DNA of 64,000 nt. Source: Ruegeria arenilitoris. GTDB taxonomy: Bacteria > Pseudomonadota > Alphaproteobacteria > Rhodobacterales > Rhodobacteraceae. The stretch covers positions 124,001 through 188,000 of the forward strand of contig NZ_WPYP01000005.1 of the NCBI RefSeq assembly GCF_013030985.1, written 5' to 3'. Below are positions 1 to 64,000 of the stretch, piece after piece (position 1 is the first letter of the stretch; every line of letters starts with the position of its first letter). The translations under genes were made by a program, and so were the position numbers. The notes beneath the pieces are model-generated. The model searched no databases, was not told the origin of the DNA, and saw nothing but the letters and a program-made list of their open reading frames with translations.

Positions 1-136
1 CTGCATTATTGCCAATCCCCAGGATCGCAATCAGCGAGCGCAGGTATTTCGACGAGGTGGCAAACAGATAGATGATGAACGGAGCAGCGGCGAGCAACAC
101 AAGGTTGCTCGGACGGATCGAGCTTAGGCGCGACAT
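1..136 (-). CDS. Polar amino acid-type ABC transporter permease, N-terminal fragment
   Basis: Only the first 45 codons are inside the window; the gene runs off the left edge. The product starts MSRLSSIRPSNLVLLAA and continues into a hydrophobic stretch (LVLLAAAPFIIYLFA), which fits the first membrane helix of an inner-membrane permease of an importer. The assignment rests mainly on position: it lies 65 bp downstream of, and in the same direction as, a periplasmic solute-binding protein of the amino-acid family, so it is probably its HisM/GltK-type permease. The start is the ATG at 136. The rest of the operon, including the ATPase, would be to the left. Confidence 0.6.
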   Translation of the reverse strand, partial: MSRLSSIRPSNLVLLAAAPFIIYLFATSSKYLRSLIAILGIGNNA

Positions 137-201
137 GGGACCTCTCTGCTGATATGCGGCCCGGCCACCGGTGGCGCCGGGCCGTTACGGGAAGGACCGG
201 G

Positions 202-951
202 TTACTCGGTGCTCCAGTATTTGCCGATCAACGCGTCCAGGGTACCGTCAGCCTTGATCGCCGCCAGTCCCTCGTTGATGGCATCCACGGTTGCGTCACC
301 TTCCTGGAAGACAATGCCCAGCGGGTCGGATTGAAGACCGGTGATCCCTACGGTCAGCTCACCCGCGAACTCCTGTTCATAGGCCGCTGCCGAGGTGCCG
401 TCGATGATGACGCCCTGCACATCAGCGTTCTGCAGAGCCAGAATCGCGGCCGAGAAGTTGTCGTAGAGGCTGACGTTCTCGCGCCCGACCAGTTCCTCGG
501 CCAGTTGCGCGTTGGTGGTGCCGGTCTGCGCCGCCAGTTTCTGACCACCGGCCTTGAAATCGTCCAAGGTCATATCACCGTTGTCGACCTGCAGCAGAAT
601 GGCCTGACTGACCACGATATAGGGTTCCGAGAAATCCATCGTCTCTTCGCGTTCAGGCGTGATCGAAACGCCCGAGATCACCAGATCGAATTCTCCCTGC
701 TGAAGCGCGGCAAAGATGCCATCCCAGGCGGTGTTCACAAAGTTCGGAACACAATTCACCTTTGCACAGATCGCATTCATCACATCCACGTCAAAGCCCA
801 CGATCTCACCTGTCGCCTCATCGACCGTTTCCATCGGCGGATAGGTGGCGTCGGTTCCGATCTTCAGCACCCGCCCTTCCAGATCGGCGGCAAAGACCGC
901 CGGGGCGGCTATCGCGGTCAGGGCGGCTGCGGCCAGTAGGTTTTTCAACAT
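202..951 (-). CDS. Periplasmic solute-binding protein, amino-acid ABC family (SBP_bac_3)
   Basis: This is a 249-residue secreted binding protein of the family that binds polar amino acids or related small polar solutes and hands them to an ABC permease. A signal peptide ends near AAPAVFAAD. Family motifs follow: GTDATYPPME (ligand-binding start), VGFDVDVMNAICAK, and the typical ITPEREETMDFSEPY stretch. The start was placed at the ATG at 951 because GAGGAG lies 9 bases upstream; the TTG at 957 is too close to it. The gene follows the lacI-type gene by only about 20 bp, so transporter, repressor and isomerase form one operon. An amino-acid-type transporter in a sugar locus is unusual; the ligand cannot be told from sequence. 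Confidence 0.85.
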   Translation of the reverse strand: MLKNLLAAAALTAIAAPAVFAADLEGRVLKIGTDATYPPMETVDEATGEIVGFDVDVMNAICAKVNCVPNFVNTAWDGIFAALQQGEFDLVISGVSITPEREETMDFSEPYIVVSQAILLQVDNGDMTLDDFKAGGQKLAAQTGTTNAQLAEELVGRENVSLYDNFSAAILALQNADVQGVIIDGTSAAAYEQEFAGELTVGITGLQSDPLGIVFQEGDATVDAINEGLAAIKADGTLDALIGKYWSTE

Positions 952-973
952 CTTCAAGTACTCCTCTGTTGGT

Positions 974-2020
974 TTATTTGATGGGCGCCGTTTGCGGCGC
1001 GGGGGTGTCAGGTTGGCGCTCGATGAGTGTGGCCCTGATCTTTTTCTGGGTCTCGGACGGGTCTGCCCCGTCCAAAGCTTTCAACATGTATTCGCCCAGC
1101 AAGCGGCTGGTCTCTTCGATCGGCACATAATAGGTGCTGGGCGGCGGCACGAAATAGCGGCTGAGCTGCAGATCGTCGGTTGAGATCACCACCAGATCGC
1201 GACCAATCTGGACCCCTGCGGCATGGGCGGCGGACAGCACGCCCAACGTCATGGCTTCATTCGCGCAGATACAGGCCGTGGGGCGATCTGGCAGCCGCAT
1301 CAGTGCGTCAAAACTGTGCTGCCCAGTGCGCGCCGTAGTCGGGCCGTTGAAGATCAAGGCCGGGTCCGGCGCGATCCGTGCATTGACTAAGGCCTGTTGG
1401 TACCCGGTTTGACGCTGACGCGCATAGATCAACTCGGTCGGAGGGTTGACCAGGGCAATGCGCCGGTGGCCCAGCCGCACCAGCCGCGCAGTGGCGTCAA
1501 ATGCGGCGGCCTGACTGTCGAAATCCACAAAGGCATGGTGCGTTTCGCTGTCGCTCATCCCCATGGTCACAAAGGGGAACCCATTATGTTGCAGATACGC
1601 GATGCGCGGGTCACCTTGCAGCGTGCCCGAGAATATGGCGCCATCGGCCAGCCCATCCTGAACGATCCGCGCCAAGGTCGCCATGGCATCCGGGATATCT
1701 GCCACGTTGAACACGCTCATTTCATACCGCGAGCCCTGCAACGCCGCAGAGATTCCGGCCAGAATGCGAGTGAACTCCACCCCTTCCCATTCATCGGCCG
1801 CGTCCGGCGACACACTGACCAGAACCGCAATGCGGTAGGATTTGTTGGTGCGCAGCTTCAACCCGTCCATGTTGACGCGATAGCCAAGGCGGGTGGCAGC
1901 AGCCTGAATCTCCTGCCTTGTCTTTTCGCGGACCGAAACTGCCCCGCGCAACGCGTTCGAGACTGTACCGACGGAATAGCCGGTCTCTTTCGCGATGGAC
2001 TTGATCGTTGCGCGTGCCAT
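974..2020 (-). CDS. LacI/GalR-family transcriptional regulator
   Basis: A 348-residue regulator. The N-terminal helix-turn-helix (ATIKSIAKETGYSVGTVSNA, residues 4-23) is the LacI type that binds short palindromes. The remainder is the periplasmic-binding-protein-like effector domain, expected to bind a sugar or sugar derivative and control DNA binding. The start ATG at 2020 overlaps the stop of the upstream isomerase gene by one base (TAATG), with GGAGGT about 8 bases upstream, so the two are translationally linked. A perfect 16-bp LacI-type palindrome sits 19 bp before the isomerase start, the natural site for autoregulation of this operon. Family assignment is firm; the effector is unknown. 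Confidence 0.93.
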   Translation of the reverse strand: MARATIKSIAKETGYSVGTVSNALRGAVSVREKTRQEIQAAATRLGYRVNMDGLKLRTNKSYRIAVLVSVSPDAADEWEGVEFTRILAGISAALQGSRYEMSVFNVADIPDAMATLARIVQDGLADGAIFSGTLQGDPRIAYLQHNGFPFVTMGMSDSETHHAFVDFDSQAAAFDATARLVRLGHRRIALVNPPTELIYARQRQTGYQQALVNARIAPDPALIFNGPTTARTGQHSFDALMRLPDRPTACICANEAMTLGVLSAAHAAGVQIGRDLVVISTDDLQLSRYFVPPPSTYYVPIEETSRLLGEYMLKALDGADPSETQKKIRATLIERQPDTPAPQTAPIK

Positions 2021-2772
2021 TACCCGACCTCCGCCGCAAGCTGGTGCATCAGAAAGGTTCGTCCTGTCCGCAAGGTCTCGGCGTGGTTGGGCGTTTCATC
2101 ATGTTCGACGAACAGATCGCTGCACGGGCTGTTTGCCAGAATGCGCAGCACGCGGGGCCAGTCCACCATGCCCTGACCCAGATTGCGCCAACGCTCATCG
2201 CCGTAGCCTGCCGACGGGTCCGCGTCCTTGGCATGAACCGAAACGATCCGGTCCGCATAGCGCTGCAGCAGCATTGTCGGGTCCTGCTGCGAAACTTCCA
2301 GCCACCCGATATCGGGCTGCCAATACAGGTTTTCATGCGACAGAATCAGGTCCAGAGGCGTTTCGCCGGTATCGCCCACCAGATCGAAATCATGATTGTG
2401 ATAAGCCAGACGAATACCCTGTGCTGCAAGCTGACTCGCCCAGCCCGCCAGCCGATCCGCCATGGCAGCCCATTCCGTGGCTGTGGCAGGCCGTTCCTCG
2501 GGCTCCAGCCACGGCATGACGGCCACAGGGCAGTGCAAAAGACGCAACAGCTCCACAATATCGTCGAACCGCGTTTCAAACTCGGGCCAGTCGAAATGCG
2601 CCGAGCGTACAGTCAGGCCTGATCGCGCCACCTGTTGCGCCACACCACGGGGGGGCAGATCATGGAACCCAATCGTTTCGATATCCACGAACCCGCAGGC
2701 GCCGATCAGTTCAAGCTGGGATGCCAGATCCCCAACCTGCCGAACGGTATAAAGCTGCGCCGCAATCCGCAT
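2020..2772 (-). CDS. Sugar phosphate isomerase/epimerase family protein (TIM barrel)
   Basis: A 250-residue protein of the xylose-isomerase-like TIM-barrel superfamily (AP_endonuc_2 fold). It begins MRIAAQLYTVRQ, the usual first strand of this family. Later strands carry likely metal ligands, for example LAYHNHDFDL, WQPDIGWLE, VSVHAKDAD and LFVEHDET, which supply the Glu, Asp and His residues of the divalent metal site. Members isomerise or epimerise sugars, inositol derivatives or hydroxypyruvate; the substrate here cannot be decided. It is the first gene of a leftward operon with the LacI regulator and an ABC transporter, so it should act on the imported compound. No strong ribosome-binding site precedes the ATG at 2772. 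Confidence 0.82.
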   Translation of the reverse strand: MRIAAQLYTVRQVGDLASQLELIGACGFVDIETIGFHDLPPRGVAQQVARSGLTVRSAHFDWPEFETRFDDIVELLRLLHCPVAVMPWLEPEERPATATEWAAMADRLAGWASQLAAQGIRLAYHNHDFDLVGDTGETPLDLILSHENLYWQPDIGWLEVSQQDPTMLLQRYADRIVSVHAKDADPSAGYGDERWRNLGQGMVDWPRVLRILANSPCSDLFVEHDETPNHAETLRTGRTFLMHQLAAEVG

Positions 2773-2790
2773 TTACCGGGCTTATCCTAT

Positions 2791-2806
2791 ATTGAAACGT
2801 TTCAAT
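2791..2806. promoter_or_regulatory. LacI-family operator, perfect 16-bp palindrome
   Basis: ATTGAAACGTTTCAAT is a perfect inverted repeat with the central CG typical of LacI/GalR operators. It ends 19 bp before the start codon of the isomerase gene that heads the lacI-containing operon. A further half-site (TTGAAAC) lies at 2811-2817. The location fits repression of the leftward operon by its own LacI protein. Binding is inferred, not shown. Confidence 0.75.
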
Positions 2807-2884
2807 TAGGTTGAAACAGTGCGACCTTACTTGTCAAGATAAGGGTTCAGCTGCGCTTAAAGGCCCACTACGCGACCCGCCTTG

Positions 2885-2901
2885 CCTGACAAGCGGTCAG
2901 G
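2885..2901. repeat. Small inverted repeat in the divergent intergenic region
   Basis: CCTGAC, five bases, GTCAGG: a perfect 6-bp inverted repeat midway between the two divergent operons of the sugar locus. It may be a regulator site or chance. The rest of 2773-3057 contains no gene that I can support. Confidence 0.3.
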
Positions 2902-2911
2902 ATTCAGATGT

Positions 2912-2925
2912 TGTTAGCGCTATCA
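2912..2925. promoter_or_regulatory. Second, different LacI-type operator candidate
   Basis: TGTTAGCGCTATCA is a near-perfect palindrome (one mismatch to TGTTAGCGCTAACA) with the central CG of LacI-family sites but a half-site unlike the GAAACGTTTC site at 2791-2806. It lies about 130 bp upstream of the rightward sugar operon, a plausible promoter position. The difference between the sites suggests a second LacI-family regulator, possibly encoded elsewhere. Confidence 0.5.
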
Positions 2926-3057
2926 TTTTTTGATATCGCCGAGCACATGAGACCCAGCAGAGCGCTTTAAGGCGTCACAACCCCGCACCAACTGGAATGC
3001 CGGAGGCCAAACTGATAGGTGGCACCCCTACCGGTCCCGCCCCAACAGGTACTGATC

Positions 3058-5016
3058 ATGCAAAATATCCGCGCTGATTTTCCCAAGGACTTCCTCTTTG
3101 GCTTTTCGACCTCTGGCGGTCACCACGATGCTGAACCGCTGAACCTTGGCCCGGTGCAAAAGGCCGGGTTTGACTGTTATCGCTTTTCGACCAGTTGGGC
3201 ACATGTTCTGCCCGAAGGCAGGGGATCGGTGAATCAGGTCGGGCTGGACGACTACGACCGTCTTGCCGATGCCTTGCTTGAGCATGGTATCCGCCCTTGT
3301 GTAACGCTCTGTGGCACCGATCTTCCCCTGGCGCTGGACGATCTGGGTGGCTGGCGAAACCGCGATGTTGCGGGCTGGTTTGCCGACTATACCGAAACCC
3401 TCATGAGCCGCATTGGTGACCGCATGTTCAGCGTTGCCCCGATAGACGCGCCTGCATGGTACGGCGCCCCGGACTTGCGCGACATCCGTACCACCACACG
3501 CAGGATGCATCACATGCTACTGGCCCATGGCCGCTCGATTGAGGCGATGCGCGGGCTGGGCATGACCAATCTGGGTGCGGAAATCCCTCCGGAATGGGCC
3601 GAGAACGACTCTCGTTCCGCTGACCTGTTAAGCGGCATATTCAACAACGCCTACCCGGAAGTCACGGTAGCGGAATTAGAGCCATACCTGCCGGAGGGCT
3701 GGCAGGAGGATTTCGACATCATCGGTACTCCGGTTGACTGGTGCGGTTTGCATTGCGATGCCCGCGGACCAATCGACGCCGCAGCCTTGACCCGCATCCA
3801 GCATGGCTTCACCAAAGACCTGCCCCTCTATTTCACCGAAAGCAGCAACTCGGAACGCCAGCAAGATCCTGCCCGGTTCAACCAGATCCTGCAGGCTGTG
3901 CACGAGGCTCTGGACCAGGGCGTGCCGGTGAAAGGACTGTTCATCCACGCATCAAGGATTGAAAATCTGCCTGCTCTGGAAACCAAATTGAGAGGAAGCA
4001 AGGTGTCTCTGCCCCTTGCACAGCCCGCCGGTACCATGCACGAACACTGGAATCTGGTTGCAGATATTGGCGGGACCAATACGCGGCTGGGTGTGATTTC
4101 GAACGGCAAGCTGGCCGATCTGCGCAAATACCCGACGGGCACCCTGTCTGACTTGCTTGCGGTGTTTCACAGCCTGCGCGACGAGATCGGCACCGATCCG
4201 CGCGCCGTTGTAGCCGCTGGGGCCGGCCCGGTCAGGGACGGGACGATCCGCCTGACAAACGCAAATCTCGATCTTTCCGAGGCCGATATCAGCAAGGCCA
4301 CCGGTGCGCAGCATACCTTTGTGATCAACGATTTCACTGCCGCCGCGTGGTCCGTTGCCGAAGTCACCGGCAACGACGTCGAGGTTCTGCAGGGGGAAAC
4401 CACCCCGCCACCCGGCACCAGGCTGGTGGTTGGACCGGGCACCGGGCTTGGCGTCGGCGCCCTGCTCTATTCCGATGGCCGCTACCACACGGCATCGGGT
4501 GAAGGCGGCCATGTCGGCCTGTCGCCCCGCCATGTGGATGAGGTCGAGATTTTCCGCGCCGCCCGCCACATCGCCCCGGATTGCTTTTTTGACGACACTC
4601 TGGTGCTAGAGGCCGAAATGTTCCTCAGCGGAACCGGCCTGCCGATCCTGTATCAGGCTGCCGGAATGGCCGCCGGTCAAGCCGATACGCCAAAACGCAG
4701 CGCCCGGGACATTCTGGAGGACGCCCGCACGCAAACCGATCCGATTGCAGTGAAAACGGCGCATATGTTTACCACCCATCTGGGCGCGGTGATGGGCGAT
4801 CTGGCCGTTGTGCTCATGCCCTCGGGCGGCGTTTTCCTTGTGGGCGGTGTCGCCGAAAAGAACCGCTGGCTGTTCAAGGACGCGTTCCGCGATGCGTTCA
4901 ACGCGGGCGGTCGGTTCAGCGATCTTCGGCGATCGTTCAACCTGTATGTGTCGGAACAAGACGAATTTGGCATTGTTGGCGCTAACAATTTCTGTAAAAG
5001 TGCCCTGACGCGCTAA
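3058..5016 (+). CDS. Fusion of a degenerate GH1 (beta-glucosidase-like) domain and glucokinase
   Basis: A 652-residue cytoplasmic protein. Residues 1 to about 315 resemble a shortened family 1 glycoside hydrolase: FPKDFLFGFSTSG, YRFSTSWAHVLPEGRG, DDYDRLADALLEHGI, GGWRNRDVAGWFADY. Key residues are altered: the usual HWDLP reads GTDLP (86-90), the NEP acid/base motif reads DAP (130-132, Glu replaced by Ala131), while the nucleophile-type Glu is kept in TES (Glu261). Residues from about 332 on are a full glucokinase: VADIGGTNTRLGV, NDFTAAAW, GPGTGLGVG and GEGGHVGL, for ATP-dependent phosphorylation of glucose. The ATG at 3058 was chosen over a GTG at 3019 because homology begins there. It opens a rightward operon with a PfkB kinase and a lyxose isomerase. 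The kinase is probably active and the hydrolase probably not. Confidence 0.8.
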   Translation: MQNIRADFPKDFLFGFSTSGGHHDAEPLNLGPVQKAGFDCYRFSTSWAHVLPEGRGSVNQVGLDDYDRLADALLEHGIRPCVTLCGTDLPLALDDLGGWRNRDVAGWFADYTETLMSRIGDRMFSVAPIDAPAWYGAPDLRDIRTTTRRMHHMLLAHGRSIEAMRGLGMTNLGAEIPPEWAENDSRSADLLSGIFNNAYPEVTVAELEPYLPEGWQEDFDIIGTPVDWCGLHCDARGPIDAAALTRIQHGFTKDLPLYFTESSNSERQQDPARFNQILQAVHEALDQGVPVKGLFIHASRIENLPALETKLRGSKVSLPLAQPAGTMHEHWNLVADIGGTNTRLGVISNGKLADLRKYPTGTLSDLLAVFHSLRDEIGTDPRAVVAAGAGPVRDGTIRLTNANLDLSEADISKATGAQHTFVINDFTAAAWSVAEVTGNDVEVLQGETTPPPGTRLVVGPGTGLGVGALLYSDGRYHTASGEGGHVGLSPRHVDEVEIFRAARHIAPDCFFDDTLVLEAEMFLSGTGLPILYQAAGMAAGQADTPKRSARDILEDARTQTDPIAVKTAHMFTTHLGAVMGDLAVVLMPSGGVFLVGGVAEKNRWLFKDAFRDAFNAGGRFSDLRRSFNLYVSEQDEFGIVGANNFCKSALTR

Positions 5017-5054
5017 AATACGCGCTTGATCCCATGAAACAGAAAGGTCCCGGC

Positions 5055-5981
5055 ATGATCCTATGCTGTGGTGAAGCCCTGATCGACATGATCCCCACTC
5101 CGACCGTTTCGGGCGAAGAAGGCTTTGTACCCCATTCCGGCGGCGCCGTTTTCAACACGGCCATAGCACTGGGGCGGCTGGGGGCTCCGGCCGGGCTGCT
5201 GACGGGGCTGTCTTCGGATATGTTCGGGGAACAATTGGCCGACGCCCTGCAGGCCAGCCATGTGGACGGCAGCCATGTGATCCGCTCGGACCGCCCGACA
5301 ACGCTGGCCTTTGTGCAACTGAAGGACGGGCACGCGACCTACAGCTTCATGGATGAAAACTCGGCCGGGCGGATGTTGATGCCCGAGGATATGCCCAGCC
5401 AGTTGCCCGCCGTGTCGGCGCTGTATTTCGGCGGCATCAGCCTGGCCTGTGAACCCTGCGCCGACGCCTATGCCGCGCTTTTGGCCCGACACGGGGCGGA
5501 TCGGGCGGTGATGATCGACCCGAATATCCGGCCGGATTTCATCAAGGACCAGACCCGCTATCGCACCCGGCTGAACCGGATGGTCGCACAGGCGGATATC
5601 GTGAAGGTCTCGGACGAAGATCTGGACTGGATCGTTCCAGGCCCCGAAACCATCGGTCAGAAAGTACCTCTGCTGCTGCAGGCGGGGCCGGCCGTTGTCA
5701 TCGTCACCCGGGGCCGCGACGGTGCGTCGGGCTATTTGGCGGATGGGTCCGAGACCTCGGTCCCTGTTCAACCGGTCGAGGTGGTCGATACGGTCGGTGC
5801 AGGCGATACATTCAACGCCGGCGTTCTGGCCCAACTCGAACGCGACGGTCATCTAAGCAAAGCCGCCCTACGCGCCCTGACCCCCGACCAATTGCGCACA
5901 GCCCTTTCCAAAGGGGCCGAGGTTGCCGCCGTCACCGTATCCCGCGCCGGGGCAAACCCGCCCTGGGCGCACGAGCTTTGA
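5055..5981 (+). CDS. PfkB-family carbohydrate kinase, probable fructokinase
   Basis: A 308-residue ribokinase-fold sugar kinase. The N-terminus (MILCCGEALIDMIP) and the GGAVFNTAIALGRLG motif are those of fructokinase-type PfkB proteins. The C-terminal signature VDTVGAGDTFNAGVLAQL contains the catalytic Asp (GAGD) and the anion hole that holds the ATP phosphates. It likely phosphorylates fructose or another ketose to feed central metabolism. The ATG at 5055 was preferred over one at 5034 because GAAAGG lies 7 bases before it and homology begins there. It follows the GH1-glucokinase gene by 38 bp and precedes the lyxose/mannose isomerase by 16 bp, which suggests mannose or lyxose to ketose to ketose phosphate. 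Confidence 0.85.
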   Translation: MILCCGEALIDMIPTPTVSGEEGFVPHSGGAVFNTAIALGRLGAPAGLLTGLSSDMFGEQLADALQASHVDGSHVIRSDRPTTLAFVQLKDGHATYSFMDENSAGRMLMPEDMPSQLPAVSALYFGGISLACEPCADAYAALLARHGADRAVMIDPNIRPDFIKDQTRYRTRLNRMVAQADIVKVSDEDLDWIVPGPETIGQKVPLLLQAGPAVVIVTRGRDGASGYLADGSETSVPVQPVEVVDTVGAGDTFNAGVLAQLERDGHLSKAALRALTPDQLRTALSKGAEVAAVTVSRAGANPPWAHEL

Positions 5982-5997
5982 TCCATAAGAGACAGAC

Positions 5998-6669
5998 ATG
6001 AAACGATCCGACATCAACGCCATCAAGACCGAGGCCGAGGCCTTTATCCGCTCATTCGGAGCGGTGCTGCCGCCCTTTGCCAACTGGTCCCCGGAACAGA
6101 TGCGCAGTGAAAAGGCCGCAGGCATACGCGAGCGCGGGTTGGGCTGGGACATCACCGATTACGGGCAGGGCCGCTTTGACGAGCTTGGCCTGTTTCTGTT
6201 CACCCTGCGCAACGGCGATGTGGGCGATTTGAATAATGGCCGGGGGATGCTCTACGCCGAAAAGCTGCTGGTCTCGCGTGACAAGCAGCTGTCACCGATG
6301 CACCGCCACATCATCAAAGCCGAGGATATCATCAACCGGGGCGGCGGCGATCTGGTGATGGAGATTTATGCCTCGGACGCCGAAGGTGGCATAGACCGCG
6401 ACAATCCCGTTGTCGTGCCCAGCGATGGCTGCCCGGTCACCATCAAACCCGGCGAGTTGCTGCGCCTGAAACCGGGCGAAAGCGTTACCCTGATGCCTGG
6501 TATCTGGCACGCGTTCTGGGCCGAAAGGGGCGATTGCCTGATCGGAGAAGTCTCGACCGTCAATGACGACCGCACCGATAACGTGTTCGAAGATCCGATC
6601 CCGCGTTTTGCCACCATCGAAGAAGACGCTGCGCCCGATTTCCTTCTGGTTGCGGACTACTATTCCTGA
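5998..6669 (+). CDS. D-lyxose/D-mannose ketol-isomerase family protein
   Basis: A 223-residue cupin-type sugar isomerase of the D-lyxose isomerase family, which interconverts D-lyxose and D-xylulose and also D-mannose and D-fructose using a divalent metal. The metal site is visible: His102 and His104 in SPMHRHIIKAED with Glu109, and a later His in LMPGIWHAFWAE. The conserved FTLRNGD segment is near residues 68-74. It is the last gene of the rightward sugar operon; its products (ketoses) suit the preceding PfkB kinase. Length is normal for the family. Which of the two sugars is physiological is not decided by the sequence. Confidence 0.85.
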   Translation: MKRSDINAIKTEAEAFIRSFGAVLPPFANWSPEQMRSEKAAGIRERGLGWDITDYGQGRFDELGLFLFTLRNGDVGDLNNGRGMLYAEKLLVSRDKQLSPMHRHIIKAEDIINRGGGDLVMEIYASDAEGGIDRDNPVVVPSDGCPVTIKPGELLRLKPGESVTLMPGIWHAFWAERGDCLIGEVSTVNDDRTDNVFEDPIPRFATIEEDAAPDFLLVADYYS

Positions 6670-6728
6670 AAAAAGATAAGTCCCTTTTCCTAAACCGGAA
6701 AAGCGCATTAACATGGTCCTTGAAGCCG

Positions 6729-6753
6729 GGGTTGAGGGTGTTAGCCTCAACCC
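6729..6753 (+). terminator. Stem-loop after the sugar operon
   Basis: GGGTTGAGG (6729-6737), a 7-base loop, and CCTCAACCC (6745-6753) form a perfect 9-bp stem 60 bp after the lyxose isomerase stop and 30 bp before the next start codon. There is no T-run, so it may be a factor-assisted terminator, an RNA-stabilising hairpin or an operator for the next genes. Confidence 0.45.
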
Positions 6754-6783
6754 GCGCGCACCCATTGCAAGAGGACCGGTCCC

Positions 6784-7041
6784 ATGGTCACGAAAGCCGA
6801 GCTTGAAGCCCAGGTCGCCGATCTGCGTCGCCAACTGGCCGAGCAATCCGCAGCCAGCAATCAGGATTCCGAGCCAGAACCAAATGACTCGGTTGCCGAC
6901 AGGATTGCCGAAAACTTCGACAACTGGTCCGGTCAGTTGGAAGAAGCCCTGACCGAATTGGAAGACCTGCCGCACAAACGGCCGATCCTGTTTGCGCTTG
7001 GTATTTTCACGCTTGGCTATTTGCTAGGCCGGTCCCGGTAG
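6784..7041 (+). CDS. Small tail-anchored membrane protein, ElaB/YqjD-like architecture
   Basis: An 85-residue protein of unknown function. Residues 1-25 are a charged helix likely to form a coiled coil (KAELEAQVADLRRQLAEQ), then an acidic linker, and the C-terminus is one hydrophobic helix ending GYLLGRSR. This layout, a cytoplasmic coiled coil plus a C-terminal anchor ending in a GxLLGR-like tail, recalls the ElaB/YqjD/DUF883 inner-membrane proteins, but I see no firm family match. GAGG precedes the ATG by about 9 bases. The gene is 10 bp upstream of a two-helix membrane protein in the same direction, a pairing that suggests a shared envelope-linked job. Confidence 0.7.
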   Translation: MVTKAELEAQVADLRRQLAEQSAASNQDSEPEPNDSVADRIAENFDNWSGQLEEALTELEDLPHKRPILFALGIFTLGYLLGRSR

Positions 7042-7051
7042 GAGCCCGATC

Positions 7052-7525
7052 ATGAGCCGCATTTCCCGCAACATTTCAATCGTACTGCGCGCCGAACGGC
7101 TGATCGCACAACGCCATGTCGCGGTGGCGGCCCGCCGCACAGGATTCTACGCCGCAGCCGGGCTGGCCGTAGGGCTGGCGGTCATCATGCTGAACGTGGC
7201 CGGGTTCTTCTGGCTGTCGGCAAGCCTGTCGAAACCGCTCGCCGCGCTGATCATGGCCGGGGCCAACCTGCTGCTGGCGCTGATCCTTGCCCTGTTGGCC
7301 AACACTCAGAACGCGCAGGCCGATACAACGGCAGCGGTCGAGCTGCGCGACATGGCCTTGCAAGACATCGAGACCGAGATCACAGACACCCTGTCCGAGG
7401 TGCGCGGCACCGTGGCGGGTCTCCGGCGCGACCCGCTGGGCGCGCTGACGCCCGATGTCATCAGCGCGATCCTGGGAACGTTGGTTAGGTACGCCCGGCG
7501 ACGGAAAAACAAACCGGACCAATAG
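7052..7525 (+). CDS. Holin-like (phage holin superfamily/DUF1469-like) small membrane protein
   Basis: A 157-residue protein with two adjacent membrane helices (FYAAAGLAVGLAVIMLNVAG and a second one ending LLLALILALLA, residues about 33-52 and 65-85), a basic N-terminus and a charged helical C-terminal tail rich in Asp/Glu then Arg/Lys. This matches the general layout of the DUF1469/holin-superfamily proteins common in proteobacterial chromosomes, which are not tied to a prophage. No phage genes are nearby. GGAG lies 7 bases before the ATG. It probably forms an operon with the preceding tail-anchored protein. Its stop is 6 bp from the stop of the convergent acetate kinase gene. Function unknown. 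Confidence 0.65.
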   Translation: MSRISRNISIVLRAERLIAQRHVAVAARRTGFYAAAGLAVGLAVIMLNVAGFFWLSASLSKPLAALIMAGANLLLALILALLANTQNAQADTTAAVELRDMALQDIETEITDTLSEVRGTVAGLRRDPLGALTPDVISAILGTLVRYARRRKNKPDQ

Positions 7526-7531
7526 CGGCGT

Positions 7532-8701
7532 TTATATCATCTGCGCCGCAGCGCGGGCTATCACCATTTCTTCGTTTGTGGGGATCGTCAGGATGCGAAC
7601 GCGGCTGAAATCGGTCGACAGAACCGTGCCGCCATCGGCATTTCTGTTGTGGTCCATGTCAATGCCGATCCAGCGCATTCCCTCGCAAACTCTTTGTCGG
7701 ATCTGAGCCGAGTTCTCACCTATCCCGCCTGTAAAGACCAAGGCATCCAGCCCTTCCAACGCGGCGGACAAAGCCCCAAGTTCACGGCGAATACGGAATA
7801 CGTAATAGTCGATCGCGCGACGCGCTTCGGGCGTTTCCGCAGCCAAAAGAGTGCGCATATCCGACGACATTCCCGACAGGCCAAGCAGACCAGACTTGCG
7901 ATAGAGCATTTCGGCGATTTCATCCGCGCTCATACCCTCCTGCTGCATCATGTACAGCACGACACCGGGGTCCAATTGTCCGCTGCGGGTGCCCATCGGC
8001 AATCCATCCAGCGCAGAGAAGCCCATGGTCGAGGCAAGCGCCCGCCCACCAGAGACCGCACACATAGATGCCCCATTTCCCAGATGGGCGATAACCACGC
8101 GGCCGTCATACAGGCTCGGGGCAATTTCCTTCAGTTTCTGCGTGATGTAATCATAGCTCAGGCCATGAAACCCGTAACGGCGCACACCCTTGTCATAGTA
8201 GCTTTGTGGCAACGCGAAAGTGTCGTTGACCCACGGGTGTGTCCGGTGAAAGGCGGTGTCGAAGCAGGCAACCTGAACCGTGTCGGGAAAGGCGGCGCTG
8301 GCCGCCTGAATACCGGCAAGGCTATAGGGTTGGTGCAGCGGGGCAAAAGGAACGAACTCGGCCAGTGTTTCAACAACTTTTTCGTCGATCCGCACGGGCT
8401 CGGAATAAACGGTTCCACCATGAACGACCCGGTGACCAATAGCGCGGATGTGAATGTCTGGAAGATACTCCCGCGCCATATCCAGAAAGGCCTGAATGGC
8501 GCCATCGTGCCCTTTGGCATCGGTAAGCGGCTGGTTGATTGACCGCCCTCCAGAAGATTCCGCCAGAAGCCGGGGCGCATCCCCCAAGCGTTCAATCTGG
8601 CCATGCCACCGCATTCTTGGGCGGTTGCGCTCGCCCAGTTCATACAGCCCAAATTTCAACGAAGAAGAACCGGCATTCAGCGCCAGAACGTGGTCAGCCA
8701 T
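7532..8701 (-). CDS. ackA: Acetate kinase
   Basis: A 389-residue acetokinase that interconverts acetyl phosphate plus ADP and acetate plus ATP. The N-terminal signature LALNAGSSSLKFGLYE, the substrate-binding VVHGG motif, the catalytic region ACFDTAFHRT and the HLGNGAS loop are all present, so it should be active. The ATG at 8701 was chosen over a longer frame starting at 8773 because homology begins at once (MADHVLALNAG) and AAAGG precedes it. It overlaps the upstream MaoC-phosphotransacetylase gene by 8 bp, so acetyl-CoA to acetyl-P to acetate is encoded as one coupled unit. A propionate or butyrate kinase role is possible but less likely. Confidence 0.93.
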   Translation of the reverse strand: MADHVLALNAGSSSLKFGLYELGERNRPRMRWHGQIERLGDAPRLLAESSGGRSINQPLTDAKGHDGAIQAFLDMAREYLPDIHIRAIGHRVVHGGTVYSEPVRIDEKVVETLAEFVPFAPLHQPYSLAGIQAASAAFPDTVQVACFDTAFHRTHPWVNDTFALPQSYYDKGVRRYGFHGLSYDYITQKLKEIAPSLYDGRVVIAHLGNGASMCAVSGGRALASTMGFSALDGLPMGTRSGQLDPGVVLYMMQQEGMSADEIAEMLYRKSGLLGLSGMSSDMRTLLAAETPEARRAIDYYVFRIRRELGALSAALEGLDALVFTGGIGENSAQIRQRVCEGMRWIGIDMDHNRNADGGTVLSTDFSRVRILTIPTNEEMVIARAAAQMI

Positions 8702-10088
8702 GGATTTTACCTTTGTTCGCCTGCGCATGCAGTGCTGCCACCGCGCAGGAGGCCAGCCGCGATGCGTCATCATCCGCCCGCGATGTCAGAATGATCGGCA
8801 CGGTGGCACCGACAACGATCCCCGCCGCCTCGGCATGTGAGATATAGGTCAGCTGTTTTGCCACCATGTTGCCTGCCTCAATATTCGGGGCCACCAGAAT
8901 ATCCGCCGCCCCGGCCACCTCAGAGGTGATGCCCTTGGTGCGTGCCGCGTTCAGGTCCACCGCGTTGTCCATCGCCAATGGGCCATCGACCAGACCGCCG
9001 GTGATCTGGCCGCGCTCGGCCATTTTCGACAGCAGCGCCGCATCAACGGACGAGGGCATATGCGGGTTGATCGTCTCAACCGCCGACAATACGCCAACCT
9101 TGGGCGTTTCGATCCCGATGGAATGCGCCAGATGGATGGCGTTCTGCACGATGTCGGCCTTGGTTTCCAAGTCGGGGGCAATGTTGACCGCCGCATCCGT
9201 CACCATGATCGGCCGCGACATGCCCGGCACATCCATCACGAACACATGTGACAGGCGCCGCCCCGTCCGCAGCCCTCTGTCCCGGCGCAAAACCGCGTGC
9301 AGCAGTACATCCGTATGCAGATGCCCCTTCATCAGGGTCTCTGCCTTGCCTTCGACCACAAGGTCAACCGCACGATGGGCGGCGATCTCGTGGCTGTTGG
9401 CCTCGATGATTTCGATCCCCGACAGATCGGCACCCAGTTCGACCGCAGCAGCGGCGATCTTGTCCGGGTCACCCAACAGGATCGGCGTGATGATACCCTT
9501 GGCCTTGCCCAGCAGCGCACCGCCCAGCGAGTTCGGCTCTTCCGGGGCGACCACCGCAGTGGGCATCGGGTCCATCGGCTCGGCCTTTGCGATCAACGCA
9601 TCGAAGTGACGGTGGCGCTGAACGATCAGGCCGGGCACCTCGACCGAGTCGAAGGTCATATGTTTGGCCGGTGGCGTAACCTGCACCTCACCGCTGAGGA
9701 CCAAGGCATTGTCGCCGACGCGTCGCACTTCGGCGGCACACAGCAAGTCGCCGTCCTCGCGCTTTTCAGTCACGGTGACAAAGGCGGTGACTTCGTCGCC
9801 GGCTATAACGGGAAGGTGGAAGGACAGGTTCGCCCACCGGGTCTGCGTGCCGGCACCGGGCAGGATATTGCCCAGGACCGCCGCGATCAGACCGGCAGGC
9901 CACAGGGCCGGTGCCACTGCCTCGGGGCGGCCGTCCCCATCACCATCATACGCTGCCAGATGCAGCGGGTTGTGATCGCCCGAAGCCGAGGCAAAAGCAT
10001 AGAGGTCATCGATTGTGCACAAGCGCGTCACCTGTGCTTCGTCTCCGACCTCAACCTGCGCGTAAGTGCGGTTTTCTTCTATCTTCAT
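8694..10088 (-). CDS. Bifunctional MaoC-like hydratase / phosphate acetyl(butyryl)transferase
   Basis: A 464-residue fusion. Residues 1 to about 145 are a MaoC-type hot-dog domain (ASASGDHNPLHLA contains the hydratase Asp/His motif) that can hydrate an enoyl-CoA. Residues from about 170 on are a phosphate acetyl/butyryltransferase domain (GVLSAVETINPHMPS, VVGATVPIILTSRADD) that converts acyl-CoA to acyl phosphate. This arrangement is a known fusion class in alphaproteobacteria. The gene overlaps the upstream DUF3141 gene by 4 bp and the downstream acetate kinase gene by 8 bp. In context it probably connects PHA or short-chain acyl-CoA turnover with acetate and ATP formation; the acyl chain preference is inferred. 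Confidence 0.9.
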   Translation of the reverse strand: MKIEENRTYAQVEVGDEAQVTRLCTIDDLYAFASASGDHNPLHLAAYDGDGDGRPEAVAPALWPAGLIAAVLGNILPGAGTQTRWANLSFHLPVIAGDEVTAFVTVTEKREDGDLLCAAEVRRVGDNALVLSGEVQVTPPAKHMTFDSVEVPGLIVQRHRHFDALIAKAEPMDPMPTAVVAPEEPNSLGGALLGKAKGIITPILLGDPDKIAAAAVELGADLSGIEIIEANSHEIAAHRAVDLVVEGKAETLMKGHLHTDVLLHAVLRRDRGLRTGRRLSHVFVMDVPGMSRPIMVTDAAVNIAPDLETKADIVQNAIHLAHSIGIETPKVGVLSAVETINPHMPSSVDAALLSKMAERGQITGGLVDGPLAMDNAVDLNAARTKGITSEVAGAADILVAPNIEAGNMVAKQLTYISHAEAAGIVVGATVPIILTSRADDDASRLASCAVAALHAQANKGKIHG

Positions 10089-12508
10089 TGCGGCATGACC
10101 TTGTTCACTGCGGCAGCCTTGCGCGCCCGGGATCCGGGGGCAGGTTTGGCCGGGGCATCGGATTTCTTTTCGATCTCTGCAATATCGAGTGTCTCGTACA
10201 GCGCCTGCGCCATCTCTACAAGTTCGGGCGACGGGTTCGGGATATCGCCCAGAACACGCTTGATCAGGTCAACTGCCTGTTTTCTGTCCGAGGTGCGCGG
10301 CAGCAGATCGGGCAACGAGCCCATTGCGCCTTGTTCGTCGAAGGTCACGATCACGGTCTGTTCGTGCAACATCCGCTGGCGTTGTTCGACGGTCAGGTCC
10401 TTAAAGGGGGCTTCATATTTGAAAACATGCGCCCAGCGGTGCAAGATCTCGGCCCGGAAGCTCTGATTGCTGGCGCCCAACAGCAGCAAAAGGCGGATCA
10501 CCGCCTCGGCCAAACCACCCTGTTTCATATGCGCCAGCGCGGCTTCGACCTGTGGCAAAGAACGCAGGGATTCGGGATCGGGCAAGGTGCGGTGTGCCGC
10601 GTATTTCTTGCCGAACCACGCAGCCAAGGGCCCACCCCAGATGGTAAAGAACGTGGCCTCGTACCACGCATCGCGCAGATCTCGGTTCAGATCCATGACC
10701 TGCTCGATCCAGTCGGCGGTCAGTTTCTCAAGCTCAAGATAAGGATTGTCCGGCGCGGCGGGGTCGCGCTGTTCGCGCACCGTGTCGGCCAGATGCTCCA
10801 CACCTTTCATCACCGGGTTTGCAGAGGACATGGCAGCCCGCTGCACGCGCAACGGATGCAAATCGCGCAGGGCCTTTGCTCCCAACGGTGTGGACAGGGA
10901 CCGCACAACCGGACGCCCGAAGGTTTCATAGACATTGGCCTGCACCTCGGACATATGCGCCACGGCGGCAAAGCTGGCTTCGTCCTCCTGACCGTCATCC
11001 AGCGCGGCCACATCTTCCAGGGTACGGTCATGGAACCGGACCTCGAACCGCTTGTCCTGACCTTCGCCTTCGATGTTCTCGATCACCATCTCGTAAAGGC
11101 CCGGCGCCATCGCCTCGACCGTTTCCAGGGTCGAGGCCAGCTCGGTATGTTCCTTCCGCGCCACTTTGGACGAAACGAAAATGCCCAGATGGCCGACCTC
11201 ATCATGCAGCATGTAGATGATCCGCTGCCCGCGCAGGCGGATTTCCTCTTCGTCCGCATAGGTTGCAGCAATCCAGTTCAGCGCCTGCTGCGGCGGCGTG
11301 ATGTTGTCACCCTGACTGGCGAAGACAAAGATCGGGCCTTTGATGGCCTTGATATCCACCGGCACGCCGGGCTCCAGCTGAGCGGTGTTCTTGACCAACC
11401 GGTTGCCGACAAACAGCTGCTCGACAATCCAATGGATTTCGGCCTCGTTCAGAATGAAATAGCCACCCCACCAGCGCTCGAATTCAATGAAGCGTTTCCA
11501 GCCCGCTTCGGGGTCGCGATACAGATCGAAATACTTGCCGAAATAGTTGCGGCTGGGATTCAGCTGTTCGAAGTTCATCACCAGATTGGCGCCGTCGAAC
11601 TTGCCCGCGCCCAGATCGGACCAGAACATCGGCTGCCATGTGCCCCCCAGGACGCCCGCATTATAGCGCATCGGGTTTTCACCCACCTCACCCGACCATG
11701 GCGCAACCGGCGCACCGTTCAGGATCAACGGCCCGGTCAGGTCCGGATTGCAGGCGGCCATCAGCAGGGTCGCCCACCCGCCCTGACAGTTCCCTGTCAC
11801 CACGGGCTGAGGGCTGTCCGGGTGGCGCGCCCGCACAGTGCGGACAAAACCGGCCTCGGCGTGCATGACATCAGCAAGGGTCTGGCCGGGCACCGGATCA
11901 CGCCCGAAACTGACGAAATAGACGGGATGACCCTTGGACAGGGCCACGCCCACCTGACTGTCCGGCTTGAAACCTCCGATCCCACCGCCGTGCCCCGCGC
12001 GCGGGTCAATGATGATATAGGGACGTTTTTTATCATCCACCATCGCGCCTTCGGGCGGCAGAATACGTAGCAGTTGGTAATTGCAGGCGCGTTTCAGCGT
12101 TTTACCATCGACGATGACGTCGTAGTCATAGACCAGCACCGGAGGGCAACCCGCGGCCTCATGCTCGAGAAACACATCGCCGCGTTCGCGCAGCGCGTCC
12201 ATGGTCAAAACCACCCGTTGCGAGGCGTCCTTCAGGTAGCTTGCCCAGTCTTTCGCCATGGACTGCGACCGCATAAGGCGTTGGGTCGCATCGGCAAACC
12301 CCTGCATCAGGTCCCGGGTGCGTTCCGAATGGGTTTCGGCTATCTTTTCCGACTGCAACCGGGCCGACTGGGCCAGCAGGTGCCACTGGACGCCCGACTG
12401 GTCCAGCGCGCGGGTTACAATGTCAAACGTCCGGTCCTGAACCGCGGCCGCATCCTGCGCCATCTCGGAACCAAGTTTAAGCGAAGTCTTCTGAACATTT
12501 GAAAACAT
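10085..12508 (-). CDS. DUF3141 protein, PHA-synthase-like alpha/beta hydrolase with helical N-terminus
   Basis: An 807-residue protein. Residues 1-110 are strongly helical and amphipathic, rather like a phasin. Residues about 120-450 carry an alpha/beta-hydrolase fold with a lipase-box-like motif VTGNCQGGW in which Cys241 replaces the usual Ser, as in polyhydroxyalkanoate synthases; likely partners are Asp401 (GDNITPP) and His440 (EVGHLGIF). The C-terminal half is conserved in DUF3141 proteins but has no known activity. No signal peptide is seen, so it is cytoplasmic. It starts an operon with MaoC-Pta and acetate kinase (ATGA overlap at 10085-10088). A role in PHA or acyl-CoA metabolism is inferred from the active-site motif and neighbours. 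Confidence 0.8.
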   Translation of the reverse strand: MFSNVQKTSLKLGSEMAQDAAAVQDRTFDIVTRALDQSGVQWHLLAQSARLQSEKIAETHSERTRDLMQGFADATQRLMRSQSMAKDWASYLKDASQRVVLTMDALRERGDVFLEHEAAGCPPVLVYDYDVIVDGKTLKRACNYQLLRILPPEGAMVDDKKRPYIIIDPRAGHGGGIGGFKPDSQVGVALSKGHPVYFVSFGRDPVPGQTLADVMHAEAGFVRTVRARHPDSPQPVVTGNCQGGWATLLMAACNPDLTGPLILNGAPVAPWSGEVGENPMRYNAGVLGGTWQPMFWSDLGAGKFDGANLVMNFEQLNPSRNYFGKYFDLYRDPEAGWKRFIEFERWWGGYFILNEAEIHWIVEQLFVGNRLVKNTAQLEPGVPVDIKAIKGPIFVFASQGDNITPPQQALNWIAATYADEEEIRLRGQRIIYMLHDEVGHLGIFVSSKVARKEHTELASTLETVEAMAPGLYEMVIENIEGEGQDKRFEVRFHDRTLEDVAALDDGQEDEASFAAVAHMSEVQANVYETFGRPVVRSLSTPLGAKALRDLHPLRVQRAAMSSANPVMKGVEHLADTVREQRDPAAPDNPYLELEKLTADWIEQVMDLNRDLRDAWYEATFFTIWGGPLAAWFGKKYAAHRTLPDPESLRSLPQVEAALAHMKQGGLAEAVIRLLLLLGASNQSFRAEILHRWAHVFKYEAPFKDLTVEQRQRMLHEQTVIVTFDEQGAMGSLPDLLPRTSDRKQAVDLIKRVLGDIPNPSPELVEMAQALYETLDIAEIEKKSDAPAKPAPGSRARKAAAVNKVMPQ

Positions 12509-12614
12509 GATCCTGTCCTTTACCCACCCTGATTCCCGGCATTGGCAGCTTGCGCCTCAGTCGGATGATTGGTCCCGTCCAGCCTGAACATTTGGGCCGA
12601 TCCTTTCGCGAATT

Positions 12615-12625
12615 CTGCAGTGCAG
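12615..12625. promoter_or_regulatory. PhaR-like box (CTGC-N3-GCAG)
   Basis: CTGCAGTGCAG matches the CTGC-N3-GCAG pattern reported for the PHA regulator PhaR in Rhodobacter. It lies 107 bp upstream of the DUF3141 start. The pattern is short and would be expected about once per 64 kb by chance, so only its location beside a PHA-synthase-like gene makes it worth noting. Confidence 0.35.
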
Positions 12626-12700
12626 CGTTCCGAGTTTCGATATGGGACTCAAATTCAGTGCTGCAACGCCGCATAGCAATAAAATGTAACAACTCTACTT

Positions 12701-12719
12701 TGGCCCGCCGCACGGGCCA
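12701..12719. repeat. Strong hairpin between the DUF3141 and nap operons
   Basis: TGGCCCG, a five-base loop and CGGGCCA give a perfect 7-bp GC-rich stem in the 416-bp divergent region 12509-12924. It separates the GC-rich left part from the AT-richer nap promoter on the right. It could limit read-through or be a regulator site. No gene is supported in 12509-12924. Confidence 0.35.
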
Positions 12720-12841
12720 GTTTGGTGCGTTTTACGTCTAAAAACAGCGCCAAACCGTTGATCCGTTCTGTCCCCGCAGCCGGGTTGGCTGTTCTGATCA
12801 TTCAGGGGTACGCAAAGTGATGAAAAATAAAGCTCTCGTTT

Positions 12842-12855
12842 ATGATCTGGATCAA
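12842..12855 (+). promoter_or_regulatory. FNR/Anr-type box of the nap operon
   Basis: ATGATCTGGATCAA matches the FNR consensus TTGAT-N4-ATCAA with one mismatch. Its centre (12848.5) is about 76 bp before the chosen napF start; a TATCGT -10-like element at 12876-12881 would place transcription start about 41 bp after the box centre, the class II activator spacing. This suggests induction of nap at low oxygen by an FnrL-type regulator. Confidence 0.65.
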
Positions 12856-12924
12856 AATTCATCAACTTTAGAAGCGCTAATGAGGTATCGTAAAAGAAGA
12901 ATCAAACGCGAACAGTCCAGCCAC

Positions 12925-13440
12925 ATGAGCCAGATGACGAACCGCCGGGCGTTTCTAAGCGCCAGCATGTTCCGGGAGGACAGTAATACTGTCCGCCCGC
13001 CGGGTTCAGCTGTGCCCGGATTTGTGGATCAGTGCACCAAATGCGGCGACTGCGCCGAGGCCTGCCCCGAGAACGTGATTGCGATTGGCCAGGATGGTTT
13101 CCCGGTGTTTCAGCCCGGCGACGATCCCTGTACGTTCTGTGGTGATTGCGCCAAGGCCTGTCCGACGGATGCCCTGCAAATCGAACGCCTGGCCGACTGG
13201 CCCTGGCGCGCAGCCATTCAGGATGCCTCGTGCTTGTCCATGAACGGCGTTAGTTGCCGCGTCTGTCAGGACAATTGCGAGCAGAACGCCATCCGGTTCA
13301 AACTGCAACTTGGCGGACGGGCAGAACCCGCACTGGATGCTGAGACCTGCAACGGATGCGGTGCCTGCGTGGCGCTCTGCCCTGTCGATGCTGTCGCGTT
13401 TGAACGTCGGCCCATAACTCAAACGGAAACGGTTCAATGA
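12925..13440 (+). CDS. napF: Ferredoxin-type protein NapF
   Basis: A 171-residue cytoplasmic iron-sulphur protein thought to assist maturation or electron supply of the periplasmic nitrate reductase NapA. Three 4Fe-4S motif sets are visible: [24 protein letters not shown] and [12 protein letters not shown], plus a CRVCQDNC variant between the second and third. The frame is open back to 12817, but that extension contains the FNR box and does not look like NapF, so the ATG at 12925 ([14 protein letters not shown]) was chosen; the ATG at 12933 is also possible. It is first in napFDAGHBC and overlaps napD by 4 bp. Confidence 0.88.
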
Positions 13441-13730
13441 ATATTTGCGGTTGCCTTGCACATGTTGCACAAGAACAGACCGACGCTGCCGCGCAAACGA
13501 TGCGGGACACGCCGGGCGTCGAAGTTCACGCCCAGGCCGAAGATGGCCGTTTCGTCATCGTTGTCGAAGACACACCCGATCGCCTAGCGTCCGAGATCAT
13601 CATGGATCTGCACCAGATCCCCGGAGTGATTTCTCTGACGCTGACTTATCACCATTTCGAGGATCTCGCGGAAAGCGCTCCGCATCCCGAGGCCCCAAGC
13701 CAAACCACCAGCCGGAGGCTCACGCTATGA
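13437..13730 (+). CDS. napD: NapD, chaperone for NapA
   Basis: A 97-residue cytoplasmic protein of the NapD family, which binds the twin-arginine signal of NapA and holds back export until the molybdenum cofactor is in place. The N-terminus [10 protein letters not shown] and the motif [17 protein letters not shown], followed by [15 protein letters not shown], are typical of the ferredoxin-like NapD fold. The start overlaps the napF stop by 4 bp and the stop overlaps the napA start by 4 bp (ATGA both times), so synthesis is coupled to that of its client. Slightly longer than E. coli NapD because of a proline-rich tail. Confidence 0.9.
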
Positions 13731-16219
13731 CTACTTCAGAATCTCGCCGGACTTTCCTCAAGGCCTCAGCGGCCGCTGCCACTGCGTCAGCCGCAGGCAT
13801 CCCTCTGGCCACCGGTCAGGCCAATGCGCAAACCGGTGCCCCCGATATCCGCTGGGACAAAGCGGCCTGCCGTTTCTGCGGCACCGGCTGCTCGGTTCTG
13901 GTCGGTACCAAGGACGGCCGCGTTGTCGCCACCCAGGGCGACCCGGACGCGCCGGTCAACCGCGGCCTGAACTGCATCAAGGGCTACTTCCTGTCCAAGA
14001 TCATGTACGGCAAGGACCGCCTGACCACGCCGCTGCTGCGTAAATCGAACGGCGTCTATGACAAAAACGGTGAATTCGAGCCGGTCAGCTGGGACGAAGC
14101 CTTCGACGTCATGGCCGAAAAATGGAAAGAGGCGCTGGCCAAGAAAGGCCCGACCAGCGTTGGCATGTTCGGCTCTGGCCAGTGGACGGTCTGGGAAGGC
14201 TATGCCGCCGCCAAGATGATGAAGGCCGGGTTCCGGTCGAACAACATCGACCCCAACGCACGCCACTGCATGGCCTCGGCCGTTGTGGGCTTTATCCGTA
14301 CCTTCGGCATCGACGAGCCGATGGGCTGCTATGACGACCTCGAGCACGCGGACACCTTCGTGCTGTGGGGCTCGAACATGGCCGAGATGCACCCGATCCT
14401 GTGGTCGCGCCTGACCGATACCCGCCTGACCAAGCCGGGCTGTGAGGTGCACGTGCTGTCCACCTTCGAGCACCGCTCGTTCGAGCTGGCCGACAATGGC
14501 ATGGTCTTCAACCCGCAGACCGACCTGGCGATCCTGAACTATATCGCCAACTACATCATCCAGACCGGTGCGGTGAACGAAGAGTTCGTCAAGAACCACG
14601 TCAACATCACCAAAACCGCCACCGATATCGGCTATGGCCTGCGCGACAGCCACCCGCTGCAGCAAGAGGCCGCGAACCCCAATGCCGGCAAGATGGAACC
14701 GATCAGCTTTGAAGAATACGCCAAAGCGGTCGAGCCCTACACGCTGGAATACACCGCAGAACTTTCGGGCGTGCCCGCCGACCGGCTGGAAAAACTGGCC
14801 AAGCAATATGCCGACCCGAACCGCAAGGTCATGAGCCTGTGGACCATGGGCTTCAACCAGCACACCCGCGGGTCGTGGGTGAACTCGCTGATGTACAACG
14901 TGCACCTGCTGGTCGGTAAGATTTCGGAACCGGGCAACTCGCCCTTCTCGCTGACCGGCCAGCCTTCGGCCTGTGGCACCGCGCGTGAGGTCGGCACCTT
15001 TGCCCACCGCCTGCCCGCCGACATGGTCGTGATGAACGACAAGCACCGTGAAATCTGCGAAACCGCCTGGAACGTGCCCGCTGGTACCATTCCGGCCAAG
15101 CCCGGCTTCCACGCCGTGCTGCAGCACCGCAAACTGAAAGACGGCGATCTGAACGCCTATTGGGTGCAGTGCACCAACAACATGCAGGCCGCGCCCAACA
15201 TCAACGAGGAAGGCTATCCCGGATATCGCAACCCGGAAAACTTCATCGCCGTATCCGACCCCTATCCGACGGTCACAGCCGTTTCCGCCGACCTGATCCT
15301 GCCCACCGCAATGTGGGTCGAAAAGGAAGGCGCCTATGGCAACGCCGAACGCCGCACCCAGTTCTGGCGGCAGCAGGTCAAAGCACCGGGCGAGGCCAAG
15401 TCGGACCTGTGGCAGGTCATGGAGTTCTCGAAACGCTTTACCGTAGAAGAAGTCTGGGGCGAAGAACTGCTGGCCACCATGCCGGAACATCGCGGCAAGA
15501 CCATGTACGAGGTGCTGTTTGCCAACGGCACGATCGACCAGTTCCCGCTGTCCGAAACCGCCGAAGGCTTTGACAACGACGAATCCGAGCATTTCGGCTA
15601 CTACGTCCAGAAAGGCCTGTTCGAAGAATATGCCGAGTTCGGTCGCGGCCACGCGCACGATCTGGCACCGTTCGAAATGTACCATGAGGCACGCGGCATG
15701 CGCTGGCCGGTCGTCGACGGCAAGGAAACGCTGTATCGCTTCCGCGAAGGCTATGACCCCTATGTGCCCGAAGGCGCAGGCGTGAAGTTCTATGGCAAGA
15801 AGGACGGCAAAGCCAGCATCATCTTTGCGCCTTATGAGCCTGCCGCCGAGGAGCCGGATGAAGAATACGATCTGTGGCTGTGTACCGGTCGTGTACTGGA
15901 ACACTGGCACTCTGGCTCGATGACCCGTCGGGTGCCGGAACTGCACCGCGCCTATCCGAATGCGGTCGTCTACATGCACCCGCAGGACGCCAAAGATCGG
16001 GGTCTGCGTCGCGGGCAGGAGATCGTCCTCTCCACCCGCCGCGGCGAGGTCACCAGCCGGGTCGAAACCCGCGGACGCAACAAGGCGCCGCGCGGTCTGG
16101 TCTTCATGCCCTGGTTCGACGAGCATCAGCTGACCAACAAGCTGACGCTGGACGCAACCTGCCCGCTGTCGAAAGAGACCGACTTCAAGAAATGCGCGTG
16201 TAAAGTCGAACGCGCGTAA
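13727..16219 (+). CDS. napA: Periplasmic nitrate reductase catalytic subunit NapA
   Basis: An 830-residue molybdopterin oxidoreductase that reduces nitrate to nitrite in the periplasm. A Tat signal is visible ([13 protein letters not shown], residues 6-18), ending near TGQANAQ. The 4Fe-4S cluster ligands are Cys48, Cys51, Cys55 and Cys83 (CRFCGTGC then LNCIKGY), and the molybdenum ligand is Cys181 in NARHCMAS. The C-terminal MGD-binding domain includes [17 protein letters not shown]. Length and motifs fit an active enzyme. GGAGG lies before the ATG, which overlaps napD. Electrons come from NapC/NapB and probably NapGH, all in the same operon. Confidence 0.97.
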
Positions 16220-16246
16220 ACGGGAAGGATCGCAAAGGTAGTCCCC

Positions 16247-17065
16247 ATGTCCCTGACCGGTACTCCTCTCTCGCCGCAACGGCGCCGATTCCTGCAGGAT
16301 TCGGCGCGCGCGGCAGGCGGCTGCGTGGTCGCCGGATCATTGCTGGCCTGGTTGGCCCGCGATGCCCGCGCGCTGCCGGCCGAGGCATTGCGCCCGCCCG
16401 GCGCATTGCCGGAAGAAGAGTTCCTGTCGGCCTGCATCCGCTGTGGGCTATGCGTGCGGGACTGCCCTTACGACACCTTGAAACTGGCCGAGCTTGGGGT
16501 CGATGCCGTTGCAACCGGCACGCCCTATTTCACGGCACGCGATGTGCCGTGCGAGATGTGCGACGACATTCCCTGCGTCGCTGCATGCCCCACCGGTGCG
16601 CTGGATCCGGGGCTGGACAATATCGACGATGCCAAAATGGGCGTTGCGGTTCTGGTCGATCAGGAAAACTGCCTGAACTTCCTCGGCCTGCGCTGCGATG
16701 TCTGTTATCGCGTCTGCCCCGTCATTGACGAGGCGATCACGCTGGAAACCGCGCATAACGACCGCTCCGGTCACCATGCGATGTTCATCCCGACTGTCCA
16801 TGCCGACCGCTGCACCGGTTGCGGCATGTGCGAGAAAAGCTGCGTTCTGCCCGAAGCCGCCATCAAGGTGCTGCCCGCCCGGCTGGCGCGCGGCAGCAGC
16901 GCAGATCACTACCGCAAGGGCTGGGAAGAAAAAGAAAGCCATGGCGGTCCCCTTGTGGACGGCCTGATCGACCTGCCCGACCGCCTGCCGGGACCGGGCA
17001 CGGACAATCTGGCCACGCCAGGCGGCTTCGCTCCGTCTTATGACCTGCCGGGGGTCGGACAATGA
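16247..17065 (+). CDS. napG: Ferredoxin-type protein NapG
   Basis: A 272-residue periplasmic iron-sulphur protein that, with NapH, forms a quinol-oxidising branch feeding the nitrate reductase. A twin-arginine signal ([16 protein letters not shown], residues about 7-22) directs Tat export with clusters already inserted. Four cluster motifs are seen: [35 protein letters not shown] and [11 protein letters not shown]. The stop overlaps napH by 4 bp, consistent with NapGH acting as a complex. The presence of napGH is typical of the E. coli-type operon rather than the simple napEDABC set often described in alphaproteobacteria. Confidence 0.93.
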
Positions 17066-17979
17066 GCGCCCGCACCCATCTGCCTGTCGGACAAGAGGCC
17101 GTTGCCACCAAAGGCTGGTTCGGCGCGCACCGTTTCTTGTTGCTGCGCCGCACAAGTCAGCTGTTCTTTCTGGCGCTGTTCCTGCTGGGCCCCTGGTTCG
17201 GCATCTGGATCGTGCAGGGAACGCTGGCAGGGTCGCTGACGCTTGGCGTACTGCCCCTGACCGATCCTCTGGTTCTGTTGCAAAGCCTTGTGGCCGGGCA
17301 TTGGCCCGAACTGACCGCGCTGATCGGTGGGGTGATCGTTCTGGTCGCCTATGCGCTGATCGGCGGCCGCGTCTATTGTTCCTGGGTCTGCCCCATCAAC
17401 CCTGTCACTGACGCCGCAAACTGGCTACACCGCAAGCTGGACCTGCCGAAAGGCTGGCAGCCTAAACGCAGCACCCGCCTCTGGGTGTTGGCGACGGTGC
17501 TGATCGTCTCGGGCCTGACCGGGGTGATCGCGTGGGAGTTGGTCAACCCGATCACCATGCTGCACCGCGGGCTGATCTTCGGCGCCGGATTTGTCTGGGC
17601 GCTGATTGCTGCGATCTTCGTTTTTGACCTGGTCGTCGCGCGCCACGGCTGGTGCGGCCACATCTGCCCGGTCGGCGCTTTCTATGGCCTGATCGGCAGC
17701 AAAAGCCTGCTGCGTGTCAGCGCCGCCAACCGGACGGCCTGCGATGACTGCATGGATTGCTATGCGGTCTGCCCCGAAAACCAGATCATTTCGCCCGCAT
17801 TGAAGGGCAAGCCCGGCACGACGCCTCTGATCCTGTCGCCGGATTGCACCAATTGCGGTCGCTGCATCGATGTCTGCGCCGTCGATGTCTTCAATTTTAC
17901 TCACCGGTTCGACGACCACGTCGTCGCACCTTCCGATCCAGTTCCCGCGCCTGAGCCGCGCGAAGCCAGACCTATCTAA
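17062..17979 (+). CDS. napH: Membrane iron-sulphur protein NapH
   Basis: A 305-residue inner-membrane protein, the quinol-oxidising partner of NapG. It has about four or five hydrophobic helices (for example [18 protein letters not shown] and a helix near [20 protein letters not shown]). Two CxxxCP motifs (CSWVCPINP and CGHICPVGA) face the membrane, and two cytoplasmic 4Fe-4S motifs ([12 protein letters not shown] and [11 protein letters not shown]) are near the C-terminus. The ATG overlaps the napG stop by 4 bp. The C-terminal tail is proline-rich. Motif set and position make the call secure. Confidence 0.93.
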
Positions 17980-17991
17980 GGGAGTGCCAAG

Positions 17992-18429
17992 ATGAAAAAA
18001 TCAATCCTGACAGGCGGAATTGCCCTGATCCCCGTTTTGCTCCTGAGCGGGTTCGCCCTTGCCCAGTCAGCCGAGGTGGAAACCCTGCGTGGGGCAGATG
18101 TAGATGAGCCCATCCCCCTGCATCAGATTCACAAGGATGTCGAAGGACGGATGCAGCGCAACTATCGCCAGCAACCGCCACTGATCCCGCATTCGGTCGA
18201 GCAGTACCAGATCGACGTGCGCACCAACCAGTGCCTGTCCTGCCATGACTGGACCAAAGCCGGTGACCGCAACGCACCGACCCTGTCGATGACTCACTAT
18301 CTGGATCGCGACGGCAACGAGTTGGACCAAGTCGCAGGCACCCGATATTTCTGCAACCAGTGCCACGTGCCTCAGGCGGATGCTCCTGCGTTGGTCGACA
18401 ACGTGTTTGAACCCTCGTCCGGCAACTAA
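17992..18429 (+). CDS. napB: Cytochrome c-type subunit NapB
   Basis: A 145-residue periplasmic dihaem cytochrome that passes electrons to NapA. A Sec signal peptide ends near GFALAQ. Two CxxCH haem motifs are present: CLSCH (81-85) and CNQCH (121-125). The upstream histidines in HQIHKD and LIPHSVEQY match the NapB pattern and one or both likely serve as distal haem ligands. GGGAG lies 7 bases before the ATG. It sits 12 bp after napH and 29 bp before napC. Confidence 0.95.
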   Translation: MKKSILTGGIALIPVLLLSGFALAQSAEVETLRGADVDEPIPLHQIHKDVEGRMQRNYRQQPPLIPHSVEQYQIDVRTNQCLSCHDWTKAGDRNAPTLSMTHYLDRDGNELDQVAGTRYFCNQCHVPQADAPALVDNVFEPSSGN

Positions 18430-18458
18430 TCCAACGCAAGTCTGAAAGGAGCACCGAT

Positions 18459-19160
18459 ATGGCAGACTCCCCCGAAAATCGCGGTTGGATTGGCCGCCTC
18501 TGGAACGCAATCTGGACACCGGCTGTCATGTTCAGCTCGGGCTTTCTGGTCCTGGCTGGTTTTCTGGCCGGTATCCTGTTCTGGGGCGGGTTCCACTGGA
18601 CACTGGAACTGACCAATACCGAGGAATTCTGTACCTCGTGCCACACGATGGAAACCAACCTGGGCGAATATCGCGAGACGATCCACTACAACAACCACTC
18701 GGGTGTGCGCGCGATTTGTTCCGACTGCCACGTGCCGCATGAGTGGAACCACAAGATCAAAGCCAAGATCATGGCAGTCAAGGATGTCTATCACGAGATG
18801 GTCGGCACCATCAGCACGCCTGAGAAGTACGAAGAGCATCGCCTGAGCATGGCCTCGGCCGTCTGGAAAAAGATGAAGGCGTCGGACAGCCGCGAATGCC
18901 GCAACTGCCACAACTTCGACTATATGGACTTTACCATCCAGGAAACCCGCGCCGCGTCCGAACACCAGCGCGCGATCGACAACAACATGACCTGCATCGA
19001 CTGTCACCAAGGCATCGCGCACACCTTGCCACCGAACTACCTTGAGACATATCAGGAAATCACCGAAGAGCTGGCCGGAGAGCCCTCGGGCAAGCTGCAG
19101 CAACAGGTGGCGGATGGCAGTGCCGAGATTCGGTCATTCCTGACCGATCGCGCGGAATAA
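18459..19160 (+). CDS. napC: Tetrahaem quinol dehydrogenase NapC
   Basis: A 233-residue NapC/NirT-family protein that takes electrons from the quinol pool to NapB. One N-terminal membrane anchor (about residues 22-46) is followed by a periplasmic domain with four CxxCH motifs: CTSCH (58-62), CSDCH (87-91), CRNCH and CIDCH. The conserved EFCTSCHTM and HYNNHSGVRAICSDCH segments are those of the family. AAAGGAG precedes the ATG with good spacing. A 12-bp gap separates it from the next small gene. Both NapC and NapGH are encoded, so two quinol routes to NapA exist. Confidence 0.95.
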   Translation: MADSPENRGWIGRLWNAIWTPAVMFSSGFLVLAGFLAGILFWGGFHWTLELTNTEEFCTSCHTMETNLGEYRETIHYNNHSGVRAICSDCHVPHEWNHKIKAKIMAVKDVYHEMVGTISTPEKYEEHRLSMASAVWKKMKASDSRECRNCHNFDYMDFTIQETRAASEHQRAIDNNMTCIDCHQGIAHTLPPNYLETYQEITEELAGEPSGKLQQQVADGSAEIRSFLTDRAE

Positions 19161-19172
19161 GAGGGGCAAGAC

Positions 19173-19430
19173 ATGCTGGAACTTCTGGGAACAATCGGGG
19201 CCAACATCATCAGCCTGCCGGGTATTCTGGGTCTTGCGCTGGGGATGATGACACGGCGCGTGTGGCTTGGTGCTCTGATGGGTGGCTTGGTAGGCGTGAT
19301 AGAAACGTTGCTCTTTGCACATTGGAGCTTTGCCAACGTCGAAACAATCGAGATTTTGATTGCGGTGGTCGTCGGGCTGTGCGCGGGGTCGCTGGGCTCG
19401 GCCATCCGCATCAAGGGCACGACAGCTTAA
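19173..19430 (+). CDS. Small hydrophobic membrane protein at the end of the nap operon, unknown
   Basis: An 85-residue, mostly hydrophobic protein that I do not recognise. Two or three membrane helices are likely: around IISLPGILGLALGMM, WLGALMGGLVGVIETLLF and IEILIAVVVGLCAGSLGSA, with glycine-rich packing motifs and few charged residues. GAGGGG lies 6 bases before the ATG and the gene follows napC by only 12 bp, before the operon terminator, so it is co-transcribed with nap. There is no haem or iron-sulphur motif. It is not NapE or NapK by any feature I can see. It could be a small accessory or assembly subunit; that is inference from position. Confidence 0.7.
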   Translation: MLELLGTIGANIISLPGILGLALGMMTRRVWLGALMGGLVGVIETLLFAHWSFANVETIEILIAVVVGLCAGSLGSAIRIKGTTA

Positions 19431-19449
19431 CTATACCAACTTGATCAAT

Positions 19450-19486
19450 GTTCACCCGGTGCCTTGCATCGGGTGAACGCGTTTTT
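19450..19486 (+). terminator. Rho-independent terminator of the nap operon
   Basis: GTTCACCCG (19450-19458) pairs perfectly with CGGGTGAAC (19470-19478), loop 11 bases, followed by GCG and TTTTT (19482-19486). It is 19 bp after the last nap gene and just before the convergent oxidoreductase stop. Confidence 0.85.
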
Positions 19487-19495
19487 GGGGCGACA

Positions 19496-20530
19496 TCACG
19501 CCCCTACATTGACCACCATTTTGCCGAAATTGCCGCCGCTCAGCAGTTGGTTCAGGGCCTCGGGTGCGTTTTCCAGCCCATCTACCATGTGCTCTTTGTA
19601 CTGGATTGATCCATCGGCAATCCATCCGGTCATGTCGCGGCGGAACTCCTCGTACACCTCACGTGTGAAGCTGTCGAAAATGATGAAACCCTGCATTTTC
19701 ACCTTCATGCGCAGCAGCGTGCCCATGATTGCGGGGCCCATATCCGGCCCTTCGGGCAGCCCCGGCAGGTTGTACCACGCGACAACACCGCAAACCGGCA
19801 CCCGCGCAAAAGGGTTCAACAGCGGCAACACGGCATACAGGACCTTGCCACCGACATTTTCGAAATAGACATCAATCCCGTCCGGGCAAGCCTGTTTCAA
19901 CTGCTCGGCAAAGTCCGGTGCATTGTGGTCGATACAGGCGTCAAACCCGAGATTATCGACAACATGCGCGCATTTTTCCGCACCACCTGCGACGCCCACA
20001 ACCCGACACCCTTTGATCTTTGCGATCTGTCCAACGGTTGCGCCCACCGGCCCCGCCGCGGCCGCAACCACCACTGTTTCACCGGGCTTCGGCTCACCGA
20101 TTTTCAACAGGCCTGCATAGGCGGTGTAGCCGGGCATCCCGAGGATTCCCAAAGCCCAGGACGGGTTCTGCGGGGATTTGCCAAGGTTCATCACTTCGGT
20201 GCCATCCGAGATCGCATAATCCTGCCATCCGCTGCCGGACAGGACATAATCGCCGGCCTCAAACCCCACGAGGTTCGACGCCACGACCTGTCCCACGACC
20301 TGAGCGGTCATGACGCCGCCAATGGCCACGGGTTCGGCATAAGATTTCGCATCGTTCATTCGCCCGCGCATATAGGGGTCCAAAGACAGGTAAACCGTGC
20401 GCACCAGCATCTCATCCGGTCCGGGGGTCGGAACCACGTTCGTGGTCAGGCGCAGAGTGTTTTCGTCCGGTTGGCCGCTGGGGCGTTCGTTCAGAACGAT
20501 CTGTCGGTTGACGTCTGGGGATTGGGCCAT
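19496..20530 (-). CDS. NADP-dependent oxidoreductase of the MDR superfamily (CurA-like)
   Basis: A 344-residue zinc-free medium-chain reductase of the leukotriene B4 12-hydroxydehydrogenase/CurA group, which reduces alpha,beta-unsaturated ketones with NADPH. Motifs: LSLDPYMRGRMND near the N-terminus, GMPGYTAYAGLLKIG, and the nucleotide-binding AAAGPVGATVGQIAKIKG, then YFENVGG, all typical of the group. AAGGAG lies 8 bases upstream of the ATG. It stands alone, convergent to the nap operon and transcribed away from nothing obviously related; a detoxification role is likely. Substrate unknown. Confidence 0.88.
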   Translation of the reverse strand: MAQSPDVNRQIVLNERPSGQPDENTLRLTTNVVPTPGPDEMLVRTVYLSLDPYMRGRMNDAKSYAEPVAIGGVMTAQVVGQVVASNLVGFEAGDYVLSGSGWQDYAISDGTEVMNLGKSPQNPSWALGILGMPGYTAYAGLLKIGEPKPGETVVVAAAAGPVGATVGQIAKIKGCRVVGVAGGAEKCAHVVDNLGFDACIDHNAPDFAEQLKQACPDGIDVYFENVGGKVLYAVLPLLNPFARVPVCGVVAWYNLPGLPEGPDMGPAIMGTLLRMKVKMQGFIIFDSFTREVYEEFRRDMTGWIADGSIQYKEHMVDGLENAPEALNQLLSGGNFGKMVVNVGA

Positions 20531-20631
20531 GTTCTGACTCCTTTGCTAAGGTCTCGTCCTGCGACTTGGGGTTGCTTTGCTACTGTGCAGAAAGCGCTCC
20601 GGTCCGCAATGTTTTAAACCCTGCCCGTGCC

Positions 20632-21549
20632 TCAACTGCCGCTGCGGAACGCGGTCGGCGTTTGCCCGAACTCGGCCTTGAACGCCCGGGTCATGGCGCT
20701 GGCATTTTCATAGCCGCAGCGCCCGGCGATTTCAGCGATGGACTGTTCCGTCTCTTCTGCCAGCTTGCGGGCAAGATTCAGACGCAGACGCCGGTACAGC
20801 GCCTGCGGCGTGGTTTTCAGTTCGGCCTGTATCCGCCCTTCAAGCCGCTTTTGCGAACACCCGATTTTGCGGGCAATCTCTTTGATCGGCAGCGGTGTTT
20901 CCAGATTCGCCTGCATCAAGGTCAGCGCCCGGTTGACCAGAGTGTCTTCGGATTTGAGCGGCAACGTGTATTGATCCGCGCCGCCCCGGCTCATCAGCAG
21001 ATGCGCGACCTCCATCGACAGCAGCGGCCCGTGATCGCGACGAATAAGCGCCGAGGCCAGATCAAACGCCGCCATCGCCCCGGAACAGGTCAGCCGGTTG
21101 CCGTCGATGACATAGCGCTCCTGAACCGCGTTGACCAAAGGAAAGGTCTCTTCGAACCGGGCCAGTTCATCCCAGTGAATCGTCGCGCGGTGATCGTTCA
21201 GCAACCCGGCCCGGGCCAACAGCCAGCTTCCGGTATCCAAACCGGCCAGTTGCGAGTGCTTTCCCGCGGCCGCCAGTATCGCACGAATGGTTTCGCGCGT
21301 GTCCAGCTTGAGATAACCATAGGACGGCATGACCACCAGAACGTCTCCTCGCTGTTCGCTCAGGGCACCATTCGGGGTCACGGTAAGCCCGCTGGAACTT
21401 TGAACCGTCCTCCCATCTATCGAACAGAATCGCCAAGCATACAGACTTTGCCGCGACAGAGTATTAGCCGCGCGCAACGGTTCGACCATGTTGGCAAGGC
21501 AATGGTTCGAGAATCCGTCGAAAATCAGAATGTTATATTGGCGGGTCAA
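20632..21549 (-). CDS. GlxA-family AraC-type regulator (probable carnitine/betaine regulator)
   Basis: A 305-residue regulator with an N-terminal DJ-1/PfpI-like (GATase-1) domain (ILIFDGFSNHCLANMVEPL, and a degenerate elbow at LAGLDTGSWLLARAG) and a C-terminal AraC DNA-binding domain (IAEIAGRCGYENASAMTRAF is the second helix-turn-helix). This architecture is shared with CdhR and GbdR, which sense carnitine and glycine betaine. The frame opens with TTG at 21549; no ATG gives a full N-terminal domain, so TTG was kept, with only a weak GGA upstream. It is divergent, 100 bp apart, from the acyl-CoA dehydrogenase gene that begins the probable carnitine operon and likely activates it. Confidence 0.85.
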   Translation of the reverse strand: MTRQYNILIFDGFSNHCLANMVEPLRAANTLSRQSLYAWRFCSIDGRTVQSSSGLTVTPNGALSEQRGDVLVVMPSYGYLKLDTRETIRAILAAAGKHSQLAGLDTGSWLLARAGLLNDHRATIHWDELARFEETFPLVNAVQERYVIDGNRLTCSGAMAAFDLASALIRRDHGPLLSMEVAHLLMSRGGADQYTLPLKSEDTLVNRALTLMQANLETPLPIKEIARKIGCSQKRLEGRIQAELKTTPQALYRRLRLNLARKLAEETEQSIAEIAGRCGYENASAMTRAFKAEFGQTPTAFRSGS

Positions 21550-21649
21550 AATTTATTCCAATCCTGCACAAATCTAGGCCAATTCTGCATGTCGCGACAC
21601 TGCGCAATGCCGTTTCCTGCGTCAATCACCTATCTAAGGAACACGCGCC

Positions 21650-22810
21650 ATGCAGTTTGGTCTGTCAGAAGAACAGGAAATGATCGTTTCGACTGTTCGC
21701 AGCTTCGTCGAAAACGAAATCTACCCGCACGAGGCCGAAGTTGAACGCACCGGTCAGGTCCCGCATGAACTGGGCGAGCAGATCAAGCAGAAATGCATCG
21801 ATCTGGGCTTTTACGCCTGCAACTTCCCCGAAGAGGTCGGCGGCGCAGGTCTGTCGCATCTCGATTTCACTTTGGTCGAACGTGAGCTGGGCCGTGGTTC
21901 GATGGCATTGACCCACTTCTTTGGCCGTCCGCAAAACATCCTGATGGCCTGTAACGACGAACAGCGTGAACGTTACCTGCTGCCCGCCGTACGTGGTGAA
22001 AAAATGGACGCGCTGGCAATGACCGAGCCGGATGCAGGCTCGGACGTGCGCGGCATGAAATGCCAGGCCGTGCGCGATGGTGGTGACTGGGTCGTCAACG
22101 GATCGAAGCACTTCATCTCGGGCGCGGAACACGCGGATTTCTTCATCGTCTTCATTGCGACCGGCGTGGACGAGACCCCGAAAGGCCCCAAAAAACGCAT
22201 CACCACCTTCCTGGTGGATCGCGGCACTCCGGGGTTCGAGGTCAAGGAAGGCTATAACTCGGTCAGCCACAAGGGCTACAAGAACTACATCCTGTATTTC
22301 GACAATTGTCGCCTGCCCGACGCACAGGTTTTGGGTGAGGTTGATGGCGGCTTTGCGGTGATGAACGAATGGCTCTATGCCACCCGCCTGACAGTTGCGG
22401 CCTTCTCGGTCGGTCGTGCGCGCCGTTGCTTTGACTACGCCCTGAATTACGCCGCCGAGCGCAAGCAATTCGGTCAGCCCATCGGCAAGTTTCAGGGCAT
22501 CGGCTTTCAGATCGCCGACATGATCACCGAGATCGACGCCGCAGACTGGCTGACCCTGGCCGCCGCGTGGCGTCTGGACCAGAACCTGCCCTCGAACCGC
22601 GAGATCGCCTCGGCCAAGCTGTACGCCTCGGAAACGCTGGCGCGGGTCACCGATACGACACTGCAGATCTATGGTGGCATGGGTCTGATGGATGACTTCC
22701 CGATCGAACGCTTCTGGCGCGATGCCCGCGTTGAACGCATCTGGGACGGCACCAGCGAGATTCAGCGTCACATCATCAGCCGCGATCTTCTGCGCCCCCT
22801 CGGCGCATGA
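21650..22810 (+). CDS. Acyl-CoA dehydrogenase, probable gamma-butyrobetainyl-CoA dehydrogenase
   Basis: A 386-residue FAD enzyme that introduces a double bond into an acyl-CoA thioester. Typical motifs: LSEEQEMIVSTVRSFVE at the N-terminus, ALAMTEPDAGSDVRGM at the flavin site, and IYGGMGLMDDFPIERFWRD near the end. The usual catalytic Glu position (IYEGT in medium-chain enzymes) reads IWDGT, with Asp366. Because it is followed by a CoA ligase and a clear carnitinyl-CoA dehydratase homologue, the likely substrate is gamma-butyrobetainyl-CoA, giving crotonobetainyl-CoA; this is inferred. AAGGAA precedes the ATG. A structured intercistronic element lies between this gene and the next. Confidence 0.85.
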   Translation: MQFGLSEEQEMIVSTVRSFVENEIYPHEAEVERTGQVPHELGEQIKQKCIDLGFYACNFPEEVGGAGLSHLDFTLVERELGRGSMALTHFFGRPQNILMACNDEQRERYLLPAVRGEKMDALAMTEPDAGSDVRGMKCQAVRDGGDWVVNGSKHFISGAEHADFFIVFIATGVDETPKGPKKRITTFLVDRGTPGFEVKEGYNSVSHKGYKNYILYFDNCRLPDAQVLGEVDGGFAVMNEWLYATRLTVAAFSVGRARRCFDYALNYAAERKQFGQPIGKFQGIGFQIADMITEIDAADWLTLAAAWRLDQNLPSNREIASAKLYASETLARVTDTTLQIYGGMGLMDDFPIERFWRDARVERIWDGTSEIQRHIISRDLLRPLGA

Positions 22811-22818
22811 GGCCACGT

Positions 22819-22882
22819 CCCGGCGGTGAGAGGGTTCTGGCAGGTTACGCTCTCATCCCGTCCAGACCCGCTTACCGCCGGG
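22819..22882 (+). ncRNA. Extended intercistronic stem-loop, candidate cis-acting RNA
   Basis: The outer arms CCCGGCGGT (22819-22827) and ACCGCCGGG (22874-22882) pair perfectly over 9 bp. Inside them GGGTTCTGG (22832-22840) pairs with CCAGACCC (22862-22869) apart from one bulged T, leaving a loop of about 21 bases. An alternative inner stem TGAGAG/CTCTCA competes with this. It occupies most of the 103 bp between the acyl-CoA dehydrogenase and ligase genes. Likely roles are mRNA stabilisation, attenuation or a regulatory RNA; there is no T-run. Confidence 0.5.
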
Positions 22883-22913
22883 GGCATTTCCAACGACTCG
22901 ATCAGGATTGTCG

Positions 22914-24929
22914 ATGAAGAGAGATCTTACCCGGCTTCTGCGCCCGAAAACCATTGCCGTCATTGGGGGCGGCGCCTGGTGCCAACAGGTTATTCTGCAA
23001 TCCAAGCGCATGGGCTATGCGGGTCAAATCTGGCCGGTACATCCCAAGGCCACGGAGATCGCGGGCCATTCGGTCTATGGGCACCTCGAAGACCTTCCCG
23101 AAGCCCCCGACGCCGTGTTCATCGGCATCAACCGCCACGCCACGATCGAGGCGGTTCACATCCTGTCCAGCATGGGCGCCGGCGGCGCGGTGTGTTTCGC
23201 CTCGGGCTTTTCCGAGGCTGCGGCCGAAGATGACACGGGCGGAGACCTGCAGGACCAGTTGATCGCAGCCGCCGGGGACATGCCTATTCTGGGGCCGAAC
23301 TGTTATGGCTTCATCAACGCGCTGGACGGCGCGCTGCTTTGGCCGGACCAGCATGGGGCGACTCCGGTCGAAACGGGCGTCGCGATCCTGACGCAAAGCT
23401 CAAACATATCGATCAACCTGACCATGCAGAAACGCGGCCTGCCGATTGCTTACATGGTGACCTGCGGGAACATGGCGCAGACCAGCCAGGCCGAGATCGC
23501 CTCGGCCCTGATCGACGATCCGCGTGTGACCGCCGTCGGCCTGCATATCGAAGGCTTCAAAGACATCCGCGAATGGGAAGCGCTGGCCGCTAAGGCGCAT
23601 GGCAAAGGCATCCCGCTGGTGGCGCTCAAGGTCGGCGCATCCGAACAGGCGCAGGCCGCAACCGTATCGCATACCGCGTCGCTGGCGGGCAGCGATGCCG
23701 GGGCTCAGGCCTTGTTGGAACGTCTGGGTATTCCGCGCTTGTCGGCCCTGCCCGATTTCCTTGAAACTCTGAAACTGCTGCATTGCTATGGACCGCTGCC
23801 GGGCGGCAACATCGCCTCGATCAGCTGTTCGGGGGGCGAGGCCAGCCTGATCGCGGATATGGCCGTGGGCACCGGCCTGACCTTCCCGCGTCTGACCGAC
23901 GACAAGAAAGCCCATCTGCGCGATGCGCTCGGGCCGATGGTCGCGCTGAACAACCCGCTGGATTATCACACCTATATCTGGCGCGACGAAGAAGCGATGA
24001 CCAAGGCATGGTCCGGTATGACCGGCGACGATATCGACCTGACCTTCTCGATCGTCGACTATCCGACAACTGACGCGACCGACTGGACCTGCGCCTCGCG
24101 CGCGGCGATGAAAGTCCGCGCCGACACCGGCGCACGATTTGCCATTGCCGCGACATTGCCGGAACTTCTTCCCGAAGACGTCGCGCAGGAGCTGACGGCT
24201 GGAGGCGTTGTGCCCTTCATGGGTCTGCGCGAAGCACTGGCCGCCACCCGCGCTGCGGCTCAGGTCGCGGCACCGTCCACGCATCCGGTCTGGCTGCCCG
24301 GCACCGCCGAGGCAAACCGGACCCTGACCGAGGGTGAATCCAAACAGGCGCTGGCCGATTGCGGCTTGCGCATCCCGCAAAATCGCACCGTGCGCGGCCC
24401 GGACGAAGCCCAAGCCGCAGCGCAGGAGATGGAGGCGCCCTTCGCCGTCAAGGGCGTTGGTCTTGCGCATAAATCCGAACATTCCGCCGTTCGACTGGGC
24501 GTTCAGGCCAAAGACGTGGCAGATGTGGCCGCCGATATCGGAACCAACGAGATCCTGGTCGAAGAGATGATCACCGGAACCGTCGCCGAACTGCTGGTCG
24601 GTGTGGTCCGCGACCCAGCCCACGGTTTTGTGCTGACCCTGGGTGCAGGCGGTGTGCTGACCGAAGTGCTGCGCGATACAGCATCCTTGCTTGTGCCCAG
24701 CTCTCCCGACGACATCCGCACCGCCCTTGGCAAGCTGAAGATTGCGCCGCTGCTGGCAGGCTATCGCGGCCAACCGGCGGCTGATATGGATGCAATCATC
24801 CCCGCGATTGAGGCCGTTCAGGCCTATGTCATGCAAAACGCCGACACGCTTGGCGAGGTCGAGATTAACCCGCTCCTCTGCACGCCCGACAAGGCCGTTG
24901 CGGTGGATGCCCTCATCAGAAAGGCCTGA
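22914..24929 (+). CDS. NDP-forming acyl-CoA synthetase (acetate-CoA ligase family)
   Basis: A 671-residue single-chain ligase of the ADP-forming acetyl-CoA synthetase superfamily. Order of parts: CoA-binding Rossmann domain (RPKTIAVIGGGAWCQQVI), two succinyl-CoA-synthetase-like domains with the conserved phospho-His region near ATVSHTASLAGSD, then an ATP-grasp domain (APFAVKGVGLAHKSEHSAV, then EEMITGTVAELLVGVVRDP). It should activate a carboxylic acid to its CoA thioester. Within this operon the acid may be gamma-butyrobetaine or carnitine (inferred). The ATG at 22914 was preferred to a TTG at 22908 because AGGA lies about 6 bases upstream. The downstream gene starts 3 bp after the stop. Confidence 0.87.
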   Translation: MKRDLTRLLRPKTIAVIGGGAWCQQVILQSKRMGYAGQIWPVHPKATEIAGHSVYGHLEDLPEAPDAVFIGINRHATIEAVHILSSMGAGGAVCFASGFSEAAAEDDTGGDLQDQLIAAAGDMPILGPNCYGFINALDGALLWPDQHGATPVETGVAILTQSSNISINLTMQKRGLPIAYMVTCGNMAQTSQAEIASALIDDPRVTAVGLHIEGFKDIREWEALAAKAHGKGIPLVALKVGASEQAQAATVSHTASLAGSDAGAQALLERLGIPRLSALPDFLETLKLLHCYGPLPGGNIASISCSGGEASLIADMAVGTGLTFPRLTDDKKAHLRDALGPMVALNNPLDYHTYIWRDEEAMTKAWSGMTGDDIDLTFSIVDYPTTDATDWTCASRAAMKVRADTGARFAIAATLPELLPEDVAQELTAGGVVPFMGLREALAATRAAAQVAAPSTHPVWLPGTAEANRTLTEGESKQALADCGLRIPQNRTVRGPDEAQAAAQEMEAPFAVKGVGLAHKSEHSAVRLGVQAKDVADVAADIGTNEILVEEMITGTVAELLVGVVRDPAHGFVLTLGAGGVLTEVLRDTASLLVPSSPDDIRTALGKLKIAPLLAGYRGQPAADMDAIIPAIEAVQAYVMQNADTLGEVEINPLLCTPDKAVAVDALIRKA

Positions 24930-24932
24930 GAT

Positions 24933-25712
24933 ATGGACCCGATCAAAACCCGCCGCGAAGGGGCGATCCTTGAGGTGACGCTGGACCGGCCCAAGGCCAA
25001 TGCCATTGACCTGGTCACCAGCCGCAGAATGGGCGAGGTCTTTGCCGAATTCCGCGACGACCCGGACCTGCGCGTGGCCATCCTGACCGGCGCGGGCGAG
25101 AAGTTCTTTTGCCCCGGCTGGGACCTGAAAGCCGCCGCAGACGGCGATGCGGTCGATGGCGACTATGGCGTCGGCGGTTTCGGCGGCCTGCAGGAACTGC
25201 GCGATCTGAACAAGCCGGTGATCGCGGCGGTGAACGGCATCGCCTGCGGTGGCGGCCTGGAACTGGCGATCTCGGCGGACATGATCATCGCAGCAGAACA
25301 CGCCACCTTCGCTTTGCCGGAAATCCGCTCGGGCACTGTAGCCGACGCGGCCAGTGTCAAACTGCCCAAGCGCATCCCCTATCACATCGCGATGGAGCTG
25401 CTGCTGACCGGGCGCTGGTTCGATGCCGAGGAAGCCAACCGCTGGGGTCTGGTGAACGAGATCGTCGCCGCCGATCAGCTGATGGACCGCGCGTGGGAGC
25501 TGGCCCGTCTGCTGGCCTCGGGACCGCCGCTGGTCTACGCCGCGATCAAAGAGGTTGTGCGCGATGCCGAAGACAGCAAGTTCCAGGACGCAATGAACCG
25601 CATCACCAAGCGCCAGCTGCGCACGGTGGATGTGCTTTACGCCAGCGAGGACCAGCTGGAAGGCGCCCGCGCCTTTGCCGAAAAGCGCGACCCGGTCTGG
25701 AAAGGCAAATAA
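24933..25712 (+). CDS. caiD: Carnitinyl-CoA dehydratase (crotonase family)
   Basis: A 259-residue enoyl-CoA hydratase-family protein. From memory of E. coli CaiD it matches closely over its whole length: ILEVTLDRPKANAID, the RDDPDLRVAILTGAGEKFF segment, GWDLKAAADG, a GGFGGL stretch, KPVIAAVNGIACGGG, and the shared C-terminal AFAEKRDPVWKGK. It therefore probably interconverts crotonobetainyl-CoA and carnitinyl-CoA. The oxyanion-hole region (CGGGLELAISADM) and the later Glu (FALPEIRSG) are in place. It lies 3 bp after the ligase gene and 4 bp from the stop of a convergent acyl-CoA dehydrogenase gene. The exact acyl group still rests on similarity. Confidence 0.88.
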   Translation: MDPIKTRREGAILEVTLDRPKANAIDLVTSRRMGEVFAEFRDDPDLRVAILTGAGEKFFCPGWDLKAAADGDAVDGDYGVGGFGGLQELRDLNKPVIAAVNGIACGGGLELAISADMIIAAEHATFALPEIRSGTVADAASVKLPKRIPYHIAMELLLTGRWFDAEEANRWGLVNEIVAADQLMDRAWELARLLASGPPLVYAAIKEVVRDAEDSKFQDAMNRITKRQLRTVDVLYASEDQLEGARAFAEKRDPVWKGK

Positions 25713-25716
25713 GAGA

Positions 25717-26958
25717 TCAACGCTTTGGCGGTGTCAGCCACTGTGCTGACATGCCGAAGTTCGACTCTTTCAGCTCTTGCTTTGCGATGGCCTGCAGATG
25801 CACCTCATCCGGGCCATCCGCATAGCGCAGCGCCCGCGCCCAGGTATAGCTGTCGGCCAGCGGCGTATCCGGCGTCATGCCCATGGCACCGAAAACCTGC
25901 ATCGCACGGTCCGTCACGGTGGCGTGCACATTGGGCGCCACCACCTTGATCAGCGAAATCTCGCGCCGCGCCGCCTTGGCGCCGACCTGATCAATCTTCC
26001 ACGCCGCCTGCAAGGTCAGCAGCCGCGCCTGATCGATCTCAAGCCGCGATTTCGCGATCCATTCCCGGATCACACCCTGCTCTGACAGCTGCTTGCCGAA
26101 GGTCTTCCGCTCTTGCGCGCGTTCGACCATCAGCGACAGCGCCATTTCTGCCGCGCCGACCGAACGCATACAGTGGTGGATACGCCCAGGCCCCAACCGC
26201 GCCTGCGCCAGAGCGAAACCGCTGCCTTCTTCCCCCAACAGATTACTGGCGGGTACCCGGACATCCTTGAAGACCAGTTCCGCATGGCCCTCGGGATCGT
26301 GCATGTTCAGAATCGTGGGGTTGCGCACGATCTCAAGACCGGGCGTGTCCTTGGGCACGATCACCATACTCTGCTGCTTGTGCCGGTCCGCGTTCGGGTC
26401 GGTCTTGCCCATGACGATGAACATCCTGGTGTTCGGATGGCAGGCATTGGTGATGAACCACTTGCGGCCGTTGATGACATACTCGTCACCCTCACGCCGG
26501 ATCGAGGTGGTGATGTTGGTGGCATCCGAACTGGCCACGTCGGGTTCGGTCATCGCAAAGGCCGAACGGATTTCACCATTCAGCAACGGCACAAGCCATT
26601 CTTCGCGCTGCTCGGGCGTGGCGAACATGTGCAGCAGTTCCATGTTGCCGGTGTCCGGCGCGTTGCAGTTGAACACTTCGGACGACCACGTCACCTGCCC
26701 CATCATCTCGGCCAGCGGGGCGTATTCCAGATTGCTCAGCCGTGTACCGGGTTCATCGTCGCGCAAGGAGGGCAGGAACAGATTCCACAGCCCCTCGGAC
26801 CGGGCCAACGCCTTGAGATCTTCCATGAAATTGACCGGGAAATTACCTGCCTCGATCTCTTCCTTGTGGTCGCGGATGCGCGGATAGATATACGCCTCCA
26901 TAAAACGTTTCAGCTGGTCGCGGTATTCCACGGCGCGCGGCGATGGGGCAAAATCCAT
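25717..26958 (-). CDS. Acyl-CoA dehydrogenase, ACAD10/11-like
   Basis: A 413-residue flavoenzyme of the long acyl-CoA dehydrogenase subgroup. Motifs: SFAMTEPDVASSDATNI-like flavin-site stretch, FITNACHPNTRMFIVMGKT, LGPGRIHHCMRSVGAAE, and the C-terminal LRYADGPDEVHLQAIAK, where Asp occupies the position of the catalytic Glu, as is usual for the ACAD10/11 branch. AAGGG lies 8 bases before the ATG. It is convergent to caiD and divergent from a GntR regulator 209 bp away. It may belong functionally with the carnitine cluster or stand alone. Chain length is unknown. Confidence 0.87.
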   Translation of the reverse strand: MDFAPSPRAVEYRDQLKRFMEAYIYPRIRDHKEEIEAGNFPVNFMEDLKALARSEGLWNLFLPSLRDDEPGTRLSNLEYAPLAEMMGQVTWSSEVFNCNAPDTGNMELLHMFATPEQREEWLVPLLNGEIRSAFAMTEPDVASSDATNITTSIRREGDEYVINGRKWFITNACHPNTRMFIVMGKTDPNADRHKQQSMVIVPKDTPGLEIVRNPTILNMHDPEGHAELVFKDVRVPASNLLGEEGSGFALAQARLGPGRIHHCMRSVGAAEMALSLMVERAQERKTFGKQLSEQGVIREWIAKSRLEIDQARLLTLQAAWKIDQVGAKAARREISLIKVVAPNVHATVTDRAMQVFGAMGMTPDTPLADSYTWARALRYADGPDEVHLQAIAKQELKESNFGMSAQWLTPPKR

Positions 26959-27093
26959 TGTTATCCCTTTTCAGACTTTTACGTCAGACCATTCCCCGTA
27001 CCCTAGCCGCGTGATTGGCGTTTGTGAAACCTGCTAGCAGGGTCTGAGCCTCAAGTGCCGTCAGGTCATTCCGGTTCCCGTCAAAACCCACTC

Positions 27094-27144
27094 GTTCACA
27101 GCTCTGTTGCTCAACCTTCTGCATGACGGTAAGCGTCTGTGAAC
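27094..27144. promoter_or_regulatory. Inverted repeat GTTCACAG...CTGTGAAC in the divergent promoter region
   Basis: GTTCACAG (27094-27101) and CTGTGAAC (27137-27144) are perfect 8-bp inverted arms 35 bases apart. A third related element, TGTGAAA, is at 27023-27029. All lie between the divergent acyl-CoA dehydrogenase and GntR genes. They could be operators of that GntR protein. I see nothing else in 26959-27167. Confidence 0.4.
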
Positions 27145-27167
27145 ACATGCAATGAACCGAGGGTCAG

Positions 27168-27776
27168 GTGTCCGAGCAGCAGATCAAGAAATCGGATGAC
27201 ATCGCCGACAGGCTGTCGACGCGGATTGTCCAGGGGGCACTGAAGCCTGGTGAAAAGCTGCGGCAGGACCTGATTGCCCGCGAGTTCGGGGTCAGCCAGG
27301 TGACCGTGCGCGAAGCCCTGCTGAACCTCGCCTCACGGGGGCTGACGGTTGCGGTACCGCGCCGGGGGATGTGCGTGGCGCCGATGGACCAGAACGCCAT
27401 TCAGGAACTTCGGGTGATGCGGCGTGCGCTTGAACCGGTCGCGTTGCTGCATTCCGTGCCCAACCTGACAACCAATCAGATCGCGCTGATCGAACAGATC
27501 CACGAAGAATGCGACAGCGCCACAACGGCCGATGATTGGGAGGACGCCAATCAGCGCTTCCACATGGCCGTCATCGCGGCCTGCAACATGCCGCGCATGA
27601 TTACCGAGATCAGAAATCTGCAAGTGCTGTATGCGTGGCACTTCAACAACCTGCACACGGCCAAATGGCGTCAGCGCGCCGACCCGGATCACGCCGCCAT
27701 TCTGGCCGCCATCAAGGATCGCGACGCGGCCAAGGCCCATTCGGTGATGCAGCGTCACCTGACGCGTTTGGCCTAG
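27168..27776 (+). CDS. GntR/FadR-family regulator, candidate BioR
   Basis: A 202-residue regulator with an N-terminal winged helix (LSTRIVQGALKPGEKLRQDL, then QVTVREALLNLASRGL) and a C-terminal FCD-type helical effector domain. It starts at a GTG with GAGGG 5 bases upstream. Its stop is 6 bp from the end of the biotin operon, whose promoter has BioR-type palindromes; in many alphaproteobacteria the biotin repressor BioR is a GntR protein coded beside the bio genes. That makes it a candidate BioR. Against this, no TTATNNATAA site is found at its own promoter, which instead has GTTCACAG repeats, so it may control the divergent acyl-CoA dehydrogenase. Confidence 0.8.
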   Translation: MSEQQIKKSDDIADRLSTRIVQGALKPGEKLRQDLIAREFGVSQVTVREALLNLASRGLTVAVPRRGMCVAPMDQNAIQELRVMRRALEPVALLHSVPNLTTNQIALIEQIHEECDSATTADDWEDANQRFHMAVIAACNMPRMITEIRNLQVLYAWHFNNLHTAKWRQRADPDHAAILAAIKDRDAAKAHSVMQRHLTRLA

Positions 27777-27782
27777 ACCGGT

Positions 27783-28541
27783 TCAGCCGGGTTTGCGGGC
27801 GATGATCCATGTCGGGTGATAGGTCAGCGAAACGCCGGACTCGCCCCCAAACTGCCGGATGTACTCATTGGTAAAGGCCATCAGGCTGGATTTGGTCCAG
27901 GTTTTCTGCGCCCGCCCGTTTACACCGGTCCGACGCAGGTGCTCCAACACCTTCCGGGGTGACGAAAAGTGCATCTGCCGTTCCACTTCCCCGGCAGAGA
28001 CGACATCCAAAGTGCCCTCGACAGCAGCAGTCAGAGCATCCGGCCCGCACAGGCCGGGCGCTTTCGCCGCAGACCCGACCTGAACCAGTTCGTGATATTG
28101 CTGCGGACCGAATCCAGAAACGGCCAGCCAGCCACCGGGTGCCAGCGCCATCGCGGCGCGACGCAGAAAAGCGGCTGGATCGGGAAGCCACTGGATCATC
28201 GAGGCCGACGCGATCAGATGCGGTTGCGCGGGCCACGCGATGGTCTCGGCATCGCCGCACAGGAAATCGGCCCCATGGATGGCGGCGGTCTCATCGGCTT
28301 CGGGCGACAGGTCGTTGACCGTGAGCGTGTCGAACGCGAAATGCTCGCAAAGCCGCTGCGTCAAGTGGCCGGTGCCACAACCGAACTCCAAAGCCGAGAA
28401 GAAGTGCTGGGGTGCGCCACCATTGCGCAGATCCTGCGCAAGACGATCCGCGATCCGGGCCTGCTGACCCGCCGAGTCGTGGTAGGTCATAAAACTGCGG
28501 CTGAAACTGCGCTGGACACGGTCGGTCAACTGGGCGTTCAT
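27783..28541 (-). CDS. bioC: Malonyl-ACP O-methyltransferase BioC
   Basis: A 252-residue SAM-dependent methyltransferase that disguises malonyl-ACP as a methyl ester so that fatty acid synthesis can build pimeloyl-ACP. The N-terminus VQRSFSRSFMTYHDSAGQQA is typical of BioC, and SALEFGCGTGHLTQRL is the SAM-binding motif I, followed by ASASMIQWLPDP. The ATG at 28541 was chosen; the longer frame to 28628 lies inside bioG. It overlaps the bioG stop by 4 bp and is the last gene of the biotin operon. Confidence 0.88.
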   Translation of the reverse strand: MNAQLTDRVQRSFSRSFMTYHDSAGQQARIADRLAQDLRNGGAPQHFFSALEFGCGTGHLTQRLCEHFAFDTLTVNDLSPEADETAAIHGADFLCGDAETIAWPAQPHLIASASMIQWLPDPAAFLRRAAMALAPGGWLAVSGFGPQQYHELVQVGSAAKAPGLCGPDALTAAVEGTLDVVSAGEVERQMHFSSPRKVLEHLRRTGVNGRAQKTWTKSSLMAFTNEYIRQFGGESGVSLTYHPTWIIARKPG

Positions 28542-29158
28542 GCGATCCACTCCTTCCAGCTTTGACCGGCGGCAAAGGGAACATGTGGCGCGGAAACCTC
28601 GCGCACGGCGTCCTGCTGCCCGGCCCATGCGGCCTGTTGCGCGCGGGTGGGAATGATCCGGTCCCTTTGTGGAATCCAGACCCGATCAAACTTGCGATCT
28701 GGCGCCGTGCCGCGTTCGATTACTCCAAAAAGCTCGGCCCGTGCGGCATCAATCTCGATCGCGGGGGCTGCTGTTTCCAACCCTGCGCGTCGGCAGAATT
28801 TGGCGAAGCTGGCGGTGCACAGTTGGTCCACTGTGGCGCGGATCATATCCGGGGCGATACCGTGTTCGGCATCGGCTGGGGACAGAGTGCCACTGACCGC
28901 GACCAATCGATCCGGTTGCAGCCCTGTCTGCGTCAGCCAATGCGCGGCCGACGCTACGCCAAAGGAAAAGGCGATCAGGTTGACCCGGTCATATTGTGCG
29001 AGGTCGCTCAGCGGGTTGTCCAGCCGGGTATAGTCATCCACGAACAAGGTATCCGCATCGCCGGAAAGACCCTGAAACGGCGCGGGGCCCAGAGCCCAGC
29101 CTCCGAACACCAACAGCACCTCTTGGGTGCCCGAGCGGGACAGCCATTTCTGTCTCAT
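28538..29158 (-). CDS. bioG: Pimeloyl-ACP methyl ester esterase BioG
   Basis: A 206-residue alpha/beta-hydrolase of the BioG (DUF452) family, which removes the methyl group placed by BioC and so ends pimeloyl-ACP synthesis. Visible features: LLVFGGWALGPAPF at the N-terminus, the nucleophile elbow NLIAFSFGVASA with Ser between Phe residues, and a late His in SAPHVPFAAG. It replaces BioH of E. coli. It overlaps bioA and bioC by 4 bp at each end. The pairing of BioG with BioC strengthens both calls. Confidence 0.85.
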   Translation of the reverse strand: MRQKWLSRSGTQEVLLVFGGWALGPAPFQGLSGDADTLFVDDYTRLDNPLSDLAQYDRVNLIAFSFGVASAAHWLTQTGLQPDRLVAVSGTLSPADAEHGIAPDMIRATVDQLCTASFAKFCRRAGLETAAPAIEIDAARAELFGVIERGTAPDRKFDRVWIPQRDRIIPTRAQQAAWAGQQDAVREVSAPHVPFAAGQSWKEWIA

Positions 29159-30441
29159 GACGCGCCTTTCGCCAGTGACACCATCGCCGATGTCACGCGG
29201 CTCAGCTCATCCGGAGAGATGATGTAGGGTGGCATACAGTAGATATTCCGTGCGAAGGGGCGCAGCCAGACGCCGGTTTCCGGTGCCAGCCCGTGTGCGA
29301 CGGATGGATCGACCCAATCCTCCATCTCAATGACGCCGATGGCACCTAGGACACGCACATCCGAAACCCCGGGCAATCCGCGTGCGGGGGCCAGTTCCTG
29401 CTTCATCTGGTCGGCGATACCGGCGACTTCGGAGCGCCAATCCCGGATGCTCAGCTGCTCCAGACTGGCAACTGCCGCCGCGCAGGCCAACGGGTTGGCC
29501 ATATATGTCGGGCCGTGCATCATGACACCGGCCTCGCTTTCGCCGATCCGCCGCGCGACGGTCTCGGTCGTGACGGTCGCGGCCAGCGTGATATGCCCGC
29601 CAGTCAGCGCCTTGCCCAAACAAAGTATGTCCGGCACAACACCGGCGTGGTGCAACGCAAACAGCTCTCCGGTGCGCCCGAAGCCGGTGGCAATTTCATC
29701 AAAAATGACCAGCACGTCATGCGCCTTGCATAGCTCATGCGCCCGTTGCAGCCATGTCGGGTGATAAAAATACATCCCGCCCGCGCCTTGCACGACCGGC
29801 TCAAGGATCAGACCCGCGATCTGGTCGGCCTTGGTTTCCAGCAACTCTTCCAGCGCGTTCAGCCCGTTAAGGTCACCATCCTCGGACCAGTCCTGACCAA
29901 AGGCGATCTGTGGACGGGGCAGGAAATGCTGAACCGACAGAGCGCCCGCAAACAGCCCATGCATCCCGTTAACCGGGTCGCAGACACTCATCGCTTTCCA
30001 GGTGTCGCCGTGATAGCCGCCGCGGATGGTGGCAAACTGCGTGCGGCCCTTACGGCCCTGTGCCATCTGGTATTGCACCGCCATTTTCAGCGCCACTTCG
30101 ATGGCCACCGAGCCGCTGTCGCTGTAGAAAATACGGTCCAGCCCATCGGGCAGAAGGTCGATCATTCTGCGGCCCAGCTCGATCGCTGGGGAATGGGTCA
30201 GGCCACCGAACATAACATGCGGCATCTGATCCAACTGCGCCTGCATCGCCGCGATGATGGCCGGGTGACGATGCCCGTGTACGGCGCACCACCACGAGGA
30301 CATCGCATCAATCATCTGCGTCCCGTCTTCAGCCGTTAGCCAAACACCATCGGCCCCGGTGATCAGGTGCATCGGGCCGGGCTTCAGCACGTTGGTGTAA
30401 GGGTGCCACAGATGGCGGGCGTCAAACTCAAGCGGGGTCAC
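29155..30441 (-). CDS. bioA: Adenosylmethionine-8-amino-7-oxononanoate transaminase BioA
   Basis: A 428-residue PLP enzyme that converts 8-amino-7-oxononanoate to 7,8-diaminononanoate with SAM as amino donor. Motifs: HLWHPYTNVLKPGPM, AMSSWWCAVHGHRHP (family-specific Trp-Trp), IFDEIATGFGRTGE with the cofactor Asp, and LCLGKALTGGHITLAAT with the PLP Lys. The start is a GTG at 30441 that overlaps the bioD stop (GTGA). The stop overlaps bioG by 4 bp. Confidence 0.95.
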   Translation of the reverse strand: MTPLEFDARHLWHPYTNVLKPGPMHLITGADGVWLTAEDGTQMIDAMSSWWCAVHGHRHPAIIAAMQAQLDQMPHVMFGGLTHSPAIELGRRMIDLLPDGLDRIFYSDSGSVAIEVALKMAVQYQMAQGRKGRTQFATIRGGYHGDTWKAMSVCDPVNGMHGLFAGALSVQHFLPRPQIAFGQDWSEDGDLNGLNALEELLETKADQIAGLILEPVVQGAGGMYFYHPTWLQRAHELCKAHDVLVIFDEIATGFGRTGELFALHHAGVVPDILCLGKALTGGHITLAATVTTETVARRIGESEAGVMMHGPTYMANPLACAAAVASLEQLSIRDWRSEVAGIADQMKQELAPARGLPGVSDVRVLGAIGVIEMEDWVDPSVAHGLAPETGVWLRPFARNIYCMPPYIISPDELSRVTSAMVSLAKGAS

Positions 30442-31058
30442 AGGGCGCTCCGGATTGTGTCGACGTCAATGGCGCTGTAGGCGTCGGTCAGAGTGTCTCG
30501 GGACAGGGTGTCGATGAAAGGCAAACGGCCCAAATGGCGGGTATTGCCCATCTGGGCGATGGTCTGTTCTACATCCGGCTCGGCATCGCCGACAAAGGCC
30601 ACGCCGACCACATCGCACCCTGCGTTGCGCAGGGCCATCAGAGACAAGGTCGTGTGGTTGATCGTTCCCAGAGAGGTGCGCGCCACCAGCACAACGGGCG
30701 CCTGCCATTGGGCGATCACGTCGAGGAAAAAGACCTGTCGGTTCAACGGCACCATCAGCCCGCCCGCGCCTTCGACCACCAGAGGGCCGGACACTTGCCG
30801 CAAGGCCAGACGGGCCGGGTCGATCTCGATCCCCATATCCTCGGCCGACAAATGCGGCGAGGCGGGCATGTTCAGGCGATAGGCCTCGGGCAGCACCTCG
30901 GCCCCGGTCAGCTCTGCGACGATTTCCGAGTCCGTTGCCTCTTCCAGCCCAGATTGCACTGGCTTCCAATACCGCGCGCCAAGGGCAGAGGTCAGACCCG
31001 CAGCAAAGACGGTTTTGCCGATGCCTGTATCTGTGCCGACAACAATTACGGTACTCAT
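30438..31058 (-). CDS. bioD: Dethiobiotin synthetase BioD
   Basis: A 206-residue P-loop enzyme that closes the ureido ring of dethiobiotin from diaminononanoate, CO2 and ATP. The Walker A type motif GTDTGIGKTVFAAGL is at residues 8-22, followed by YWKPVQSGLEEATDSE and LVVEGAGGLMVPLN, all characteristic. It overlaps bioF upstream and bioA downstream by 4 bp each. Length is normal. Confidence 0.94.
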   Translation of the reverse strand: MSTVIVVGTDTGIGKTVFAAGLTSALGARYWKPVQSGLEEATDSEIVAELTGAEVLPEAYRLNMPASPHLSAEDMGIEIDPARLALRQVSGPLVVEGAGGLMVPLNRQVFFLDVIAQWQAPVVLVARTSLGTINHTTLSLMALRNAGCDVVGVAFVGDAEPDVEQTIAQMGNTRHLGRLPFIDTLSRDTLTDAYSAIDVDTIRSAL

Positions 31059-32188
31059 GCGGCCTCGCTTTGGTGCTGGGCAAGTGTTTCGAACAGGGCG
31101 CTGATATCGGCGTTGGTTACATTGCCGGTGACCGAGATCCGAAGCCGCGAGGTGCCGCGCGGAACCGTCGGCGGGCGGATACCCCGGACGTCAAAGCCCT
31201 GCGCCTGCAGGCTTGCGGCCATCTGCATCGTCCGCGCCTCGTCGCCCAGAATGACGGGAACGATCTGGCTGTTCAGCACATCTTGCGGAACGCCCGTGCG
31301 GCGTGCCTCGGCGTGGGCGAGGTGCAGTCGGGCGGTTGCGGCATTGGTCAGGCTGGTGTCGGCTTGCAGTTGATCCAGCACCGCCCGTACGAGGGCCGCG
31401 TTGAACGGCGACGGTGCGGTTGCAAAGATGAATGGCCGCGCCCGGTTGATCAGCGCGTCGATCATCACCCGTGGCCCGCAGATCAGACCGCCCGCAACAC
31501 CCAGACCTTTGCCGCATGTGTGCAAGGTCAAAACATCGGCCGTCAGCCCATGTGCCAGACCTTTTCCGTTCGGACCAAAAACGCCGGTGGCATGAGCCTC
31601 ATCCACGACCAGAATGGCCCCGTGTTCGACGGCCAGGTCGGACAGTGCGGTCAAGGGCGCGATGTCGCCCTCCATCGAGTAGACGCTTTCCACCGCGATC
31701 CAGACCTGCCCCGATCCGCCGGTGACCTGCCAATCCGCCAGAACGCGGCGGGCATCGGCCACGTCGTTATGGGCAAAGGACCGGGTTTCGGCTCGGCCCG
31801 TCCGCATCCCTTCATGGGCGCTGGCATGGACCAGATCGTCATACAGGATCAGGTCCCCCGCCGCGGGCAAGGTCGAGAATATCGCCTGATTGGCCTGAAA
31901 CCCGCCCCCCATGAACAAGGCGGCCTCAGTACCGAAAAAGGCAGCTGCCTCTTCCTCCAGCGCCTCATGTTCAGGATGGTTGCCGCGCAACAGCCGCGAT
32001 CCGCCTGATCCAAGCGGCACACCCCGCTCAAGCGCCTTTTGCGCGGCGCGGTGCAACAGCGGCGAGTCCGCCAGACCCAGATAGTCGTTCGAGGCGAAGT
32101 CCAGCCCACGCCTCGGGGCCAGCGCCCGGCGGCGATGCCGGGCGTCCAGCGTTTCAAGCATCGAGTGCAGGCGACTCAATGCTTTCAT
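31055..32188 (-). CDS. bioF: 8-amino-7-oxononanoate synthase BioF
   Basis: A 377-residue PLP-dependent alpha-oxoamine synthase that joins pimeloyl-ACP and alanine. Motifs: [46 protein letters not shown] (cofactor Asp and His), and [13 protein letters not shown] with the PLP Lys. The ATG overlaps the bioB stop by 4 bp. Length and motifs fit an active enzyme. Confidence 0.95.
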
Positions 32189-33165
32189 TCAGCCGCTTCC
32201 GCACAGCTTTGCCCGGCAACGGTTTCGGCCTGCAGCCCCAGCTTGGCAAAGAGGATTGCGTCGGTGTCTTCTTCGGGGTTCTCGGCGGTCAGCAGCGTTT
32301 CCCCAACAAAGATCGAGTTCGCACCGGCGAAGAAGCACATCGCCTGCAACTCTTCGGTCATGTCGCTGCGGCCAGCGGACAGGCGCACATAGGATTTCGG
32401 CATCATGATGCGGGCGGTGGCGATCACGCGCACAAAATCGATCGGGTCGATCGGCTTGGCATCGGCCAGCGGAGTGTCTTCCTGCGGCATCAGCATGTTG
32501 ATCGGCACGGATTCGGGCGCAGGGCCCATATTGGCCAGGGTGACCAGCATATCGACGCGGTCGCCGATCTCTTCACCCATGCCCAGAATACCGCCCGAAC
32601 ATACTTTGATCCCCGCTTCCTGCACGCGGTTCATCGTGTCGATGCGATCGGCAAAGGTGCGGGTGGTGATGACCTCGGGGTAATACCGTTCGGATGTGTC
32701 GATGTTGTGGTTGTAGTAATCCAGCCCCGCATCGCGCAGGCGGAATACCTGATTGTCGTCCAGCATCCCCAGCGTCATGCAGGTCTCCATCCCCATGTCG
32801 CGGACGCCTTCGACCATCGCAACCAGCGCATCCATGTCGCGGTCTTTCGGCTCGCGCCAGGCCGCGCCCATGCAGAACCGGGTCGCGCCACCGTCTTTGG
32901 CCTTGCGGGCTTCGGTCAGGACGCGCTGAACCTCGATCAGCTTCGAAGCCGACAGCTTTGAGCCGTTCCGGGCCGATTGCGAACAATAGGAACAATCCTC
33001 GGCACAGCCGCCCGTCTTGATTGACAACAGCTTGGAGGTTTGGACCTTGTTTGGATCGAAATTCTCGCGATGCACGGTCTGTGCGCGGAACAACAGGTCC
33101 ATCAGAGGAAGGTCATATACGGCCTGCGCCGCCTCGCGGGTCCATGTGGGGGTGGTGTTTTCCAT
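32185..33165 (-). CDS. bioB: Biotin synthase BioB
   Basis: A 326-residue radical-SAM enzyme that inserts sulphur into dethiobiotin. The radical SAM cluster motif [14 protein letters not shown] (CxxxCxxC) is at about residues 54-67. The N-terminus ([20 protein letters not shown]) and the [12 protein letters not shown] segment near the end, which binds the second iron-sulphur cluster through Arg, are typical. It is the first gene of bioBFDAGC. A BioR-like palindrome ends one base before the ATG, so repressor binding would cover the transcription or translation start. Confidence 0.96.
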
Positions 33166-33166
33166 T

Positions 33167-33176
33167 TTATCGATAA
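33167..33176. promoter_or_regulatory. BioR-type operator 1
   Basis: TTATCGATAA fits the BioR consensus TTATMKATAA and is a perfect palindrome. It lies immediately before the bioB start codon. Confidence 0.7.
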
Positions 33177-33207
33177 TCTGTCCAAAACTCCATGCCTGCA
33201 GCTTCTA

Positions 33208-33217
33208 ATATCGATAA
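33208..33217. promoter_or_regulatory. BioR-type operator 2
   Basis: ATATCGATAA differs from the TTATCGATAA site at bioB by one base. Its centre is 41 bp from that of the first site, close to four helical turns, which would put two repressor dimers on the same face of the DNA. Confidence 0.55.
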
Positions 33218-33288
33218 ACCGGAAAATTTCAACTGCTAACTGTCCGGTCGGCGCGGAACCGCCCGGCGAACCAGCGCTGTTTGAGGGG

Positions 33289-34290
33289 TTACGCTATGGG
33301 ATCGCGCTTTTGTTTCGACCGGCTTGGCAGTCCAGCGCGCACCTTGCCAACTCGTCGCCGCAAAACATTCGCGATGTCCCGAAAGGGACGGAAATAGATA
33401 TCGAGCAGGTTCGAGGCATGGGCCTCGGACGGCTTCAACCCGAAGGTCAACTTGCTGTCTCGCTCGGACAGGTGCAGCGATCCGAACAGCCAATCCCAAA
33501 CCGCGAAGGCAACGCCAAAGTTCTTGTCATGATGTTCGCGCGCAATCGAATGATGCACCTGATGCTGCGCCGGAGAGATCAGGACATGTTCCAGCCAGCG
33601 CCAATAGCGGATCGAGATATGCGAGTGGCGCAGGTTCGAACCCGTCACATGAAAGAGGAACGACAGGACATTGACGCCCAGCACCGTGTACAGATCGACT
33701 GCGCTGCCGAAGAAAAACAAAAATACCGCCATCACCGTGCCCTGCGCGACCGCCGCGCGCAGCCCGTACAGAACGCCCTCTAGCGGATGAACGCGGTAAA
33801 CGGTGATCGGGGTCATCGTTTCGGCCGAGTGGTGAACCTTGTGGATTGCCCACAGAACCGGCCAACGGTGCATCCAGCGATGCACGAGGTACTTGGTGAA
33901 GTCGTCCACCAGAAAGATCACCCCAGTGAACAGCGCGACAATCACAGCTTTTGGTGTGTCGGCGAACAGGCCGCGCTGCAGGAAATCAACGTCGTGCAGC
34001 GCGTAAAACAGCGCGGTTGCGATCGCCAACTGCGAGACCAGCATCGGTGAGATAAAAAGGGTAAAAACCCGGTTGATCACGAGAATCTTGTAATCTGCCC
34101 GCGCCGATGGTGAGAACAGGATCGTACGATCAAACACCTCTCGCAACGCCGCGCGGATCGAGGACCGCCGCACCGCTACCAGCCACATCAGCGCCAGCAG
34201 AACGGTCAAGAACAAATACCCCACGAAGACGCGCTTCTTGGGGTTGGAAAAATCGGCAAAGACCGCGCCTATGTGTTCGAGAAATTCCAA
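33289..34290 (-). CDS. Sterol desaturase / fatty acid hydroxylase superfamily membrane protein
   Basis: A 333-residue integral membrane di-iron protein. The histidine clusters that bind the iron pair are clear: HRWMH, HKVHHS, HSHIS and HQVHHS, together with four or more hydrophobic helices. The family hydroxylates or desaturates lipid substrates; bacterial members act on sphingolipids, carotenoids, ether lipids or ornithine lipids, and the substrate here is not determinable. The frame opens with a TTG at 34290 (MEFLEHIGAVF) after AAAGAG; the start is not certain. It is 62 bp from the next gene on the same strand. Confidence 0.87.
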   Translation of the reverse strand: MEFLEHIGAVFADFSNPKKRVFVGYLFLTVLLALMWLVAVRRSSIRAALREVFDRTILFSPSARADYKILVINRVFTLFISPMLVSQLAIATALFYALHDVDFLQRGLFADTPKAVIVALFTGVIFLVDDFTKYLVHRWMHRWPVLWAIHKVHHSAETMTPITVYRVHPLEGVLYGLRAAVAQGTVMAVFLFFFGSAVDLYTVLGVNVLSFLFHVTGSNLRHSHISIRYWRWLEHVLISPAQHQVHHSIAREHHDKNFGVAFAVWDWLFGSLHLSERDSKLTFGLKPSEAHASNLLDIYFRPFRDIANVLRRRVGKVRAGLPSRSKQKRDPIA

Positions 34291-34352
34291 GGGGTCTCTT
34301 TCGATGGAAAACCCGGCGACCCTGTGGCCGCCGGGTTGGGATCAATTGATCC

Positions 34353-35753
34353 TCAGTCGGTTTCGGCAGCCTCGGTTGCACCCAGCTTTTCGGCCAGCGC
34401 GGCCAGATCTGCGGTTGCGTCATTGGCGCGGCTTTCGATGCCGAACTTGTCGATTAGCAGCTTCTGCACCTTCAGCATGTTGACCTGATAGTCATCCAGC
34501 GTCATTTCACGCTCGCGGACAAAGTTACCGTCGGCATCGATATCCGACACCATCTTGCCGTCGGGCATCGCCGGACTGAAGCCGATCATCCAGTTCAGGT
34601 CGATCGCGGTTGCGCCCAGGTTGTTCTTGCCCGACTGCAACGCCATCGAGAAGCCCTTCAGCTCACCCCAATGTTTGACGTAATTGCGCAGGGCCTTGTC
34701 GCTGTCCTCGCCCGATTTCAGCTTGTCGATATCCTTGTAGACCGATCCGGCATATTTGAACGTGGCCTCGGCCAGCGTCTTTTCCCAGTTGGTTTCGATG
34801 ATATCGGCATAGCCCTTCAGCTCGGCGCGCTGCGCGTCGGTCAGCGCCTCACCATTGGCCGAGGCAATCAGCGCGCGACCATCGCGGAAAGCGTTGAAGA
34901 TGGTCGCCATGTATTGAGTGTTCTGGTTGCCACCCTTGTCGGCACCGGCGGCATAGTAGGCCGGGCCAAAGACCATCTCGGTCTTCAGATCGACCACACC
35001 GTCACCATTGGCGTCTGCGGCGACCAGGTCTTTCTGCTTGGCCACGGCATAGTTCTGCTCGGCCGACAAGGCGGCTGAATGCGCCGCGGCACCGAAATAG
35101 CCGAACGCCTCATCCCAGACATGCTCTTTGCCGGTATAGCAGGCACCCTCTTTGTAAGGCTGGTCGTTGGGCTTGGTGCCAGCGTCCAGCTTTTCGTCCA
35201 GATAGTTGTCTACCGCCTGGTTATACGCCATCGCACCTAGGGTGAATTTCGAGATCAGCTGCGCCCAGTCCATGCCGTTTACCGGGTCATAGCCCTGCTC
35301 GGATGCGGCGGCCAGTTTGATCATCTGCAGCGCGACGTCGACGCCCGACTGGTTGCCCGGCCAAGCGGTCATGGCACCGTTGTAGAACTTGCCCGAGATG
35401 TTCTTGCCCTTGGAGATTTCATTCACAGTCGATTGCTTGACCGGAAAACCGTCTTTCGACGCGGGTGCGATGATTTCCAGATCGCCTTCCGACCCGTTGA
35501 AATAGGCCAGCATCAGCGCCTCGACCTGGGCGGCGTTGTTGCCGCCATCGCCTTTGGCAGCCGCTTTTTTCAGGCTGTCATGCAACACGTGGCGCGCGAT
35601 CTGGCCGGAATACGAAACCGAATTGGTCTTGTCGCCTTCATAGCCTTTCACGGTGACCGGGAACGGACCATAAGCCTGATCGGCCATGGCGGCACCGCTG
35701 ATCAGGGCCGCAGCAACAAGCGCCGAGGTGAGTTTGAGCGTGGGTTTGAGCAT
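34353..35753 (-). CDS. DUF4856-like periplasmic protein with two calcium-loop-like motifs
   Basis: A 466-residue exported protein. A signal peptide ends near AALISGAAMADQ. The body resembles DUF4856/imelysin-type helical proteins (YGPFPVTVKGYEG, FGYFGAAAHSA, LGAMAYNQAVDNYL), but I hold the exact family loosely. Two acidic loops look like calcium sites: ADANGDGVVDLKTE (near residue 240) and DIDADGNFVREREM (near residue 410). Imelysin relatives are linked with iron handling; no iron box is recognised upstream. GAGGACT lies 7 bases before the ATG. The AT-rich 158-bp gap beyond its start (35754-35911) holds a CGGG/CCCG inverted repeat but no gene. Confidence 0.7.
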   Translation of the reverse strand: MLKPTLKLTSALVAAALISGAAMADQAYGPFPVTVKGYEGDKTNSVSYSGQIARHVLHDSLKKAAAKGDGGNNAAQVEALMLAYFNGSEGDLEIIAPASKDGFPVKQSTVNEISKGKNISGKFYNGAMTAWPGNQSGVDVALQMIKLAAASEQGYDPVNGMDWAQLISKFTLGAMAYNQAVDNYLDEKLDAGTKPNDQPYKEGACYTGKEHVWDEAFGYFGAAAHSAALSAEQNYAVAKQKDLVAADANGDGVVDLKTEMVFGPAYYAAGADKGGNQNTQYMATIFNAFRDGRALIASANGEALTDAQRAELKGYADIIETNWEKTLAEATFKYAGSVYKDIDKLKSGEDSDKALRNYVKHWGELKGFSMALQSGKNNLGATAIDLNWMIGFSPAMPDGKMVSDIDADGNFVREREMTLDDYQVNMLKVQKLLIDKFGIESRANDATADLAALAEKLGATEAAETD

Positions 35754-35911
35754 GGGGAGTCCTCGTTCTGCCCGACTTTTTTAATCGGGTATTTTTCCCG
35801 ACCCTTTTAGTCGATTACTACCGAGGCAAGTCAACCCCCCAATTTTTCCTTTCTTTCCCGTGTCGCAGCGAGAAAAACGCGCAGTCAGAGACAAGCTTAT
35901 CCCGAAGTCCG

Positions 35912-36580
35912 TCAGGCAACCGGATGTGGTCCCAGTAGAACCCGGGCAGAGATAGCAATGAAGAACAGAACCGTTCCGGTCAGAACAAACACGTGCCAGA
36001 TGGTGTTGTGAAACGGTAGGTGCTCCAGAAGATAGAAGACAACTCCGACAGTATAGACCACACCGCCCGTAATCATCAGCCAAACAACCACCGTTGGCAG
36101 TTCGTTCAGCATGGAGGGGCCGGCCCAGACAACAGCCCAGCCCATCATCAGGTAGAGGACAAGCCCGAACCAGCGAAACCGGGCTGGATCAATCAACTTC
36201 AGGACCGAGCCCAGCGTTGCCGAAGACCACAGGCCAATCAAAAGCCCCGGCCCCTGCCCGCCGGACAGCAGAAGGAACGGCGTGTAGGTGCCAGCGATTT
36301 TCACATAGATGCCCGAATGATCGAGACGGCGCAGCAAATCGGACCACTTGTCACTTTCGATCATGTTGTAGAGCGCCGAAAAGGTCAGCATCAGCAACAG
36401 CGTGACACCATAGACCGAGACCCCCAGAATGGCCTCGGGTTCGGACCGGTGAAAGGCGGTGATTGTTATCAATACGGGGACCGCAATCAGGGCTGACGTG
36501 ATGCCCAATATGTGCACAACTCCGTCGCTCACACGCTCGGCGCGGCTATAGGCAGGACGGATATCAGCAAAGGACCACAT
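35912..36580 (-). CDS. Hemolysin III family / PAQR membrane protein
   Basis: A 222-residue inner-membrane protein with about seven hydrophobic segments and the family motifs: RVSDGVVHILGI near residues 17-28, LTFSALYNM, LRRLDHSGIYVKIAGTYTPF (with the conserved Asp-His pair), and HTIWHVFVLTG-like C-terminal histidines (NTIWHVFVLTG). These His and Asp residues form the metal site of the PAQR fold. Bacterial members influence membrane fluidity. It stands alone between a DUF4856-like gene and the cis/trans isomerase gene, which also concerns membrane fluidity. The haemolysin name is historical. Confidence 0.9.
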   Translation of the reverse strand: MWSFADIRPAYSRAERVSDGVVHILGITSALIAVPVLITITAFHRSEPEAILGVSVYGVTLLLMLTFSALYNMIESDKWSDLLRRLDHSGIYVKIAGTYTPFLLLSGGQGPGLLIGLWSSATLGSVLKLIDPARFRWFGLVLYLMMGWAVVWAGPSMLNELPTVVVWLMITGGVVYTVGVVFYLLEHLPFHNTIWHVFVLTGTVLFFIAISARVLLGPHPVA

Positions 36581-36672
36581 AGACTTAACTTAAGCGCCAA
36601 GGGGAATTCGGGCAAGTTAACGCCCCTCGCGGTCGATCACTGCTATGTGTCAGACCGACGAATGCGCCGCAC

Positions 36673-38979
36673 CTAAGTGGGGTCATCCCCCGGCTTTGGA
36701 TCCTTGTATCGGTTCAGATCGAAAATACCCGCCTGAACCGGTTTCTGCTCTTGGAATAGATCGTGAATCCGGTCGCTCAACGGCCAGAATTCAGGGCTGG
36801 TCCGACGCACACCAAATTGCGTCACCACGGCCATGTAGTCGCTCTGCGAGCGCATACCTTTCAGCGCCCCGACAAAAGGCTCCAACTGATCCTGTCGGGT
36901 GTGAAAGTAGAAATTCGGATAGCTGCCGATCAGCCCGGGAAGGATCGTCAGAACGTCCGCAGCGGGGTCCCGGCGCGCCTCTTCATCGAACAGGAAGGCG
37001 ACGTTGTAATGCGCCTTGTCGTGCGCAAGGGTGTACAGCGCCGTCTCACCGCCGTCTTGTTCGACCGCCAGAACAGACAGATCTGGCAGGTATTTCACCC
37101 ATTCGCCGGTTTGATCGGCCAGATCCCGCAGCACGTCGGCCAGCTGCCCCGACTGGCACGCCTCAGCCGCACATCTGTTGATCGGGTCCGTGACCGGCCA
37201 CAACCCCTTACCGCGTTCCAGCAAGGTCAGAAGAAATTCCTGTTTCGGCTGATCCGTTTGAAAGGAAATACCGGTCGGGAAACTGTCATCAACGCGGCGG
37301 CGGTGCCAATAGGTATGCAATTCAGCCAGAACGCCCTGATACCAGTGTTGATGCATCTGTGGCCTGACGTCCCGCGGCATGAAGGCCAGAAAGGTATCCT
37401 CGCTCTCCATCCGCAGTTCGTCCATGTACAGCCGCGTGGACAGTTGATGTTCAACCCGTCCAAACACGTCGTAGCCCGCAACGAGGTCATAGTAGATGCG
37501 CTCGAAGATCGGGAAATCGATGACCCAGGCGGTTTCGGGGATACCGCCGTGAAACCCGGTCATGGCCGAGGCATTGTCGAAATGCCGAAACACCGTGATC
37601 AGGGCGTTGGTGTTGGTCCCGTCACCATCCCAGATCGAGCCATAGTCGAACCCGGTCTGATACACCGGCGCAGCCCGGTATCGCGCGTCCCGAAACTCAA
37701 GGTATTCAACCTGGTTCCTGTGCGAAAACCCCTGCAATGTGCCGAGCACACCGGCGTCTGCCTCGGACACGGGCAGCTCCAGAAAAGCGGCGCCCTCCTG
37801 CAGAAAGCTGGGGTCGGTAACCGACAAATCCGCGTCCGGGTCAAGGAAACTGACCCAGAACCGGTCTTCGATCACGTCAACGGCGGTCTCTCCGTGGCAA
37901 ACGGGTCCGCGAATGAAGCTGCGAACAAAGAACAGCGCGTCGTCCAGCAGGAACTGATAGCGGCTGCGCGCAGGCATGTGCATGAAGGTACTGAAGGGAT
38001 TGCCACCTTCGGCGTCCCCAAACGGGGGCAGGTCCGTCAGCGTCCAATCAGTGTCGAGAAACAGCTGTTGGTAGCGCGCCATGCGATCCGGCCCAAGCGC
38101 ATAGACCAGATGTTCCTTGTGCACGATCGTTTCCGTGACCTGCTGCAACCGATAGTAAAACGGCGCCGCACCCGGATCGTCGAACGGCCGCCGCGTGGCG
38201 ATGATGTCGATATCTTCACCCGACGGCGTGGTCGAGCGCACGAGATGGAAGAACCGCCGCGGATCGTCACCCTGAAAATAGAGCCGGGCCAGAAACAGAT
38301 GCTCGTACAGATACCGGCTCATCAACTGGCTGCGGAGGTCGCTTGCGTTTAGGAACACCTCCCAATCCGCAATCTGGGCCTGGATCACATCAGGAATGTC
38401 GGGCGCGGCGGAGGGCAGGGCCGCACCGCTGCGCGCCCAGCCCATGAGCGTCTGAAACTCGGCCTCGGCAAGCGGCGCTGTGCCATAAGGCATACCTGCA
38501 AGCGGATGGGCCGTGCTGAATGCGTCGAACTCATCCGATGTCGGGCAGACCAAAGGGCGATTGATTGCCAGACCAAGTTCAGTTGGAAGGGGTGCATCAA
38601 CCGGCATCGGGTTTTGACGGCCCAGTTCGAGATAACGTTCCAGCAAACCCGCGTCCTGCCCGCGAATGACGGCATGGAACCCCAACGCCCGCCATTCGGG
38701 AACGGTCTGTGCGTCGATCCCCAGCCGGGTGGGTTGGGCGTCCTGCAAACGCTCGGTATGGTAGACGGCCTCTTTGCTGGCCCCGCGTAAAACGCCCATC
38801 GGGGACGTCAGTTTCAGCTGGCACGGCGCGTCATAGCAGCTGTGGCAAACGACGCAGCGGCGATCCATGATCGGCTTCACCTCGGCCCAAGTCTGGTTCT
38901 GCGCCCGTGCCGCAATCGGGAAGGCGCAGAGCAGAGACATCAGGATTGCGGCCTGCAGAAACAGTCGAACTTTGTGCAT
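36673..38979 (-). CDS. cti: Periplasmic fatty acid cis/trans isomerase (Cti)
   Basis: A 768-residue exported haem enzyme that converts cis to trans double bonds in membrane phospholipid acyl chains under solvent or heat stress, without new synthesis. A signal peptide (FLQAAILMSLLCAFPIAARA) comes before a cytochrome c motif CVVCH at residues 42-46. Conserved Cti segments include PTRLGIDAQTVPEWRALGFH and FMHMPARSRYQFLLD. The ATG at 38979 with AGGGG upstream was chosen over a frame start at 39057, since it begins the signal peptide. Best known in Pseudomonas and Vibrio; in this kind of host it is an accessory trait and possibly acquired. Confidence 0.88.
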   Translation of the reverse strand: MHKVRLFLQAAILMSLLCAFPIAARAQNQTWAEVKPIMDRRCVVCHSCYDAPCQLKLTSPMGVLRGASKEAVYHTERLQDAQPTRLGIDAQTVPEWRALGFHAVIRGQDAGLLERYLELGRQNPMPVDAPLPTELGLAINRPLVCPTSDEFDAFSTAHPLAGMPYGTAPLAEAEFQTLMGWARSGAALPSAAPDIPDVIQAQIADWEVFLNASDLRSQLMSRYLYEHLFLARLYFQGDDPRRFFHLVRSTTPSGEDIDIIATRRPFDDPGAAPFYYRLQQVTETIVHKEHLVYALGPDRMARYQQLFLDTDWTLTDLPPFGDAEGGNPFSTFMHMPARSRYQFLLDDALFFVRSFIRGPVCHGETAVDVIEDRFWVSFLDPDADLSVTDPSFLQEGAAFLELPVSEADAGVLGTLQGFSHRNQVEYLEFRDARYRAAPVYQTGFDYGSIWDGDGTNTNALITVFRHFDNASAMTGFHGGIPETAWVIDFPIFERIYYDLVAGYDVFGRVEHQLSTRLYMDELRMESEDTFLAFMPRDVRPQMHQHWYQGVLAELHTYWHRRRVDDSFPTGISFQTDQPKQEFLLTLLERGKGLWPVTDPINRCAAEACQSGQLADVLRDLADQTGEWVKYLPDLSVLAVEQDGGETALYTLAHDKAHYNVAFLFDEEARRDPAADVLTILPGLIGSYPNFYFHTRQDQLEPFVGALKGMRSQSDYMAVVTQFGVRRTSPEFWPLSDRIHDLFQEQKPVQAGIFDLNRYKDPKPGDDPT

Positions 38980-39091
38980 ATGCGCCCCTTGCCCGATCCC
39001 GGGCACCATCCCCCGTAACCTGCCAATATCATTGCAGTTACGGGGGGCCTTAGGCAAGGAACGCGTCCGGACAGCCCTGGGCGACCCGGCG

Positions 39092-40171
39092 TCAGCCGAC
39101 GTGGTAGCCGGGCGTCGATTGCGAGATTTCGGCTTCCTCGTCTGTCATATCCACCGAGATGTCGCCGAACAAAGGTGTGCTCAGATACCGCTCGCCCGTG
39201 TCGGGCAGCATGCACAGAACAGACGCGCCGGGTTCGGCCTGTTCGGCGATTTCCATGGCCACGGCAAAGGTCGCACCGCCGGAAATACCGGTCAGAATCC
39301 CCTCTTGGCTGGCCAGTTTCTGGGCCCATTCGACACCCGTCGGGCCGGGCACCGGGATCAGCTGATCGAAGTAACTGTTGTCGATGGACTCCTGCAGAAC
39401 CGACGGGATGAAATCCGGCGTCCAGCCCTGAATCACATGCGGTTCAAACGCCGGGTGGCTGGCGACGGGCTCGTTGTCCTTGCCCCGCTCTGTCGCAATG
39501 CCACTGCCCACCAGCTGCGCGTTGGCAGGCTCGGACAGGATGATTTTCGTATCGGGCCACTCGGCACGCAGAACACGCGAGACACCAGTGATCGTGCCGC
39601 CGGTCCCATAGCCGGTCACGAAGTAATCCAGCGGTTCCCCGTTGAAATCGCCCAAAATCTCCCGCGCGGTCGTGGCGGCGTGAATCTCGGCATTGGCCGG
39701 TGTTTCGAACTGGCGCGCCAGGAACCAGCCGTGTTTTTCGGCCAGCTCGGCGGCCTTGCGATACATGCCAAAGCCTTTTTCTTCCTTGGGCGTCAGCACG
39801 ACCTTGGCCCCCAGCATCCGCATCAATTGACGGCGTTCGGTGGAAAAGCTCTCGGCCATTGTGACGACCAGAGGGTAACCCTTTTGCGCACAGACCATGG
39901 CCAGACCGATGCCGGTATTGCCGCTGGTCGCCTCGACCACGGTTTGACCGGGCTTCAAGGCCCCGCTGCGCTCGGCGGCCTCGATGATGTTGACCGCAAG
40001 GCGATCCTTGACCGAACCGGCGGGATTGAAGGCCTCGAACTTCACGAACAGATTGACGCCTTCAGGCCCCAGATTGTTGATGCGGATCGTGGGCGTATTA
40101 CCGATCGTGTCGAGCACGCTGTCATAGATGCGGCCATTGCCCGAGGTGGTTCTGAGTTTTGGGTTGGTCAT
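39092..40171 (-). CDS. cysK: PLP-dependent cysteine synthase family protein
   Basis: A 359-residue PLP enzyme that makes cysteine from O-acetylserine and sulphide. Motifs: IGNTPTIRINNLG, FEAFNPAGSVKDRLA (the PLP Lys), VEATSGNTGIGLAMV (substrate loop), GYGTGGTITGVSRVL (phosphate cradle) and TGISGGATFAVA. It is longer than classic CysK (about 320) through extra N- and C-terminal residues (TDEEAEISQSTPGYHVG). AGGA precedes the ATG. It lies 87 bp beyond a PPOX/ferredoxin-reductase fusion gene on the same strand. A CysM-like or cystathionine beta-synthase-like role cannot be excluded. Confidence 0.88.
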   Translation of the reverse strand: MTNPKLRTTSGNGRIYDSVLDTIGNTPTIRINNLGPEGVNLFVKFEAFNPAGSVKDRLAVNIIEAAERSGALKPGQTVVEATSGNTGIGLAMVCAQKGYPLVVTMAESFSTERRQLMRMLGAKVVLTPKEEKGFGMYRKAAELAEKHGWFLARQFETPANAEIHAATTAREILGDFNGEPLDYFVTGYGTGGTITGVSRVLRAEWPDTKIILSEPANAQLVGSGIATERGKDNEPVASHPAFEPHVIQGWTPDFIPSVLQESIDNSYFDQLIPVPGPTGVEWAQKLASQEGILTGISGGATFAVAMEIAEQAEPGASVLCMLPDTGERYLSTPLFGDISVDMTDEEAEISQSTPGYHVG

Positions 40172-40258
40172 CGGAAATCCTCACTTGATCACAGGTGCAA
40201 TCCCATCTTTCTAACCTGCGTCCGCGCCAATGTCTCGAACCCTTTCTGCCGGGTCATG

Positions 40259-42313
40259 CTACAAATCCAGTATCACCTCGGCTGTCCCTTCGGCGGGTAC
40301 GGCGCAACAGATCAGCACCTCGTCTTCGGAACGATCCGCCGTCGGTTCAGTGCGATAGGCAACTTTACCGGCGATTTTGCGCGTCAGGCAGCTGCCGCAA
40401 GAGCCTGAACGGCACCCGAAAGATGGTTCCAGCCCCTGAGCCTCAGCCGTTTCCAACAGGGTCGGCCCATCTTTTTCCCACTGCGCCCTGCGACCGCTGG
40501 CCTGAAAGGTGACCTGAGCCACTTGGGCCTCGGGCTGTGGTTCTGGTGTGACGCCATCGGATCGCCGCTTCAGCGCGGCGGGGCCGAAGCTTTCGGCAAA
40601 AATCCGACCGTCCCTGACGCCCAGTTCGCGCAGCATGTCGTAGATGGCCTGCATGAAGGACGGTGGGCCGCACAGAAAGAAATCATGGTCATCCAAGGGC
40701 AGCGTGTCACGGATCAGCGCAGGCGTGATATAGCCCGCGGCATCAAAATCCACGCCTGCGCGCGTGCCCTGTTCGGGCCGCGAAATAACCGAGACATAGC
40801 GGATCTCGCCGTCGCCGGAGGCCTCGGCCCGGCGCAAATCCGCATGAAAGGCCCGCTGCGCCACGGTCTGCGCGGCGTGAAAAACGGTCAGGTTGCGGGT
40901 GTGGCGGGTGCGCAGGCCTTCGTTCAGGACGTGGCGAACCATTGAGATCATCGGCGTGATGCCGACCCCTCCGGCGAACAGAACGGCGGGGCGGGTTTCG
41001 GAAGGGTTTAGGAAAAACTGCCCTTTGGGGGCCTGAATCTCAATAAGGTCACCGACCGAAAACGTGTCATGCAGATGGTTCGACACCGAACCGCCGGGCT
41101 CGCGCTTGACCGATATCCTGTAGCAGGCATCCGCCGGAGCAGAAGAGACAGTGTAGGTCCGGGCCACTGGCGCCCTGCCTTCGGGCTGGACGCGCAGCGT
41201 CAGAAACTGACCCGCCTCAAAGGGCAGCAAGGGCAACTCGTCCGTCGGCTCAAAGGTAAAGGACCGGATCACCTCGCTTTCATCGCGCACCGAGGCGACC
41301 CGCACGGTGCGCCACTGGTTCCTTTGCATTTCAGCCTTCTGACGGGCTTCAACCGTCTTCCAGTCATCCCCCATCAGACTATTGGGCGAAAACTCCAGAA
41401 ATTCAGCCCGGAACGGCAAGGCGTCATGGATGCGCAGCCCATGGTGCAGATGAAACAACCAGCCGCGGTTTGCACCTTGGAACGCGGCGATATCGGGATG
41501 ATCTTCGTCCAGAACCTCTACCGTTCCGGTCAGCATCAACAGATCTCCGGTCTGGTAGTCCGGAAACAGCAGACCTGCCCGGGGGTTCACAAGGAAATTG
41601 CCCAGCGTATTGAAAAAGTTGTTGCCGGCAAAGTCGGGCACCAACAGGCTGTTGCCGTCGACCTTGACGAAACCCGAGCGCCCGCCCCTGTGCGACACAT
41701 CTACGCCGGTGTGTTCCGGGGTCGTCACCGAACTGGCGACGTAAAAGGAATTGGCGGTCGAAATCATTTCGCGGGCCTGCGCATCCAGTTCAGAAAACCG
41801 GTTGGCGCGGGCGCGCGCGACATCGGCCTCAGGCTCTCGGACAAAGGTCACATCATGGGTTTGTATATACTGGGGGCAGTTGCCAAAGGACTGCACCACA
41901 TCCAGTGAAAAGCCGCATTGATCGACACGGCCCACGGTCGCATTCATCCGGTTTCGGCGCCGTGTGGACAGCTCCACCCCCACGACACCGATAGGGGCAC
42001 CGGCTTGCAATGCAGCGCCCAGTGGGTCGTCTTCCAACGGCCGGATCGCAACGTCCAGCCGCCGGTCATTGGGCGAGCTGACAAACCCCGGCCTGCCCGA
42101 GATCATCGACGCCCAGGGCCACCCGTCGGAATCCACGCTACCCAGAACGATGAACGGCAGCTTGCCAAAGAACTGCCGATGCTGATCGGGCATGTAAGGG
42201 CGGATAAAGTCGCGACCTATTTTTTCGACCTTCTCCCGCTTCCCCACACGGGCCTGCATGGTTTGTTCGCCTGTGTGAAAGGGTGATCTATCGACGGTGA
42301 CAGGAACATTCAT
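40259..42313 (-). CDS. Three-part flavoprotein: PPOX domain, ferredoxin-NAD reductase, 2Fe-2S ferredoxin
   Basis: A 684-residue fusion. Residues 1 to about 310 are a pyridoxamine-phosphate-oxidase-like FMN-binding fold (KLPFIVLGSVDSDGWPWAS, GNSLLVPDFAGNNFFNTLGN). Residues about 330-580 are a flavodoxin/ferredoxin reductase module with FAD motif RTYTVSSAP and NAD-binding LFAGGVGITPMISMVRH. The last 85 residues are a plant-type 2Fe-2S ferredoxin, FGCRSGSCGSC then a fourth Cys in LICCAVP. The ATG at 42313 was chosen (TGAGGT upstream) over one at 42325. This layout resembles soluble NAD(P)H-driven oxidoreductases or demethylase reductases; the electron acceptor is unknown. It lies next to a GST gene. 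Confidence 0.82.
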   Translation of the reverse strand: MNVPVTVDRSPFHTGEQTMQARVGKREKVEKIGRDFIRPYMPDQHRQFFGKLPFIVLGSVDSDGWPWASMISGRPGFVSSPNDRRLDVAIRPLEDDPLGAALQAGAPIGVVGVELSTRRRNRMNATVGRVDQCGFSLDVVQSFGNCPQYIQTHDVTFVREPEADVARARANRFSELDAQAREMISTANSFYVASSVTTPEHTGVDVSHRGGRSGFVKVDGNSLLVPDFAGNNFFNTLGNFLVNPRAGLLFPDYQTGDLLMLTGTVEVLDEDHPDIAAFQGANRGWLFHLHHGLRIHDALPFRAEFLEFSPNSLMGDDWKTVEARQKAEMQRNQWRTVRVASVRDESEVIRSFTFEPTDELPLLPFEAGQFLTLRVQPEGRAPVARTYTVSSAPADACYRISVKREPGGSVSNHLHDTFSVGDLIEIQAPKGQFFLNPSETRPAVLFAGGVGITPMISMVRHVLNEGLRTRHTRNLTVFHAAQTVAQRAFHADLRRAEASGDGEIRYVSVISRPEQGTRAGVDFDAAGYITPALIRDTLPLDDHDFFLCGPPSFMQAIYDMLRELGVRDGRIFAESFGPAALKRRSDGVTPEPQPEAQVAQVTFQASGRRAQWEKDGPTLLETAEAQGLEPSFGCRSGSCGSCLTRKIAGKVAYRTEPTADRSEDEVLICCAVPAEGTAEVILDL

Positions 42314-42373
42314 GACGGACCTCATGTGTCGAAGGGGCCGGCTGCGCCATTGCGCAACCGGACCGGTTCAGAG

Positions 42374-42997
42374 TCAGGCGGCGTGCAGACCAACCGCCGT
42401 GCGGGGCATCGGAACAAAGCCGTCCAGCGCCTCGATATTGGCCAACAGGCGGCGCACATTTGTGTAAGGCTCCAGCGAAACACCACCCTCGGGCGCGTGC
42501 GCGGTGTAGCTGTAGATCGCGACATCCGCGATCGAGGGCGCAGCGCCAACCAGCCAGTCGCGCCCTTCAAGGTGTGCGTCCAGCTTGCCCAGAACCTTGG
42601 CAGCGGTGGCATGGGTGAACTCCACATCCAGCGGCGCGTTGAATACGGTGATCAACCGCGCGGCGGCGGGGCCAAAGGCGATCTCACCCGCGGCGAGGGT
42701 CAGGAATTTCTGCACTTCGGCCTCTAGCACCGGGTCAGTCGGCAGGTAGGACGGCGCGTATTTTCGGGCCAGGTAAACCAGGATGGCGTTGCTGTCGCAG
42801 ACGACCGCATCGCCCTCTTCCAGCACGGGCACCTGCCCCGCTGGATTCAGCGCCAGAAACGCTTCGCTTTTGTGTTCACCACCGGCCAAATCAACGTCGA
42901 TGACGTCATGTTTGATACCGGCAAGACTGGCGAACAGAACTGCGCGGTGGGCATGACAGGACAGCGGAAAACTGTGAATTCGGATAGCGTTGGACAT
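42374..42997 (-). CDS. Glutathione S-transferase family protein
   Basis: A 207-residue cytosolic GST. The thioredoxin-like N-terminal domain (HSFPLSCHAHRAVLFASLAG, LALNPAGQVPVLEEGDAVV with the cis-Pro, CDSNAILVYLARKY with the glutathione gamma-Glu contact) is followed by the helical C-terminal domain (DWLVGAAPSIADVAIYSY with the N-capping Asp). It is divergent from a LysR-type regulator 126 bp away, a common pair in which LysR controls the GST. Electrophile detoxification is likely; substrate unknown. Confidence 0.9.
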   Translation of the reverse strand: MSNAIRIHSFPLSCHAHRAVLFASLAGIKHDVIDVDLAGGEHKSEAFLALNPAGQVPVLEEGDAVVCDSNAILVYLARKYAPSYLPTDPVLEAEVQKFLTLAAGEIAFGPAAARLITVFNAPLDVEFTHATAAKVLGKLDAHLEGRDWLVGAAPSIADVAIYSYTAHAPEGGVSLEPYTNVRRLLANIEALDGFVPMPRTAVGLHAA

Positions 42998-43123
42998 CTG
43001 TTGGCTCTTTCTCTGAATGGTAGGGTTCGGCTGAGGATCAGCATCTGAGCCCCAAACTTAGTTTGAATTTCATCGGGCGATAATATATCTGTCTAGTGAC
43101 TTACTATGAACGAAGTGTGGATA

Positions 43124-44011
43124 ATGGATACTGTTCAGGGCATGAGGGCCTTTGCGGCCGTGGCAGCGCATTCCTCCTTTACCGAGGGCGCTCGGCAGGT
43201 TGGCATCAGCACCAAGCTGGCCAGCAAATATGTCGCCCAGCTTGAGGACCGCCTGAACGCGCAGTTGTTCAACCGCACCACCCGCAGTGTCACCCTGACC
43301 GATACAGGACGCGCCTATTACGAACGCTGCCTGCCCCTGCTGGAGCAGTTCGATGAGCTAGAGGGCCTGGTCCAGCAACGCCAGACCGAGTTGGCGGGCC
43401 GCATCCGGATCACCGCGCCAACCGGGTTCGGCTCTGCGGAACTGATCCACCTGCTGAAACCGTTTCAGACCGAACATCCCAAGGTCTCGGTCGAGCTGCA
43501 CCTGTCGGATCACCATGTCCCGATGGTCGAGGAAGGCTATGACCTGGCCATTCGTTTCGGTGTCCTGAAAGACTCGAACCTCGTGGCGCGCAAGCTCATG
43601 AACATGCGGATCGTGTGCTGTGTGTCACCTGACTACCTGGCCGAATTTGGAACCCCGACAGACCCCGCGGCGCTGGCCTCTCATAACTGCTTGCTACAGA
43701 CCACCGGCAACACGACCGACCACTGGACCTTCAAGGGACCGGGCGGCGAGTATTCGGTTCGGGTGTCCGGCAATTTCCGGGCCAACTCGCCGCGCGCCGT
43801 GGCCCATATGGCCGCTGACGGGTTGGGGATCGGGCGCATTCCTTTGTACACTGCGCAGCCGTTTCTGGATACGGGACAGTTGCAACTGATTTTTGAGCCG
43901 CAGGAGGCGGTTTCCGTCGGCCTCTATGCCGCTTATCCGCAAAACCGCCACCTGACCGCTCGGATAAGAGCATTGATCGACTATCTGGTGGCACAATTGC
44001 GCGGGGCCTGA
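43124..44011 (+). CDS. LysR-family transcriptional regulator
   Basis: A 295-residue regulator. The N-terminal winged helix (MRAFAAVAAHSSFTEGARQV, TKLASKYVAQLEDRLNAQLF, NRTTRSVTLTDTGRAYYERC) is classic LysR, followed by a substrate-binding-like effector domain. The start was set at the ATG at 43124, where LysR homology begins; an in-frame ATG at 43106 would add six residues and neither has a strong ribosome-binding site. It is divergent from the GST gene, and probably controls it. The cupin gene 129 bp downstream runs in the same direction and could be in the same regulon. Confidence 0.9.
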   Translation: MDTVQGMRAFAAVAAHSSFTEGARQVGISTKLASKYVAQLEDRLNAQLFNRTTRSVTLTDTGRAYYERCLPLLEQFDELEGLVQQRQTELAGRIRITAPTGFGSAELIHLLKPFQTEHPKVSVELHLSDHHVPMVEEGYDLAIRFGVLKDSNLVARKLMNMRIVCCVSPDYLAEFGTPTDPAALASHNCLLQTTGNTTDHWTFKGPGGEYSVRVSGNFRANSPRAVAHMAADGLGIGRIPLYTAQPFLDTGQLQLIFEPQEAVSVGLYAAYPQNRHLTARIRALIDYLVAQLRGA

Positions 44012-44140
44012 GTGCCCATTTCAACGCCACTGCCGAATTCGCCAAGGTGGAAATCCTAAAACCTCAGCCCCATGTTCAGTTGTGGTGTGAAAAAAGGCGC
44101 GCGCAGATCGCAGCCCCTTAGGTCGAAAGGAACCCGCCTC

Positions 44141-44809
44141 ATGGAACTCAACTCGGATTTCTCTTCCCGCGTCGTTGTTCACTCTGATCAGCTCGAGTGG
44201 CAAGCCTCGCCCATGAAAGGTGTGGACCGGCGCATGTTGGACCGGATCGGGGGCGAGGTTGCACGCGCCACAACCATCGTGCGCTATGCGCCCGGCAGCA
44301 AATTCTCGGCGCACACCCATACGGGTGGTGAGGAGTTCATTGTGCTGGACGGGGTGTTTCAGGACGAACACGGCGATTTCCCCGCCGGGACTTATGTGCG
44401 CAACCCGCCAACATCGCAGCATACGCCGGGATCGGACCCCGGCTGCACCATCTTCGTCAAACTCTGGCAGTTCGACATGGATGACCGTACGCAGCTCCGC
44501 AAGACCATGGCCGATGAGCTGTCCGCCCCGGTAAACGGCATCGCCACCGCGACCTTGCATAAGGACGTACGCGAGGTGGTCACCTATAGCCATCTGGACG
44601 CGGGCGCGACCCTTACATCCGACGCGCCCGGCGGGATCGAGGTGCTGATCATCGACGGATCAATTACGACCGGCGAAGACGTCCTGAACAAAAACGACTG
44701 GCTGCGTCTGCCCGAAGGCCAAGCCTTGACTGCCACCGCAGGCCCAGACGGCGCCAAGGTCTGGACGAAAACCGGACATCTTCCCTATGCCCGGGCCCCG
44801 CAAGTCTGA
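44141..44809 (+). CDS. Cupin-domain protein (ChrR-like)
   Basis: A 222-residue protein with a double-cupin layout. The first cupin has the metal-binding pattern [20 protein letters not shown] (His, His, Glu) with a later His in [12 protein letters not shown], as in ChrR-type zinc cupins. The second half ([18 protein letters not shown]) is a degenerate cupin without the histidines. No anti-sigma zinc domain with the N-terminal HxxxCxxC is seen, so it is not a full ChrR. The ATG at 44141 was chosen with GAAAGG 10 bases upstream; the frame is open further to 44072 without homology. Role unknown; it may act with the neighbouring LysR/GST pair. Confidence 0.78.
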
Positions 44810-44851
44810 TCCTTGCGTGCTTGTTTGGGTCACCGCCTGCCGTAAAATCGG

Positions 44852-46546
44852 TTAGGCAGCGCTGTCCTCGCGGTAATTGCGCGCCTTGGACATCTTGCCA
44901 ATGCCCGGGTTGAATGAGTTGGTCGGATCACAACACTTGTAATGCGCCGCCAGATCGGGCTTGGCCTTGTAGAGGTGTCCGACATTGTGCTCGGCCGGGT
45001 ATTCCGCACCGCGCTGATCAAACAGCGCTAGCATTGCGGCTTTCAGCGCCTTGGGGTCGGCACCTTTCTTGACCACGTAGTCCTGATGCATCACGTGGCA
45101 CATGAAATGGCCGTAATACAGCTTGTGAACCAGTTGGTTCTCGATCTCGGGCGGCAGTTTCTCAAGCCAGTCCTGATCGTTGCGGCGCAGGGCGACGTCC
45201 AGTGCGATGATGTCTTCGACCTCATCCGCGTGGATCGCCATGTAACGCACGGCGGCCCCGGCGGCGGCAAAGCGGTGCAGACCTGCGATTTTCGCCTCGC
45301 GCGCGGTGCATTCGAAGAAATCCACGTCGCGGTCTTTCAGGAATTCGGGCAGCCAGGCACTGGCCTCGGCGATGCCGTCATCCTTCATTTTCAGGATCAG
45401 GTGATGTTCGTAGCGATCGCGGAACTCGACCATCCGCTTCGGCAGAACCCGCGGCCAGACCGAGACAGCAGCCTGCATGAACCGGTCGGTGAAATTGCGT
45501 AGGAACGGGATGCGCCGCAGTCGCGCGTCAACAGCGCCCTTCATAGCAAAGAACATCGGCAGCCGGTCAGTGCCCAGCTTATCGATCATCACAACCGTGT
45601 CCTTGCCGTATTTTGCAGTGATGTCGAACACCTCGCGCTGCATGTATTCGGCAGAGACCGGCAGGGATTTGAAATCAGACAGGATATGACGGCGCAGGGC
45701 GGCCAGATCATCCGGGTTGTTGCTGCCGATATAGAAAACCTGCTCGGCCTGGTTCTTGGGAAAGGTATCCAGCCGCACGGCGAAGACCGCCATCTTGCCA
45801 GCTGACCCGGCGGATTCGAACAGCTTGGCCCTGTCTGCATTGAACCGCGCCGGAGTTTCCGCATCCACGTCCCGCACGATCTGCGCATAATCACTGGCCG
45901 AGGCACGTTTGTTCGTGGCCCCCGGATTGCGCTCGAACGTGCCTGCATCCAGGCTGGTCAGAATCTCTTCGGGCGTGTTGCCCAGATCGATGCCCAGATG
46001 GTTGACCAGTTCCAGCTCGCCCTGCGCGGTGATCTGCGCGTAGACCGACAGTTCGGTATAGACAGGCCCGCGTTCAACCAGCGATCCGCCCGAGTTGTTG
46101 CACACGCCGCCCACAATCGAGGCGCCAATGCACGAGGACCCGATCACCGAATGCGGCTCACGCCCCAGCGGGGCCAGCATCTTTTCCAGCGCAAACAGCG
46201 TGGCGCCGGGAAAGCTGACGATCTGCTCTCCATTGTTCAACGGCACCAGAGTATCCATCCGGCGGGTGTTGATCAGAACCACGTCGCGGTCATAGCTGCC
46301 CGACGGGGTCGAGCCCTCGGTCAGGCCGGTATTGGCGGCCTGCATGATGACGATCTTGTCGGCCGCAACGCAGGCCTGCAGCACTTTCCACTGTTCCAGC
46401 AGGCTGCCGGGCTGGAGGACACACAGCGCCTCGCCCTCGCCCGAGCGGAACCCGCGACGAAACCGCTCTGTCGCGCGTTCTCCGGTCAGGACGTGGCGCG
46501 ACCCAACGATGGAACGGAAATGTTTGATCAGCTCATCATTGGTCAT
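44852..46546 (-). CDS. dld: Quinone-dependent D-lactate dehydrogenase (Dld)
   Basis: A 564-residue peripheral membrane FAD enzyme of the E. coli Dld type that oxidises D-lactate to pyruvate and passes electrons to quinone. FAD-binding features: VIMQAANTGLTEGSTPSG, NTRRMDTLVPLNNGEQIVSF and SVIGSSCIGASIVGG. The C-terminal membrane-binding and substrate part includes HHLILKMKDDGI and SFNPGIGKMSKARNY. It is the last gene of the lactate operon, 18 bp after the FMN L-lactate dehydrogenase gene. Both lactate isomers can thus be used. Confidence 0.92.
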   Translation of the reverse strand: MTNDELIKHFRSIVGSRHVLTGERATERFRRGFRSGEGEALCVLQPGSLLEQWKVLQACVAADKIVIMQAANTGLTEGSTPSGSYDRDVVLINTRRMDTLVPLNNGEQIVSFPGATLFALEKMLAPLGREPHSVIGSSCIGASIVGGVCNNSGGSLVERGPVYTELSVYAQITAQGELELVNHLGIDLGNTPEEILTSLDAGTFERNPGATNKRASASDYAQIVRDVDAETPARFNADRAKLFESAGSAGKMAVFAVRLDTFPKNQAEQVFYIGSNNPDDLAALRRHILSDFKSLPVSAEYMQREVFDITAKYGKDTVVMIDKLGTDRLPMFFAMKGAVDARLRRIPFLRNFTDRFMQAAVSVWPRVLPKRMVEFRDRYEHHLILKMKDDGIAEASAWLPEFLKDRDVDFFECTAREAKIAGLHRFAAAGAAVRYMAIHADEVEDIIALDVALRRNDQDWLEKLPPEIENQLVHKLYYGHFMCHVMHQDYVVKKGADPKALKAAMLALFDQRGAEYPAEHNVGHLYKAKPDLAAHYKCCDPTNSFNPGIGKMSKARNYREDSAA

Positions 46547-46564
46547 GGCAGCCCCCGTTGTGGT

Positions 46565-47716
46565 TTATGCGGCGCGAAACCGGATATTCTCGCGGCTCAG
46601 CTGGTCGACGCTGGTGACGCCCATCAGTTTCATGTCACGCTCGATCTCAGCCCGCATCAGACCCAGAGCACGCTCGACGCCCGCCTGCCCTGCCGCAGCC
46701 AGCGGATACAGATAGTGCCGTCCGACACCGACCGCCTTGGCCCCCAGCGACAAGGCTTTTAGCACATGGGTGCCGCGCTGTATGCCGCTGTCCATCATCA
46801 CGTCCAGCTTGTCACCCACCGCATCCACGATCTCGGACAGTTGGTCGAAAGGCGTGCGCGAGCCGTCCAGCTGACGGCCGCCGTGGTTCGACAGGATGAT
46901 GCCGGTGCAGCCGATCTCGGCCGCGCGTTTGGCATCTTCGACGGTCATGATGCCCTTGAGGCAGAACTGACCGTCCCAGGCACGCACCATCTGCGCCACG
47001 TCATCCCAGTTCATCGACGGGTCCAGCATGTCGGTGAAGTACCCACCGATTGAACTGGCACCGCCGCCCATATCCACGTGCTCTTCCAGTTGCGGCAGGC
47101 GGAATTTCTCGTGGGTGACATAGTTGATCCCCCACATCGGCTTGATCGCAAACTGGATCATGCCACCCAGCGTCAGCCGGAACGGGATCGAGAATCCGGT
47201 GCGCAGGTCGCGCTCGCGATTGCCGCCGGTGATGCTGTCGACGGTCAGCATCATCACCTCGACGCCCGCCTCTTTGGCGCGCTGCATCATGGCAGCGTTC
47301 AGACCGCGATCCTTGTGGAAATAGAACTGGTAGACCTGCGGATTCTTGTGCTTCTGCCGCAGCTCCTCCAGCGAAACGGTGCCCAGCGAAGACACACCGA
47401 ACATCGTCCCGTATTTCTCGGCCGCCGCTGCAACGGCGCGTTCGCCCCGATGGTGGAACAGGCGCTGCAAGGCGGTGGGCGAACAATAGACCGGCATGTC
47501 CAGCTTTTGCCCCATCACCGTGACGGACATATCCACGTCCTTCACCCCGCACAGCACCGATGGCAACAGATCGCAGCGGTCGAACGCGTTGGTGTTCTCC
47601 CGATACGTCACCTCGTCATCGGCACCACCGTCGATGTAGTTGAAGATGGGACCGGGCAGCCGCTGTTTGGCCAGCCGCCGGAAGTCGTGGAAGTTATGGC
47701 ATTGGTTCAGACGCAT
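46565..47716 (-). CDS. lldD: FMN-dependent L-lactate dehydrogenase (alpha-hydroxy acid oxidase family)
   Basis: A 383-residue TIM-barrel flavoprotein that oxidises L-lactate to pyruvate at the membrane. Motifs: GPIFNYIDGGADDEVTYREN, PVYCSPTALQRLFHHRGE, and the active-site signature ILSNHGGRQLDGSRTPFD with the catalytic His and Arg. AAGGAG lies 10 bases before the ATG. It follows the fused TRAP permease gene by 12 bp and precedes dld by 18 bp. A related 2-hydroxy acid (glycolate, mandelate) cannot be fully excluded, but pairing with Dld argues for lactate. Confidence 0.9.
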   Translation of the reverse strand: MRLNQCHNFHDFRRLAKQRLPGPIFNYIDGGADDEVTYRENTNAFDRCDLLPSVLCGVKDVDMSVTVMGQKLDMPVYCSPTALQRLFHHRGERAVAAAAEKYGTMFGVSSLGTVSLEELRQKHKNPQVYQFYFHKDRGLNAAMMQRAKEAGVEVMMLTVDSITGGNRERDLRTGFSIPFRLTLGGMIQFAIKPMWGINYVTHEKFRLPQLEEHVDMGGGASSIGGYFTDMLDPSMNWDDVAQMVRAWDGQFCLKGIMTVEDAKRAAEIGCTGIILSNHGGRQLDGSRTPFDQLSEIVDAVGDKLDVMMDSGIQRGTHVLKALSLGAKAVGVGRHYLYPLAAAGQAGVERALGLMRAEIERDMKLMGVTSVDQLSRENIRFRAA

Positions 47717-47728
47717 CGGGGCAGCTCC

Positions 47729-49792
47729 TTAATAAGCGACCGACGGCAGCCAGGTGGCGAGGGTCGGCCACAGGAAGACCAGCGCCAGACCGGTCAGCTG
47801 TAGCAGTACGAAGGGGATGATGCCCTTGTAGATGTGCATCAGCTTGATCTCGGGCGGGCAGACACCTTTCAGATAGAACAGGGCGAAGCCAACAGGCGGG
47901 GTCAGGAAGCTGGTTTGCAGCGTCACCGCAACCAGGATCACGAACCACACCAGCGCCGGTTCATCCAGAACGCCAAATCCCGGGATGTCGATGCCAAGGC
48001 CGTTCACGATCGGGCGCATCAGCGGCAGCACGATCAGCGTGATCTCGATCCAGTCCAGAACGAAGCCCAGCAGGAAGACGATGAACAGGATGAACAGGAT
48101 CGTGCCGTTGGCGCCGAAGCCGGTGGATTGCACCACATGTTCGATCAACTCATCGCCGCCCATTTCCCGCAGAACATACGAGAACACGGTCGCGCCCAGG
48201 AAGATCGCAAAGATGTAAGCGGTGGTGTTGAAGGTCGACACCAGCACGTTCCACAGTTTCTTGAAGGTCAGCTTGCGATATCCCAAGGCCAGCAGCGTTG
48301 CACCAAGCGCACCGATACCCGAAGCTTCGGTCGGCGTGGTCAGACCTGCAAAGATCGAACCCAGTACGGCCAGAATGAGCATCAGGGTCGGGATGACCGC
48401 GATCAGCACATCCTTGACGGCAGCCCAGTCGGGGGCCGTGGCACCTTCGGGCACGGGGGCCGCGTCGCGCTTCACCAAGGCAAGGATAAAGATATAGGTC
48501 AGGTAGAGGCCACCGATGATCACACCGGGGAACACCGCAGCCATGAACAGGTCACCCACCGAAAGGGCCATCTGGTCGGCCATGATCACCAGCATGATCG
48601 ACGGCGGGATCAGAATGCCCAGCGTGCCCGAGGCCGAAACCACGCCGGCAGCCAGCGTCGGCTGATACTTCTGCTGCATCATCGAGGGCAGCGACAGCAC
48701 ACCCAGCAGCACCACGGACGCACCAATGATGCCGGTCGAGGCCGCCAGAATGATCCCGATCAGGGTCACAGTGATCGCCAGACCACCGCGAACGGTGCCG
48801 AACAGGCGCTGCATCGAGGACATCAGACGCTCGGCCACACCGGATTCGTCCAGCATCAGGCCCATGAAGATGAACATCGGCAGGGCGACCAGAACAGCGT
48901 TGGACATGGTCGCATAGACCCGGTTCACTACGGCGCCAAGGGTCAGGTAGTCGAGCCCGGTAAAGGTGCTCTCCAACCCGGTCCACAGCATCAGATCATT
49001 GTCGAACAGATAGGCCAGGCCACAATAGGCCACACCGACACCGGCCAGAACCCAGGCCACCGGGTAACCGGTGAACAGCAGCGCGATGAAGGTCAGGAAC
49101 ATCGCGATGACCAGCTTTTCCTCGGTCGTTTCGACCAGGAAGGTCAGGCCGACGCAGACGGCGGCAAACACGGCCAGCACCAGCAGGATACGGCGCAGCG
49201 GAGCGCCTTCGCGCTCGGACTCCGGTCCGTACAGCAACGCGTGTCCGTCGTGGATCAACCGCGCCAGCGCAGCCAGTGCCAGCAGGATGAAGCTGATCGG
49301 AATGACCGCCTTAAAGGCCCAGCGTGCAGGCAGACCGGTGGGGCTGTCCGACCGTTCGTTGACGCGGAAACTTTCGTAGAAATAGTCATATCCCTGATCC
49401 ACCATCAGATAGATGAACGGGGTCAGCAGGGTCAGGATACCGATCACCTCGATAACCCGCTGCGCGCGGCGTGAAAGCTGCATATGCAGCACGTCAACGC
49501 GCACATGGCTGTCCGTGATCAAAGCATAGGAAATACCGATCATCGTAACGATGCCGTAGAAGTGCCACTGGATCTCATCCAGCTTTGGATAGTTCTGGCT
49601 GAACAGGTAGCGCAGCGAGACCTGAGAGAAAATCGCTCCCATCAGGAGCACATTTGCCCACATGACCACATGGCCTACCGCCTTGACGCCAGTGTCGATG
49701 GCGACAGCAATCTTCTGGCGGTCTGTCTCGGGGTGCTCCAGGATGCCTTCATAGGCTTCGACCGGATCGTTGAGGTTCTTTTGGCTGTCCAT
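47729..49792 (-). CDS. TRAP transporter fused small and large permease (DctQM)
   Basis: A 687-residue inner-membrane protein. Residues 1 to about 220 are the DctQ-like four-helix small subunit (ISYALITDSHVRVDVLHMQL is its conserved motif). The remainder is the DctM-like large subunit with more than ten helices, including MFIFMGLMLDESGVAERL and a GTLGILIPPSIMLVIMADQM stretch. It takes up an organic acid using the sodium gradient with the binding protein coded upstream. The ATG at 49792 is preferred to that at 49798 because GAGGA is then correctly spaced. A 12-bp hairpin separates it from the dctP gene. The neighbours point to lactate or a related hydroxy acid as substrate. Confidence 0.92.
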   Translation of the reverse strand: MDSQKNLNDPVEAYEGILEHPETDRQKIAVAIDTGVKAVGHVVMWANVLLMGAIFSQVSLRYLFSQNYPKLDEIQWHFYGIVTMIGISYALITDSHVRVDVLHMQLSRRAQRVIEVIGILTLLTPFIYLMVDQGYDYFYESFRVNERSDSPTGLPARWAFKAVIPISFILLALAALARLIHDGHALLYGPESEREGAPLRRILLVLAVFAAVCVGLTFLVETTEEKLVIAMFLTFIALLFTGYPVAWVLAGVGVAYCGLAYLFDNDLMLWTGLESTFTGLDYLTLGAVVNRVYATMSNAVLVALPMFIFMGLMLDESGVAERLMSSMQRLFGTVRGGLAITVTLIGIILAASTGIIGASVVLLGVLSLPSMMQQKYQPTLAAGVVSASGTLGILIPPSIMLVIMADQMALSVGDLFMAAVFPGVIIGGLYLTYIFILALVKRDAAPVPEGATAPDWAAVKDVLIAVIPTLMLILAVLGSIFAGLTTPTEASGIGALGATLLALGYRKLTFKKLWNVLVSTFNTTAYIFAIFLGATVFSYVLREMGGDELIEHVVQSTGFGANGTILFILFIVFLLGFVLDWIEITLIVLPLMRPIVNGLGIDIPGFGVLDEPALVWFVILVAVTLQTSFLTPPVGFALFYLKGVCPPEIKLMHIYKGIIPFVLLQLTGLALVFLWPTLATWLPSVAY

Positions 49793-49863
49793 GGTCATTC
49801 CTCGCTCAGCAGCCCGGAGTGCGGGCAGTGATTGGTTAGAAATTCCGAGTAATAAGGATAAGG

Positions 49864-49892
49864 GCCGGAGCAGCGGTCAAAGCCGCCCCGGC
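49864..49892 (-). promoter_or_regulatory. Intercistronic stem-loop between dctP and dctQM
   Basis: Read on the minus strand, GCCGGGGCGGCT and CGCTGCTCCGGC form an unbroken 12-bp stem (three G-U pairs) with a 5-base loop (TTGAC). The G-U pairs exist only in the leftward RNA, so the structure belongs to the TRAP transcript. It lies 18 bp after the dctP stop with no T-run. Such hairpins often keep the binding-protein mRNA more abundant than that of the permease. Confidence 0.65.
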
Positions 49893-49909
49893 ATCGTCAG
49901 TGAGGGAGA

Positions 49910-50959
49910 TTACTGACGAGGGAGGAAGGCGTTGGTCTTCCAAAGATCATAGCCGTCACGGAACTCGTTCATGTCGGCCAGAACCTGTGCAAAGAAGGCG
50001 TCATTGGCGGCTTCTTCAGCAGCAACCTCTTCCCAGGTTGTGCGGAACGTGTCCAGCATCTCGGGCGACCACTGCTTGATGGTGACGCCGTTGTTTTCAA
50101 CGTTGTCGATCAGAGCCGCGTGCTGAATGGCTTCGCCTTCGGCAAAGCTGTCCGCCATCGAGGCCTTACAGGCGTTTTCGATGATCGCTTTGTGCTGATC
50201 GGTGGATTCGTTCCAGACGTCCTTGTTGATCAGCAGTTCGAATACGGTCGCTTGCTGGTGCCAGCCGGGGAAGTAGTTGAATTTCACCAGTTTGTGGAAG
50301 CCCAGACGCGCGTCGATGGCAGGCATCGAGAACTCGGTCGCATCGATCGCGCCTTTTTCCAGCGCGGGGAAGATTTCACCGCCCGGCAGCAGCGAGGTTG
50401 CAACGCCCAGTTTTTGCATGACCTTGCCACCCAGACCGAAGAAACGCATCTTCAGACCGTTCAGGTCTTCGGGCGAGTTGATCTCGGTTGCGAACCAGCC
50501 CGAGGTTTCGGGCGCGATGATGGCACAGGGCAGAACTTTAACGTTGTAGCCGGCCTGATCATACATTTCCTGATACAGGGTCATACCGTTGCCGTAATAC
50601 ATCCACGCCATGTATTCGCCAGCCTCGGGGCCAAACGGAACGGCCGAAAACAGCGGCGCGGCCGGGATTTTACCAGCCCAGTAACCGGCAGTGGTGTAGC
50701 CCGAATTGATCTTGCCGGTGGAAACGGCGTCCAGAATCTCGAACGGGGGAACCAGTTTGCCCGGCTCGTAGACTTTCATCTTCAGCGTACCGCCCGACAT
50801 CAGGTCCAGCTGCTCGGCCACGCGCGGGATCGGCGAACCCAGGCCCGGCAGTTCGGTCGAGAAGGCGATCGGGGTTTTCAGCAACAGCTTGTCAGCGGCA
50901 ACCGCGGGTGCGGCCAGCAGGCTGGCGGCCACGGCGAGGCTCGTCAGGGTCTTTTTCAT
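49910..50959 (-). CDS. TRAP transporter solute-binding protein (DctP family)
   Basis: A 349-residue periplasmic binding protein. A signal peptide (MKKTLTSLAVAASLLAAPAVAA) comes before the mature domain, which contains the family signature region with the substrate-binding Arg (GLKMRFFGLGGKVMQKLG) and the conserved EFSMPAIDARLG segment. It belongs to the branch of DctP proteins that precede fused DctQM permeases. The ATG at 50959 was chosen because GGAGGAG lies 6 bases upstream and the signal peptide begins there; the longer frame to 51079 reaches into the operator region. It is the first gene of the lactate operon and is divergent from a FadR-type regulator. Confidence 0.93.
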   Translation of the reverse strand: MKKTLTSLAVAASLLAAPAVAADKLLLKTPIAFSTELPGLGSPIPRVAEQLDLMSGGTLKMKVYEPGKLVPPFEILDAVSTGKINSGYTTAGYWAGKIPAAPLFSAVPFGPEAGEYMAWMYYGNGMTLYQEMYDQAGYNVKVLPCAIIAPETSGWFATEINSPEDLNGLKMRFFGLGGKVMQKLGVATSLLPGGEIFPALEKGAIDATEFSMPAIDARLGFHKLVKFNYFPGWHQQATVFELLINKDVWNESTDQHKAIIENACKASMADSFAEGEAIQHAALIDNVENNGVTIKQWSPEMLDTFRTTWEEVAAEEAANDAFFAQVLADMNEFRDGYDLWKTNAFLPRQ

Positions 50960-51029
50960 AAAATCTCCTCCAGGTTGGTCAGGGCGTCTACCCCAATCAG
51001 TGGCGCAGGCTCTTCCAGCGCCTCTCCGG

Positions 51030-51048
51030 TGGTAAACTAACTTTACCA
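51030..51048. promoter_or_regulatory. GntR/FadR-type operator of the lactate operon
   Basis: TGGTAAA, five bases, TTTACCA: a perfect 7-bp inverted repeat 71 bp upstream of dctP. Further TTTACCA half-sites occur at 51072-51078 and 51250-51256, the last only 39 bp before the divergent regulator gene. The set suggests control of both directions by that regulator. Apart from these sites the 335-bp region 50960-51294 is AT-rich and shows no gene. Confidence 0.65.
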
Positions 51049-51249
51049 GTCCAAACCAGTCAACAATTTTATTTACCACTGGCTTTTTTCACCTTCACCC
51101 ATTTCTGAACTAAATTCGCGCCATTCCGGGACATTTCAACGACATCAGGTTTCAGGAATTGCTCATTAATCGTTCAAATACATAAGGCTGCGCTCAATTA
51201 TCCTGCCCAATACGGTCGCTTGAATTTTTGCCTGATATGGTTATATTTA

Positions 51250-51256
51250 TTTACCA
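51250..51256. promoter_or_regulatory. TTTACCA half-site next to the regulator gene
   Basis: Same half-site as in the 51030-51048 palindrome, here within TTTACCAGTAA, whose ends (TTAC/GTAA) are also inverted. Its position just before the FadR-type gene suggests autoregulation. Confidence 0.45.
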
Positions 51257-51294
51257 GTAACTCCTAATCTGACACTTAGCGGAGGCACAGCGCC

Positions 51295-52071
51295 ATGAGC
51301 CCCACAGCGATTTTTGAACCGGTCGGACACGAATCGCTGGCCGAAGCCGTCGTTGCCCAGATTGAGGATCTGATTGCGTCCGGCATCCTGAAACAGGGCC
51401 GCAAACTGCCTTCAGAACGGGATCTTGCCGAGATGCTGCGGGTATCGCGGCCAAAACTGCGCGAGGCTCTGGCGGTTCTCGAAGAACGCGGTCTGGTCAC
51501 CACGCAGCATGGTGAAGGCACGTTTGTGGCCGCTCTGACCGGTCAAGCAATGATGCCCGCTTTGCTTGCGCTCTACGAACGGCACGAACCTGCCTTTTTT
51601 GATTATCTCGAATACCGGCGCGAACAAGAGGCCTTTGCCGCCCGCCTTGCGGCACGACGCGCGACCAAGGCGGATAAAGAGCGGATCGCAGAAATTCTGG
51701 CCGAGAATGAACGGGCCTGGCAGGCAAAGGACACCAAGGCCTCGCAAGAGGCGGATTTCGCGCTGCATTCGGCAATCGTGGATGCCAGTCAGAATGCGAC
51801 TCTGATCCACATGATGGCGTCGATCTATGAACTCACGCGCAAGGGCGTTTTTTATAACCGCGATTTTCTGAAAACAATTGACGGCACCGGAGAGAAACTG
51901 CTGGCCCAGCATCTGGAACTGGGCAAGGCCGTGATCGACGGAGATGAGGCGCGCGCCGCAAAAGCCGCAACAGACCATATCGATTTTGTCGAAGCGTCCT
52001 TCAGATTGGGGATCGAACGCAATCGCCGCGAGGCAATGGCTGAAAAACGCAGGATGCTGTCAGGGCAGTAA
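51295..52071 (+). CDS. FadR-type GntR regulator, probable LldR-like lactate regulator
   Basis: A 258-residue regulator. The winged helix is at residues about 10-75 (VAQIEDLIASGILKQGRKLP, SERDLAEMLRVSRPKLREAL, RGLVTTQHGEGTFVA), followed by an FCD effector domain with conserved metal or effector residues (ADFALHSAIVDASQN and QHLELGKAVIDGD). GGAGG lies 9 bases before the ATG. It is divergent from a TRAP/lactate dehydrogenase operon and TTTACCA-type sites lie between, which suggests an LldR/PdhR-like lactate-responsive repressor. The inducer is inferred from the neighbours. Confidence 0.88.
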   Translation: MSPTAIFEPVGHESLAEAVVAQIEDLIASGILKQGRKLPSERDLAEMLRVSRPKLREALAVLEERGLVTTQHGEGTFVAALTGQAMMPALLALYERHEPAFFDYLEYRREQEAFAARLAARRATKADKERIAEILAENERAWQAKDTKASQEADFALHSAIVDASQNATLIHMMASIYELTRKGVFYNRDFLKTIDGTGEKLLAQHLELGKAVIDGDEARAAKAATDHIDFVEASFRLGIERNRREAMAEKRRMLSGQ

Positions 52072-52103
52072 CGGCCATACTTGCGCGGGACCGTGTCTGG
52101 TCG

Positions 52104-52787
52104 TCATCCCGGTTGCGGTATGACTCGGAATATCTCGATCTCCTGCCCCAACCCATTGACCTGATGCTTTCCGATTGTCTGGACCAACGGCCGGACATGT
52201 CCTGCTACGTTTGACGACACCAGAAGGGACTCACCCGGTTCCTTGCACAGACCCTGCACACGGCTGGCGATGTTGACAGCGGTGCCGACAACGGTGAAGT
52301 CCAGTCGGTCGGGGCTGCCGATATTGCAAAAAGTCACCGCGCCATAGTCGATACCGATGACAAACTCGATTGCGTCCTTACCCCTGCCGCCAGCGGCAGC
52401 GTTATAGTCCCGCAAATTGTCCAGCGACTGTGTTGCCGCCCTCAGCACGTTCGGTATAGACCTCATGCTGCGATTTCAGGTCCAGATCCGATATCCGTTT
52501 GCGCAGGCAGGTTCTGGTATCGACAACATGTTCAAACGGGCTGCTTTAGCAGGAGCTTGTAGTCGAAACCGCTGCGGGCACGGTGTATTTCCGTGCCCCG
52601 TCCGGTATCCAGATCATCCCCCAGCGCTGATCAAAGGGTTGGCGTAGCTTTGCCCGATCCGAACCCTGGACAAGGGCACGTCCAGTTCCGTCAAGGCAGG
52701 GCAATAGCGTGAGATGATCCGGGTATTGTCACCCAGCATCCTTCCGTCCGAAACCAACCACGCGGTCAGCTGCGCGACATTGGGCAT
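52104..52787 (-). pseudogene. Broken class III adenylate/guanylate cyclase gene
   Basis: Reading leftward from an ATG at 52787, the frame gives MPNVAQLTAWLVSDGR, then LGDNTRIISRYCPALTELDV and SRVRIGQSYANPLISAG. A one-base deletion near 52620 shifts the frame; it resumes as MIWIPDGARKYTVPAAVST, meets an in-frame TAA near 52546, and continues FEHVVDTRTCLRKRISDLDL. It then jumps, in another frame, straight into the last part of a cyclase catalytic domain (52466-52104: FVIGIDYGAVTFCNIGSPDR, DFTVVGTAVNIASRVQGLC). The middle of the protein, including the metal-binding half of the catalytic domain, is missing. A frameshift, a stop and a large internal deletion make it a dead gene. Confidence 0.85.
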
Positions 52788-52846
52788 GGGTTACCCTCTG
52801 GCACAGACACCAGCCCGGATCACGCGCTCCGCAAATGACCGGCCCA

Positions 52847-53326
52847 TCAGGGTAGAAGATCAGACACTTTGCTGAATCCGGCCAGATCAAACCCGAAGGA
52901 AATCGGGTCTCCGACCCTGTTTTTGCCTTCGATCGTCAACTGATCACCGGCCCGCATTGCTGACATCCAGTCCGATGAGACAGGAGAGCGGGCAAAGCAG
53001 CCTTGCGCTTCGCAGGTCAGGAATTCTAGGCGCGCAACCTCGGCACCATCGACCTTGGCGACCAACCCTTCGGAAAACAGCAGACCAAACGGCAGGGTCA
53101 GTACGGTTTCAGCCTCGTCTTTCCCCGCCGGTTTCACGAAAGCGATAGAGGTAAGCCTTTGGTTGTTCTCGGTCAAAACAATGCTTTGGGTCATTTCGCA
53201 GATCAGCTCGGTGCCGTTGACCAGATTGCTGCAATTGACCGACCAAAGCGGCGCGTCGTTTTCCTGCGCGGCAAGTGGAAGTGCCAGGCCCAGTGCGGCC
53301 CCCAATGCGCAAATCCAAGTTTTCAT
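52847..53326 (-). CDS. IalB-like (invasion associated locus B) exported protein
   Basis: A 159-residue exported protein. The signal peptide (MKTWICALGAALGLALPLAA) is followed by a beta-rich domain with the features of the IalB family: WSVNCSNLVNGTELICEMTQ (paired Cys) and LEFLTCEAQGCFARSP (second Cys pair), which probably form disulphides. The ATG at 53326 was preferred to one at 53341 because GAGGG lies upstream and the signal peptide begins there. It starts 18 bp after the giant autotransporter stop codon on the same strand, so the two are probably co-transcribed. The family name comes from Bartonella; no invasion role is implied. Confidence 0.83.
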   Translation of the reverse strand: MKTWICALGAALGLALPLAAQENDAPLWSVNCSNLVNGTELICEMTQSIVLTENNQRLTSIAFVKPAGKDEAETVLTLPFGLLFSEGLVAKVDGAEVARLEFLTCEAQGCFARSPVSSDWMSAMRAGDQLTIEGKNRVGDPISFGFDLAGFSKVSDLLP

Positions 53327-53344
53327 ACTGCTGTCCCTCATTGA

Positions 53345-56300
53345 TTAGAATTGTACACCAAGACCAAGACCGACCTGCAGGGCCTCGGTCGAGTCTCCGA
53401 ACATATGATCAAGGCTCAGGTTGATAAAGCTGCTGTCGTCCAGTGCGAACAGTCCCAGCCGGGCCGAGACCAGCCCATGGGTGTCGCCGATATAGCTGGT
53501 GTTCGAGAACCCTCCGTCCGCGGCGCTGGCCCCTGCAAACCCGGCGCTGACCGACACGGTGGCATCGGATGAGATGATGGCACCGGCCCGCAAGCTTGCG
53601 CGCAGTTTCTGCTTGGCGCTCAGGACCTGTTCCGTTCCGATCTCCAGCGACGGGGTCAGCGCATAGATCATTTCGCTGTCGTCCTGCAGGACAATCCCCG
53701 ACAAGGTCGCGTCGCCGTTGGCGTCGGTCGCCAGACGCATGGCATCTACGGCGATCTCGGGCCGCAGATAAGAGCTGCCACCGGCAAACCTGTGGTCATA
53801 AGCAAAGCTCAGCCGCAGGTTCTGGTGGTTCATCTTGTGCTTGATCGCGCTGACGCCAGCGGTGTCAACGATGCCGCCACCGGGCAACATGCCAATGATC
53901 CCGCCCGCCCGGAGCGTGTCATAGTCGGACCATCCGGCAGACAGCATGGCGGCAAACTCCCACGCGCCGGTGTATTTGGTCAGCGACGCGCCCAGATTGA
54001 ACCGGTCGCCGGTCGCATTGTACTGCGATCCGTTCCGCAGGCTGATCCGGTCATGGCCCACCGCGAACCCGGCATAAAGCTCATCCCCGACCGGCAGACG
54101 GACACCGGCAGTGAGGTTTGTGGCGTTGATGTCCAGCTCATCGTAGATGCCGGTCTGATCCCGGTCGTAGAAGGACCTTCCTCCGGTAAACCAGATACAA
54201 TTGCGCGGATCATCACCCGCCTGATAGTCGGTAAAGCGCTCGCAATTGTGCAGAGTGTCAGCGAATACCCGAGTGCCATAATAAGCGTCCACCGCATCCG
54301 AGGCGTAGTCCCCTACGGTGAGGCTGTCGATTGCGGCGATGACATCAGCCTCGGACATCATGTTGCCGATCAACGCGAACAACTCGCCTTGCGCGGCAGA
54401 CCCCTGCCCGTTCAACACCTGGTTGATGTAATCCCCAACGGCTGCCTGGTTCGCGTTCATATTGGTGGTCGAGTAATCCGGCGTGATCACCAAATCAATC
54501 GAGCTGCCGTCCGAGGTCGAACCGTTCAGGCCAATCGAGTAATCCAGCACCACGGTGTCCTGAATCGTTGTTCCCGCATCCGCCGCCACGCCATCGGGGT
54601 TGACGATAACCAGCGGCAAGGCCCGTTCCAGCGTGTTCAGTTGCGGTAACAGGGTGCCTCCCATCGTGGCATCGCCGGTAACATTGATCAGATCGCTGTC
54701 ACCACCCGCAGCCCCCGAGGTCAGGAAATACACGTCAAAGACCGAGCTTGCCGTTGTGCCAAAGGCCAGGCTGCCGGTCAGGTTCGTGGTCTGGCTGACG
54801 TTTCCGGCAAAGACAAAGTCACCCGCCTGAACATTCGACGTAAACTCCGTGTTCAAGCCCCAGTTCGCCCCCAGAACGAAGTCGCCATTCACCTGCATCA
54901 CCCCGGCCGCGCCCAGATTGATCGTATCCAGCGCATAGAAGGCGCCGCCATCCTCGACCGTCAGGCCATTGGTGCCCGCGCCCAGATCGATGTTGCCAAG
55001 GGCTGCGCCCGCAAGCGAGACCTGCTCATTGCCGTCGCCGCCGTTCACCAGTTGGTTGTTCCCGGCAAGCACCACCGTGTTTTCCGACAGCGTCAGCACA
55101 TTGTTCGCGCCACCGTCCACAACGATTGAGGCAACAGAGTCCGCCTGCCCTGTGCCACCCATGACGACACCATCGAACCCCAACGTAATGGCCCCCGCCC
55201 CGTCGCGCCCTTCGGATTGCGCCAGAACACCGATACCGCCTTCGCCGACCGACAGGATATTGCCGGTCAGGGCCATATCGATGGCACCGCCGGACCCCGC
55301 TCCACCCGCAGTCCCGCGGAAGACCGAGTCCACCATGCCGCCACCGCCGCCCAGCGACTGCGCGACAACGCCAATCGCGTTCTCTCCGGTGGTGACGATT
55401 GTCCCGGTTTGGGTAAAGCCAATATCTCCGCCGTCACCGCCATTGTTGGTCGACAGATCCACGGTGACCCGGCTGGCCTCCATGTCGGTCGAAACCAGAC
55501 CGCCGCCGCCGCCGATGCTCTGAATGACGAAGCCGTGCGATCCGGTGCCGCTGGTGGTCACGTCACCGACATTGGCGAAATCGACATCACCACCGTCACC
55601 GGTCGAGCCGTCCTGCGCGCCCAACGTCACGTCAGCCTGTCCAAGGCCCGAGATGACGACCTCGCCACCGCCTGCGCCGATGCTTTGGATGCTCTGGCCA
55701 AAGGAGCGGTCACCGCTGGTGAACACGTCGCCGTCCAGCGACAGGGTGATATTGCCACCGTCATTGTCAAAGCTGGGGTCCGACCCCAGGATCACCGACG
55801 CGACCTTGTTCGTATCGACGGCTCCGGTGCTGTTCAGCACCAGTTTTCCGCCGCCGCCGCCGATGGATTGCGCCGAGCCCGCAGACGAGAACGCGCCATC
55901 GGTACCCACATCGCCCGTGCGGCTGCCATTCACATCTCCGCCGCCGGCGTCATCGGTGTCAATCGCACCCAGACGCGCGGTGATGTCGATACCGTCGCCG
56001 TCCTGCACATCGACATTGGTTGCCGAGGTGCCGCCGCCGCCGCCGACACTCTGCAGCATCATCGCCGTCGATCTGTCACTCGTTGTGGCGATATTGCCCG
56101 TATGCGACTGCGCAACCTGACTGCCTGCCATGCCCGAAACGTCGTCACCACCCAGCGCGATATCGCTGCTGACAACGCTGCCGGTTGCGCCACTGGTCGT
56201 GGTGGTGAAATCGACGGAGGTATTGGTATTGCCACCGCCGCCGTTCACGGACTGGGCAAAAACCGCTTGGCTGCCTTCACCATTTACAAGGATGTCCCCG

Positions 56301-59300
56301 GTTGTGTTGACCGTCACGGTTCCCACCGACCCGGTGGAGCCTTCGCGCGCACCAAGCACCTGCGAAATCGTGTAGTCCAGCGCCGAGACCAGCGGAGAGG
56401 ACACAGAATACCCGGCATTGCCGCCACCGCCGCCAACGGATTGCGCATAGATACCGAACCCGTTTGTGGCATTCACCACAATCGCACCCGTGTGGTTGAC
56501 CGTGACGTCGCCGCCATCCGCACCATCGCCTCCGGAGCCGCCAATGGCGATCTTGGAATAGGATTTGCCGGTCATGGTGTTCTTGAGGTCATTCACATCC
56601 ATCGCGACGGCCAGACCGCCATTGCCGCCGCCACCGCCGACGGATTGCGCCATGATGCCATAGGCCCCGGCGCCATCGACCTGGATGTCGCCGCTGTTGG
56701 TGACCACCACGTTGCCCGCAACATTGCCGCTGCCGCCCGAGCCGCCGATGTTCAGCTGCGCGGTCGGAGAGCTGCTGTCCCCGGTCTTGAGCCGCACCGT
56801 CCCCGTGATCGAGCTGCCGCCATTACCGCCGCCGCCGCCAATGGACTGCGCAAAGATACCGTGCGCTCCGGCGCCGGTGGTCACGATGGTCCCGGCATTG
56901 GTCACCGATACGGCGCCGCCAATACCACCAGTTCCACCCGAGCCACCCAGGCCGAATTGCAGCGCCCGCCGTGTGCTGGCCTCGGCCCCGCCATAGCGTC
57001 CATCGACCGAAATGGTCGATCCGCCATTGCCGCCACCACCGCCGACCGATTGCGCAAAGATACCATGGCTTTCCGCGCCGGTGGTCAGGATCGTTCCGTC
57101 AGTTTCGTTGACAACGGTCACGGTGCTGCCAGCCCCACCAGTGCCGCCGGTGCCTCCGATCAGGATGGCGTTGGTGGTGGACCCGTCAGAGGACCGGCCC
57201 AGAATGATGTTGCGCACCTGTTGCGCGTCACCGCCGCCGCCGCCAACCGACTGCGCATAAATACCAATGGATTTGTCGCCCGTGGTCTGGATCAGGTCAC
57301 GGTTGGTCACGGAAACAGCTGCCGACATTGCCCCGGTGCCACCGTTGCCACCGATAGACAGGGTCGCGGTGTTGCCGATCTCCTTACGCAGGCTGATGAT
57401 GCGGTTTTCGACCACACCCCCCATACCGCCGCCGCCGCCAACTGACTGGGCGTAGATGCCGTGCGACATGGTGCCTTCGGTCGTGATGATCCCGTTACTG
57501 ACCACGGTTACGGTGTCCGAGGTCATGCCGTCTCCACCGGTGCCGCCGATATTGATCGATGCGGTCGTGCCCACAGATGAGGGATTGACCACCGCCTTGA
57601 TCGTGTCGAGGTTCGACTGACCGGCCTGTACCATCCCGCCGGTGCCACCTGCCCCGCCGATGGACTGCGCCATCAGACCGACCGAGCGGTCTCCGAACGT
57701 GGCGATCTGTGCAGTGTTGGTCACGTCGACCTTGCCTCCGACGCCGCCGCTGCCGCCGGTACCGCCAATGGACAATGCCACCGAAATACCCTTACCGGCC
57801 GAGTTGCTGGCCTTACCACCAGTGCCGCCACCACCGCCAACCGACTGTGCAAACACGCCATGCGCGTCGGTGCCTTGCGTGACAACTGTGCCCGCCACCA
57901 CCGAGGTCACATCGCCCGCAGCACCGCCGGTGCCGCCTTCCAGACCTACTGACAGGCTGGCTTTGTTGCCTTTGCTGTCTCCGGTTTTTGGCGTGCCGAT
58001 GCTGACCGAGGTCGAAGACGAGTTGCCGCCGCCATTGCCGATGGACTGCGCGAAGAACCCATAGGACCCATTGCCAGCCGTGCTGATGATCCCGTTCGAG
58101 CTGGCATAGACATCACCACCGCTGCCGCCGGTGCCGCCGGTCCGGCCGATCTGAATGTTGACGTTGCCGCCATCCACCGAGGTCGAGGCCGAGTTATAGC
58201 CCGCATTACCGCCACCGCCGCCGACGGATTGCGCGAACAGGCCATGAGAATTCGCCCCGACAGTAGTGATGTTCCCGGTATTGCGAACATCGACCGAGCC
58301 GCCGATACCGCCTTCACCCGTGCCACCGCCGATGGCCAGACCAAAGCCCTTGTTGGTCGCATCCGAGGCCAACTCATAGGTCATGCCAAGGTTCAGGGCC
58401 GCGTTGCCGCCGCCGCCGCCGATGGACTGACCAAAGACGCCGTGACTGCTGTCCTGCAGCGTGACGATATCGCCGTAGTGGTCGATATCCACCGTACCGC
58501 CATCGCCTGCGGTTCCGGCATCACCGCCGATGGCGACCACAGCCGACACACCGGTTTTGTTGCCGGAAGAATCCGCCGGGTTGGTTTTGCCTTCCAACTC
58601 GTCCAGCACCTTGTTGTAATTGGCGATGACCGAGTCATCGACGCCCGAATTGGTCGGCGTCTTGCGGTCGGTTGAATCGCCGGTGCCGCCATTGCTCTGG
58701 TTGCCGGTGGTCTTGCTGATGCCCACAACCGCATTGATCCCGGCGTCGCCGCCGCCGCCGCCAATACTTGACGCCTCGATCCCGTGCGAGCCGACGCCAT
58801 CGGTCACGATAGTCCCCGCCGCCAGCGCAGCCGTGCCGCGCGCGACGGTCACGTCGCCTGCGTCGCCGCCGCCGCCGCCAAAGCCGCCAATGCCCATGGC
58901 AATGGGTGAGCTGTCCTTGGTGCCGACGAATGTCGCATTGATGCCGCCGGTGCCACCACCGCCGCCGATGCTTTGGGCAAAGATCCCGCGGGCGTGATAG
59001 CCGTTGGTCGCGATATTGCCGGTTTGTGTGACCGACACGTTCCCCGCATCCGCCCCGATACCGCCGTGGCCACCCAGACCACCGACAATGCTCAGATCGG
59101 TCTTGCCGTTGGAATTGTTGGAATCGCCATAGTTCAGTTGCCCGGTCACGTTCAGCGCACCATTGCCGCCGCCACCCGCGATGGATTGGGCCAGAACACC
59201 GTGTTTCCAGTTGCCGGCAACCGATACGGTGCCAGCGTGATCCACTGTCACATCGCCCGAGATATTGCCATCGCCACCGAAACCGCCGACCCCGAAAGTG

Positions 59301-62300
59301 ACCGACGGAATCTTGCCGTCCTTGCTGAGCGCAATCCCGCCCGAGACGTTCAGGCCGCCATTGCCGCCACCGCCGCCGATGGACTGCGCCATCAGACCGG
59401 CCGAGCCATCGGTGTCCGGTTTTTCTTCGTTGAAGACACCCATGTCGATGAACAGCCGCTCCAACCCGAAGGTCGAGGCCAGTTCTTCGGTCTCATCCAC
59501 AATCGTGTCGCCAAGGAAGTCGCGCAGCTTGTCCTCGAACGTGGTGGTGTCGGGGATCGAGATATCGTCCGGGTTCGTCGTCACCGTGATATCCGCCTGC
59601 GACGTGACCGTGACGTTGCCCGCCTTGCCACCGTCGCCCGCAAACCCTCCGACACCCACGATCAGAGAGCTGTCGGACACGATCCCGCCCGAGACGTTCA
59701 GACCACCATTGCCGCCGCCGCCGCCAAGCGATTGCGCCAGCAGGCCGGATTGCCCGGTGCCATGCGCCATGATCGTGCTGCCTGCGCCGATGTTCACATC
59801 GACATTCCCGGCATCACCGCCACCGCCACCAAAACCGCCGACACCCACGACCACGGCATAAGACTTGCTGCTGTCTGTCTGACCTGCCCCGGGTTTACCA
59901 CTGATCGCGATGCCGCCGGACACATTGGTGCCGCCATTGCCGCCGCCGCCACCCAGCGATTGCGCAATAATACCGCTGGCGCCCTTGCTTTCATCCACGG
60001 CGAACGAGCCGTCGGATTGCTGCACCATCGGCACCGCCTGCAGGTTGCCGGTGTAATCCAGATCAACGTCGCTGGCGTCTCCGCCCGACCCGCCAAAGCC
60101 GCCAACACCCGCCGCAACCGAGAAGATCGTGTCCGAGCCGGATGGCTTGGTCAGCGCCAGAGAGCCCGAGATGTTCACGCCACCGGTGCCTCCACCGCCG
60201 CCAAGGCTTTGGGCGAACAGGCCATGCGACCCGTCGCCCGCCGTCACAACGTCGCTTTGAACATCCAGCGTCACCGCCCCGGCATTGCCGCCGCCGCCGC
60301 CAAAGCCACCAAGGCCCAAGGCAACCGCCGCACCGGATTTCCCTGTCAGGTTCACTGCGCCCGAGACGTTCAGGCCACCATTACCGCCACCACCGCCAAC
60401 GGATTGCGCCATGACACCGATACTGTCCGTGCCAGTGGTGACCACCGAGGTCGTGCCGCTGCCATCCGTCGAGGATTGCAACGTGCTGATCACATCACCC
60501 GCATTGCCCGCGCCGCCGCCGAAACCGCCAACACCCAGGCTGATCGATCCGCCGTTTTCTTGGCTGATGCCCAGCGAGGCCGAGATATTGGTACCGCCAT
60601 TGCCGCCACCGCCGCCGAGGCTCTGCGTCAGAATCGCAGTACTGTTGTTGCCACTGGTAGACACACCACCCGTGATGATCGATTGCACCAGCGCCCCGGC
60701 ATCTGCGCCGCCGCCTCCGAACCCGCCAACGCCAATAGCAACCGCCGCGTTGGCCGACCGGGACAGGGACAGGGCAGCCGAGATGTTCGTGCCGCCATTG
60801 CCGCCGCCGCCACCAAGGCTTTGGGTCAGAATGCCGACTGAGTCGTCGCCCGTCGTCGTGACATTGCCGGTGACCTGCTGCGTAACAGTGTCTGCCGCGC
60901 CGCCATCGCCGCCGAAACCTCCAACGCCGATCCCCAACGCGCCCGAGTAGTTGCTGGCCACCGAGATCGCTCCGGAGATATTCGTGGCACCATTACCGCC
61001 ACCACCGCCAAGGCTCTGCGCAATGATCCCGGCCGAACGTGCGCCCGAAGTGCTGACATTGCCGTCAAAGGTATTGTCGACCACGCCGCTGGTGCCGCCA
61101 TCGCCACCAAAGCCGCCCACACCAATGCCCGCCGCACCGGACCCGGTGCGCGCAATGCTCAGCGCGCCCGAGATGTTGACACCGCCATTGCCGCCGCCAC
61201 CGCCGACGGACTGAACCAGAACGCCGGTTGCATTGTCACCGCTCGTGGTGACGTCACCCGTCACCGAACCCTTGGCCGCACTTGCATTGCCGCCATCGCC
61301 ACCGGACCCGCCGATGCCTACGCCAATTGCACCGCCTCCGGTGCCCGAGATGTTCACGGCGGCCGAAACATTCAGCCCTCCGTTACCACCGCCGCCGGCC
61401 GCGGATTGCACCAGAACACCGCCCGAATTGTCGCCCGCTGTGGTGACATTGCCCACAACCGTACCTGTGGCCGTGCTCGCGTTGCCTCCGTTGCCGCCGC
61501 TGCCGCCAAGGCCGACAGAGGCACCGCCACTGCCTTTTCCGGCAACCGTCACCGTGGCCGAAACGTTCATGCCACCATTGCCGCCGCCGCCGCCAAGGCT
61601 CTGTACGATGACGCCACCGGAATCGTCGCCCTGCGTCGAGACATTGCCGGTCAGAGTGGCCTTCGCCGTGCCGCCATTGCCACCGGTGCCGGATGCGCCA
61701 CCCAGACCCACCGACGCGCCACCCGCGCCGGTGCCCGCCGCAGCAACCGCGACCGAGATATTCATACCGCCATTACCACCGCCGCCACCGACGGATTGCG
61801 CCAGCAGACCGGTTGAGGTGTCACCCAGCGTCACAACGTTGCCGGTGACATCTGCGGTGACCGCCGAGGCGCTGCCGCCACCCGTTCCACGGCCACCCAG
61901 ACCCACGGCGACTGCGCCCGAGCCTGTGCCCGCACCGCCGACCGAGGCCGAAACGTTGAAACCACCGTTGCCACCGCCACCACCGATGGATTGGGCAACA
62001 ACCGCGCTGGATTGCGCGCCTTCTGTTCTCACACTGTTGGTAACGGTCAGATCGACGATGCCGCCCGTACCGCCGCTACCACCGGACCCGCCCAGACCAA
62101 CAGTAATTGCGCCCGAGCCCGTTCCAGCCGCCGCCAATGCGGGCGAGACGTTGAAGCCGCCATTCCCACCGCCGCCGCCAACGGATTGCGCCAGAATGCC
62201 CACCGAAGCATCACCCTTGGTCACCACATTTGCCGTGGTGATGGCGGTGACCAGGTTACCGTCGCCGCCGCCATCGCCTGAACCGCCCAGCCCGACAGAA

Positions 62301-64000
62301 AGCGACCCCGCGACGGTGCCCGCGCCCGATACGGTCGGCGAGACATTGAAGCCGCCATTGCCACCACCGCCGCCGAGGGACTGCGCAACAAAACCGCTTG
62401 AGGCGAAACCATCGGTCAGAATGGTTCCGTTTGAGGTCAGTGTGACATTACCGCCATTGCCGCCGGTGTCACCCGAACCGCCAAGCCCGACGCTGACAGC
62501 GCCACTTGCTGTGCCTGCGCCGGAAAGGACTGGTGCCACGTTGAAGCCGCCATTGCCGCCGCCGCCGCCGATGGATTGCGCCACGACGCCCGAGGACTGG
62601 TCGCCGCGGGTTTCAACCGCCTTGTTGGACTTGGCGATAACGGTGTTGCCGTCTCCGCCACCCGCGCCTTTGCCGCCAAGGCCAACCGAAACGCCGGCCC
62701 CAGCTGTACCCGACCCCTGCACCGACGCGCTGACGTTGAAGCCGCCGTTACCACCGCCGCCACCGATGGATTGCGCCAGGAAAGCAGTAGACGAGTCGCC
62801 TTTCGTCAGGATTGTCCCGTCCGATGTCAGAGTGACTGCGCCGCCGTCACCACCACCTGCGCCGGTGCCGCCCAGCCCGACGCTGACCGCGCCGCTGGCC
62901 GTGCCTGCGCCCGCACCAGTGCCGGAAATGTTAAACCCGCCATTGCCGCCACCACCGCCAATGGATTGCGCGACCACGCCCGAGGACCGATCTTTGGCCG
63001 TTTCTATAGAATTGGTTGTTGTCAAATTGACTGAACCACCAGTGGCCCCGGTGCCACCATCACCGCCCAGGCCGACCGAGATCGCACCGCTGGCAACACC
63101 CGCACCCGCCAGTGAGGCGCTGACGTTGAAACCGCCGTTGCCACCGCCGCCGCCAACGGATTGCGCCAGAACCGCCGTGGAATCCGTCCCGCCTGTGCTG
63201 ACAGTGCCGGTCACACGGCCGGTGACGGAATTCCCGATCCCGCCGCTATTGCTGCCGCCGCCAAGGCCGACCGTGACAGCCCCGCCACCCGCACCGGCCC
63301 CGGCGATCCCGGCTGTGACGTTGAACCCGCCATTGCCACCGCCGCCGCCAATGGACTGGAACACAACACCGCTAGAATTGTCGGACAATGCTGTGACATT
63401 GCCGGCAATCTGGCCTTCCACCACACCGCCAGCGCCACCCGCGGCCCCGTCGCCGCCAAGCCCGACGTGGATTGTACCGGCCCCGGCACCTGCCGCGGCA
63501 ACTCCTGCAGTGACGTTGAATCCACCGTTACCACCGCCGCCGCCGATGGACTGGATTACCACACCCGTGGAGCGCTGCCCCTCAGTCCGAACATCACCAT
63601 TAACGCGAACGCCCGTGACGGTTCCGCCAACGCCGCCGCTGCCGCCGCTGCCGCCCAGGCCCACTTCGACAGTCCCAGCACCTGCGCCACCAGCCGCCAG
63701 GCCCGCCGCTACGCTGAAGCCGCCATTGCCGCCTCCACCACCAATGGATTGTACGACCACCGCTCCGGAATCATCACCGCGCGTGGTGACATCCGCATCG
63801 ACCTGAGCGGTAACGGTTCCCCCTGCCCCGCCGCCACCAGCTTTGCCACCAAGACCCACGCTGACCGATCCGGCCGCCGCGCCGCCAATATCTGCGCTGG
63901 CCCCGACGGCATAACCGCCATTGCCGCCACCGCCACCGACGGACTGCGCCACGACACCGCTTGAAAACGCACCACTGGTCTGGATCGCATTGCCACCTGC
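53345..64000 (-). CDS. Giant autotransporter with glycine-rich beta-helix repeats, N-terminus outside window
   Basis: The frame is open from the stop at 53345 to the right edge: at least 3,551 residues, with the signal peptide off the window. Most of it is a passenger of about 44 repeat units, each carrying a motif like AQSIGGGGGNGG, predicted to form a long beta-helix on the cell surface. A linker region without these repeats (about 54300-55190) precedes the C-terminal beta-barrel (about 290 residues, 53345 to about 54250), which has alternating membrane strands and ends in GLGVQF, the terminal aromatic residue expected for outer membrane insertion. The barrel start has two Cys 17 residues apart (NCERF and NCIWF). 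Function is unknown; adhesion or surface coating is plausible. The IalB-like gene follows. Confidence 0.9.
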   Translation of the reverse strand, partial: AGGNAIQTSGAFSSGVVAQSVGGGGGNGGYAVGASADIGGAAAGSVSVGLGGKAGGGGAGGTVTAQVDADVTTRGDDSGAVVVQSIGGGGGNGGFSVAAGLAAGGAGAGTVEVGLGGSGGSGGVGGTVTGVRVNGDVRTEGQRSTGVVIQSIGGGGGNGGFNVTAGVAAAGAGAGTIHVGLGGDGAAGGAGGVVEGQIAGNVTALSDNSSGVVFQSIGGGGGNGGFNVTAGIAGAGAGGGAVTVGLGGGSNSGGIGNSVTGRVTGTVSTGGTDSTAVLAQSVGGGGGNGGFNVSASLAGAGVASGAISVGLGGDGGTGATGGSVNLTTTNSIETAKDRSSGVVAQSIGGGGGNGGFNISGTGAGAGTASGAVSVGLGGTGAGGGDGGAVTLTSDGTILTKGDSSTAFLAQSIGGGGGNGGFNVSASVQGSGTAGAGVSVGLGGKGAGGGDGNTVIAKSNKAVETRGDQSSGVVAQSIGGGGGNGGFNVAPVLSGAGTASGAVSVGLGGSGDTGGNGGNVTLTSNGTILTDGFASSGFVAQSLGGGGGNGGFNVSPTVSGAGTVAGSLSVGLGGSGDGGGDGNLVTAITTANVVTKGDASVGILAQSVGGGGGNGGFNVSPALAAAGTGSGAITVGLGGSGGSGGTGGIVDLTVTNSVRTEGAQSSAVVAQSIGGGGGNGGFNVSASVGGAGTGSGAVAVGLGGRGTGGGSASAVTADVTGNVVTLGDTSTGLLAQSVGGGGGNGGMNISVAVAAAGTGAGGASVGLGGASGTGGNGGTAKATLTGNVSTQGDDSGGVIVQSLGGGGGNGGMNVSATVTVAGKGSGGASVGLGGSGGNGGNASTATGTVVGNVTTAGDNSGGVLVQSAAGGGGNGGLNVSAAVNISGTGGGAIGVGIGGSGGDGGNASAAKGSVTGDVTTSGDNATGVLVQSVGGGGGNGGVNISGALSIARTGSGAAGIGVGGFGGDGGTSGVVDNTFDGNVSTSGARSAGIIAQSLGGGGGNGATNISGAISVASNYSGALGIGVGGFGGDGGAADTVTQQVTGNVTTTGDDSVGILTQSLGGGGGNGGTNISAALSLSRSANAAVAIGVGGFGGGGADAGALVQSIITGGVSTSGNNSTAILTQSLGGGGGNGGTNISASLGISQENGGSISLGVGGFGGGAGNAGDVISTLQSSTDGSGTTSVVTTGTDSIGVMAQSVGGGGGNGGLNVSGAVNLTGKSGAAVALGLGGFGGGGGNAGAVTLDVQSDVVTAGDGSHGLFAQSLGGGGGTGGVNISGSLALTKPSGSDTIFSVAAGVGGFGGSGGDASDVDLDYTGNLQAVPMVQQSDGSFAVDESKGASGIIAQSLGGGGGNGGTNVSGGIAISGKPGAGQTDSSKSYAVVVGVGGFGGGGGDAGNVDVNIGAGSTIMAHGTGQSGLLAQSLGGGGGNGGLNVSGGIVSDSSLIVGVGGFAGDGGKAGNVTVTSQADITVTTNPDDISIPDTTTFEDKLRDFLGDTIVDETEELASTFGLERLFIDMGVFNEEKPDTDGSAGLMAQSIGGGGGNGGLNVSGGIALSKDGKIPSVTFGVGGFGGDGNISGDVTVDHAGTVSVAGNWKHGVLAQSIAGGGGNGALNVTGQLNYGDSNNSNGKTDLSIVGGLGGHGGIGADAGNVSVTQTGNIATNGYHARGIFAQSIGGGGGTGGINATFVGTKDSSPIAMGIGGFGGGGGDAGDVTVARGTAALAAGTIVTDGVGSHGIEASSIGGGGGDAGINAVVGISKTTGNQSNGGTGDSTDRKTPTNSGVDDSVIANYNKVLDELEGKTNPADSSGNKTGVSAVVAIGGDAGTAGDGGTVDIDHYGDIVTLQDSSHGVFGQSIGGGGGNAALNLGMTYELASDATNKGFGLAIGGGTGEGGIGGSVDVRNTGNITTVGANSHGLFAQSVGGGGGNAGYNSASTSVDGGNVNIQIGRTGGTGGSGGDVYASSNGIISTAGNGSYGFFAQSIGNGGGNSSSTSVSIGTPKTGDSKGNKASLSVGLEGGTGGAAGDVTSVVAGTVVTQGTDAHGVFAQSVGGGGGTGGKASNSAGKGISVALSIGGTGGSGGVGGKVDVTNTAQIATFGDRSVGLMAQSIGGAGGTGGMVQAGQSNLDTIKAVVNPSSVGTTASINIGGTGGDGMTSDTVTVVSNGIITTEGTMSHGIYAQSVGGGGGMGGVVENRIISLRKEIGNTATLSIGGNGGTGAMSAAVSVTNRDLIQTTGDKSIGIYAQSVGGGGGDAQQVRNIILGRSSDGSTTNAILIGGTGGTGGAGSTVTVVNETDGTILTTGAESHGIFAQSVGGGGGNGGSTISVDGRYGGAEASTRRALQFGLGGSGGTGGIGGAVSVTNAGTIVTTGAGAHGIFAQSIGGGGGNGGSSITGTVRLKTGDSSSPTAQLNIGGSGGSGNVAGNVVVTNSGDIQVDGAGAYGIMAQSVGGGGGNGGLAVAMDVNDLKNTMTGKSYSKIAIGGSGGDGADGGDVTVNHTGAIVVNATNGFGIYAQSVGGGGGNAGYSVSSPLVSALDYTISQVLGAREGSTGSVGTVTVNTTGDILVNGEGSQAVFAQSVNGGGGNTNTSVDFTTTTSGATGSVVSSDIALGGDDVSGMAGSQVAQSHTGNIATTSDRSTAMMLQSVGGGGGTSATNVDVQDGDGIDITARLGAIDTDDAGGGDVNGSRTGDVGTDGAFSSAGSAQSIGGGGGKLVLNSTGAVDTNKVASVILGSDPSFDNDGGNITLSLDGDVFTSGDRSFGQSIQSIGAGGGEVVISGLGQADVTLGAQDGSTGDGGDVDFANVGDVTTSGTGSHGFVIQSIGGGGGLVSTDMEASRVTVDLSTNNGGDGGDIGFTQTGTIVTTGENAIGVVAQSLGGGGGMVDSVFRGTAGGAGSGGAIDMALTGNILSVGEGGIGVLAQSEGRDGAGAITLGFDGVVMGGTGQADSVASIVVDGGANNVLTLSENTVVLAGNNQLVNGGDGNEQVSLAGAALGNIDLGAGTNGLTVEDGGAFYALDTINLGAAGVMQVNGDFVLGANWGLNTEFTSNVQAGDFVFAGNVSQTTNLTGSLAFGTTASSVFDVYFLTSGAAGGDSDLINVTGDATMGGTLLPQLNTLERALPLVIVNPDGVAADAGTTIQDTVVLDYSIGLNGSTSDGSSIDLVITPDYSTTNMNANQAAVGDYINQVLNGQGSAAQGELFALIGNMMSEADVIAAIDSLTVGDYASDAVDAYYGTRVFADTLHNCERFTDYQAGDDPRNCIWFTGGRSFYDRDQTGIYDELDINATNLTAGVRLPVGDELYAGFAVGHDRISLRNGSQYNATGDRFNLGASLTKYTGAWEFAAMLSAGWSDYDTLRAGGIIGMLPGGGIVDTAGVSAIKHKMNHQNLRLSFAYDHRFAGGSSYLRPEIAVDAMRLATDANGDATLSGIVLQDDSEMIYALTPSLEIGTEQVLSAKQKLRASLRAGAIISSDATVSVSAGFAGASAADGGFSNTSYIGDTHGLVSARLGLFALDDSSFINLSLDHMFGDSTEALQVGLGLGVQF
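55190..64000 (-). repeat. Tandem coding repeats of the autotransporter passenger
   Basis: About 44 units counted by eye, about 200 bp (65-70 codons) each on the right. A unit reads roughly as QSIGGGGGNGG-F/L-NVS, a small variable strand, SVGLGGSGGxGG, then a TVTG-N-V-TTxGDxSxGVV stretch leading to the next QS motif. Units at the right end are near-identical; toward the left (protein C-terminus) they shorten and decay (QSIGNGGGN, QSVNGGGGN, QSEGRDGAG). Two units hold non-repeat inserts, near 59400-59580 and 58550-58710. Confidence 0.88.

Follow-up and report, generated by a model that had tools for sequence, protein, structure and literature searches.

A degenerate GH1 domain fused to a glucokinase in Ruegeria: a predicted inactive barrel with a putative scaffold role

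Introduction

What could half of a beta-glucosidase be good for in front of a glucokinase, once a key catalytic residue has been lost? The question is raised by one gene of Ruegeria arenilitoris, located in a stretch of 64,000 nucleotides (assembly GCF_013030985.1, contig NZ_WPYP01000005.1, positions 124,001 to 188,000) that is called the window here. A first-pass annotation, made from the sequence alone, had described its product as a degenerate GH1 glycosidase domain fused to an intact-looking glucokinase, and had suggested that the GH1 part senses or binds sugars or hands glucose to the kinase by glycan transfer. A literature search covering titles and abstract openings returned no report of a GH1-glucokinase fusion or of its decay. 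Here, we compare the gene with its relatives in Ruegeria and in other genera, and weigh the possible reasons for the persistence of the GH1 half.

Results

The fused gene and its two domains

The fused gene and its neighbors are listed in Table 1. An alternative GTG at 3019 would add 13 residues to the protein; homologues nevertheless align from the ATG. The description as a degenerate GH1 joined to a glucokinase was borne out by the Pfam profiles. PF02685 (Glucokinase) matches residues 333-646 with an E-value of 7.4e-65 and covers profile positions 1-311 of 314, whereas PF00232 (GH1) matches above its curated cut-off (E 2.1e-33) over the middle of the profile only (67-225 of 453). A sequence search of the PDB led from the first half of the protein to GH1 beta-glucosidases and from the second half to Glk. 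The kinase carries the ATP- and glucose-site motifs DIGGTNTR, NDF, GEGGH and LEAE, whose roles we take to be those of their counterparts in E. coli Glk. It scores 169.5 bits against the equivalog cut-off of 225.45 bits of NCBIfam TIGR00749, so that its specificity for glucose is presumed. The fusion was the only PF02685 protein found in the window genome.

Table 1. Features of the fused gene and its surroundings in the window (positions of the window).
Feature	Position	Strand	Remarks
Whole fusion gene	3058..5016	+	652 aa; single open frame from ATG 3058 to the end of the stop codon at 5016; ATG aligned with homologues
Degenerate GH1 domain	3058..3990	+	residues 1-311; predicted eight-stranded barrel; Ala131 at the acid/base site, Glu261 at the nucleophile site
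Linker	3991..4047	+	residues 312-330; block pLDDT about 70 in the model
Glucokinase domain (PF02685)	4048..5013	+	residues 331-652; DIGGTNTR, VINDF, SGEGGH, LEAEMF
PfkB-family sugar kinase	5034..5981	+	travels with the fusion
D-lyxose/D-mannose isomerase-like gene	5998..6669	+	usually travels with the fusion
Xylose-isomerase-like TIM barrel protein	2020..2772	-	divergent neighbor of the fusion
LacI-family regulator of the window site	974..2020	-	not the agl LacI
Decayed 3' tail of the agl-locus lacI	2982..3057	+	directly upstream of the fusion; blastn, tblastn

The search for homologues that the first-pass annotation had proposed was rewarding: among 54 Ruegeria genomes, 50 contain a fused frame without internal stops, 31 of full length and 19 shortened, including that of the window. 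Both Pfam domains were present in 66 of the 120 matches listed (of 1103 found), and PF02685 matched exactly once in every genome that has a complete gene, fused or not (51 genomes). The GH1 part comprises 329 aa in the window and about 451 aa in the full-length fusions, a difference of about 120 residues. A copy 96% identical to the window fusion is present in another species. Since the 19 shortened frames come from independent genomes of different species, an error of sequencing or assembly, which would trivially account for the fusion or its shortening, is excluded as the first-pass annotation's possible refuter and has a practically negligible chance of being the explanation.

Loss of the active site and the sugar pocket

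The residue assignments made earlier for the window protein map in the alignment as stated: the acid/base Glu of the NEP motif is replaced by Ala131 and the HW pair by Gly86-Thr87, and the nucleophile Glu of the TENG motif is retained as Glu261. In addition, the Asn preceding the acid/base residue has become Asp130 and the Asn following the nucleophile is Ser262. Glu261 is thus the sole survivor of 12 pocket and catalytic positions, the other 11 being changed or deleted; the residues that we take to line a GH1 sugar pocket are Gln, His, Trp, Asn, Tyr, Trp, Glu and Trp. Both catalytic Glu residues are found in all 31 full-length fusions and in all 13 standalone GH1s of the agl locus, and in none of the 19 shortened fusions, of which one keeps the acid/base Glu and four keep the nucleophile, never together. 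As the nucleophile is present in only four of 19 copies, two of them near-identical, Glu261 is no general feature of the shortened fusions. The Trp of HW, the second Tyr of NYY and the Trp of WSL are kept by none of the 19, and the residues that replace the lost ones vary among the copies. In the catalytic features compared, the window protein thus does not qualify as a working GH1 glycosidase (Ala131; 11 of 12 positions changed or deleted).

The loss is concentrated in the pocket. Across 47 intact GH1 rows 162 positions are invariant, and retention was compared at those that are invariant in 47/47 rows and aligned in at least 17 of the 19 shortened copies. The eight pocket positions among these are retained in 24 of 152 cells (16%), against 1134 of 1626 cells (70%) at the 86 other invariant positions (permutation p 2e-5). 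Moreover, 31 invariant positions outside the pocket are identical in all 19 shortened copies; unchanged in all 19 are, for example, G133, G134, W135, N137, R189, H196 and H197, numbered as in the full-length fusions.

Deletions and the predicted barrel

The residues deleted from the shortened GH1s follow the same division. With categories taken from the window's own model, which biases toward calling deleted residues loop, 1861 of 2256 deleted cells lie in beta-alpha loops and the other 395 in helices, for the most part close to where helices 5 to 7 begin; strands, alpha-beta loops and the N terminus account for none. For the 56 distinct deletions, 0 of 20000 random placements were equally extreme, a result to be read with the shortness of the alpha-beta loops (52 positions against 188) and the partly shared inheritance of the deletions. 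In the window GH1, five of the eight beta-alpha loops are shortened, as is the beginning of helix 5. The deletion in the first loop has ten different boundaries among the 19 copies, which speaks for repeated pruning as far as boundaries that depend on the alignment can tell; six of the nine copies at the D locus (see below) have one and the same first-loop deletion.

The GH1 half of the window protein is predicted to fold as a complete eight-stranded barrel, in line with the first-pass view that the GH1 scaffold is kept. The AlphaFold2 model (54 sequences; mean pLDDT 86, pTM 0.68) places strands at residues 13-17, 40-44, 79-83, 125-127, 172-176, 228-233, 257-261 and 291-297, with helices between them, followed by the kinase; six of the first 31 ten-residue blocks, which make up the GH1 part, have a pLDDT of 70 or less. 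P0046, a more reduced protein of the D type (621 aa; 34 sequences), was likewise modeled with eight strands and barrel blocks mostly at 80-94, its kinase falling partly below 50 (pTM 0.56). The alignments included intact GH1 homologues, which favours the prediction of a barrel, and at these pTM values the models do not fix the arrangement of the domains. Foldseek matched the window model to E. coli Glk (E 1.2e-23) and T. maritima GH1 (E 5.2e-20), and the P0046 model to GH1 (E 3.9e-16).

Adjacent genes outside Ruegeria

The family sample consisted of 248 genomes, two of them Ruegeria. Among the 246 genomes of other genera, 31 (G163, G215 and 29 others) gave a single match that extends through GH1 and glk in the same frame and is broken by one or two stops (E <= 1e-150), and none of the 31 has an uninterrupted frame; such a widespread arrangement looks like the state before fusion. 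The distance from the GH1 stop to the first in-frame glk ATG was 3, 48, 3, 39 and 27 bases at five of six junctions. As the neighbors are in frame and separated by a short gap, the loss of one stop could fuse the pair. The adjoining Glk proteins of G055, G059 and G060 are only 32-35% identical to the Ruegeria Glk, and the kinase may have been replaced. P0068, an ENA record, is a 766-aa GH1-glucokinase fusion with the GH1 catalytic motifs; its kinase is 61% identical to the Glk of G055 and about 30-33% identical to the Ruegeria Glks. By these identities, the gene pair has probably fused independently in P0068.

Relocation from the agl locus

The agl (alpha-glucoside) locus, taken here as the ancestral site, holds all but one of the 31 full-length fusions. 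An amylase, two permeases and a binding protein lie on one side, followed by LacI, the fusion and, usually, PfkB and isomerase. None of the 19 shortened fusions does so. Seven of them, including that of the window, adjoin a different LacI, a TIM-barrel protein and an SBP; nine, at what we call the D locus, come after genes for DGOK, a KDPGal-type aldolase, SGL and GH42; and three are located elsewhere (L069, L093 and L113 in G031, G048 and G004, respectively). The block GH1-Glk-PfkB-isomerase thus seems to move within the genus. Its constant part is the glucokinase, usually accompanied by pfkB and the isomerase gene. The expected task of Glk is to phosphorylate glucose; mannose and fructose would enter the pool of phosphorylated hexoses through a mannose isomerase and a PfkB of the fructokinase kind.

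Directly upstream of the window fusion, blastn aligned 83 bp with the agl locus of L033 at 75.9% identity (2982-3063, including the first 6 bases of the fusion), with an E-value of 4e-12 that is generous, having been calculated against only two subject sequences. A weak tblastn match to LacI residues 279-341 lies at 2874-3047 (E 0.001). We infer that this lacI tail is a trace of relocation from agl. Counting matches of 44 bp or more, in most cases reaching the first codons of the fusion, the 3' trace of the agl lacI precedes every shortened copy outside the D locus except that of G002 (nine of ten, the window included). The nine D-locus copies gave no clear lacI trace, with matches of at most 27 bp that are largely the fusion start, so that their origin from agl is argued from homology.

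Genome G041 is the missing link of this relocation. Its fusion is of full length and occupies a site like that of the window fusion; LacI residues 261-343 are still readable upstream, and its agl locus retains only GH1 residues 2-73; here the relocated copy kept the glucosidase, whereas in the window genome the agl copy kept it. The two loci of this reciprocal outcome are L117 (G041:C2) and L091 (G041:C15).

An intact-size GH1 is present in 44 of the 54 Ruegeria genomes, and it is these 44 that have the agl LacI (E <= 1e-100). Where the fusion is shortened, 12 of the 19 genomes have a standalone GH1 at agl, among them that of the window (G000:C7:84743-86053), and seven lack the agl LacI as well as an intact GH1. 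A second intact-size GH1 accompanies 12 of 19 shortened fusions and none of the 31 full-length ones. On the rpoB tree, the association between standalone GH1 and shortening was not significant (median p 0.5) in a test underpowered by its six supported independent pairs, which on average gave 2.5 in the same direction, 0 in the opposite one and 3.5 without difference. The reverse test, with four pairs, was not significant either, and the raw association may thus reflect descent. No convincing glk trace was found after the standalone agl GH1 in the 13 genomes that have one; this GH1 branches near the base of the GH1 tree, at weak forks.

Genomes without a fused gene and a diverged kinase

The kinase of G046 (358-368 aa) has no GH1 part, and G046 is the sole genome with a complete kinase of this kind; Ruegeria thus does not depend on the barrel in every case. 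In the same genome a standalone, intact-size GH1 has next to it an agl LacI (G046:C12:507554-508579, L063) that is interrupted by a TAG. Its kinase is 70% identical to that of the window, and two other copies, from the D locus, are 70 and 71% identical. Faster evolution of the G046 kinase, to which its long branch in the Glk tree could point, is not claimed, since its identity is about that of these two D-locus copies. The other genomes without a fused frame are G027, whose kinase lies on a short contig with the part upstream of it missing, G024, with no PF02685 glucokinase, and G017, with a different, interrupted glucokinase. The last is a diverged PF02685 protein matched in two pieces with a TGA inside (G017:C13:98522-99442). 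Among the full-length fusions, that of G030 (L090) has an unusually diverged kinase (68% identity to the window), and no PfkB or isomerase gene was found beside it in a 10-kb stretch.

Selection on the GH1 remnant

Maximum likelihood estimates of dN/dS for the remnant were 0.302, 0.219, 0.293, 0.320 and 0.215 in five D-locus pairs and 0.314, 0.233 and 0.299 in three other pairs of shortened copies; all eight reject a value of 1 (LRT 49-99). Thus, loss of catalytic residues and purifying selection are seen together in these eight pairs. The window remnant and its closest relative G011 gave 0.77, not distinguishable from 1 (LRT 0.5; 36 changes), and the window lineage may be nearly free of constraint on its remnant. 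One further pair was saturated. For comparison, values were 0.029-0.134 for intact GH1 (six pairs), 0.055-0.097 for standalone GH1 (three pairs) and 0.02-0.09 for Glk, and NG86 estimates pointed in the same direction as ML. Since the five D-locus pairs are drawn from the six copies with one first-loop deletion in common, their ancestor was most likely already degenerate, so that an intact past mixed into the estimates would not by itself explain their values, an argument made for the D-locus pairs and not for the other three. By region, beta-alpha loops and core gave 0.036 and 0.066 in intact fusions, 0.35 and 0.31 in the D-type copies, and 0.37 and 0.23 in the W/O copies. The direction, with loops relaxed once shortened, fits pruning, by a small difference.

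Trees and the number of decays

The first rpoB species tree, built with flanks, contained one very long branch; the second, built from the coding part only, needs nine changes between shortened and full-length fusions. On the best rpoB tree the window genome and G011 are not sisters, yet their fusions are 96% identical, which makes transfer or recombination between species likely. The GH1 tree unites all shortened copies, with a program warning of long branches meeting, whereas in the Glk tree the D-locus copies and G002 form a group separate from the remaining shortened ones. Since these trees disagree, they do not decide between one decay and several.

Discussion

At the level of sequence comparison, the window gene encodes a member of the glucokinase family whose GH1 domain is degenerate, and this GH1 half is predicted to be an inactive bare barrel. 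It is homologous to GH1 beta-glucosidases (PF00232; TIGR03356), with T. maritima BglA (PDB 1od0) among the best matches in sequence and fold, and differs from them in the missing acid/base Glu, the pocket that is mostly gone and the shortened beta-alpha loops. The kinase is a full-length, strongly conserved domain of the Glk type (PF02685; E. coli Glk, PDB 1q18 and 1sz2; Foldseek TM-score 0.88, normalised by target), from which the window protein differs in an extra N-terminal domain of about 311 residues and in scores below the NCBIfam equivalog cut-offs. Its direct relatives are the full-length Ruegeria fusions, which have the same linker and kinase and, unlike the window protein, both catalytic Glu residues and all loops. 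NCBIfam NF010701 (bifunctional transcriptional regulator/glucokinase) likewise joins a glucokinase to a second domain; there the partner, going by the model name, is a regulator, and the window match is far below its cut-off. The parts are ordinary; the series is unusual.

What could have led to such a protein? Loss of the stop between adjacent, in-frame GH1 and glk genes would have given the fused gene. This gene, or a copy of it, would then have left agl along with pfkB and the isomerase gene. The role of glucosidase would have stayed with the standalone agl GH1 or gone with the agl locus, and the 12 plus seven genomes described above fit the view that selection on the fused GH1 was lost because agl is served by another GH1 or has disappeared. 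The freed half would have lost catalysis and retained its fold, and the kinase might have adapted to the folded domain in front of it, so as to fold, assemble or be expressed properly only behind the barrel. We consider it rather likely that the dead barrel persists because it serves the genome's only PF02685 kinase as a structural platform, a putative scaffold role. A further reading is that the GH1 was pared down repeatedly, in parallel lineages, to a minimal barrel that the glucokinase now needs, on a course from active enzyme to scaffold to loss; we put it at somewhat less than an even chance. A dead homologue kept beside an active enzyme is reported for the AdoMetDC prozyme (PMC5201418). 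The prozyme is a paralogue of its partner, whereas the GH1 of the window is an unrelated domain on the same chain with a putative supporting part.

The main rival of the scaffold is a passive fossil: a useless GH1 half in decay toward the kinase alone, which persists only since the ribosome-binding site and start codon of the kinase precede it and deletions have to stay in frame. The relaxed dN/dS, highest at 0.77 in the most recent pair, the many first-loop boundaries, as expected of ongoing pruning, the kinase alone in G046 and the small regional difference between core and loops are all what it would predict. Decay of this kind sits badly, however, with the five D-locus pairs, which reject neutrality although their ancestor was probably already degenerate, with the 31 positions outside the pocket that no shortened copy has changed, and with strands and alpha-beta loops that, in the categories of the window's own model, no deletion has touched. 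We regard it as unlikely on balance, though with a chance that has to be reckoned with.

The two functions suggested by the first-pass annotation fared less well. A dead site that binds a glycoside and regulates the kinase could be imagined from the N-terminal position on a sugar kinase, the GH1 ancestry and Glu261 of the window copy, and the same Glu261 could be invoked for an altered chemistry such as transglycosylation passing glucose to the kinase. A module that binds or transglycosylates should keep its pocket, and it is the pocket that was lost, far more than other invariant positions, with its loops deleted and its replacements differing from copy to copy; neither reading is thus supported. 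The sensor is accordingly improbable. The transferase, which would have to work with the two catalytic Glu residues never present together and with the Trp of HW and WSL and the second Tyr of NYY gone from every shortened copy, is more improbable still. The scaffold therefore remains the reading that we prefer.

The present names call for caution. Shortened copies are recorded publicly as 'family 1 glycosylhydrolase', P0028 as 'Beta-glucosidase A', and some full-length Ruegeria fusions as beta-glucosidase or beta-galactosidase/glucokinase; for the shortened copies, glucosidase activity is not to be expected.

Ruegeria and its relatives hold every stage of the series, from adjacent genes and a fusion with full catalytic residues over relocated copies and loop-stripped dead domains to the kinase alone. 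Such a series would allow tests of how labour is divided in a fused enzyme after relocation, of which elements of a TIM barrel have to stay when it no longer catalyses (about 290-380 residues against 450), and of whether dead domains become obligatory partners.
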